Part shown: positions 1 through 32,774 of the stretch, piece by piece | How positions within the stretch are numbered: the first letter of the stretch is position 1 | How the letters are laid out: each line of letters begins with the position of its first letter | NCBI GenBank assembly: GCA_019038815.1 | Contig: JAHOYS010000382.1 | Location: 1 to 32,774, forward strand | Length of the DNA: 32,774 nucleotides | Reading direction: 5' to 3' | Source of the DNA: Desulfobacterales bacterium | GTDB lineage: Bacteria > Desulfobacterota > Desulfobacteria > Desulfobacterales > Desulfobacteraceae | Translations under genes and position numbers: made by a program | Notes under the pieces: model-generated | The model's input: only the letters and a program-made list of their open reading frames with translations | Databases searched by the model: none | What the model was told of the DNA's origin: nothing

Positions 1-103
1 ACTCCCCCGATTTTACCTTGGAGCAGTGTAAAAAAAATTAGGCGGTGGATTTGGGGTCTTTTAACTGATTGCCTAAGCAGGATAATTGTGATAAAAAAAT
101 TTG

Positions 104-880
104 ATGACTCAAATTATCAGTATAGCAAACCAGAAAGGGGGCGTTGGTAAAACAACGACCTCAGTAAATCTTTCAGCCTCTCTTGCCAAAATCGGAAAAA
201 AAGTATTGCTTGTTGATTGTGATTCCCAGGCAAATGCCACAACAGGTATGGGAATTGATAAGCCATCCCTTGAAAATTCTCTTTATCAGGGACTTATTGG
301 CGAGGCCGGGGTTGATGACATTGTTTATCCGACAATGTTACCCAAATTGATGATGATTCCGGCCGATATCGATCTTATTGGATTTGAAATTGAGATGGTG
401 TCGGAAAGGGATAGAGAAAAAAAACTTAAAGATCTTCTGGGGCAGACAAAAGAAAGGTATGATTATATTATCATTGATTGTCCGCCGGCTTTAAGTTTGT
501 TGACATTGAATGCGTTTACAGCTTCAGATGCCGTCTTGATACCCCTGCAAAGTGAATTTTATGCCCTTGAAGGTCTGAGTCAGCTGCTGGATACCATAAA
601 ACGAGTCAAGTCATCTTTTAATCCCGGGTTGAAAATTAATGGAATTCTTTTGACTATGTATGATCAAAGAACAAATCTTGCTAAACATGTTGTTGAAGAT
701 GCGAGAAAATATTTCAAGGATATGGTTTTCAAAACAAAGATACCGCGTAATGTAAAGCTTGGAGAGGCACCGAGCTATGGATTGCCGGCAATATTATATG
801 ATAAACATTCAAAAGGATCAAAAAGTTATATTACTTTTGCAAGGGAATTTTTAACCCGGAGGTCACAAGCAAAAAAATGA
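104..880 (+). CDS. parA: ParA/Soj-type chromosome partitioning ATPase
   Basis: ParA-family Walker ATPase that acts with ParB in chromosome or plasmid segregation. The N-terminus carries the deviant Walker A motif KGGVGKTTT directly after the first beta strand (IISIANQ). A Walker B-like strand (YIIIDCPPALS) follows, and the 258-residue length is normal for chromosomal ParA. The ORF track begins at a TTG at 101, but the ATG at 104 places the Walker motif at the usual distance, so I use 104. No clear Shine-Dalgarno sequence precedes either codon. parB starts inside the parA stop codon, so the two are translationally coupled. I saw no parS-like palindrome (consensus TGTTTCACGTGAAACA) in the window. 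The first 103 bases hold no gene I can recognise. Confidence 0.95.
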   Translation: MTQIISIANQKGGVGKTTTSVNLSASLAKIGKKVLLVDCDSQANATTGMGIDKPSLENSLYQGLIGEAGVDDIVYPTMLPKLMMIPADIDLIGFEIEMVSERDREKKLKDLLGQTKERYDYIIIDCPPALSLLTLNAFTASDAVLIPLQSEFYALEGLSQLLDTIKRVKSSFNPGLKINGILLTMYDQRTNLAKHVVEDARKYFKDMVFKTKIPRNVKLGEAPSYGLPAILYDKHSKGSKSYITFAREFLTRRSQAKK

Positions 881-1746
881 CAAAAAAGAAAAAGAAAAAC
901 ACTGGACTGGGACGGGGAATTTCAGCACTGATTCCTGATGTTGAAACCCTTGAAGGCAACTCTGATTTTCTTATGTGCCCTGTTGGGGATATTGCACCTA
1001 ACAGGTATCAGCCCAGAACTGTATTCAGCCGGGAAGAACTTGACAGATTAAAGGAATCTATTGCACTGCGGGGTGTTTTACAGCCTTTATTAGTAAGGCA
1101 CCTTGATGACTCCTATGAGTTGATAGCAGGAGAGAGAAGACTTCGTGCCGCCAGGGAAGCTAATTTGACCCATGTGCCCGTGTTTGTAAAAAACTTGACC
1201 GATGAACAGGTACTGGAAGTTTCCATTATTGAGAATATCCAAAGAGAGGATTTAAATGTTCTTGAAGAGGCAGAGGCTTATCATCGATTGATTCATGAGT
1301 TTAATTATACCCAGGAAAAAGTTGCCAAAAAAATTGGAAAGAACCGTTCTACCATCGCAAATCTGATTCGCCTTAGAAGCCTTCCCCAGGTGATTAAAGA
1401 CAGTCTGATTGCCGAAAAAATATCTATGGGACATGCAAGAGCCCTGTTAGGGGCAGGTTCCCAGGAAAACCAGATTTATCTTTTTAAAATAGTCCTTGAA
1501 AAAGAGTTGTCTGTAAGGCAGACGGAAAAACTTGTCAACAATGTCAAACAAGAACCCCAAAGATTGCAGAAAAAAATATCTGCTGTAGAAAAGAAACTTC
1601 TTGAAGAGACCTGTTTAATCCTTTCCAATCGAATCAAATCCAACGTCAGGATTAAAAAGAACGGAGATAAAGGTAAAATAGAAATCAATTTTAAATCAAG
1701 AACAGAGTTTCAACGCCTGATCGATCTTTTGACTAATCTTTCATGA
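877..1746 (+). CDS. parB: ParB/Spo0J-type partitioning protein
   Basis: ParB-family DNA-binding CTPase, partner of ParA. The N-terminal box LGRGISALI is the ParA-interacting segment typical of chromosomal ParB. It is followed by the ParB/Srx domain with GERRLRAAR and the IIENIQREDLN segment (about residues 40-130), then a helix-turn-helix around KVAKKIGKNRSTIANLIRL (about 145-175). A basic C-terminal dimerisation domain ends the protein. The 289-residue length is normal. It overlaps parA by 4 nt at the start and overlaps the following ispH fusion gene by 4 nt at the end (ATGA), so the three genes form one translationally coupled operon. Confidence 0.95.
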   Translation: MTKKKKKNTGLGRGISALIPDVETLEGNSDFLMCPVGDIAPNRYQPRTVFSREELDRLKESIALRGVLQPLLVRHLDDSYELIAGERRLRAAREANLTHVPVFVKNLTDEQVLEVSIIENIQREDLNVLEEAEAYHRLIHEFNYTQEKVAKKIGKNRSTIANLIRLRSLPQVIKDSLIAEKISMGHARALLGAGSQENQIYLFKIVLEKELSVRQTEKLVNNVKQEPQRLQKKISAVEKKLLEETCLILSNRIKSNVRIKKNGDKGKIEINFKSRTEFQRLIDLLTNLS

Positions 1747-3458
1747 AAATAGTTGTCGCGAAAACCGCTGGATTTTGTATGGGAGTCCGGCGCGCTGTGG
1801 ATATGGTGTTGGATGCATCCAACTTGTCTTCTGACCCGATTTATACCTATGGTCCTTTGATCCATAATCCCCATGTCCTTGCCATGCTTGAAGAAAAAAA
1901 GATTTTCAGAATTGATAAAATCCCTGAAAAGGGGAGTGGTATTGTTCTTGTCCGGGCACACGGGGTTCCGCCGGACGATAAAAAAGCCTTGGAGGATGCC
2001 GGTTTTACTGTGATAGATGCGACCTGCCCCAGGGTGGTAAGGGTCCAGGTGATTATTAGTAAATATGCCCGGAAAGGCTATTCAACTATTATTATCGGAG
2101 ATGAGAAACACCCGGAAGTGGTGGGTCTTTTAGGCTATGCAAAAGGAAACGGGCATACCATCACATCCATAGATCAGCTTTCCACACTACCCAGGTTTAA
2201 AAATGCCATCGTGGTTGCCCAAACGACTCAGGATACGGGCTTTTATGATGGAATAAAAGCCTGGTGTGAGGCTCATGCACCTCATTATGAGATATTTGAT
2301 ACTATTTGTGGCTCCACTGAAAAAAGGCAGGCTGAAATCCGAACGCTTGGCAAGGAAAATGATGCGGTCGTTGTTGTTGGCGGGAAACAAAGCGGAAACA
2401 CAAAACGGCTGGCCCAGATCGCATCCCAGACAGGGAAACTCACAGCCCATATTGAGGATGTTACCCAAATTGATTATGAGAAATTGTCATCAGTCGGTTC
2501 TGTCGCGATAACAGCCGGGGCTTCTACACCAAACTGGATCATTAATGACGCATACGTTCAGATAGAAAACAACCTTCAACGGCAGCATCCTGCCCGGGTA
2601 CTTTTATTTTTAATCCGCGATTTCTTATTGAAAACCAATATAATGGCCGCAGCAGGCGCAGGTTTTTTGACCTATGCGTGTTCTGTACTTCAAGGGATTG
2701 ATCAAAATCTGCATCATGCTGTGATAGCCATGCTGTATGTGCTTTCAATGCAGATACTGAATAATTTATTCACTGTTAAGCCTGATAAATATAATCATCC
2801 CCAAAGGGCACTTTTTTATAAGAAAAATCGAGTGTGCCTGTGGTTTGTTGCTGTTTTATCAGGTGTGGCAGGTCTTAGCCTTAGCTTTATTACAACCGGG
2901 GCATTGTCTTTTTTTATTCTGTTTGTCATGAGCCTTTTGGGGTTGTCATACAATTTTAAAATCATTCCTTTACCATTAAAAAAAGGACAGATTGGCCGAT
3001 TAAAAGATATTTCCGGCTCAAAAACCATTCTGATTACCATTGCCTGGGGAACAGTCACCTGCCTTTTGCCGGCAGTGGCAAATCAAAGTAATTTGCTGTC
3101 TGTCGCAATGGTGTTCTTATTTGCTGTCGGCCTGGTATTTGCGAGAACAGCCTTTTTTGATATTCTTGCCATTCAGGGTGACAGAATTACCGGAAAAGAA
3201 ACCCTTCCCATCCTTTTAGGAGAAAAGGCAAGTTTTAGAATCATACAATATGTTTTGATAGCGGATATGGGTATTGTTTTTTTGACATTTTTTACCGATC
3301 TATTGGTAAACAAAGCTTTTTTTCTTGCTTCCATTCCCTTTTTTATGTTTTTGTTAATAAAATTTTTTCAAAAAGACAGCCTTATCCCAGGTGTGCATCT
3401 GGAATTTTTTATTGAATTTTTATTTATTGCCGCTGGATTGACAGCCATTTTAATCTAA
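1743..3458 (+). CDS. ispH: IspH (HMBPP reductase) fused to a UbiA-like prenyltransferase domain
   Basis: Residues 1 to about 280 are a complete IspH/LytB, the [4Fe-4S] enzyme that reduces HMBPP to IPP and DMAPP in the MEP pathway. The three cluster cysteines are C12 (GFCMG), C95 (DATCP) and C189 (TICGS). The substrate-pocket histidines are in IHNPH, RAHG and EKHPE. Residues about 285-571 are a multi-helix membrane domain aligning with UbiA prenyltransferases. NNLFTVKPDKYNHPQR matches the NDxxDxxxD...NxPxR motif and FDILAIQGDR matches the DxxxDxxGDR motif. Several metal-binding Asp are replaced: N341 and T344 in motif 1 and A476 in motif 2, while D348, D473 and D480 remain. The prenyltransferase activity is therefore uncertain. 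The gene overlaps parB at its start and converges with the acyltransferase gene, sharing 4 nt at the stop codons. Confidence 0.9.
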   Translation: MKIVVAKTAGFCMGVRRAVDMVLDASNLSSDPIYTYGPLIHNPHVLAMLEEKKIFRIDKIPEKGSGIVLVRAHGVPPDDKKALEDAGFTVIDATCPRVVRVQVIISKYARKGYSTIIIGDEKHPEVVGLLGYAKGNGHTITSIDQLSTLPRFKNAIVVAQTTQDTGFYDGIKAWCEAHAPHYEIFDTICGSTEKRQAEIRTLGKENDAVVVVGGKQSGNTKRLAQIASQTGKLTAHIEDVTQIDYEKLSSVGSVAITAGASTPNWIINDAYVQIENNLQRQHPARVLLFLIRDFLLKTNIMAAAGAGFLTYACSVLQGIDQNLHHAVIAMLYVLSMQILNNLFTVKPDKYNHPQRALFYKKNRVCLWFVAVLSGVAGLSLSFITTGALSFFILFVMSLLGLSYNFKIIPLPLKKGQIGRLKDISGSKTILITIAWGTVTCLLPAVANQSNLLSVAMVFLFAVGLVFARTAFFDILAIQGDRITGKETLPILLGEKASFRIIQYVLIADMGIVFLTFFTDLLVNKAFFLASIPFFMFLLIKFFQKDSLIPGVHLEFFIEFLFIAAGLTAILI

Positions 3459-4348
3459 ATTTTTGCTTTCAAAACTTTAATTTTTTCGTCTTTTTTTTGC
3501 CATAAATCGTTCAGCCAGATAAAAAAACGGTTTTTATACTCGGGATCATTAAAATAATCTCCGGTCAGAGAATCAGTCAAGGAGATGACGTCAAAGTCAA
3601 TAATAATTTTATCGACCCTGCCTGAAATATATTGCCAGAATGTGGGGATTTTATCCGGGTACACAATAGTGACATCAATGATTTTATGAAGGTAATCACC
3701 CATGGAGCCCAGGACAAAAGCAACCCCACCGGCTTTCGGGATCAAAAGGTGATTGAAATGATTGTTTTGGGAATTATTTTTACGCTGTGTGAATCTTGTT
3801 CCTTCGACAAAATTCATGATAGAGACCGGCGTATGTTTAAATTTTTCACATGCTTTTTTTGTGCTGGCAAGATCTTTATTTTTTAGATGGGGTTTTTCCT
3901 CCAATTGTTTTTTTGAATATCGTTTCATAAAAGGAAAATCCAATGCCCACCAGGCAAGCCCCAGGAACGGAACCCAGATCAATTCTTTTTTTAAGAAAAA
4001 TTTCAGCATGGGGATCTTTTGATTTAATGTTGTCTGCAATGCTAAAATGTCCACCCAGGACTGGTGATTGGAAATCACCAGGTACCATTCTTTTTTTTCT
4101 AATTTTTCAAGCCCCCGGATATCCCATTCTATTTTACAGAACAGTTTTGAGTTGAATGAATTAACTCCTATCCAGAGAGTGGCAATGGATATCAGGATGT
4201 TGTCAAGAATCACAACAACTGAGTTGATCGGGGTAAGAAATTTGAAAAAAGAAACTATAATCAATGGGATGGTTAAAGAGATGGTATTCACAGTGTATAA
4301 TAATATTGACAAAACGCCTTTGATTGAGTGCGGTAGAAAATATAACAT
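3455..4348 (-). CDS. PlsC/YihG-like lysophospholipid acyltransferase
   Basis: Membrane-bound glycerolipid acyltransferase of the PlsC (LPLAT) superfamily. It has a hydrophobic N-terminal segment (about residues 10-60). The catalytic HX4D block is NHQSWVDI, and the substrate-binding motif is FVEGTRFT about 95 residues later. The overall length (297 aa) and the NHQSW block are closest in my memory to E. coli YihG rather than housekeeping PlsC. The start codon lies 8 nt beyond the stop of the upstream sigma54 activator gene on the same strand and has no obvious Shine-Dalgarno, which suggests translational coupling. Its position beside a PUFA-synthase-like gene suggests, by inference only, that it places that enzyme's acyl product into a phospholipid or related lipid. 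Confidence 0.88.
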   Translation of the reverse strand: MLYFLPHSIKGVLSILLYTVNTISLTIPLIIVSFFKFLTPINSVVVILDNILISIATLWIGVNSFNSKLFCKIEWDIRGLEKLEKKEWYLVISNHQSWVDILALQTTLNQKIPMLKFFLKKELIWVPFLGLAWWALDFPFMKRYSKKQLEEKPHLKNKDLASTKKACEKFKHTPVSIMNFVEGTRFTQRKNNSQNNHFNHLLIPKAGGVAFVLGSMGDYLHKIIDVTIVYPDKIPTFWQYISGRVDKIIIDFDVISLTDSLTGDYFNDPEYKNRFFIWLNDLWQKKDEKIKVLKAKI

Positions 4349-4356
4349 AAAAAGAG

Positions 4357-5841
4357 TCAGGCTTTTTTAAAATTCATGATATGTTTTTTTATAGTTCTTC
4401 TATCCAGCCCTGTCAGTTTTGCGACCTTTTCGTATGTGCCGGCATCATCGTACAAAAGCTTGCAATATCCTGATACCAGGGATGACACTAAAATATCCCG
4501 GTCTGAAATCCCTTGTAAAAGTTTCTGTTTCAAGGAGGCGGTTTTTTCTTCGTCTTTTTGTTTGCCTTTATAGTCCCGTCTTAACAGAACACTTCTGACA
4601 CACTGTTCAAGCTCCCGAACATTTCCTGGCCATTGATAATCCTTTCCAAGCCGGCGGTCAATAATTCTTTTAACTTTCAGGATTAATTTTTCAGAATGGG
4701 TACCGGCCATTTTTTTTATGGTGAAATCAAGAAGGTCATCGATTTCAGATGGGTTTTCCCTGATTCTGGTTCTAAGGGGCGGTACTTCAATGATATCGGA
4801 ACACAGCCTGTAATAAAAATCGTCCCTGAATACCTTGCCGCTGAGAATATCTTTTTTAGGCCGGTTGGTGGCAGCAATGACCCTTCCGTTAAATCTTGAT
4901 TTTTCATGGGTACCGACAGGGGAAAAGCTTCTCTCCTGGAGAACTCTTAACAGTTTGATCTGTACATGGCTGGGGATTTCACCGATTTCATCTAAGAGGA
5001 TGGAGCCATGAGGACTGCACCGGTCAAACACACCCTGGTAATTATCGACAGCCCCGGTAAATGCACCTTTTGTATGCCCGAACAGTTCTGATTCGAGCAG
5101 GGTCTCAGGATACTGGGAAAGGTTCAGGGAAGAAAAGGCCCGGGTGAAGCTCTGGGTAAAACATTGCTTTTTTGTATCAAAGGGAATGTATCCGCTTCTG
5201 CCGATAGCTTTGGCAGCCGTACCCTTTCCCGTGCCGGTTTCACCCAGAAGCAGAGTAGAAAAATCCTCCATCTTGTCCCATAGAAATTTGTTGTATAGAT
5301 CAAAATTATAAGTGAAAACATTGTACCATAAATGTTTTTTCAGCTTTTGCATACATGGGCTGTTTCCCACAAGGGAGTTGGAAATAAAGTAAAAGGCCCG
5401 TCTGAGTTGATAGGAAAGGGCAAAATAATGGGGGATGCTCTTAGCGTCAAATCCATTTGTATGGAGCATGTGCATGGCTTTTTCAGCAAAGGGAACCTTG
5501 ATTGGTGTGTCTTCGGCCTTGATTTGATCCTTTATCAGCTGGTCAAAATCATCCTTGAATTTGTAAAAGAGATCAAACAGGAATACAATCGTGATGATTT
5601 CCTTATCCTGGTCGTGAAATGCGTTGATATTGGCACGACCCTGGCTTTCAAGTTTTTTTATCCTGTGGTCCACTTCTTTAATACATTGATCAATACTCTC
5701 CCGCCTGGAAGCTGAAGGGAAAAGGCCTGCTATTTTAAGATCAAGTTTTTCTCTTAAATCGCTGAACGGGTTTGCAAAAGCGGCATTATAGACTGTCTTG
5801 AAAAAGTGGCGTTCTTCTGAATTAAGTGTTGCTTTTTTCAA
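4357..5841 (-). CDS. Sigma54-dependent transcriptional activator (bEBP) without a receiver domain
   Basis: Bacterial enhancer-binding protein of 494 residues. The AAA+ domain (about residues 165-405) has Walker A GETGTGKG, the sigma54-contacting loop GAFTGA, Walker B ILLDEIGEIP and the arginine-rich segment near RVIAATNRP. The C-terminus carries a Fis-type helix-turn-helix (YEKVAKLTGLDRRTIKKHI). The N-terminal 165 residues are probably helical and match no receiver, PAS, GAF or V4R domain that I recognise, so the signal is unknown. The start is a TTG at 5841 with a GGAG Shine-Dalgarno 7 nt upstream. It is transcribed divergently from the megasynthase, whose upstream region has a -24/-12 promoter, so it is the obvious candidate activator. 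The acyltransferase gene follows it directly. Confidence 0.93.
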   Translation of the reverse strand: MKKATLNSEERHFFKTVYNAAFANPFSDLREKLDLKIAGLFPSASRRESIDQCIKEVDHRIKKLESQGRANINAFHDQDKEIITIVFLFDLFYKFKDDFDQLIKDQIKAEDTPIKVPFAEKAMHMLHTNGFDAKSIPHYFALSYQLRRAFYFISNSLVGNSPCMQKLKKHLWYNVFTYNFDLYNKFLWDKMEDFSTLLLGETGTGKGTAAKAIGRSGYIPFDTKKQCFTQSFTRAFSSLNLSQYPETLLESELFGHTKGAFTGAVDNYQGVFDRCSPHGSILLDEIGEIPSHVQIKLLRVLQERSFSPVGTHEKSRFNGRVIAATNRPKKDILSGKVFRDDFYYRLCSDIIEVPPLRTRIRENPSEIDDLLDFTIKKMAGTHSEKLILKVKRIIDRRLGKDYQWPGNVRELEQCVRSVLLRRDYKGKQKDEEKTASLKQKLLQGISDRDILVSSLVSGYCKLLYDDAGTYEKVAKLTGLDRRTIKKHIMNFKKA

Positions 5842-5881
5842 TTCGATTCTCCATCAGCTATCATTGCCGTTAATGTGCAAT

Positions 5882-5910
5882 TTTGTACACCTCATATGCA
5901 TAAAATGCAA
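5882..5910 (-). promoter_or_regulatory. Possible sigma70-type promoter of the bEBP gene
   Basis: Read on the minus strand, TTGCAT and TACAAA are separated by exactly 17 nt, about 40 nt before the bEBP start codon. The match to consensus is moderate (3/6 and 4/6). The -35 box overlaps the TGCAT-AAA-ATGCA palindrome, so a protein bound there could repress this gene. Confidence 0.3.
5897..5909. promoter_or_regulatory. Palindrome TGCAT-AAA-ATGCA, candidate activator site
   Basis: A perfect 5-bp inverted repeat with a 3-bp spacer, about 90 bp upstream of the -24 element of the sigma54 promoter. This is a normal distance for a bEBP upstream activating sequence. The assignment rests on position and symmetry only. 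Confidence 0.35.
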
Positions 5911-5921
5911 GAAAAAATTTG

Positions 5922-5932
5922 CTGCCTGGCAG
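5922..5932. promoter_or_regulatory. Palindrome CTGCC-T-GGCAG, second candidate activator site
   Basis: A perfect 5-bp inverted repeat around a single base, 25 bp downstream of the first palindrome and about 64 bp upstream of the -24 element. The same sequence core (CTGCCTG/CAGGCAG) recurs in the hairpin after the megasynthase. That may be coincidence, but it is worth noting for a binding-site search. Confidence 0.3.
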
Positions 5933-5995
5933 TTCAAAAAGAAAAATAAAGTAAAAAACACTATTATTTATGTTGGTTATGTCTTTCAAGGGGTT

Positions 5996-6011
5996 TGGCA
6001 CAATACTTGAA
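5996..6011 (+). promoter_or_regulatory. Sigma54 (-24/-12) promoter of the megasynthase
   Basis: TGGCAC-AATAC-TTGAA matches the TGGCAC-N5-TTGCW consensus with correct spacing. The only core deviation is A for C in the -12 GC doublet. The expected transcription start is near 6021, giving a leader of about 80 nt. The divergent bEBP gene supports the assignment. Confidence 0.75.
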
Positions 6012-6049
6012 GTATATGATTAGGATTTAAGTAATTAAGTTAACGTGAA

Positions 6050-6072
6050 TTTTCATGGCTGTACCATGGAAA
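6050..6072 (+). promoter_or_regulatory. Leader hairpin upstream of the megasynthase ribosome binding site
   Basis: TTTTCATGG-CTGTA-CCATGGAAA can form a 9-bp stem with one G-U pair and a 5-nt loop, ending about 20 nt before the GGAG Shine-Dalgarno at 6093-6096. It lies in the leader predicted from the sigma54 promoter. A regulatory role is possible but not shown. Confidence 0.35.
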
Positions 6073-6103
6073 TGAAACCAAAAATAAATTATGGAGAACA
6101 CTT

Positions 6104-9100
6104 ATGATTAGAAGAATACTGAATTCAAGACTTCCTTTAATGGTTTATAACCCTGTAAAGGTGTTTGATGTAAAGTATTTTAAAAAGATTTTCAACGCTG
6201 GCGCTCTTCCGGTATTTGATACAGAATTTTTAACCCATGACGATATACTTCAAAACGCCTTGTTGCTTTCCAAAGAAAAATTTAGTTTTGGTATCAGGCT
6301 TTCAACCCATGATAATGAGCTGATCGAAAAAATCAAACAGCAGCAGATGATGAATCTTGATCTTTTAATTTCCCCTCTTACAAAAGATGATACGCCTGCA
6401 GAATTCAGTAATTTCAGCGACACTAAAATCGTTCTTGAAATCAAGGACATTAATATCAATGACAGGATAAAAGCGGTATCTCCCCATGCCTTGATTTTAA
6501 AAGGAAATGAAGCCGGCGGAAAGGTTTCAAAATATTCTTCTTTTGTTTTGATGCAATGGTATTTGAAAAATAGTGAATTACCGATATTTATCCATGGCGG
6601 TGTCGGAAGATATACGGCTGCCGGTATGTTTGCAGCAGGTGTTTCAGGTCTTGTCATGGACAGCCAGTTTCTTATGACGGATGAAGCCCCGGTATCGGAT
6701 AATTTTAAAAAGCTTTTGGCCATGGTGGATGAAAGTGATTCCACTGAAATTAACTATAAAGGCAGCGACATTTACCGGGTGTTTGCAAAACTGGGTACTA
6801 AAATTGTTAAAGACCTGAAACTTGCCGCAGTTGAATTTGGTGATGATCCAAATGGCAGACAAAAGATTTATGAAGCCATCGCGGATAATATGGCAGCCTT
6901 TGACAACGAGGACACCCCGTTTATCCAGTCCCTTTTTTACCTGGGCCAGGATGGCGTATTTGCCAAGGATTTTGTAAAAGAGTCAACAAGTCTCAAAGAA
7001 ATTATTTCAAGTTTTTTCAAATCCATTGGTGAGAACTTAAATTTTATTGATAATAACGATCCCATAAAACCGGGTTCACCATTTGCCAAGGATCAGGGAA
7101 CCAAATTCCCGTTAATCCAGGGACCCATGGCAAATATTTCAGATAACTCTGATTTTGCAAATAAGGTTCTAAAAGAGGGAGCATTGCCGTTTTTTGCAGT
7201 GGGAAGTCTTCCTGAACAGCTGGCGGACGATATGCTCAAAGACGGTGCCAAAAAAGTAGATAATTTTGGTGCCGGACTTGTGGGGATTGAAGCGTTTAAT
7301 CCCGCGGTAAAACAACATCTGGACATGGTTAAAAAATATAAGGTTCCCTATGCTCTTTTTGCAGGAGGGATTCCTTCCCAGGCGGTAGAACTTGAAGAAG
7401 CAGGAACCAAAACTTATTTGCATACCCCATCAGTATCCATGATGGAAAATGCCCTGAAAAGCGGATGCAGACGGTTTATTTTTGAAGGCGGGGAAGCAGG
7501 CGGTCATGTGGGCACTCTTTCTTCCATGGTTCTGTGGGAAGATGCCATTGCTACATTGATCAATAAAAATTATGATCTTACTGGTTTATACCTGGTATTT
7601 GCCGGCGGTATCTCCACCTGTTTTGCATCATTTTTTATTTCAGGGCTCACATCCTTTCTTGCGGCTAAAGGGGCAAAAATCGGTATCCAGGTGGGAACTG
7701 CCTACCTTTTTGCCGATGAAATCGTGGCAACCAAAAGTATTAAACCTCAGTACCAGGAAATTATTATCAGGGAAAATGAGACCATGGTCATCGGCAAAAG
7801 CTTAGGGCTGGCATCCAGGACCGCGCCCACCGAGTTTGCCCGAAGGATGGTTGAAAATGAAACCCGGATGATGAAAAACAAGGAAAGCCTGAAAACAAGA
7901 AAGCGTGTCTTTGAAAAGAAAAATATAGGTTCGCTGCTGATAGGTGCAAAAGGGTTCCTGCCGGATTTTAAAAACCCCGGACCTGAGAATTACACCTGGT
8001 TTGAAGATGAAGAACACAAAGAAAAGGGCAATTTTCTTGTGGGGGACAGCCTGGCCTTTTTTGATCGGTCAGTCACTATAAAACAGATCCACGATAAATA
8101 CTTTGAAGCCAAATCAGCACTTTATACAAATATTAATTTTCTTGAAATATTTTCAAGTTCAAAAAATAAAATTAATGATGAAATTGCCGTGGTGGGTATC
8201 GGTTGTACCCTGCCGGATGCCGATGATCCGGACAGTTTGTGGGAAAATATTTTAAACAAAAAATATTCCATCAGCCAGATACCGGATTCAAGACTTGACC
8301 ACGATCTTTATTATGACCCTGACAAAAGTGCGGAAGATAAAACCTACACCACCCTTGCAGGACATGTAGACCATTTTGAGTTTGAGTGGGAACGGTTCGG
8401 GTATGCTGAAGGCAAAGAAAAAAGACTTTCCCGCAGTCAGAAAATGGTGTTGCAGACTGCATATAAGGCAGTTGAGAATGCAGGATTTCTGGGAGATGAT
8501 AATCGCCTGGCCTGTGATGATCCTGCAAGAACTGCCGTTATTATTGCCACCTGCCTTTCCAATGAGCTGGGAAATGACCTTCAGCTTAAATACTGGTATC
8601 CACAACTTGTTTCCATGATGGAGAAAACAGATGAATATCAGATCTTAAGTGATGAAGAAAAAGAGGGAGTCAAACAAGCTTTAATGGAAGGCCTGGAAGG
8701 GGAGAACAAAGGATATGATCCTGTCCATGGCATGCTTTTGAACATTGAAGCCTCAAGGATTGCCCGGCACTTAGGTATCCGGGGCGCAAATTATGTCGTG
8801 GATGCTGCCTGCGCATCCTCTGTCACTGCACTTGACGCTGCAACAGATGAACTTTTGTCCGGTGAACACGACCAGGTCATTGTGGGTGGGGTAAATACCA
8901 ATCTGACACCTGAAGCCTTTGTTGGATTTGCAAAAATGGGAACCTTGTCAAAGGTTGGGTCATTCCCTTTTGACGAGCGGGCTGACGGGTTCATCCTGGG
9001 AGAGGGTTCGGTTGTTTTTGTATTAAAAAGAATGAAAGATGCGATCAGGGACAAGAACCGTATTCTGGGTATTATCAATTCCATTGGTTCAAGTTCTGAC

Positions 9101-12100
9101 GGCAAAGGAAAGGCCATTGCCGCACCAAATCCAAAAGGGCAGGTATTAAGCGTCAGGCGGTGTTTTGAAAATATCCGGCCTGATATCACCCCGGAAGATA
9201 TCGGATTTATTGAAGCACATGGTACATCCACCACTATCGGTGATCAGGCAGAGCTTGAAACCTTGAATTCCATATATAAGAATGCCAGTGCCGGTATCAG
9301 TTCCATAAAATCTCAGATCGGTCACCTTTTAGGGTGTGCTGGATCAGCAGGGCTTTTAAAGGCATTATTAACTGTTAACAAAGGAATTTTGCCACCCAAT
9401 GGTCGATTTGAAACCCTTTCAAAAAATCATGATTTAAATGGATCATCCCTGTTCATTGTAAAAGATTCACAAGAATGGAAACCTGAAGGCAGCACATCCA
9501 GAAAGGCTGCTGTTTCTTCTTACGGGTTTGGCGGTATCAACTATCATATTGTTGTTGAGCAGATGACCCAGAGTTACAAGCAGATTCCCCGGGATATTTT
9601 TACCAACCCTGCCTATGATTTTAATGATGACAGAATTGTGGTTGCAGGCCTCGGGGTTTTCCTTCCGGGTGCAAAAAACACAGAGGAGTTCTGGGAGAAA
9701 CTTCAATCAGGGGAAAAACAATTGTCCCATATCCCGGCTGTCCAGTTTGACAATGATGCCTATGCAGATCTTGATAAAAATTCCAATTACAGGCTTCCCA
9801 AAGTAAATGCGGGTGTGGTCAAAGAACATAAGTTCAATAATTTGAAATACAGAATGCCCCCAATGATGGTAAAATCCATTGAAAGGGGACAGATCTTCGG
9901 GCTGGAAGCAGCCAGTGAGGCACTTGAAAGTTCAGGCCTGCTTGCGCAGCTGTCTGCCGATAATAAAGTCGGCGTCATTCTTGGTACCATTTCAGGAGAA
10001 CGCCAGAGCAAAAATATTATCAGGGTCAGAAAGCAATTTATCGGCAATATCATTAAAAATTGTTCCAGGATTGATTCTGCAAAACTCAACAGACTTTCAA
10101 AACAGGTTGTGGAATTCATCCGGGATACGATTCCGGAGAACAATGAAGATACCACCCCCGGGCTTTTATCCAATATTATCTCAGGCAGGATAACCAATTA
10201 TTTTGGTCTCAACGGGGCTAATTACGTGATTGATGCATCCTGTGCATCTTCCTCCATTGCCATAAGAAATGCAGCCAGGAATTTAAAACACAAAGATCTT
10301 GATTTTGTCCTTGCAGGCGGGGTCGACTGCAACCTGTACCCGGCAGTTCTCATGGCATTCAAACGCCTTGGCCTTTTGTCGGAAGGAGACTGTAACTTTT
10401 ATGATTCAAGGGCTGACGGGTATGTCATGGGCGAGGGCGCAGCTATCCATATTATGACCACCTATAAAAAGGCCAGAGAGTACAATATGGAGATTCTGGG
10501 CGAGATCAACGAAAGCTCTGTGCGCTCAAGTGTGCCGGATCATCTGCTTGCTCCTTCTGAACAGACCTTTGTATCCACCATAAACGAAACCTATTATAAA
10601 TCCGGGATCAGAAAGCAGGATATCAATCATCTGGATGTATTTGCATTTTCCAATATTTTTGGAGATATCGTTGAAAAGCAGGTGATCGAACATTGTTTTG
10701 ACCATGAAATGCATTGTGGAAACGTTAAATCCCAATTTGGATATTTTAAAGCTGCCAACCCGGCTGTTGCTTTAGCAAAGCTTATGCTCATGAACAAGAA
10801 GAGGAAAATTCTGCCCGACTTTAATTATAATTCCGAGCATTCCATTTTAAATGACAGCACCATTTTAAAGCCTGCCCAACAGATGATTGTAAAGTCCAAA
10901 GGGCAGCCCTTCAGGTTTGCGGCCAATGTCAACGGTATCGGCGGTAATCACTGCCATATGATCATGAGCACATTGCCGGCCCGGCTTGAAAGCCAGGAAG
11001 AGGTTGTGGAAGCGGAGTTCAAGGCAGCAGCTGGAGATGATATCGTATTAATAGATCATGCTTACTCTGCTGATAATATGGGTAAAAAATTGAGAATGGT
11101 CGCGCTTCTTTCCGGACAGGGTGCCCAGAGAAGCCGCATGATGAAGGAACTTTTCAAAAAAGATGACCATATCAGAAAAATAATGGAAAAAGGCGAAAAG
11201 ATTTTTGTTGAACAGCGTGGTTACTCTCTGCTGGAGTTGATGTTCGGCACGGATGATTCCATTAACTCAACACAGAATACTCAACCGGCAGTCTTCCTTT
11301 CTTCTGCCGCTGTTTACAGCCGACTGTCCCGGGAAGGATTTTCACCCGATTACTTCATCGGTCACAGTGTGGGAGAATACACAGCCCTTTTTTGCAGCGG
11401 CGTGCTTTCTTTTGACGATGCCATGCGTCTGATCATCAAACGCTCAGACCTTATGCATGAAGCCACGTTAAAGGTGCCGGGTAAAATCATGGTGGTATTT
11501 AAAAATGAAAAAGAGACAGGGCATCTGATCAGAAAAGCCTTTATTTCCAATATCTATATTACCAATAAAAATAGCGAAAAACAGACTGCTGTCTCAGGAA
11601 AGGCTGAGGATATTGATAAGTTCTGCACTTTTCTGACCCAGCAGGAGGTTTTTTACAAAAAGCTGAATCTTACAGGTGCCTTTCATACGCCGCTGTTGAA
11701 AGAGGCTTCACAAAAATTAAGGGAGTATCTGGATACGGTTACCTTTAATGATACCTGGTTTGGGAAAATTATTTCCAATACCACTGCAAGGCCATATCCT
11801 GAGAGGCCCGAAGATGTAAAAGATCTGCTGGCAAGACAGATTATCTCTCCGGTTGAATTTATTAAATCCATTGAGAATGTGTATATATCCGGCAGGACCC
11901 ATTTTATAGAGATCGGTCCATCAAGGCTGCTGGTGAATCTATTGAAAAATATTAATATCGGAGAATATGCCACAGCTGTTTCTGTGGATGCGAAAACTGG
12001 AGAAATCAAATCATTTGAAGAGTGTAGAAAATATCTCATAAGCTGCAATGCAATTTTTGAGACAAAACCTGTCCCTGTAAGCGGTCTGAAAATTACCCCT

Positions 12101-15100
12101 GAGAATAGAGAGGAGTTGCCAAAAATAGAAATGTCTGAAGATTTTGAATCCTTTAAACAGAATAATCAGGAACTGGTCGATCAGATCCTTTACAAGGAAT
12201 ATCAGCACCAGAAACGTCAATCTGCTATTAATGCCATTGAAAGATATGATTTTAATACCAACAAAATATTAATTTCAGGTGTTTCTGTAGGGCTTCCGGG
12301 CAAAGCAAGGCGCGTGTTTGCTGCCGATAATTTTGATGCTATTCTCAATGGCGAAAACTTTATTGATTCCCTGACAGTTGAAGCCCAGGAGAAAATTATT
12401 GATAAGAATATCACCAAACTTTATAAACAGCCTGATGGTAATGCAAGATTTGTCCAGATCACTAAAGCTGAAGATGTGATCCATCTGGCAGGACAGTTAG
12501 GGTATTTTAACCTCAATGATGAATACGGCATTAAAGAACAATATGATATCACCATGGCTATAGGTATTGCTGCCGGGATTGAAGCCTTAAAAGACGCGAA
12601 CATACCTCTTGTCATGCAGTATAAAAAGGTGAAAGACGGAAAGACCATGATTCCTGACGGGTTTGCTCTGCCCGAAGAGATGCAGGAAGAAACAGGGGTG
12701 ATTATTACATCGTTATGGCCCAATGGCGAAACCCTGCTGTCAGAGTTTGAAAAATATTTTTATGAGAAAATGTTTCTTAAACCCTATGAAGAGTTTGAAA
12801 AAATTTATTATTATCTCATGGAGAAAATAAAAGATCAGGATATTAAAGAACAGCTGACAGAGTGGTTTTTCAAGGCAAAGTCAAGAAAACGGTCAGATTT
12901 TGGTCCTTACAAGTTTGACAGGAATTTTCTGGCCAATGCCTGTCCTCTGGGGTCTGCCCATCTGGCTCAGATTATAAAGGCCAAAGGTCCCAACACGCTG
13001 GTAAGTTCTGCCTGTGCTTCCACTACTCTTGCCATTGGTATTGCTGAAGACTGGATCAGGGTTGGCCGATGTAAAAGAGTGCTTGTGATTGGTGGTGAGA
13101 ATGTGACTACTCCGAGTCAGAATCAGTGGGTGGGATCAGGATTCCTGGCACTTGGGGCCGCCACTATCAAAAAGAGAGTCTCGGAAGCAGCCAAGCCCTT
13201 TGATGAAGACCGTAACGGAACTATCCTGGGTTCCGGTGCTGTAGGTCTTGTCGTTGAAAGTGAAAGCTGTGCAAGGAAAAGAGGCATGAACGGCCAGTGT
13301 GAGATTCTTGGCACCCATATCGCCAATTCAGCTTTTCACACCTATAATATTGATGTGCCCCACATGTCCTATGAGATGAAAAAATTCATCAGTAAAGTGG
13401 AAAAACAAAATGGGATTGAGAAAGAAGAGTATGCAGACAAGCTCCTTTTCATGTCCCATGAAACCTACACTCCGGCAAGGGGAGGCAGTGCCGATGCTGA
13501 GGTAACTGTTCTTGAAACAACCTTTGCCGATCATTTGGACAGTATCTGCATATCCAACACCAAGGGATTTACAGGCCATACCCTAGGGGCGGCCATAGAA
13601 GATGTTGTACTGGTCAAGGCGCTCCAGAAAAGAAAAGCTCCCCCCATTGCAAACCTTCAGAAAATACCTGAGCATTTCAGAAAACTCAATTTTTCAGGCC
13701 AGCAGAAAATTAATTCTGAATATGGTCTTCATCTGTCTGCCGGATTTGGTTCTCATTTTGCTTTCATGTTTGTCAAACGGGTAGAGGAAAATCAGGTTGA
13801 AGGCAATGTTCGATATAAGAACTGGGTAAAACAGATCACCGGATCTGAAAATCCTGAACTTAAGATTATTGATAATACCCTTTGTGCTGTGGCCGGAGGG
13901 GAAGCCCTGCCGGTGTTACCAAAGAAAACAAGAAAAATTGTAAAACCGGCAATTACGATTCCTGCCATGCCGGCGGCGCCTGTCCCTGTTGCCGCAGTGA
14001 AAGAAACAGGCACGGCAGTTGAAACCAAACCTGTTGAAGAGACAGCCAAAGGCGTATCTGAAGGTGGCCCTGCTATTGAGCCTGCCATAAAAACAGTTAA
14101 GTCAATAATTGCCGAGCAGACCGGATATACTGCTGATATGCTGGAAGATGATCTGGATCTTGAAGCAGACTTGGGGATTGACACGGTAAAACAGGTTGAA
14201 ATTTTTGCCAAGGTGGCTTCCTATTTCAGCTTTTCAGTACCGGATGATTTAAAACTCCGGGACCTGAACACCATTGCCAAGCTGGCCGACTATGTCGTTA
14301 CAAAAACAGATACCCCAGTGATAGAAACAAAAATTTCTGCTCCTGATGTTCAGATAGATACCCCACCGACACCGGGAGCACCAATCCCCTCCACTGCCAT
14401 TGATACGGTCAAGGACGTTATTGCCGAGCAGACCGGATATGCGGTGGACATGCTGGAAGATGATCTGGATCTTGAGGCAGATCTCGGGATTGATACGGTG
14501 AAACAAGTAGAGATTTTTGCCAAGATCTCTTCCCATTTTGGTTTTCCGGTACCGGATGATTTAAAACTCCGGGATCTGAACACTATTGCCAAACTGGCCG
14601 GGTATATCCAGTCCAGATCCGGTGTGCCTGTTGAAGCGGAAAAACAGGAAGACGCACCAAAACCTGCGCCTGCAGCGGTTGATGAGCCGGCACAGGGTGA
14701 GGATGCAACCGCTGTTGTTAAAGAGGTGATTGCCGTCCAGACCGGATATGCGGTGGACATGCTGGAAGATGATCTGGATCTTGAGGCAGATCTCGGGATT
14801 GATACGGTAAAGCAAGTAGAGATTTTTGCCAAGATCGCTTCCCATTTTGGTTTTTCAGTACCGGATGATTTAAAACTCCGTGATCTGAATACCATTGCCA
14901 AACTGGCCGAGTATATCCAGTCCAGGGCTGGAGCTGTACAAGCGCCTCAAACAGAAGAAGCGACTGCTGTGGAAAACAATGAAGTTCCACCGGTAAGCGA
15001 CATCACCATCCCTTTAAATGAAGATGATGAATTTCCTGATCCTGCATCACCCATCAAACGGCTGATTGTAAGGGTCAGAGAATCCCAGATTCCTGAACTT

Positions 15101-17545
15101 TCCAAAAAGGATTTTACAGGGAAAAAGATCATTGTTTCCCTTGACAGCCACGGGTTTGCCAAAAAAATTATCGAAAAGATAAAAAAGAAAAAAGGCGAAG
15201 TCATTACCATTGGCGGCAAAGGCGCCGATTTTAAGTTTGACCTGACCGATGTCAAAGCCACGGAAAAGAGGGTGGAAGAATTTAAAGAAGTCTATCCGGA
15301 AGTGAACGGGTTCATTCATCTGTCACCACTTGATTACTATTTTGACAGGAAAGATGGAAAAGGTGATTCAGATGATGCTCTCAATACAAGTATCAAATCC
15401 TTTTTTGTCATGCTTAAAGCTCTGTTTAAAACCCTTGATCAAAAAGAGAATATCATCGGGACAATTTCATTCGATTCGGTTGTATTTCCATATATGGAAG
15501 GCTGCGGTGATATCCATCCCATGTTTGCAGGACTTTCCGGCCTTTTGAAAACCGTGAACAAGGAGATGCCGGACACCATGGTCAAGGTGGTGGACTTTTC
15601 TTATAAACAGCCCAAAAAGAGCACGGGAAGGATTGCAGATATATTCTTAAATGAGCTTCTTTGCGATGATACAAGATGCGAGGTGGGATATAAAAATAAA
15701 AAACGGTATGTCCTCTCCATGAAGCCTTCCATCGCAGATAAAACGCAACAAATCATATCTGAGAATGATACCATGCTGGTTACAGGCGGAGCCGGCGGCA
15801 TTACCTATGAAATCATTAAAAAAGTTGTTGAAAAATATAAGACCAACCTGATTATCCTGGATATCAATGATATTTACAGTACCGATCCGAAATATCTGGA
15901 TAAAGCATCTACCGGGGCAGACCTCATGGGTCTGCTCAGAGAGGATATGCCCGGGGTAAAACCCGTTGAAATCAAACGTGCCCTTGATCGCCTGATGCGG
16001 GTTCGGCAGTCACTTGAAAACATTGAATACCTTCAATCTCTGGGTGTCAGTGTTGAGTATAATTGTGTGGATGTAACCAATGCAAAAGCTGTTAAGGAGA
16101 CTGTGGACAAGTATGACAGGATCGACGGCATTTTCCATGCTGCGGGCATGGAAATGAGCCAGTTTATTCCTAAAAAAGAACTCTGGTCTTTTGAACTGGT
16201 TGTGGATGTCAAGGTCAAAGGCATGAGAAATCTTTTACAGGCCTTCAAAGACAGGGAGTATAAATACTTTTTTACTTTCTCATCGGTCACTGCCCGTTTT
16301 GGGAATGAAGGCCAGGTGGATTATACATCTGCCAATGATTTTCTCGGGAAGACGCTTTTCAGGCAGCAACAGCTCCATCCTGAAAGAAATTATAAAGTCT
16401 ATGCATGGACAGCCTGGGACGGCGTTGGCATGGCAACCAATCCAACCGTGAAAAAGGTGCTGGAAGAAAGAGGCATCCAGTTCCTTCCAATGGAACAGGG
16501 TATCAAGTTTTTCATGGCGGATCTCCTGGATAAAACAGACTCTGAAATGGTATTTTCAGGCCTTGATTATTCATTTGACAGGGACGGTCTTCTGGGAGAT
16601 CCTGAGAAAGTCCAATTTCCATTTCTGGGCGATCTGCTGGAAAAGACCCCTGCCGGAACTATCTATTCAAGAGTGCTGGACATGGACCGGGATGTCTTTC
16701 TCCATGATCATACCATGGAAGATGTGCCGCTTTTTCTTGGCGCAACCGGGATTGAAACCATGGCCGAAGTTGCAAGCTCCCTGTCCGAAGATAAATCGCA
16801 TTTTGTTGAATTAACGAATTTTCAGATTCCTTACGGGATCAAGCTTTTAAAGGGACGTCCAAAAGAACTTCTGATTTCAGGAAACAAAGGAAAAGACGGC
16901 TTGTTTAACTGCAGGATAACATCCCAGTTTAAAAATCCCCAAGGCCTTGTTATGGGGGAACCCAAACTTCACTATGAAGGGGAATACAGGTTTGCCGAAA
17001 AGCTTTTAAAATCAAAAAAGATCAAGCTGCCGGAATTCAACCCGGTTTCCCGGAAAGATGATATTGAAACCCTGATATATAATCCCAAACGGCTGTTTAT
17101 GTTCGGCCTTTTCAACACCATCACGGATATTAACTCCTTTGACGGTAAAATATTGATCACAACCGTGGAAGATAAAAGCCGAAAAGAGTTTTTTAAAGGG
17201 GTGAAAGATCCCAATTTTGTGGCTGCCCCCATCCTGCTTGACGCCATATTCCAGACTGGTGGATTACTTGAATTTTTTACCACCTCAAGGACAGTTCTGC
17301 CCTATAAAATAAAGTCCTTGAAGTTTTATAAGGCTGTTGAAAAAAATCGGGAATATTTCTGTATTACCCAGAAGATGGACTCAGGTGAAGAAACCAATAC
17401 CTATAACCTGCAACTGGTTGATAAAAAAGGAAATGTTTTTATCGAAGTGGACAGTTTTGAAATGGTAAAGCTCAACCGCCTTGATCCTGAGGACAGGATA
17501 GTTGACCTGGTTGATTTTTCGTTTTCCAAGGCAAAGGTAAATTAA
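6104..17545 (+). CDS. PUFA-synthase-like (Pfa-like) type I megasynthase, NPD-NPD-KS-KS-AT-KS-ACP3-KR-DH
   Basis: A single 3813-residue iterative-looking fatty-acid/polyketide synthase. Residues 1-230 are an NPD-like TIM-barrel half with the His of the EAGGH motif replaced (EAGGK, K140). Residues 330-600 are a second NPD/PfaD-like enoyl-reductase-type domain with intact EAGGH (H468). KS1 (690-1150) has C903, H1039 and H1074. KS2 (1175-1625) keeps C1380 but has F1513 and Y1547 in place of both His. AT (1660-1965) has GHSVGEY with S1755 and H1861. KS3 (2055-2560) is divergent, with C2304, H2452 (SHETYT) and H2492 (FTGHT). Three ACPs have Thr at 2694, 2798 and 2901, where LGIDS normally carries the phosphopantetheine Ser. 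KR has TGGAGG at 3227, S3394, Y3407 and N3411. DH (3525-3790) has H3536 (HDHTM) and D3713. Substrate and product are unknown. ATG at 6104 follows GGAG at 6093. No PPTase or dedicated release domain is visible. Confidence 0.92.
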   Translation: MIRRILNSRLPLMVYNPVKVFDVKYFKKIFNAGALPVFDTEFLTHDDILQNALLLSKEKFSFGIRLSTHDNELIEKIKQQQMMNLDLLISPLTKDDTPAEFSNFSDTKIVLEIKDININDRIKAVSPHALILKGNEAGGKVSKYSSFVLMQWYLKNSELPIFIHGGVGRYTAAGMFAAGVSGLVMDSQFLMTDEAPVSDNFKKLLAMVDESDSTEINYKGSDIYRVFAKLGTKIVKDLKLAAVEFGDDPNGRQKIYEAIADNMAAFDNEDTPFIQSLFYLGQDGVFAKDFVKESTSLKEIISSFFKSIGENLNFIDNNDPIKPGSPFAKDQGTKFPLIQGPMANISDNSDFANKVLKEGALPFFAVGSLPEQLADDMLKDGAKKVDNFGAGLVGIEAFNPAVKQHLDMVKKYKVPYALFAGGIPSQAVELEEAGTKTYLHTPSVSMMENALKSGCRRFIFEGGEAGGHVGTLSSMVLWEDAIATLINKNYDLTGLYLVFAGGISTCFASFFISGLTSFLAAKGAKIGIQVGTAYLFADEIVATKSIKPQYQEIIIRENETMVIGKSLGLASRTAPTEFARRMVENETRMMKNKESLKTRKRVFEKKNIGSLLIGAKGFLPDFKNPGPENYTWFEDEEHKEKGNFLVGDSLAFFDRSVTIKQIHDKYFEAKSALYTNINFLEIFSSSKNKINDEIAVVGIGCTLPDADDPDSLWENILNKKYSISQIPDSRLDHDLYYDPDKSAEDKTYTTLAGHVDHFEFEWERFGYAEGKEKRLSRSQKMVLQTAYKAVENAGFLGDDNRLACDDPARTAVIIATCLSNELGNDLQLKYWYPQLVSMMEKTDEYQILSDEEKEGVKQALMEGLEGENKGYDPVHGMLLNIEASRIARHLGIRGANYVVDAACASSVTALDAATDELLSGEHDQVIVGGVNTNLTPEAFVGFAKMGTLSKVGSFPFDERADGFILGEGSVVFVLKRMKDAIRDKNRILGIINSIGSSSDGKGKAIAAPNPKGQVLSVRRCFENIRPDITPEDIGFIEAHGTSTTIGDQAELETLNSIYKNASAGISSIKSQIGHLLGCAGSAGLLKALLTVNKGILPPNGRFETLSKNHDLNGSSLFIVKDSQEWKPEGSTSRKAAVSSYGFGGINYHIVVEQMTQSYKQIPRDIFTNPAYDFNDDRIVVAGLGVFLPGAKNTEEFWEKLQSGEKQLSHIPAVQFDNDAYADLDKNSNYRLPKVNAGVVKEHKFNNLKYRMPPMMVKSIERGQIFGLEAASEALESSGLLAQLSADNKVGVILGTISGERQSKNIIRVRKQFIGNIIKNCSRIDSAKLNRLSKQVVEFIRDTIPENNEDTTPGLLSNIISGRITNYFGLNGANYVIDASCASSSIAIRNAARNLKHKDLDFVLAGGVDCNLYPAVLMAFKRLGLLSEGDCNFYDSRADGYVMGEGAAIHIMTTYKKAREYNMEILGEINESSVRSSVPDHLLAPSEQTFVSTINETYYKSGIRKQDINHLDVFAFSNIFGDIVEKQVIEHCFDHEMHCGNVKSQFGYFKAANPAVALAKLMLMNKKRKILPDFNYNSEHSILNDSTILKPAQQMIVKSKGQPFRFAANVNGIGGNHCHMIMSTLPARLESQEEVVEAEFKAAAGDDIVLIDHAYSADNMGKKLRMVALLSGQGAQRSRMMKELFKKDDHIRKIMEKGEKIFVEQRGYSLLELMFGTDDSINSTQNTQPAVFLSSAAVYSRLSREGFSPDYFIGHSVGEYTALFCSGVLSFDDAMRLIIKRSDLMHEATLKVPGKIMVVFKNEKETGHLIRKAFISNIYITNKNSEKQTAVSGKAEDIDKFCTFLTQQEVFYKKLNLTGAFHTPLLKEASQKLREYLDTVTFNDTWFGKIISNTTARPYPERPEDVKDLLARQIISPVEFIKSIENVYISGRTHFIEIGPSRLLVNLLKNINIGEYATAVSVDAKTGEIKSFEECRKYLISCNAIFETKPVPVSGLKITPENREELPKIEMSEDFESFKQNNQELVDQILYKEYQHQKRQSAINAIERYDFNTNKILISGVSVGLPGKARRVFAADNFDAILNGENFIDSLTVEAQEKIIDKNITKLYKQPDGNARFVQITKAEDVIHLAGQLGYFNLNDEYGIKEQYDITMAIGIAAGIEALKDANIPLVMQYKKVKDGKTMIPDGFALPEEMQEETGVIITSLWPNGETLLSEFEKYFYEKMFLKPYEEFEKIYYYLMEKIKDQDIKEQLTEWFFKAKSRKRSDFGPYKFDRNFLANACPLGSAHLAQIIKAKGPNTLVSSACASTTLAIGIAEDWIRVGRCKRVLVIGGENVTTPSQNQWVGSGFLALGAATIKKRVSEAAKPFDEDRNGTILGSGAVGLVVESESCARKRGMNGQCEILGTHIANSAFHTYNIDVPHMSYEMKKFISKVEKQNGIEKEEYADKLLFMSHETYTPARGGSADAEVTVLETTFADHLDSICISNTKGFTGHTLGAAIEDVVLVKALQKRKAPPIANLQKIPEHFRKLNFSGQQKINSEYGLHLSAGFGSHFAFMFVKRVEENQVEGNVRYKNWVKQITGSENPELKIIDNTLCAVAGGEALPVLPKKTRKIVKPAITIPAMPAAPVPVAAVKETGTAVETKPVEETAKGVSEGGPAIEPAIKTVKSIIAEQTGYTADMLEDDLDLEADLGIDTVKQVEIFAKVASYFSFSVPDDLKLRDLNTIAKLADYVVTKTDTPVIETKISAPDVQIDTPPTPGAPIPSTAIDTVKDVIAEQTGYAVDMLEDDLDLEADLGIDTVKQVEIFAKISSHFGFPVPDDLKLRDLNTIAKLAGYIQSRSGVPVEAEKQEDAPKPAPAAVDEPAQGEDATAVVKEVIAVQTGYAVDMLEDDLDLEADLGIDTVKQVEIFAKIASHFGFSVPDDLKLRDLNTIAKLAEYIQSRAGAVQAPQTEEATAVENNEVPPVSDITIPLNEDDEFPDPASPIKRLIVRVRESQIPELSKKDFTGKKIIVSLDSHGFAKKIIEKIKKKKGEVITIGGKGADFKFDLTDVKATEKRVEEFKEVYPEVNGFIHLSPLDYYFDRKDGKGDSDDALNTSIKSFFVMLKALFKTLDQKENIIGTISFDSVVFPYMEGCGDIHPMFAGLSGLLKTVNKEMPDTMVKVVDFSYKQPKKSTGRIADIFLNELLCDDTRCEVGYKNKKRYVLSMKPSIADKTQQIISENDTMLVTGGAGGITYEIIKKVVEKYKTNLIILDINDIYSTDPKYLDKASTGADLMGLLREDMPGVKPVEIKRALDRLMRVRQSLENIEYLQSLGVSVEYNCVDVTNAKAVKETVDKYDRIDGIFHAAGMEMSQFIPKKELWSFELVVDVKVKGMRNLLQAFKDREYKYFFTFSSVTARFGNEGQVDYTSANDFLGKTLFRQQQLHPERNYKVYAWTAWDGVGMATNPTVKKVLEERGIQFLPMEQGIKFFMADLLDKTDSEMVFSGLDYSFDRDGLLGDPEKVQFPFLGDLLEKTPAGTIYSRVLDMDRDVFLHDHTMEDVPLFLGATGIETMAEVASSLSEDKSHFVELTNFQIPYGIKLLKGRPKELLISGNKGKDGLFNCRITSQFKNPQGLVMGEPKLHYEGEYRFAEKLLKSKKIKLPEFNPVSRKDDIETLIYNPKRLFMFGLFNTITDINSFDGKILITTVEDKSRKEFFKGVKDPNFVAAPILLDAIFQTGGLLEFFTTSRTVLPYKIKSLKFYKAVEKNREYFCITQKMDSGEETNTYNLQLVDKKGNVFIEVDSFEMVKLNRLDPEDRIVDLVDFSFSKAKVN
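14120..14924 (+). repeat. Three tandem acyl-carrier-protein repeats inside the megasynthase gene
   Basis: Three copies of a roughly 70-residue ACP module lie at a period of 103-104 residues, joined by Pro/Ala-rich linkers. Copies 2 (14432-14615) and 3 (14741-14924) differ at only about 9 of 184 nucleotides by my count, while copy 1 (from 14120) is clearly more diverged. All three read LGIDTVKQVEIF with an acg codon at the Thr. Confidence 0.9.
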
Positions 17546-17547
17546 AA

Positions 17548-17585
17548 ATAATACTTCTGCCTGAAATGCCAGGCAGAAGTATTAT
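17548..17585. terminator. Perfect 16-bp hairpin just after the megasynthase stop codon
   Basis: ATAATACTTCTGCCTG and its exact reverse complement flank a 6-nt loop (AAATGC), starting 2 nt after the TAA. No T-run follows on the plus strand, so classical intrinsic termination is uncertain. It may instead protect the 3' end of the mRNA or attenuate transcription into the SDR gene. Confidence 0.6.
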
Positions 17586-17678
17586 CAGTCTTTAAATCAT
17601 AAATGCGGTTATCTTTTTTTGTCACCATACACATTTTATAGAATATTGTATAATAAATTTTTTTGAACTGGAGGTCAT

Positions 17679-18578
17679 GTGGAGTCAATTGTCTTTGACA
17701 AAAAGGTTGCGATTGTAACGGGTGCAGGAGAAGGGATAGGAAGAGAATATGCACTGGATCTTGCAAAGAGAGGGGCATTTGTCGTGGTCAATGATATCGG
17801 CTGTGACCAGAATCAGGTCCGGACAGCAGACAAGGTGGCGGATGAAATAAAAAAAGCCGGTGGACGGGCAGTTGCAAGCTATGATTCTGTGACCACCATG
17901 GAGGGAGGCCAGAATATTGTTGACACAGCCATGGACCATTTCGGTAAAGTAGATATATTGATTAACAATGCCGGTATCCTGCGGGACCGGACATTTATGA
18001 AGATGACGGAACAAGAGTGGGATGATGTCATTGCCGTTCATTTAAAAGGAGCTTTTTGTGTTACCCGGCCGGCAGTAAAAATTATGAAGGAGAACAGGTA
18101 CGGGCGAATTGTATTTACCGCTTCATCCTCGGGCATGTATGGAAATTTCGGCCAGTCAAATTACGGGGCCGCCAAAATGGGGGTTATTGGTATTATGAAC
18201 ACCTTGAAGCTTGAAGTATCCAGATATAATATTAAAATCAATACAGTGGCGCCCAATGCCGCCACCGGCATGACCCAGGGGGTTTTCCCCGACGAGGTGG
18301 CCAAAAGAATCAAGCCTGAATTCAACACGCCTATTGTGACCTTTCTGTGTTCTGAAGAAAACCGGGAATCCGGAATGATTTTTACCATGAGTGCCGGCTG
18401 GTTTGCCCGTTCTGCAATGGTTTCCGGTAAAGGCACCTGTATTGGCGATACAAAAAGACCGATAAAGGCAGAAGAGGTCAGGGATAAGTTTGATCAGATA
18501 AAAGATTTAAAGGATGCGCTTCCCTATGAGCATTGCGGTGAAATTTACAGCCTGGGAAAACCTTTGACCGGGAGATAA
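17679..18578 (+). CDS. SDR resembling the (3R)-hydroxyacyl-CoA dehydrogenase domain of MFE-2
   Basis: Short-chain dehydrogenase/reductase of 299 residues. It has the cofactor motif TGAGEGIG (residues 14-21), an NNAG strand, the catalytic serine region TASSSG (149-151) and YGAAK with Y162 and K166. The blocks VVVNDIG, MYGNFGQSNYGAAK and NTVAPNAATGMTQ resemble the dehydrogenase domain of peroxisomal multifunctional enzyme type 2 (HSD17B4), which acts on (3R)-3-hydroxyacyl-CoA. The hydratase and SCP2 domains of MFE-2 are absent. The start is a GTG with GGAGG 4 nt upstream. It lies 133 nt after the megasynthase, beyond the hairpin, so it may be co-transcribed or have its own promoter. It could work on the megasynthase product, but this is inferred only from position. 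Confidence 0.85.
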   Translation: MESIVFDKKVAIVTGAGEGIGREYALDLAKRGAFVVVNDIGCDQNQVRTADKVADEIKKAGGRAVASYDSVTTMEGGQNIVDTAMDHFGKVDILINNAGILRDRTFMKMTEQEWDDVIAVHLKGAFCVTRPAVKIMKENRYGRIVFTASSSGMYGNFGQSNYGAAKMGVIGIMNTLKLEVSRYNIKINTVAPNAATGMTQGVFPDEVAKRIKPEFNTPIVTFLCSEENRESGMIFTMSAGWFARSAMVSGKGTCIGDTKRPIKAEEVRDKFDQIKDLKDALPYEHCGEIYSLGKPLTGR

Positions 18579-18632
18579 GGGATAAACTTTGACGGACTAT
18601 GCATCTTTCAAATGCCTGCGATGCTCGTAGCT

Positions 18633-18649
18633 TAACAGCCGCCGTTATG
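18633..18649 (+). repeat. 17-bp boundary repeat, copy 1 (TAACAGCCGCCGTTATG)
   Basis: This matches the copy at 19312-19328 in 16 of 17 positions and lies just upstream of the toxin-antitoxin promoter. It begins with TAAC and ends with GTTATG, like the outer boxes of integron attC sites, but without the long internal arms. Confidence 0.6.
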
Positions 18650-18658
18650 TCCCCCGTC

Positions 18659-18679
18659 CCTAAGATAGTCCTAAGATAG
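18659..18679 (+). repeat. Two tandem copies of CCTAAGATAG, 11-bp period
   Basis: Two exact 10-bp copies separated by one T, ending 3 nt before the putative -35 box of the toxin-antitoxin promoter. The 11-bp spacing puts both on one face of the helix, so an operator role is conceivable. Confidence 0.4.
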
Positions 18680-18682
18680 CAC

Positions 18683-18712
18683 TTGCATGTACCATTAGTT
18701 GTGCGTTATACT
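18683..18712 (+). promoter_or_regulatory. Putative sigma70 promoter of the toxin-antitoxin operon
   Basis: TTGCAT (18683-18688) and TATACT (18707-18712) are separated by 18 nt, 27 nt before the antitoxin ATG. The track's longer antitoxin ORF begins at the TTG of this -35 box, which argues against that start. Confidence 0.5.
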
Positions 18713-18739
18713 GTACAAAATTTATTTGAGGGGTGCAAA

Positions 18740-19021
18740 ATGCAAAAGCTGCGAATTGATCAAGATATAAAACCACTATCTGAAGTCAGAAAAGGTATGG
18801 CAACGTATATTAAACAAATCCATGAAACCAGAAGACCTTTGATTATTACTCAAAGAGGCAAAAGTGCTGCTGTACTAGTTGATGTTCACGAATTTGAAGC
18901 TATGCAAGAGAAGATTGACCTCTTATCCGATATTCACTCTTCTCTAAGTCAATTGGAAAAAGGTGAGGGAATCAACCATAGAGATGCTAAAAATATGCTA
19001 CTTGAGCGAATTTCCAGATGA
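18740..19021 (+). CDS. Type II antitoxin, Phd/YefM family
   Basis: A 93-residue Phd/YefM-type antitoxin that should bind its own operator through the N-terminal half and neutralise the toxin through the C-terminal half. The N-terminal fold signature is visible: KPLSEVRKGMATYIKQI followed by RPLIITQRGKSAAVLVD. A charged helical tail covers about residues 55-93. The ORF track starts 19 codons earlier at a TTG lying in the likely -35 box. The ATG at 18740 has GAGGGG at 18729-18734 and gives the normal family length. Its stop codon overlaps the toxin start (ATGA), the usual antitoxin-first arrangement. Confidence 0.88.
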   Translation: MQKLRIDQDIKPLSEVRKGMATYIKQIHETRRPLIITQRGKSAAVLVDVHEFEAMQEKIDLLSDIHSSLSQLEKGEGINHRDAKNMLLERISR

Positions 19022-19314
19022 AAATAATTTGGTCTCCATTTGCTATAAACAAAGCATCAGAAATAGCTGATTACATCGCTCAAGACAAACCTTCTGCAGC
19101 CAAACGATGGATAAATGAGGTGTTCATAAAAGTTGAGCAACTTAAATCCTCCCCTCAAATTGGTCGAGTTGTGCCTGAAATTTCGGATAATAAGTTTAGA
19201 GAGCTTATCTATGGCAATTACCGAATCATTTACCGTATGGAAATAAAACAAATTTCAATTTTGACTATTCGACACGAAAAACAAATATTACCCATAGATG
19301 AAATCAAGACATAA
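19018..19314 (+). CDS. Type II toxin, ParE/RelE superfamily
   Basis: A 98-residue toxin of the ParE/RelE fold. It shows the helix ASEIADYIAQDKPSAAKRWI near the N-terminus, the PQIGRVVPE turn, and the FRELIYGNYRIIYRM strand pair that is conserved in ParE-like proteins. The segment ends ILTIRHEKQILP. Family knowledge offers gyrase poisoning (ParE) or ribosome-dependent mRNA cleavage (RelE). The Phd-like partner and RELIYGNYRIIYR block favour the ParE/RelE-like mixed group without deciding between them. The stop codon TAA is the first three bases of the second 17-bp boundary repeat, as often happens where a cassette gene runs into its attC site. Confidence 0.88.
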   Translation: MKIIWSPFAINKASEIADYIAQDKPSAAKRWINEVFIKVEQLKSSPQIGRVVPEISDNKFRELIYGNYRIIYRMEIKQISILTIRHEKQILPIDEIKT

Positions 19315-19328
19315 CCGCCGCCGTTATG
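19312..19328 (+). repeat. 17-bp boundary repeat, copy 2 (TAACCGCCGCCGTTATG)
   Basis: One mismatch to copy 1 at 18633. It contains the toxin stop codon at its left end and an ATG in frame with the cupin at its right end. CATAAC/GTTATG forms a 6-bp inverted repeat around 7 bases. Confidence 0.6.
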
Positions 19329-19346
19329 CTTGAAAAGGAGATAAAT

Positions 19347-19706
19347 TTGAAAAAGATAAATTTGATCGAAAAATTTTCTTTATTTACCAATCATTGGGAG
19401 CCAAAAATTGTTGGTGAACTTAATGGGCAGTATGTCAAAATCGCAAAACTAAAAGGTGAATTTGTATGGCATCAACATGAAAACGAAGATGAATTGTTTA
19501 TGGTTATTAAGGGTAGCCTCACCATCAAGTTGAGAGAGAAAGATATTTGTTTAAGTGAAGGAGAATTCTTCATTATTCCAATGGGGATTGAGCATATGCC
19601 AGTAGCAGAAAAAGAGGTACATGTCCTAATGTTTGAACCCAAAGGAACTATAAATACTGGAGATACAGAATCAGAAAAAACAATTGATTTGCTTGAAAAG
19701 ATCTAA
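19347..19706 (+). CDS. Small single-domain cupin protein
   Basis: A 119-residue cupin with a one-barrel fold. Motif 1 is WHQHENEDELFMVIKG (metal ligands His, His, Glu) and motif 2 is GEFFIIPMGIEHMP (final His ligand), so a metal site is complete. The substrate cannot be read from the sequence. The track begins at an ATG at 19326 inside the boundary repeat. I prefer the TTG at 19347 because AAGGAG lies 6 nt upstream and the resulting KKINLIEKF start is, as I recall it, typical of this small-cupin family. The stop is followed by C (CTAAC), again like an attC right-hand box. Such cupins and toxin-antitoxin pairs are common integron cassette cargo. Confidence 0.82.
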   Translation: MKKINLIEKFSLFTNHWEPKIVGELNGQYVKIAKLKGEFVWHQHENEDELFMVIKGSLTIKLREKDICLSEGEFFIIPMGIEHMPVAEKEVHVLMFEPKGTINTGDTESEKTIDLLEKI

Positions 19707-19756
19707 CGAATATTATTCATTATTGAGTTCCTGGTAATTTGCAAGAACCGGCTTTT

Positions 19757-20110
19757 TTAAAAAGTGATGATCTGGTACCCCTTTTCAATAAAACTTCCCA
19801 TGGAAGGATGACCTGACATGTCACCGATGAGGGGAATTCCCTCCTTTTCAATCTCTTTTTCAACTTTAAGCTTAATGGAGCACGCTTTACAGGCTGCATG
19901 CAGGATACCAAGTTTTTTTGCTTTTTGGTAAAGACTTGAAAGAAAATGATCCGGTCTGGCCATCTCGGGAACGAGTTTCACTGCTTCGCCTTCTATGACA
20001 ATCAATCCTTCCAGGCCACGTTCATGCAGTTCAATACCATTGAGGAGGACATGGATAAAGCACAGGGGGTCTCCCCGGAATGCAAAGAGCACTGTTTTTT
20101 CATTTTTCAT
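19757..20110 (-). CDS. DsrE-like cytoplasmic protein
   Basis: A 117-residue protein with the DsrE/DsrF-like fold: an N-terminal strand VLFAFRGDPLCFIHVLLNG, then LIVIEGEAVKLV, and a middle helix ending in a cysteine pair within ACKACSIKL. The spacing resembles DsrE-like proteins that carry sulfur on a cysteine, or simply the peroxiredoxin-like relatives. Which of these applies is unclear. AAGGAG lies upstream of the ATG at 20110. It is the last gene of a minus-strand run with the thioesterase and MscS genes (gaps of 37-51 nt) and converges with the cupin gene. Confidence 0.75.
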   Translation of the reverse strand: MKNEKTVLFAFRGDPLCFIHVLLNGIELHERGLEGLIVIEGEAVKLVPEMARPDHFLSSLYQKAKKLGILHAACKACSIKLKVEKEIEKEGIPLIGDMSGHPSMGSFIEKGYQIITF

Positions 20111-20147
20111 TTTTATACTCCTTAATTTATTCAGTGGTTTGATGGAT

Positions 20148-20618
20148 TTATTTGATTATCATGTTTTCCGGTAGACGGACAGCCACAACATTTCCAGTCG
20201 CACAGACTTTATTGTTTGCCAGCAGTGTTGCATCGACCGCCACTTTTTTGCCTTTTACTTCAACAACCCTGCCACGAATTTCAAGTTCCACGCCCAAAGG
20301 GGTTGGTGCAAGGTAATCTACTTTTAAAGATGCCGTAACAAACCGCAGGGCCGGTTCTGTATCCATATCCCTGCCCTGGGCCTGATAGGTTGCAGCAGCA
20401 GCAGTTCCCACACAATGGCAGTCAATTAAAGATGCAATCAGACCGCCATAAACAAATCCCGGGATGGCAATATGGTGCTCATTGGGAAGGAACTTAACAA
20501 CACTTTCTTCTCCGTCCCAATAACTTTTTATCTGTAACCCGTGCTCATTCAGTCTGCCGCATCCGTAACAATGGCTGAAATCATCTGAGTAATAATCTTG
20601 AAATGCTTTTTGAGTCAT
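20148..20618 (-). CDS. PaaI/THEM4-type hotdog thioesterase
   Basis: A 156-residue single hotdog-fold acyl-CoA thioesterase candidate. The N-terminal block HCYGCGRLNEHGLQIKS is typical of the PaaI/THEM4-like subgroup. The hotdog helix begins GFVYGGLIASLIDCHCVGTA, where the Gly-Gly and the following acidic residue form the catalytic region. The C-terminal strands (LKVDYLAPTPLGVELEIRGRVVEVKGKKVAVDATL) complete the sheet. GGGAGAG precedes the ATG. Its acyl substrate is unknown. It lies about 2.6 kb from the megasynthase, on the opposite strand and past the cassette-like island, so a role in product release cannot be claimed. Confidence 0.85.
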   Translation of the reverse strand: MTQKAFQDYYSDDFSHCYGCGRLNEHGLQIKSYWDGEESVVKFLPNEHHIAIPGFVYGGLIASLIDCHCVGTAAAATYQAQGRDMDTEPALRFVTASLKVDYLAPTPLGVELEIRGRVVEVKGKKVAVDATLLANNKVCATGNVVAVRLPENMIIK

Positions 20619-20669
20619 TTTCTATCTCTCCCAACGTTGTAAACAGTTTTCATTTAATAGTGCAAAGTT

Positions 20670-21506
20670 TTATTTTTCTTCTACCTGCTGGTTGAACATA
20701 TGAACATCCTGCTGCGGGTAGGGGATACTGATGCCTTCTTTATCAAATGCAAGTTTGATTTTTTCTGTTAAATCAAAATAGGTGCCCCAGTAGTCATCTG
20801 TTTTTACCCAGGGCCTGACAACAAAGTTCACACTGCTGTCGGCAAGCTCAGACACAGCAATATTCGCTGCCGGTGTTTCCAGAACCCTGTCTTCTTCCTG
20901 GAGAATTATATTAAGAATATCTTTTGCTTTCTTAATATCATCGTCATAGCCGATACCGATTACAAGATCTACTCTTCGTGTATCATTGGCTGTTACATTG
21001 GTGATCACGTTACTGGTAATGCTGGAATTTGGAACAATTACTCTCTGGTTGTCCGGGGTATTTAATGTAGTATTAAACAAGGCGATGCTGACAACGTTTC
21101 CGGTGACACCACCCACATCAACAAAGTCCCCGGTACTGAAAGGACGAAATAGAATCAGCATAACTCCTGATGCAAAATTGGATAAAGAATCTTTCAGGGC
21201 AAGACCGATGGCAAGGCCGGCAGCGCCAACAATAGTAAGAAAGGATGTGGTATTAATCCCCAGTTGCCCTGCAACGGCAATAATAACGACCACCAGGAAG
21301 GTATAATAAATGATGCTTTCAAGGAAGTTGATCAGGGTTTTATCAACATTGTTTTTTTCAAGAAGTTTTGTGACCAGTTTTGAAAGTTTACCGGCCAGCC
21401 ATTTTCCAATAAAGAATATAAGAATGGCGGCAATTAATTTAACTGAATAAGTAGTCAGCCAATAGGTTATGATTTCAACAATTTTGTCAATATCAATGTT
21501 ATTCAT
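20670..21506 (-). CDS. Small-conductance mechanosensitive channel, MscS family
   Basis: A 278-residue MscS-type channel that opens under membrane tension to release solutes after osmotic downshock. Three membrane helices are visible at about residues 18-42, 62-84 and 88-118. The pore-lining TM3 reads GLAIGLALKDSLSNFASGVMLI, followed by the beta domain signature RPFSTGDFVDVGGVTGNVVSI and PNSSITSNVITN. The C-terminal alpha/beta vestibule domain is complete (…GISIPYPQQDVHM). Length equals the short E. coli MscS type. GGGAG precedes the ATG. It lies downstream of thrS on the same strand with a 107-nt gap that holds a 7-bp inverted repeat. Confidence 0.93.
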   Translation of the reverse strand: MNNIDIDKIVEIITYWLTTYSVKLIAAILIFFIGKWLAGKLSKLVTKLLEKNNVDKTLINFLESIIYYTFLVVVIIAVAGQLGINTTSFLTIVGAAGLAIGLALKDSLSNFASGVMLILFRPFSTGDFVDVGGVTGNVVSIALFNTTLNTPDNQRVIVPNSSITSNVITNVTANDTRRVDLVIGIGYDDDIKKAKDILNIILQEEDRVLETPAANIAVSELADSSVNFVVRPWVKTDDYWGTYFDLTEKIKLAFDKEGISIPYPQQDVHMFNQQVEEK

Positions 21507-21546
21507 TATTAACTCCCTTCAATAAAATGATATTTGGATAATAAGG

Positions 21547-21585
21547 CTGCCGGAAAATTAATATACACAAGGCAATAACCGGCAG
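21547..21585. repeat. Inverted repeat CTGCCGG…CCGGCAG between thrS and mscS
   Basis: Two 7-bp arms are separated by 25 nt in the thrS-mscS gap. The loop is long and no T-run follows on either strand, so it is a weak terminator candidate at best. Confidence 0.3.
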
Positions 21586-21613
21586 TCTGTAACAAAGGAT
21601 CAGGGCAAACCTG

Positions 21614-23539
21614 TCAGAGGATTGCTTCATCCAGGGTTCTTTTTTTAACATGGTACAATACGGATTTCAAAAATTCATCCATGGAAAGTCCCATCCTGAC
21701 CTTGCCGTCAAGAGTTCTGACAGCAAGAGTTTTGCTTTCTTTTTCTTTATCTCCGATGGTGATGATCAACGGGATATAGTTTAACTGGGCATCCCTGATT
21801 TTCTTTTTCAGGGTTTCACTTCTTCTGTCAAGTTCGCATCTGATTTTACAGGTTTCAAGTTCGGATTTGATCTGGTCTGCATATTCCAGCAAATCCTGGT
21901 TGATGGGAAGCAGGATGGCCTGCACAGGTGCCAGCCACAAGGGGAATTTTCCGGCAAAGTGTTCCACAAGGATACCGAAAAATCTTTCCAGAGATCCATA
22001 AATAGTGCGGTGAACCATTATGGGTCGATGCTTTTCATTATCTTTGCCTTTGTAAGTTAAATCAAATCTTTCCGGTAAAGCCATATCCAGTTGGATTGTT
22101 CCGCATTGCCAGGTTCTGCCTAAAGCATCTTTGATGTGGAGATCGATTTTAGGGCCGTAAAATGCACCGTCTCCTTCATTAATAACGTATTCCTGGCCAT
22201 AGAGTTCCAGCGCAGCCTTAAGGCCGTTTGTAGCCTCTTCCCATTGTTCATCCGAGCCAATGGATTTTTTGGGCCGGGTGGAGAGTTCCAGATTAAAATT
22301 CAGGCCAAACCTGCTGTAAATCCTCTGGGACAGTTTCAATACCCCAAGGACTTCATTGTCGATTTGATCCGGTGTCATGAAAATATGGGCATCATCCTGG
22401 TGAAATGCGCGAACCCTGAAAAGACCTGAAAGTGCTCCTGAAAGTTCGTGCCTGTGAACCAGGCCGATTTCACCGGCTCTTAACGGGAGATCTCTGTAGG
22501 AACAGGCTTTTGTTTTATAAATCAGCATGCCGCCGGGGCAGTTCATGGGTTTTATTGCATACTCTTCATCATCAATCACGGATGTATACATGTTTTCACG
22601 GTAGTTTTCCCAGTGACCGCTTTGTTCCCATAATTTTTTGTTGAGCATGACAGGGGTTTTGGTTTCCACATAACCTGCATCCCTGTGTTCATCACGCCAG
22701 TATTCAAGCAGGGCATTCCATACCTCAACGCCCTTTGCATGGAAAAACGGCATACCCGCGGCTTCATCGTGAAAGGAGTAAAGATCCAGTTTAGTGCCAA
22801 GTTTCCGGTGATCCCGCTTTTTAGCTTCTTCAATCAGGTGGAGATACTTGTTGAGCTTTTTTTTATCAAAAAACGAGATGCCGTAAAGCCGCTGGAGCTG
22901 TTCTCTTGCCTGGTCCGCTCTCCAGTAGGCACCGGATATTTTCAAAAGCTTGAAACCTTTGATCATGCCGGTATGGGGAATGTGGGGTCCCCGGCAAAGG
23001 TCTATGAATTTGCCGTTCTGGTAAAGGGATATTTCTTCGGCTTCGTCAAGTTCATTGATGAGTTCAAGTTTAAACGGGTTGTCCTTGAATATGTCAAGGG
23101 CCTCCTTTTTTGAAACAACTTTACGTTCAAATGTGGTCTTGGATTTGATGATTTTTTTCATTTCCGTTTCAATGGCACCAAGATCATCTTTTGAAATTGG
23201 ATCCATATCAATATCATAATAAAATCCGTCTTCTACCACAGGACCGATGGTCAGTTTTGCATCCTTATAAATATTTAGCACGGCTTCAGCCATGACATGG
23301 GCCGAAGAATGTCTTAAGATATCGAGTCCCTCATCATCTTTGGCAGTTATGAAACTGATGGCAGTATCTTCTTTGACAGGCAGGTTTAAATCTTTAAGCT
23401 GCTCATCAATGCGCATTGCCACACAGTTTCTGGCAAATCCGTCTGAAATACTTTTGGCAACATCCATGCCTGTGGGGATATTTTCAAAGCTCTTTATACT
23501 ATTGTCCGGAAATGTTATGTTGATCATCTTGTTTTCCAT
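21614..23539 (-). CDS. thrS: Threonyl-tRNA synthetase
   Basis: Class II synthetase that charges tRNA-Thr, full length at 641 residues. Order of domains: TGS (about 5-65), editing domain with HSSAH and CRGPHIPHTG, catalytic core with zinc-binding residues in MNCPGG, HQDDAH and MVHRTIYGS, and motif 2 around HRHELSGALSGLFRVRAF. The C-terminal anticodon-binding domain (FPLWLAPVQAILLPI onward) is also present. The track start ATG at 23539 lacks a clear Shine-Dalgarno. The ATG four codons later at 23527 (MINITFPD) is a common ThrS N-terminus, so either is possible. It is divergent from rnd. Confidence 0.97.
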   Translation of the reverse strand: MENKMINITFPDNSIKSFENIPTGMDVAKSISDGFARNCVAMRIDEQLKDLNLPVKEDTAISFITAKDDEGLDILRHSSAHVMAEAVLNIYKDAKLTIGPVVEDGFYYDIDMDPISKDDLGAIETEMKKIIKSKTTFERKVVSKKEALDIFKDNPFKLELINELDEAEEISLYQNGKFIDLCRGPHIPHTGMIKGFKLLKISGAYWRADQAREQLQRLYGISFFDKKKLNKYLHLIEEAKKRDHRKLGTKLDLYSFHDEAAGMPFFHAKGVEVWNALLEYWRDEHRDAGYVETKTPVMLNKKLWEQSGHWENYRENMYTSVIDDEEYAIKPMNCPGGMLIYKTKACSYRDLPLRAGEIGLVHRHELSGALSGLFRVRAFHQDDAHIFMTPDQIDNEVLGVLKLSQRIYSRFGLNFNLELSTRPKKSIGSDEQWEEATNGLKAALELYGQEYVINEGDGAFYGPKIDLHIKDALGRTWQCGTIQLDMALPERFDLTYKGKDNEKHRPIMVHRTIYGSLERFFGILVEHFAGKFPLWLAPVQAILLPINQDLLEYADQIKSELETCKIRCELDRRSETLKKKIRDAQLNYIPLIITIGDKEKESKTLAVRTLDGKVRMGLSMDEFLKSVLYHVKKRTLDEAIL

Positions 23540-23612
23540 TGTGTTATGTTGTCAGTTAAATGTAAAATATGAATTTTAGAAGAAGTGGTGTAAACAATCA
23601 AGGGAAAAAATA

Positions 23613-24737
23613 TTGAATTACAAGTTTATTGAATCGGATGCGGAACTAAAAAACATCTGTGATGCACTTTTAAGTGAAAAAATGATCGCTGTGGACCTGG
23701 AAGCGGATTCCCTGCACTGTTTCAAGGAAAAAATCTGTTTGATCCAGGTTGCCACGGCAAAAGAGGCCTTTTTAATTGATCCGTTTAAAATCAAAGAAAT
23801 ATCCCCGTTTTCAAAGGTACTTGAAAATGAAGATGTGATTAAAGTATTTCACGGGGCTGATTTTGATATCAGAAGTCTTGACAGGGATTATCATGCACGG
23901 GTGAACAACCTGTTTGACACGGAAATTGCCTGCCGGTTTTTAGGTGTCAAAGAACGGGGGCTTGCAGCCCTGTTAAAACAAAATTTTAACGTAAACGCAG
24001 ATAAAAAATATCAAAAGGCAGACTGGGCAAAACGTCCGCTCAAACAGGGGATGATTGAATATAGTGTTGGGGATGTGGCATATCTTACAAAGCTGCATGA
24101 TATTATTCATCAAAAACTTGTGGCAAACAGGCGGTTTTCCTGGGCTAAAGAAGAATTTGAAATACAAGAACAGGTCCGATATGAAAATAATCATGCTTTA
24201 CCCTTATTTAGAAAGGTTAAAGGCGCCGGTAAAATAGACAACAGGAGTCTTGCAGTACTTGAGAATTTATTGCAGCTCAGACTTAAAATAGCACAAAAAA
24301 AAGATCGGCCTTTATTTAAAATTTTGTCAAACTCTTCTTTAATGGCCATGTCCCACACAAAACCTGTGACAATTGATCAAATGGTGAAGACAAGGGCAAT
24401 AAGCCCAAGGCAGACAGAGATGTATGGCAAGCTTTGCGTGGAAGCTATTGTCAAGGCAGTAAATCTTGATAATAAGGAATTGCCGTCATATCCGAGAACC
24501 AGAAGACCGAAAAAAGATGTCATAGTTCAGGAAAAGATCAAACACTTGAAAAAAATGAGAGAAAAACTAAGCCACTCAATTGGGATTGAACCCGGTTTTT
24601 TATTGAATAATACAATAATTGCTTCCATTGCTTTTAAAAGTCCTGCAACATTAAAAGATCTTTTAAAGATTGAACATGTAAGGCAATGGCAGGTGGAGAC
24701 GATCGGCCGGGATATTATTTCAACCCTTGGGTATTAA
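23613..24737 (+). CDS. rnd: Ribonuclease D
   Basis: 3'-to-5' exoribonuclease of the DEDDy family that trims structured RNAs such as tRNA precursors. The Exo I motif is VDLEADS, Exo II is FHGADFDIRSL and Exo III is EYSVGDVAYL, with the Tyr of the DEDDy subgroup. An HRDC domain follows at about residues 205-290 (NRSLAVLENLLQLRLKIAQKKDRPLFKILSN). The 374-residue length is normal. The start is a TTG with AAGGGA at 23600-23605 and a 7-nt spacer. The stop lies 14 nt before the preferred dapF start, so the two are probably co-transcribed. Confidence 0.93.
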   Translation: MNYKFIESDAELKNICDALLSEKMIAVDLEADSLHCFKEKICLIQVATAKEAFLIDPFKIKEISPFSKVLENEDVIKVFHGADFDIRSLDRDYHARVNNLFDTEIACRFLGVKERGLAALLKQNFNVNADKKYQKADWAKRPLKQGMIEYSVGDVAYLTKLHDIIHQKLVANRRFSWAKEEFEIQEQVRYENNHALPLFRKVKGAGKIDNRSLAVLENLLQLRLKIAQKKDRPLFKILSNSSLMAMSHTKPVTIDQMVKTRAISPRQTEMYGKLCVEAIVKAVNLDNKELPSYPRTRRPKKDVIVQEKIKHLKKMREKLSHSIGIEPGFLLNNTIIASIAFKSPATLKDLLKIEHVRQWQVETIGRDIISTLGY

Positions 24738-24751
24738 TGATGGAGAAAAAT

Positions 24752-25603
24752 ATGGAACTTGATTTTATTAAAATGGAAGGCCTTGGCAATGATTTTATTA
24801 TCCTGGATGACCGGGATGAAAAGATAGAACAATATGAACATTATCCTGTCCTGGCAAAAAAGCTTTGTTCAAGGCACTTTGGCATTGGTGCAGATGGTAT
24901 TATTCTGATTCTTGAGTCCCTGGACCATGATATTAAGTTCAGGATATATAATTCTGACGGCTCGCAGGCACAGATGTGCGGAAACGGCATACGGTGTTTT
25001 GCTAAATATCTGTATGAAAATAAGATGATTCTCCAAAAAAAGATAAGGGTGGATACAAAGGCCGGAACCGTTGTTCCAGAGGTGATCACCGACGATAAGG
25101 ATAAGGTTAACTCGGTAAGGGTGGATATGGGAGAACCTGTTCTTTTCTGCAGGGATATTCCATTTGAAAACACAAATGAGAAAGCCATTGAAGAACGCTT
25201 GATGGTCGGGGACAAGGAATATCATATTACAGCAGTATCCATGGGAAATCCCCATGCAGTTGTTTTTGTAGATGATGTGGAAAAAGTGGATATCAAAAGG
25301 ATCGGTCCATCAATTGAAAACCATGAAAGATTCCCGGAAAAGACCAATGTTGAGTTTATTGAAGTGATAAACACCGGGGAATTAAAGATGAAAGTATGGG
25401 AAAGGGGTGCCGGGATTACACTGGCATGCGGCACAGGTGCCTGTGCCGCTATTGTTGCCGCCCATCTTACAGGCAGGGCGCAGGAAAATGCCATCGTCCA
25501 TCTTGATGGCGGAGACCTTGATATCCACTGGAACAAAGAGACAAATCATATTTTTAAAACCGGTCCTGCCACCCTGGTGTTTGAGGGCCGGATCAGGATT
25601 TGA
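24752..25603 (+). CDS. dapF: Diaminopimelate epimerase
   Basis: Converts LL- to meso-diaminopimelate for lysine and peptidoglycan synthesis. The two catalytic cysteines are in QMCGNGIRC and ACGTGACAA, and the N-terminal signature is KMEGLGNDFIILDD. The track's ORF starts far inside rnd at 24686. ATG codons at 24737 and 24740 touch the rnd stop, but the ATG at 24752 has GGAG 6 nt upstream and gives the family's normal N-terminus (MELDFIKMEGLGNDF, 283 residues). The 184 nt that follow hold no gene I can recognise. Confidence 0.96.
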   Translation: MELDFIKMEGLGNDFIILDDRDEKIEQYEHYPVLAKKLCSRHFGIGADGIILILESLDHDIKFRIYNSDGSQAQMCGNGIRCFAKYLYENKMILQKKIRVDTKAGTVVPEVITDDKDKVNSVRVDMGEPVLFCRDIPFENTNEKAIEERLMVGDKEYHITAVSMGNPHAVVFVDDVEKVDIKRIGPSIENHERFPEKTNVEFIEVINTGELKMKVWERGAGITLACGTGACAAIVAAHLTGRAQENAIVHLDGGDLDIHWNKETNHIFKTGPATLVFEGRIRI

Positions 25604-25787
25604 TTGAAAAATTTAATTTGCTTTGTGCTTTGAATACGGGCGGACTGCAAACTCACTATTTCGATTTTTTTTGATTCTTCAGTTTGTAAATTTATGTGTT
25701 GTCCAGCACTTCGCTGCCATCTGTTCTGGGACCCACAAAAACTACCAGGTAAATATTACAAAAGTTGAGATTTTGACAGGAGGATGT

Positions 25788-26345
25788 TTACACTTCATTG
25801 AAACTCTCGACCCAAGTATCAAGCTTCTCCATGATCGCATTGTAGGTTTTCTGTGAAATCTCCGGGAGAGAACCTCCTAATGCCTTTGAAGCCATTTGAA
25901 ATCCCTCATCGATGGCTGCTTTCATTTCTTCCAGCTTTTTAGAGTCATTCCCAGCCAGGGATATCGCAAACTGTACAATGCGATCCGAGGTCTGTTCTAC
26001 ACCTAAGTAACCATTTTCAGAAATCAGGTCTTGGGCTCCCTCAGGTGTAAGATCACTAAAATCTATGGAAGTATTTTCCGAAGCGATCTGAGTGGTTACA
26101 CCCTGCTCTTCTAATATACTGCTGAGCAACTCATGTAACGAGTTGTAATCATATCCTGATGACCCGGACTTTTGAGGGATTTTATAGGTTTCCAGTTCGA
26201 TCTGGTTCTGGTTCAGAGAAATCTTGTCTTCTGACATCCATATTTCCTGTAACCGCTCCATTTTTTTCGGAGCTGATCCATAGCGATTTTGATTTGGTTT
26301 CATCATCCTAACTTGCGGGTTCATGTTGCTTATGCTTTCAACCAT
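25788..26345 (-). CDS. DUF5610-like protein of unknown function
   Basis: A 185-residue soluble protein with no signal peptide or membrane segment. The N-terminal 60 residues are low-complexity and polar (NMNPQVRMMKPNQNR). The C-terminal half is helical, and the blocks GVEQTSDRIVQFAISLAG and LPEISQKTYNAIMEKLDTW recall a family that is often annotated DUF5610 or, I think wrongly, hydrogenase-4 component G. This is recognition from memory and not verified. The track's start at 26387 has no Shine-Dalgarno. The ATG at 26345 has AAGGAG just upstream. A sigma28-like promoter lies about 56 nt upstream, which would link it to motility genes if real. Confidence 0.7.
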   Translation of the reverse strand: MVESISNMNPQVRMMKPNQNRYGSAPKKMERLQEIWMSEDKISLNQNQIELETYKIPQKSGSSGYDYNSLHELLSSILEEQGVTTQIASENTSIDFSDLTPEGAQDLISENGYLGVEQTSDRIVQFAISLAGNDSKKLEEMKAAIDEGFQMASKALGGSLPEISQKTYNAIMEKLDTWVESFNEV

Positions 26346-26400
26346 ACTTTTCTCCTTGTGTATCAAATACCAGGAAATGTCTTCCAAGATGATATTTAAT

Positions 26401-26428
26401 ATATCGGAAGATTAACAGAAAAACTTTA
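26401..26428 (-). promoter_or_regulatory. Possible sigma28 (flagellar) promoter of the DUF5610-like gene
   Basis: On the minus strand TAAAGTTT is followed after 12 nt by TCCGATAT. The sigma28 consensus is TAAAGTTT-N11-GCCGATAA, so the -35 box is perfect, the -10 box matches 6 of 8, and the spacer is one base long. Confidence 0.4.
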
Positions 26429-26496
26429 AGATAAAATAAAAAAATTCTGAGTTTTTGTTGTGCCCGCCAGGATGTGGAGATTATTCATTAATAAAT

Positions 26497-27705
26497 TTAT
26501 AATATCAACGATTCAGATGTCAGGGATGCCACGGTATCAACCTTTATTCCCAGTTTAAAATGGTTGGAAAGCTCACTCAATTGCCTGTGGCAGGACAGAC
26601 AGGCTGTAGCAAGATGGGGGAGACCCGTGGCTTTCATCTGGTCTGCCTTGGGTTTTCCTGTAATCATTCTTTTGTTCTTGCTGGTGCTGTCCTGGAGTAT
26701 GCCACCACCGCCGCCGCAGCAGACACCGTCTTCTCTGCTGGGTATCAATTCCACAACTCCTTCGCAGACCATGGAAAGCAATTCTCTCGGGGCATCATAT
26801 CCCCCGGATTTTCTGCCGATATTGCAGGGATCATGGTAAGCAACTTTATAGGGATGCACACCCGGATCAAATTTTAAGAGCCCTTTTTTTGCATATCGGA
26901 GGATGAGTTCAGGCATACTGACCACTTCAAACCCGGGTTTTCTTCCGATAATATCTTCCAGAAGGTATTTAAGTGCATGGTATCCATGGCCGCATTCTGA
27001 AAGCACAAGGGTTTCAACACCTAACTCTTCGGCCGGTTCAACCACCATCAGGGCCATTTTTTTTGTAATATCGTCATTACCCACAAAATATCCCCAGTTG
27101 GTCACATCGGTATGATGGGCAGACAGGGTCCAGGTTTCTTTTGTGGCATAAAAGAGTTTTGCCATGGCCGTTAAATGAAGCAGGTTGATACCAAGCTCTC
27201 TCGGGTTGGGAAGATAAAGAAGTTTTGTCCCTTTAATATCATGGGGAATTTCAGCTTTTGGGTCATCCACTTCATCAACAAATTCTTCGCTGACCCATTC
27301 AACGGTTTCCACAAATTCTTCTTTGGTCAGGGCGTTGACATCTCCTAACTCGATGCGGTTTTTAATCCCTGTTTTAATATCTTTTGGGATATTGTCATCT
27401 GCAATGACAAGACTTCTGGCTTTTCTGACAACTTTGTCCATGGTGATGCCCATGGGGCACCCTTGTGTGCACCGGTTGCACAAAAGGCAATCCCATAGCA
27501 TATTGCTGTTTACAAGCTGTTCATCAAGTCCCAGGGCAGCCATGCGGATAATCTGGCGGGGCAATGGGCCCCCTTCTCCATCAAACCAGGTACATCTGGA
27601 GTTACAGGCACCGCAGGTCAGACATTCAGAAATATTGTCCCCCAGTTCAAACTGGTTCAACATTTTGTACAGGTCAGATTTTTTATTTATTGTTGCAGTA
27701 TTCAT
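26497..27705 (-). CDS. HdrD-like iron-sulfur oxidoreductase subunit (HdrC-HdrB type)
   Basis: A 402-residue protein with an N-terminal HdrC-like ferredoxin part and a C-terminal HdrB-like part. The clusters are bound by CLTCGACNSRC (about residue 24 on) and CLLCNRCTQGCP (about residue 73 on). The C-terminal CCG domain has its Cys set at DPCNIGR, GVCCGGGGG and ACLSCHRQ, the ligands of the non-cubane cluster that handles disulfide-type reductions in HdrB. The other CCG position appears degenerate (SECGHGYH). AAGGAAA precedes the ATG. It begins 18 nt after the stop of the HdrA-MvhD gene and is the second gene of that operon. The natural disulfide or other acceptor is not known. Confidence 0.85.
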   Translation of the reverse strand: MNTATINKKSDLYKMLNQFELGDNISECLTCGACNSRCTWFDGEGGPLPRQIIRMAALGLDEQLVNSNMLWDCLLCNRCTQGCPMGITMDKVVRKARSLVIADDNIPKDIKTGIKNRIELGDVNALTKEEFVETVEWVSEEFVDEVDDPKAEIPHDIKGTKLLYLPNPRELGINLLHLTAMAKLFYATKETWTLSAHHTDVTNWGYFVGNDDITKKMALMVVEPAEELGVETLVLSECGHGYHALKYLLEDIIGRKPGFEVVSMPELILRYAKKGLLKFDPGVHPYKVAYHDPCNIGRKSGGYDAPRELLSMVCEGVVELIPSREDGVCCGGGGGILQDSTSKNKRMITGKPKADQMKATGLPHLATACLSCHRQLSELSNHFKLGIKVDTVASLTSESLIL

Positions 27706-27723
27706 ATTGATTTTCCTTTGTCT

Positions 27724-30174
27724 TCATGCCTTGGAAATAATGTTTTCAAGTTTTCTGGTTTCATTGGCAGCTATGGGTTCCCATGCCACTTTTGCGGCAT
27801 CCATTCCCGGAATGCTTAACACTTTTCTCACGCTTGCATCGGCAATATTACTGCCTTCAAGGGATCTGCAATTGTCTTCGTGGCAACCTGCGACAATCAC
27901 TTTTGATGCACCGTTTAAAAGGGCCTTAAGAATTACGTCACTGCTGATTCTGCAGGCACAGGGAATAGGTATCAGGGTTATATTATCCGGCAGCGTAAGT
28001 CTGCCGGCTGCAAGGGCAGACGAGCGTTCGCAGGCCAGAATAACCATTTTGTTTTTTTCGACTTTTTGAGCAATTTGATCATTGGCAAGTGTTTTTGATT
28101 CAATGGCATAGGCCGGGCAGTTGGACACACAAAGATGGCATGAAAAACACGAATCCGCTACAATCTGGGGCCTGTTCTTTTGATTCATGACAATAGCCGA
28201 GTGGGGACAGATCCGGATACAGGTCAGGCACTGGGCACACATCTCCTGATTGATTTCAACTCCTGTCTCAACTGCGGGCAGATCAAAAGACTCAGTTGCA
28301 AACTCGGATAAAATTTCATTAATTTCATTATTCAGGTCATCTTTGTCTGTTTCATCATGACAGGTCCCGGCAAAAAAGATACCTTTTCGAGGGGATCGGG
28401 TCAGACGGTGACGGATGTTGGCAGATTGTAAAAAGCCTTCCCTGTCAAGGGACTGGCGCAAGAGTGCAGCCGTATCTTTAAATCCTGCCGCAGGTGTCAG
28501 GTTCGGCGGAAGGACAAGGCAGTCACAATTGAGATTCAGCTCAATGGACGGCAGCGTGGCCTCTTTGAGCTTGATCAAGAAACCATTGCCTGAATCCTCA
28601 AGTTTTAAATCTTCACAGGCTTCGAACCTGAAAAAATTGACCCCCTGCTGCCTTGCAGTATCATAGATCCGCTGGCCCATTGCACCGTGAACCAGCATCT
28701 TGTTCATTATAATGGAAATATTTTTTCCCAGAGCCTTTACTTTGACAGCCGTCTTAAGGGCGAGTCTTGCAGAATATTTAAACTCGGGGCCAAAATAATC
28801 CAGCATGATGATACTGGTATCCGGACAGGTATCAGGCGTTTCTTCAACCATTTGAGAGAATGCATCAAGGCTTAAGGAAGGATTTGTGAGGCTGTCCAGC
28901 CGGTTCAACGATTGTTCCGGCTCAACTGCAGCAATAATAGCTGCGCAGGTCAGATATTGTTTTTTATTTTTTGATTCATAATAGAGTGAAAAGCTGCCGG
29001 CTGTACCACTGATGGAAATAATCCTGCGGTCATTTTCAGGATCTGTCCCCGGTCCGAACAGATATGTGTGATATCCTTTTGAGGAAATTATCCGGGCTGT
29101 CCTGTCTGCCTGGATACCCTCTCCAAACACTGCAATATTCAATTCCTTTTTTTCGTTCAATCCAAGGTCATCCATGATTTTTGCTGCTGCAATCCGGCCT
29201 TCCTGTTTTGAGGTCAGAATATCTTTAGGGCCGTTGGCACAGCCTGCAATTACTACATCCCTTGAAAGAGCCGCCTGATCAGTATTGAAAAATCCCCATG
29301 AATTGGATTTCAGATCAAGTATGCCGGCAGTTGTTTCAAGAGTTGGAGAGGGCTGCATGCCAACGGATAGAACAATAAGGTCAAAGGCTCTGGAAACCCT
29401 GGACAGGGTTTCTTTATCTTCTACCACAATGTTCAGCATCTTTGTCTGATTGTCCTCAAGGATCTCGGCAGGAACTCCCTGAACCAGGGCAATATTTTTG
29501 GAAAGTGTGTTAAACAAAGACCTTATCTCTTTTCCAATAACCTGAAGATCCATGTGGAAAAGTGTGATGTCGGACTCAGGGTAAAGATGGGTAAGTTTGC
29601 CGGCATGGCGCATGGATATCTTGCAGCATACCTGGGAACAATAATCCTTGCCCAGTTCACGGTTCCTCGAACCCACACACTGGATAAAGGCAATTTTCGG
29701 ATCAGGTTTTCCATTAAAATACCCGGAAAGTGTCTCCTCTTGCAGTATGGTGTTCAAATCAGCCGTGGTGATCACGTTTTTATATTCATCATAGTGAAAA
29801 GAATTTATCTGAACAGGATTAAAGGGTGAAAATCCTGTGGCCATGATGATTTTTTCCACACTGAACGTTTCTTTATCTTCCAATATCACCTCATAGCCCT
29901 GGTCTTTCTTGTTAATGGCTTCAACAATGGTATCAAGGTGTGAAATAACATTTTCCTGTTTTTGAACCTGATCTGCCATTTCAATACTGAGGCAGGCACC
30001 GCAGTTTTGACAGGTGTCGGTTGCCATACAGGCCCACATGGCGGCATGTCCGCCAAGGACACTTTCTTTTTCCACCAGGTGTATGGCAACATCCTGATCA
30101 GCAAAGGTTTGCGCTGCAGCCATTCCTGCAACCCCTCCTCCTATAATCAGGATATTTAAGGTTGTTTTTTTCAT
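27724..30174 (-). CDS. HdrA-like flavoprotein fused to an MvhD domain
   Basis: An 816-residue HdrA-type electron-bifurcation candidate. The FAD-binding motif is IIGGGVAGMAAA near the N-terminus. A Cys-rich insert CQNCGAC follows at about residue 55, and CVGSRNRELGKDYCSQVCC is the HdrA core signature. Two 4Fe-4S ferredoxin motifs (CAQCLTCIRICP and CFSCHLCVSNCP) occupy about residues 640-695. The last 110 residues are an MvhD-like delta-subunit domain (VILACERSSALAAG to IVAGCHEDNCRS). The start is the ATG at 30174 with GGAGG 5 nt upstream, not the TTG at 30186 used in the track. No hydrogenase or formate dehydrogenase gene lies beside it, so the electron donor is open. Confidence 0.88.
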   Translation of the reverse strand: MKKTTLNILIIGGGVAGMAAAQTFADQDVAIHLVEKESVLGGHAAMWACMATDTCQNCGACLSIEMADQVQKQENVISHLDTIVEAINKKDQGYEVILEDKETFSVEKIIMATGFSPFNPVQINSFHYDEYKNVITTADLNTILQEETLSGYFNGKPDPKIAFIQCVGSRNRELGKDYCSQVCCKISMRHAGKLTHLYPESDITLFHMDLQVIGKEIRSLFNTLSKNIALVQGVPAEILEDNQTKMLNIVVEDKETLSRVSRAFDLIVLSVGMQPSPTLETTAGILDLKSNSWGFFNTDQAALSRDVVIAGCANGPKDILTSKQEGRIAAAKIMDDLGLNEKKELNIAVFGEGIQADRTARIISSKGYHTYLFGPGTDPENDRRIISISGTAGSFSLYYESKNKKQYLTCAAIIAAVEPEQSLNRLDSLTNPSLSLDAFSQMVEETPDTCPDTSIIMLDYFGPEFKYSARLALKTAVKVKALGKNISIIMNKMLVHGAMGQRIYDTARQQGVNFFRFEACEDLKLEDSGNGFLIKLKEATLPSIELNLNCDCLVLPPNLTPAAGFKDTAALLRQSLDREGFLQSANIRHRLTRSPRKGIFFAGTCHDETDKDDLNNEINEILSEFATESFDLPAVETGVEINQEMCAQCLTCIRICPHSAIVMNQKNRPQIVADSCFSCHLCVSNCPAYAIESKTLANDQIAQKVEKNKMVILACERSSALAAGRLTLPDNITLIPIPCACRISSDVILKALLNGASKVIVAGCHEDNCRSLEGSNIADASVRKVLSIPGMDAAKVAWEPIAANETRKLENIISKA

Positions 30175-30310
30175 ATATTCCTCCAATATTCATCAATACT
30201 GGTTTTGTAAAAATTAAATGGTAAACGGGTAAAACTACAGCAGAGTCTTAACATATTACAGAATTAAAAAAAATGAATTAAACCAACTTTTCAGGCTTGG
30301 TATTGATTAT

Positions 30311-31180
30311 CTAAGCCGCAGCTAAAAGGGACGAGGCAATGATAATGATAGTTATTAAAAGGGCGATAAGATCTTTTTGCGGGAATTGAACGGTTCTGTT
30401 CAAAGGAAAGAAAATAATGCCGGAGGCAAGCCCGCAAAGAAATCCAAAGACATGTGCCCAGACATCTGTATTCTCTCCCTGGCTGAACATGCCGACAAGC
30501 ACGGTACCGGCAAGTATAGGCACAAGGCTATTGAGGCGAAACGGCTTTGCCTTTTGCGTTACCTGGAATGCTGCAAGAAGACCTGCCGCCCCCATGATGG
30601 CTGTTGACGCTCCAATGGAAAGGTGGGCGGTTTTGTAAAGATGGGCATTGATAAGATTGCCAAGGGTGCCGGCAACAAGCAGCATAAAAGGTCCCACACC
30701 AAAACCTGCAAGGGTGATCACGGGTGCCCCGAAAATGAGCATGCCTGCCATATTCCCTGCAAGGTGGCGGGCATCTGAATGTAAAAGCAGGGCTGTAACG
30801 GCTCTGTATGTCTCTCCCTGGAGAATAAAAAGGGCGGATGCCCCATATTTGAGTATCATGTCTTCATGGATATGGTATTGCAGACATAATGCATGGATAA
30901 GCCAGAGCAGTCCCATGATGGAAAAAGCAGTATATGATTTAAATGAGGATATGGGGATTTCCTGTAACTGCTGCTTGAGCCTGAAAAACTTATTTTCCTT
31001 ATAATAGGTCTCAACTATCCAGAGAGCTTTTTCCATGTCAGCATGATTTACAAGGATATCAAACGATTTGTTCTTTCGCTCAACCCGGGTTTCAATGTTT
31101 TGAGACGTCAAAATCAGGATGATTAAATCAGTCTTTTTGCTGGAAAGACCGGCAAATAATTTTTCTAAATTTTCGTTCAC
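30311..31180 (-). CDS. Rhomboid-family intramembrane serine protease
   Basis: A 289-residue protein with a cytosolic N-terminal part of about 90 residues followed by six or seven membrane helices. The rhomboid dyad is complete: the Ser is in SIGASTAIMG and the His in DVWAHVFGFLCG. The HLAGNMAG helix that frames the active site is also present. The N-terminal region (KKTDLIILILTSQNIETRVE) looks like the small DUF2007-type domain, which is a weak call. The start is a GTG without a clear Shine-Dalgarno, so a downstream start is possible. It is divergent from the FAH-family gene. Substrates of bacterial rhomboids cannot be read from sequence. Confidence 0.9.
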   Translation of the reverse strand: MNENLEKLFAGLSSKKTDLIILILTSQNIETRVERKNKSFDILVNHADMEKALWIVETYYKENKFFRLKQQLQEIPISSFKSYTAFSIMGLLWLIHALCLQYHIHEDMILKYGASALFILQGETYRAVTALLLHSDARHLAGNMAGMLIFGAPVITLAGFGVGPFMLLVAGTLGNLINAHLYKTAHLSIGASTAIMGAAGLLAAFQVTQKAKPFRLNSLVPILAGTVLVGMFSQGENTDVWAHVFGFLCGLASGIIFFPLNRTVQFPQKDLIALLITIIIIASSLLAAA

Positions 31181-31193
31181 AGGCTAAAGGGTC

Positions 31194-31222
31194 TTGACCT
31201 TTTAAGTTAATGATTTTAATAC
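31194..31222 (+). promoter_or_regulatory. Possible sigma70 promoter of the FAH-family gene
   Basis: TTGACC (5/6) is followed by a 17-nt spacer and TAATAC (3/6), about 57 nt before the FAH start codon. The -10 box is weak. Confidence 0.3.
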
Positions 31223-31278
31223 AATAAAAAAGTAATCCATAATTTAAACGTATATATGAATACCAGGGGAAAATAAAC

Positions 31279-32088
31279 ATGCAAATAATAAGATTTGAAA
31301 GTGATGACAATAGAATCTATACGGGTTGTGACTTTGATAATGAGAGTGCATCTGTTTTTGAGGGAGATATTTATGCTGATTTTTTCAATACAGGGAAAAG
31401 AAAACCGATTAAAAAAATTTTAACACCCATCTTACCCAGTGTTATCTTTTGTATCGGGTTAAATTATAAACTGCATGCCAAAGAGACCGGGATGGCATTG
31501 CCGAAATATCCGATAGTGTTTATGAAAAATATCAGTGCAGCCGCAGGCCACCTGGATAATGTCAGGATTCCGGCCTCCTGTGTAAAAATTCCGGAAGTGG
31601 ATTATGAGGTTGAGCTTGCCGTGATAATCAAAAAAAATACAAGGAATGTCTCACCGGAAACGGCGCTTGATCATGTTCTGGGATACACCTGTGCAAATGA
31701 TATATCCGCCAGGAGATGGCAGAAGCATAGCGGCGGAGGGCAATGGGTAAAGGGGAAAAGTTTTGACACCTTCTGTCCCTTTGGTCCCTGGATTGTGACA
31801 ACCGATGAGATTGCAGATCCTAATAACCTTGATATTGAATGTGTGTTAAACGGGAACACCATGCAGAAAAGCAATACCAGTGACATGATTTTTTCCGTGG
31901 CGCAGATTATTTCATTTCTTTCTGAATCAACCACCCTGGTGCCGGGAACGCTTATTTTAACAGGGACTCCAAGCGGGGTGGGATTTGCCAGAAAACCACC
32001 AGTATATCTTAGCCCCGGGGATATATTGGAAACAAAAATTGATAAAATCGGTGTGCTGAAAAATCATGTAACGCTTGAGAAAGAATAA
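31279..32088 (+). CDS. Fumarylacetoacetate hydrolase family protein
   Basis: A 269-residue FAH-superfamily enzyme, a metal-dependent hydrolase or decarboxylase of 2-keto acids and related diketo compounds. The metal ligands are the acidic residues in EVDYEVELAVII, and the core is completed by YTCANDISARRWQ and WVKGKSFDTFCPFGPW. The C-terminal signature LILTGTPSGVGFARKPP is complete. The N-terminal 65 residues are the usual small lead domain. AGGGGA lies upstream of the ATG. The exact substrate (acylpyruvate, oxaloacetate or a catechol-ring product) cannot be decided. It ends 3 bases before a strong terminator. Confidence 0.93.
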   Translation: MQIIRFESDDNRIYTGCDFDNESASVFEGDIYADFFNTGKRKPIKKILTPILPSVIFCIGLNYKLHAKETGMALPKYPIVFMKNISAAAGHLDNVRIPASCVKIPEVDYEVELAVIIKKNTRNVSPETALDHVLGYTCANDISARRWQKHSGGGQWVKGKSFDTFCPFGPWIVTTDEIADPNNLDIECVLNGNTMQKSNTSDMIFSVAQIISFLSESTTLVPGTLILTGTPSGVGFARKPPVYLSPGDILETKIDKIGVLKNHVTLEKE

Positions 32089-32090
32089 AC

Positions 32091-32132
32091 AAAAACGCCC
32101 GGGATGATGGTCTCACCATCCCGGGCGTTTTT
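32091..32132. terminator. Strong bidirectional intrinsic terminator
   Basis: AAAAACGCCCGGGATG and CATCCCGGGCGTTTTT form a 16-bp perfect stem around a 10-nt loop, with GC-rich centre and A/T tails on both sides. It can end the FAH-family gene on the plus strand and the ZraP-like gene on the minus strand. Confidence 0.92.
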
Positions 32133-32144
32133 ATGATGAATCAG

Positions 32145-32168
32145 ATTAGATTTTAATCAAAATCTAAT
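32145..32168. repeat. AT-rich inverted repeat at the end of the ZraP-like gene
   Basis: ATTAGATTTT and AAAATCTAAT form a perfect 10-bp stem around AATC. It overlaps the stop codon of the minus-strand gene and lies beside the stronger terminator. Confidence 0.4.
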
Positions 32169-32658
32169 TGTTATAATAGCATCCATTCCCCTGGCCCTGA
32201 AAACCTCTCTGGCCGCCTCTTTTTGAACCTTTGCCGCAGCCTTTGCCAAAGCCTTTACCCATGCCGAGTTCAGGTGAGATTTTTTTTGCAGCCAGCCGAA
32301 AGTCGATACCTTTGTCTCTTACCTGTTTTTGAAGATCAGTGAGATCCTGGGATAATTTGTCAAGTTTTGCCCTGTCAGGATCAGATGTCTGCATGAGCAT
32401 TCTCATTTCCTGCTGTTTTGCAAACTTTGCAGATCTCAGCTCATAGGTCTCATCAATGAATTTCTGACGCAGGGTGTTCAGCTCATCTCTTTGTTCCTTG
32501 GACAGGTCGTTGAGGGCGCTTTGCCCCCCATATCGAGGACAGTCCTGATTAAAGCCTGCACCCATTCCCCGGCCTTTTCCGGGTCCCCATGCAAATACGC
32601 TTCCTGATACAAGTGCAACCATGAGAAGTGAACTGATAATAATAATTGATTTTTTCAT
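32164..32658 (-). CDS. ZraP/Spy-like periplasmic protein
   Basis: A 164-residue secreted protein with a clear Sec signal peptide (MKKSIIIISSLLMVALVSGSVFA, cleavage probably after VFA). The mature part has the LTXXQ-like helical pair LSKEQRDELNTLRQKFIDE and DPDRAKLDKLSQDLTDLQKQVRDK that defines the ZraP/Spy/CpxP group of periplasmic chaperone or metal-binding proteins. The C-terminus is unusually Gly/Lys-rich with two Cys (GMGKGFGKGCGKGSKRGG, then GCYYNN), and a third Cys lies near the N-terminus (DCPRYG). Start: ATG at 32658 with GGAGG 5 nt upstream, not the track's 32670. A near-perfect sigma54 promoter lies upstream, as for E. coli zraP. Confidence 0.85.
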   Translation of the reverse strand: MKKSIIIISSLLMVALVSGSVFAWGPGKGRGMGAGFNQDCPRYGGQSALNDLSKEQRDELNTLRQKFIDETYELRSAKFAKQQEMRMLMQTSDPDRAKLDKLSQDLTDLQKQVRDKGIDFRLAAKKISPELGMGKGFGKGCGKGSKRGGQRGFQGQGNGCYYNN

Positions 32659-32723
32659 AATAACCTCCAATTTAATGTTTAGTTTGTTAATTGATCGTTT
32701 TGATCATTGTTGAAACATAATAT

Positions 32724-32740
32724 AGCAAGGGGTGTGCCAA
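32724..32740 (-). promoter_or_regulatory. Near-perfect sigma54 promoter of the ZraP-like gene
   Basis: Read on the minus strand, TTGGCAC-ACCCC-TTGCT fits TGGCAC-N5-TTGCW with correct spacing and both invariant doublets (GG and GC). The expected start is near 32713, giving a leader of about 55 nt. The enhancer site and activator gene are outside the window. Confidence 0.85.
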
Positions 32741-32774
32741 GAAGAAAAATATTTTTTAACATATTGAATTTATA

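Follow-up and report, generated by a model that had tools for sequence, protein, structure and literature searches.

Forty-seven IspH-UbiA fusions, termed 'Rosetta stone' hybrids, have been described in sulfate reducers, with the UbiA part classed as PT_UbiA_5 of unknown function and two DXXXD repeats stated to be present in the hybrids (Rao et al., 2015; PMC4746011). Prenyl transfer or membrane localization was proposed for these proteins and the Desulfobacula toluolica hybrid was modeled, while an active full-length protein was not obtained, the product being mostly truncated (Rao et al., 2015). The IspH-RPS1 fusions likewise combine IspH with an extra C-terminal domain in anaerobes (PMC4746011), although the partner there consists of ribosomal S1 repeats and not of a membrane domain. 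Among related enzymes, AfUbiA coordinates Mg via N68, D72, D198, and D202 (PMC4106721), and the UbiA-type terpene synthases bear the signature NXXX(G/A)XXXD plus QDXXDXXXD, enzymes in which a conserved Tyr, the final Asp of motif I, and all three Asp of motif II are essential (PMC9835599).

The window analyzed here, meaning the whole stretch of 32,774 nucleotides from a bacterium of the Desulfobacterales, carries a fusion gene that resembles the published hybrids in architecture, length, domain order, and Desulfobacterales hosts (PMC4746011). The ORF at 1743-3458 on the forward strand encodes 571 amino acids from an ATG start to a stop codon, with a complete IspH at the N-terminus and a UbiA-fold membrane domain at the C-terminus. 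An earlier note on this DNA had proposed an IspH fused to a UbiA-like domain with partly lost Asp residues that might anchor IspH, channel its product, or catalyze a different reaction, and had suggested collecting such fusions, comparing these residues across them, and looking for a separate intact UbiA in the genome. The features of the locus were as follows:

101-880, forward strand: parA (AAA_31, E = 8e-68), upstream of the fusion gene and in the same direction
877-1746, forward strand: parB (HTH_ParB, E = 4e-36), its TGA stop overlapping the ATG of the fusion gene
1743-2570, forward strand: IspH (LytB) domain, amino acids 1-276, from Pfam LYTB, TIGR00216, and invariant residues
2571-2594, forward strand: linker, amino acids 277-284, between both domain matches, short and modeled with high confidence
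2595-3455, forward strand: UbiA-like membrane domain, amino acids 285-571, from Pfam UbiA and Foldseek matches
2760-2786, forward strand: motif I, N340-N-L-F-T344-V-K-P-D348, with N68 kept, D72 replaced by T, and D76 kept
2949-2951, forward strand: Y403, the probable equivalent of catalytic Y139 of AfUbiA, judged by the GLxY motif before the (K/R)D loop
3003-3026, forward strand: K421-D-I-S-G-S-K427-T428, the (K/R)DIPGSKT loop conserved in the fusions
3159-3182, forward strand: motif II, D473-I-L-A476-I-Q-G-D480, with D198 replaced by A and D202 kept

The IspH half matched Pfam LYTB (PF02401) at amino acids 3-273 (E = 3e-84; 282.9 bits against a cut-off of 24.5) and TIGR00216 (IspH; 272.8 bits against 187.9), and was the sole IspH of its genome. 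Residues C12, H41, H73, C95, H123, E125, T161/T162, C189, S217, N219, and S261 were invariant in 32 fusions; from E. coli IspH, we take C12, C95, and C189 to be the three cluster Cys and the remaining invariant His, Glu, Thr, Ser, and Asn residues to be catalytic. The membrane half matched Pfam UbiA (PF01040) at amino acids 322-542 (E = 3.5e-14; 53.1 bits against a curated cut-off of 34.2), as did the membrane part of 32/32 fusions. An AlphaFold2 model built from 32 aligned fusions, containing no ligand, reached a pLDDT of 89.6 and a pTM of 0.83 and displayed the IspH domain, a short linker, and then a bundle of long helices. Foldseek with this model identified solved structures of IspH (3dnf and 3ke8) and of UbiA (7bpu, 4tq3, and 4od5), the latter matched through the fold search only; a profile of the UbiA-like domain found no homologue among PDB sequences. 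The proposed IspH-UbiA architecture was borne out by Pfam, the model, and Foldseek, and the Pfam and Foldseek matches excluded a C-terminal domain of another family.

A profile-profile alignment with separate UbiAs set the register of the metal-site motifs as N340=N, T344=D, D348=D, A476=D, and D480=D, which excluded Asp motifs at other positions. Compared to the AfUbiA ligands N68/D72/D198/D202, the window protein reads N340/T344/A476/D480 and keeps 2/4, leaving both Mg-ligand pairs incomplete: N340 is kept and T344 stands for D72 in motif I, and A476 stands for D198 and D480 is kept in motif II. D348 corresponds to D76 of AfUbiA, a residue without direct contact to Mg in that enzyme. The residues had been correctly described in the earlier note, including the remaining D348, D473, and D480, and the partial loss of Asp stood for T344 and A476, but not for N341, since the Asp after the Asn in 'NDxxDxxxD' is not among the AfUbiA Mg ligands and in the genome's own intact UbiA this position is R (NRIVDADID). 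As read from the alignment, the true ligand losses in the window are those of D72 and D198. The conserved Tyr near the cleaved bond (Y139 equivalent) is present in the window as Y403 and in 126/128 dereplicated fusions (under 80% identity), with K/R at 421 in 119/128 and at 427 in 127/128. K421 and K427 of the loop are probably basic residues on the diphosphate side, and K421 may be equivalent to AfUbiA K146.

The window protein shares with AfUbiA/ApUbiA and MenA/UbiA/MqnP (PF01040) the fold, the equivalents of N68, D76, Y139, and D202, and the G(K)xTLP region after motif II, but lacks the D72 and D198 equivalents, has a longer loop before (K/R)DIPGSKT, and is fused to IspH. It also departs from the description of the hybrids by Rao et al. 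(2015): the C-terminal UbiA-like fusion in Desulfobacterales was found, whereas TxxxD and AxxxD stand where two DXXXD repeats were stated, and the NxxxTxxxD and DxxAxxxD of the window's family leave neither DXXXD complete in the UbiA register. While the fusion itself has been known since 2015, the published two-DXXXD statement fails for the window's lineage.

Across the fusions, the losses were clade-wide and stepwise and not peculiar to one sequence. All four ligands were kept in 42/128 dereplicated fusions if E at 476 is counted (NDDD in 32 and NDED in 10 at 340/344/476/480), compared with 28/30 control UbiAs, i.e., separate copies of which nearly all came from 24 genomes of the same phylum; L223 is one of the 30 and was counted as missing a ligand. 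D was found at 344 in 72/128 fusions, D or E at 476 in 82/128, and D480 in 126/128. Outside the order, 344 was D in most fusions and NDDD was the commonest state (28/61), NGDD was found in 10/11 fusions from the rest of the order beyond the window's family, and the window's family displayed N-(T/A/S)-(A/E/G/Q)-D, with T at 344 in 23/34 rows and A in 6/34. The state in the window's genus was N-(T/A/M/S)-A-D in 21/21 fusions; L023 of genome G008, from this genus, reads NxxxTxxxD and DxxAxxxD. The metal site is mostly intact outside the order, with D72 (usually to Gly) lost in the order and D198 lost as well in the family. A 553-amino-acid fusion (L240, genome G239) had a membrane half so diverged that neither Asp motif was recognizable. 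On a tree from which the motif columns were left out, position 344 needed eight changes, 476 nine, and D480 one. The motif I Asp was at 344 alone in 69 fusions, at 348 alone in 42, at both in three, and at neither in 14, an exchange that was phylogenetic with almost no independent repeats on the tree, and independent co-variation of 344 and 348 was unsupported. Erosion of motif I in every fusion was likewise rejected, given that 72/128 retain D344 and that the Asp after the Asn is no Mg ligand.

Standard catalysis is weakened since Mg ligands have been lost. The proposal of Rao et al. (2015), a conventional Mg-dependent prenyltransferase supplied by IspH, would suit the UbiA family match and fold, the N/D/(D,E)/D ligands kept in 42/128 fusions mostly outside the order, and the GT2 glycosyltransferase gene lying directly downstream of the fusion in 32/94 loci with a close downstream gene, nearly all in clades keeping D344. 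Such an enzyme is nevertheless very unlikely, as 2/4 essential ligands are gone in the window, IspH yields C5 units whereas long chains are the substrates of most UbiAs, and menaquinone is already served by a separate UbiA. This single separate intact UbiA of the window's genome, as sought by the earlier note, is of the MqnP/UbiA-like type, lies beside UbiX-like and radical-SAM-like genes (neighbors named by eye), and from its sequence could cover menaquinone prenylation; a separate UbiA/MenA is also found in the genomes of the published hybrids (PMC4746011), and the window's genome further encodes two polyprenyl synthases. A downstream GT2 gene was found in 0/16 loci with the NGDD state. In several of the GT2 loci (L157, L172, L140, and 29 others) the gene overlaps the fusion by 1-10 bases, and tRNA-dihydrouridine-synthase-like genes lie upstream in many.

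The remainder of the cavity was maintained. Seven residues (N340, D348, R355, Y403, D480, E486, and T487) were invariant in 34 family members and K421, K427, R468, and D473 were kept in at least 94% of them, while 344 and 476 drift. The domain is under purifying selection, with a median dN/dS in the genus of 0.151 (UbiA part) and 0.106 (IspH) at dS near saturation, and values that were higher but still low in the closest pairs (about 0.28 and 0.20, respectively). Motif loss through recent decay was rejected by the low dN/dS and the invariant residues. A dead UbiA kept for its helices alone, as a pure membrane anchor, would be consistent with the repeated loss of Mg ligands on the tree and with fusion L240 lacking any recognizable motif; yet the family shows no variation at the cavity residues besides 344 and 476 and D480 persists in 126/128 fusions, and we regard this reading as doubtful.

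The collected fusions indicate that the architecture is near-universal in the window's lineage, with the domain present in 53/58 relatives, 182/194 genomes of the class, and 91/247 of the phylum. A scan of GTDB genomes identified at least 542 stretches encoding relatives, and among the 80 listed, most were Deltaproteobacteria/Desulfobacterota by name and one was Zixibacteria. In 189/189 collected loci with a whole domain, it was fused to IspH. Genome searches revealed no convincing unfused copy, the few short frames looking like contig ends (part of them checked), and two weak unfused matches (L252 and L253) grouped among the separate UbiAs in the tree, which contained no sister unfused UbiA. 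The role of the domain is therefore tied to IspH; the domain is probably old and vertically retained. In L028 (genome G012) an apparent frameshift within the UbiA part, perhaps an assembly error, divides the fusion between two frames, and the N-terminal extensions of the 756-904-amino-acid frames of family f68 seem to be unrelated upstream sequence, read through in GC-rich DNA.

IspH can do without the domain, as eight genomes of the order encode a standalone IspH and lack it. These standalone IspHs are nested inside the fusion clade, on a starred branch with 24 fusions and eight standalone copies, and in their genomes (mostly drafts; G119 in two contigs) the domain was absent genome-wide with no remnant downstream of IspH. 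This pattern would agree with loss of the domain as well as with replacement by a related gene. In L239 and L242 (G153 and G175), the standalone IspH is followed by polyprenyl-synthase-like and DXS-like genes as named by eye.

The explanation we favor, with about an even chance of being correct, is that the UbiA domain tethers the fusion to the membrane, retains an isoprenoid-diphosphate pocket in altered form, and is not a standard prenyltransferase. The gene product would be a membrane-bound IspH, with the N-terminal half predicted from its sequence to make IPP and DMAPP and the UbiA-fold half probably keeping it at the cytoplasmic face of the membrane. With both metal sites incomplete, the UbiA domain of the family would most likely not perform standard two-Mg prenyl transfer, while its polar cavity may still bind a ligand that is probably an isoprenoid diphosphate and would serve docking, handing-on, or feedback. 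Among the options of the earlier note, anchoring alone was weakened by the invariant cavity residues, leaving anchoring with ligand binding or an altered chemistry. Against the tether with a pocket, the invariant active-site residues exceed the needs of a tether and would suit an enzyme of altered chemistry as well, the four ligands are complete in many relatives outside the order, which may be active, and the invariant residues may serve folding only.

An altered enzyme would use a rearranged metal site to ionize a prenyl diphosphate, as in the UbiA-type terpene synthases, or add C5 from the DMAPP of IspH to an acceptor, which we consider unlikely. The fusions of the order outside the window's family share NxxxGxxxD, DxxDxxxD, and the Tyr with Fma-TC, EriG, and Tps1A (PMC9835599), the motif I Asp is at 344 or 348 and rarely both (69/42/3), and D348 and Y403 are invariant in the window's family. 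The window protein, in contrast, has T and not G/A at 344 and A476 in place of the middle Asp of motif II, and is bacterial, fused, and outside any terpene gene cluster. Its NxxxTxxxD departs from NXXX(G/A)XXXD, found in most order-level relatives, and its DxxAxxxD from (Q)DXXDXXXD, which these relatives display as DxxDxxxD without the Q. As the window deviates from each motif at one position and the 344/348 shift is essentially phylogenetic, this likeness is a lead and not a membership; a short motif match can also arise by convergence. No terpene or carotenoid neighbors were recognized in the window, and squalene/phytoene synthase was absent from 46/47 genomes including that of the window. 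More specifically for Desulfobacterales, it is conceivable but rather improbable that the UbiA half was rebuilt as a non-prenyltransferase, terpene-synthase-like or hemiterpene enzyme using the diphosphates made by the adjacent IspH in the membrane, with the motif I Asp moved from 344 to 348 and the family further changed at 476.

Ten Desulfobacca-type loci (L092, L094, L095, L099, L100, L105, L121, L125, L132, and L134) have a CruF-like gene (carotenoid hydratase family) on the strand opposite to the fusion and upstream of it; an HpnG-like phosphorylase accompanies this gene in several. A lycopene elongase transferring C5 to a carotenoid, as suggested by this neighbor, was rejected as a general role by the absence of squalene/phytoene synthase in 46/47 genomes.

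In the window, the ATGA at 1743-1746 overlaps the parB stop with the ispH-ubiA start, which suggests possible translational coupling of chromosome partition genes with an isoprenoid gene; ParA/ParB were near the fusion in about a sixth of the loci. Further downstream, a single 3813-amino-acid ORF (6104-17545, forward strand) contains three ketoacyl-synthase stretches, an acyltransferase, several phosphopantetheine sites, a KR, a dehydratase, and a nitronate-monooxygenase-like (enoyl-reductase type) part, and is a predicted large polyketide/polyunsaturated-fatty-acid-type synthase. A ParE-type toxin gene (19018-19314, forward strand) is preceded by a 112-amino-acid ORF (18683-19021) that could encode its antitoxin.

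No function has been assigned to the fusion since its publication in 2015. Its metal site is eroded stepwise by clade while the rest of the cavity is invariant, which argues against the published plain-prenyltransferase idea for Desulfobacterales. This erosion offers three forms to compare: the four-ligand fusions outside the order, the order-level NxxxGxxxD, and the NxxxTxxxD/DxxAxxxD of the window. If the chemistry of the domain is new, a membrane enzyme using the product of its own IspH would be present across a whole bacterial order.

Follow-up and report, generated by a model that had tools for sequence, protein, structure and literature searches.

A conserved, probable sigma54 promoter and paired putative activator sites between a divergent bEBP gene and a Pfa-like lipid megasynthase gene in Desulfobacteraceae

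The locus described here raises the question of how a very large lipid synthase gene is controlled in a sulfate-reducing family, and whether the activator gene transcribed away from it is its regulator, as an earlier note on this DNA had proposed. The window, meaning the whole stretch of DNA analyzed, is 32,774 nucleotides long and belongs to a draft genome of 2.83 Mb in 415 contigs (97% complete), whose nearest named relatives are Desulfobacula of the Desulfobacteraceae. The features of the locus are collected in Table 1. For comparison, a set of 86 family genomes was used, in 73 of which an orthologue of the bEBP was found. After the removal of duplicates, 60 gaps between the bEBP and megasynthase genes were compared; the family counts given below are not independent, because the compared sequences are kin.

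Table 1. Coordinates of the genes and sequence elements at the locus.
Feature	Position	Strand	Remarks
PlsC-type acyltransferase	3455..4348	-	8 bp after the bEBP gene; adjoins it in most of the family
bEBP	4357..5841	-	one-component sigma54 activator; TTG start
Control region	5842-6103		between the bEBP and megasynthase genes
UAS site A	5874..5889	.	TGTGCAATTTTGTACA; probable bEBP dimer site; best-conserved upstream block
UAS site B	5895..5911	.	TATGCATAAAATGCAAG; contains the first palindrome
First palindrome	5897-5909		TGCAT-AAA-ATGCA; part of the conserved bipartite UAS
Second palindrome	5922-5932		CTGCC-T-GGCAG (CTGCCTGGCAG); not conserved
IHF-like element	5966..5979	+	ATTTATGTTGGTTA; between UAS and promoter; relatives ATTCAGnnnGTTA
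Sigma54 -24/-12 element	5996..6011	+	TGGCAC-AATAC-TTGAA (TGGCACAATACTTGAA); motif match and family conservation
Leader hairpin	6049..6073	+	between predicted transcription start and ATG
Megasynthase, Pfa-like lipid/polyketide type	6104..17545	+	3813 aa; ER-like(2)-KS-KS-AT-KS-ACPx3-KR-DH (Pfam)
Terminator-like hairpin	17550..17583	+	perfect 14-bp stem directly after the megasynthase stop; without long T run

The divergent gene does encode a bEBP, as had been claimed. Its product matches Sigma54_activat (E=1.2e-41), and the translation and alignment showed that its AAA+ motifs (Walker A GETGTGKG, Walker B ILLDEI, and GAFTGA) are intact and conserved. At the C-terminus, HTH helices were predicted at residues 452-467, 470-477, and 481-493, with weak Pfam HTH matches. 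The AlphaFold model has a mean pLDDT of 90 overall and of 92 for residues 1-190, which form an all-alpha N-terminal domain. In this domain no credible Pfam domain and no REC, GAF, PAS, or V4R sensor was found, and a PDB fold search gave no match at E below 1. Such known N-terminal sensors are common in bEBPs and are not required. Lacking a Pfam or PDB match, the domain does not allow the signal to be guessed from homology. None of the plasmid records carried this bEBP at E <= 1e-60. The host genome has rpoN, which was identified in a profile search (Sigma54_DBD, E=5.7e-60). The PlsC-type acyltransferase gene and the bEBP gene probably form one operon. Beyond it, positions 1743-3458 hold a single 571-aa ORF in which LytB (HMBPP reductase) is fused with a UbiA-type prenyltransferase; this ORF stands right behind parA-parB genes (101-1746).

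The megasynthase contains the Pfa-like module set (KS, CLF-like KS, AT, tandem ACPs, KR, DH, and PfaD-like ER) in one ORF. A FabA-type DH was not detected in this ORF with Pfam, just a PS-DH-type domain. By its domain content, the enzyme can be assigned to the Pfa-like secondary lipid synthase type, and its predicted product is a lipid. The hairpin behind its stop codon suggests a monocistronic transcript.

The earlier note had reported a sigma54-type element with correct spacing, 108 bp before ATG 6104 of the megasynthase, and the element was found there. Compared with TGGCAC-N5-TTGCW, the -24 part and the spacing (10 bp between GG and GC) are perfect, and the -12 doublet reads GA. The sequence TGGCAC-N5-TTGAA has a single exact match within the window. 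Across the 2.8 Mb of the host genome, TGGCAY-N5-TTG occurs 93 times, so a match alone proves little. The chance question is settled by the conservation of the promoter across orthologous gaps, a comparison that the earlier note had itself called for. In the correct orientation, TGGCAY-N5-TTG was present in 54 of the 60 gaps against a shuffled-gap mean of 0.075, and both the reversed pattern and the opposite strand gave 0. The strict motif is absent from six gaps, some of which have CGGCAC, TGGTAT, or ATG variants. The distance from the -24 element to the ATG ranges from 58 to 232 bp among relatives. Transcription is predicted to start at ~6022.

The base at -12 had been read as a deviation. 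GA does stand in place of GC, but it does not hold as a defect: the 54 relatives with the strict motif have A in 36 cases, T in 18, and C in 0. The family thereby departs from the sulfate-reducer consensus, which in Desulfovibrio vulgaris is tGGcacg and tTGCt (PMC4641369). Judged from the aligned gaps, a -12 base other than C is a fixed, conserved family property of the megasynthase promoter. Since the closed complex is stabilized through contacts at -12 and -11 (PMC3844500), a tuned or tightened promoter would be a reasonable reading. The idea that TTGAW marks a less common class of promoter in the genus was also considered and dropped; TGGCAC-N5-TTGCW and TTGAW counts both exceeded the reversed control, and the coding background prevents a clean comparison.

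Upstream of the promoter lie two blocks, UAS sites A and B, which are 21 bp or two helical turns apart. The core TTTTGTA of site A is near invariant across genera. In relatives, site A reads aaTGtGCA-wTTTTGTAcA and is followed 21 bp further by CAtAAAAtGCAAg. In several genera, site A starts ~118 bp upstream of -24 (mostly 117-120 bp), and the distance from the TTTGTA anchor to TGGCA is 113-116 bp in 35 of 43 regions. In three regions it is 126 bp, one helical turn more, as would be expected if the bEBP needs one face of the DNA. The two perfect palindromes described in the earlier note both exist. The first is part of site B; the second was ruled out as an activator site, with a perfect 5-1-5 palindrome at that place in just 3 of 43 regions, and the best-conserved half of the UAS, site A, had been overlooked. 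In the host genome, site A has a sole exact copy and one weak match at 2 mismatches, and site B has a sole exact copy with no second within 1 mismatch. Beyond that weak site A match, the search for a wider regulon in the host genome revealed no further UAS copies.

Between the UAS and the promoter, the window element matches the IHF consensus WATCAANNNNTTR partially and weakly. Many relatives have GTTR 15-17 bp ahead of TGGCA, the block ATTCAGnnnGTTA of relatives stands ~16 bp before -24, and four HU/IHF-family genes are present in the host genome. The sequences are suggestive of an IHF-type site between the UAS and the promoter. The stem of the leader hairpin is kept despite changed letters in eight Desulfobacula relatives, in which 93.8% of cells are paired versus 43-54% when the stem is slid, and the covariation is weak. 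In L026-L032, different hairpins were observed at comparable leader positions.

The link between regulator and target was examined across the 86 family genomes. Both genes were found in 68 genomes, neither in 11, and a single one in 5 and 2, numbers that are supportive only, because incomplete assemblies lose neighbors together and inflate joint absence; in several of the single-gene genomes the loci are at contig ends. In genus g3 (G007, G008, and G009), the bEBP and megasynthase genes are apart in the genome. In these three, TGGCAT-N5-TTGT, a TTTCA block, and UAS-like sequence still stand before the megasynthase, with the UAS position varying between 103 and 155 bp. The promoter appears to have been kept with the megasynthase after the separation, which argues for the link more strongly than co-occurrence does. 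In one genome that keeps the bEBP and in which no megasynthase was found (G085), the region upstream of the bEBP gene has no UAS and no -24/-12 site.

Outside the family, a scan of GTDB genomes revealed related bEBPs of about 39-58% identity in Desulfobulbales, Geobacter relatives, Acidobacteria, Planctomycetes, Lentisphaerae, Verrucomicrobia-type bacteria, and beta- and gammaproteobacteria. These distant bEBPs have similar paired TGTACA-like sites abutting their start codons, and TGGCAY-N5-NTG was found in 35 of 64 of their upstream regions (control, 0). By adjacency, the genes they face encode VIT/VWA proteins, acyl-ACP phospholipid O-acyltransferases, MFS proteins, NfeD, and others. The megasynthase is limited as cargo to the Desulfobacteraceae and a few neighbors (L094, L097, and Desulfoluna L109), and it was ruled out as the usual cargo in other phyla, where the cargo differs. 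Inside one genome, a second bEBP copy (L067, G020:C1), a paralogue of ~51% identity, faces another gene and has its own TGGCACGCAATTTGAT site; this suggests that cargo may be swapped within a genome. Opposite the related bEBP of a Lentisphaerales MAG (L105) stands a gene for a 1436-aa acyl-CoA dehydratase activase-type protein, and an acyl-ACP phospholipid acyltransferase-like gene follows. Tentatively, a joint reading can be offered in which a cross-phylum bEBP family not recognised before would use its all-alpha domain as a new ligand or protein sensor of membrane-lipid or envelope state. Its regulator-UAS-promoter cassette would swap cargo (lipid megasynthase, acyl-ACP phospholipid acyltransferases, VIT/VWA proteins), and the non-GC -12 would make a weak, tightly activator-dependent promoter.

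It is highly probable that the megasynthase is under a sigma54 promoter driven by the divergent bEBP. The control proposed in the earlier note has gained strong comparative support, about as much as sequence can give, in that several genera share the promoter, the UAS, and their spacing; it is further supported by the co-occurrence of the two genes, the retention of the promoter after their separation, the intact bEBP motifs, and the presence of rpoN. Weighing against it are the A or T at -12, the six gaps that lack the strict motif, the poor IHF match in the window, and the varying UAS position in genus g3. In the proposed mechanism, bEBP dimers would sit at the two UAS sites ~118 bp upstream of -24, and an IHF-type protein would probably bend the DNA between the UAS and the promoter. 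A signal at the N-terminal domain would lead to assembly of the AAA+ ring, whose GAFTGA would engage the sigma54 of RNA polymerase parked at the -24/-12 element. ATP hydrolysis would then open the promoter and allow megasynthase mRNA to be made from ~6022. The distance from the UAS to the start codon of the bEBP gene is ~33-55 bp, and the bEBP therefore probably controls itself as well. Very probably, the lipid pathway is switched by some signal through this conserved circuit.

Whether the pathway is silent before that signal is a separate matter. Sigma54 promoters are generally off without an activator (PMC3844500), and by this logic it is plausible that the megasynthase is silent until activated and that its product is missed in culture. 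A competing view, which we regard as possible but doubtful, accepts the sigma54 promoter and holds that the megasynthase is a near-core fatty-acid/lipid synthase working in normal growth, tuned by the bEBP to membrane state, with the weak -12 giving graded or leaky output. Of 42 high-quality family genomes, 40 carry the megasynthase, and a distribution so nearly universal fits a core trait under regulation better than it fits a cryptic cluster of rare occurrence. FabA-type dehydratase matches in family genomes lie mostly inside long ORFs (>1000 aa), the matches listed for the host genome include no stand-alone FabA/FabZ, and a Pfa-like synthase has been proposed as the core fatty acid synthase of Desulfobacterium autotrophicum (PMC3098273). 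Fatty acid synthesis in the family may thus rest on Pfa-like multidomain enzymes, and the PlsC-type acyltransferase in the regulator operon would fit a near-core role. Against such a role, besides the usual off-state, stand other long FabA-bearing ORFs in the same genomes, which could be the core synthase. One FabA-type dehydratase match has the coordinates G000:C71:4401-4808.

Returning to control by the divergent bEBP, it is very improbable that this protein has other targets and that the megasynthase element serves another bEBP of the host. About 26 further full-length Sigma54_activat matches are present in the host genome and many bEBPs work in trans, but the UAS halves are unique there, the UAS stays beside this bEBP also in distant phyla where the cargo is different, and the bEBP and megasynthase genes occur together. 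An ordinary sigma70 promoter, with the -24/-12 motif a chance match of a pattern that is not rare genome-wide, was ruled out as extremely unlikely, because sigma70-like sites in 5700-6200 are no more than chance (2 found, 2.0 expected) and the motif conservation and fixed spacing contradict it.

The arrangement resembles that of the divergent orp operons of Desulfovibrio vulgaris (PMC3897727), where in a sulfate reducer one bEBP (DVU2106) acts with IHF on sigma54 promoters; its palindromic sites lie between divergent genes, and IHF sites separate the UAS from -24/-12. The orp operons differ in having another bEBP and cell-division related orp targets, and were studied with reporter and gel-shift data, whereas the evidence here is comparative. 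The divergent one-component bEBPs DmpR/XylR/MphR (e.g., PMC3063778) are similar in that the activator gene diverges from a large target and a UAS, an IHF site, and -24/-12 are present; here the sensor is unrelated, all-alpha, and not aromatic-sensing, and a lipid synthase takes the place of a catabolic operon as the target. The megasynthase itself is similar to the secondary lipid (Pfa-like) synthases of Types C/I/K/S of Deltaproteobacteria (PMC3098273) in KS, KS/CLF-like, AT, ACP repeats, KR, DH, and PfaD-like ER. Type S includes sulfate reducers, e.g., Desulfobacterium autotrophicum, and an uncharacterised product is common to both. Here, in contrast, all modules are in one chain with the ER-like domains first. 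The words 'sigma' and 'transcription' are absent from that paper. In the open literature searched, with most subscription journals outside it, no paper was found that places a Pfa-like lipid synthase under sigma54. A sigma54 promoter paired with a bEBP is a textbook circuit; no description of this target, of this regulator family and its sensor, or of a fixed non-GC -12 turned up in that literature.

The circuit provides a handle on the conditions under which sulfate reducers of the family produce their Pfa-like lipid. The bEBP signal, or an activator without the N-terminal domain, should switch the pathway on and thereby make the product testable. One regulon likely brings together the lipid synthase, the acyltransferase, and the new sensor domain. 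With C lost at -12 throughout the family, the promoter is also a natural case for studying how sigma54 promoters tolerate and use that position.
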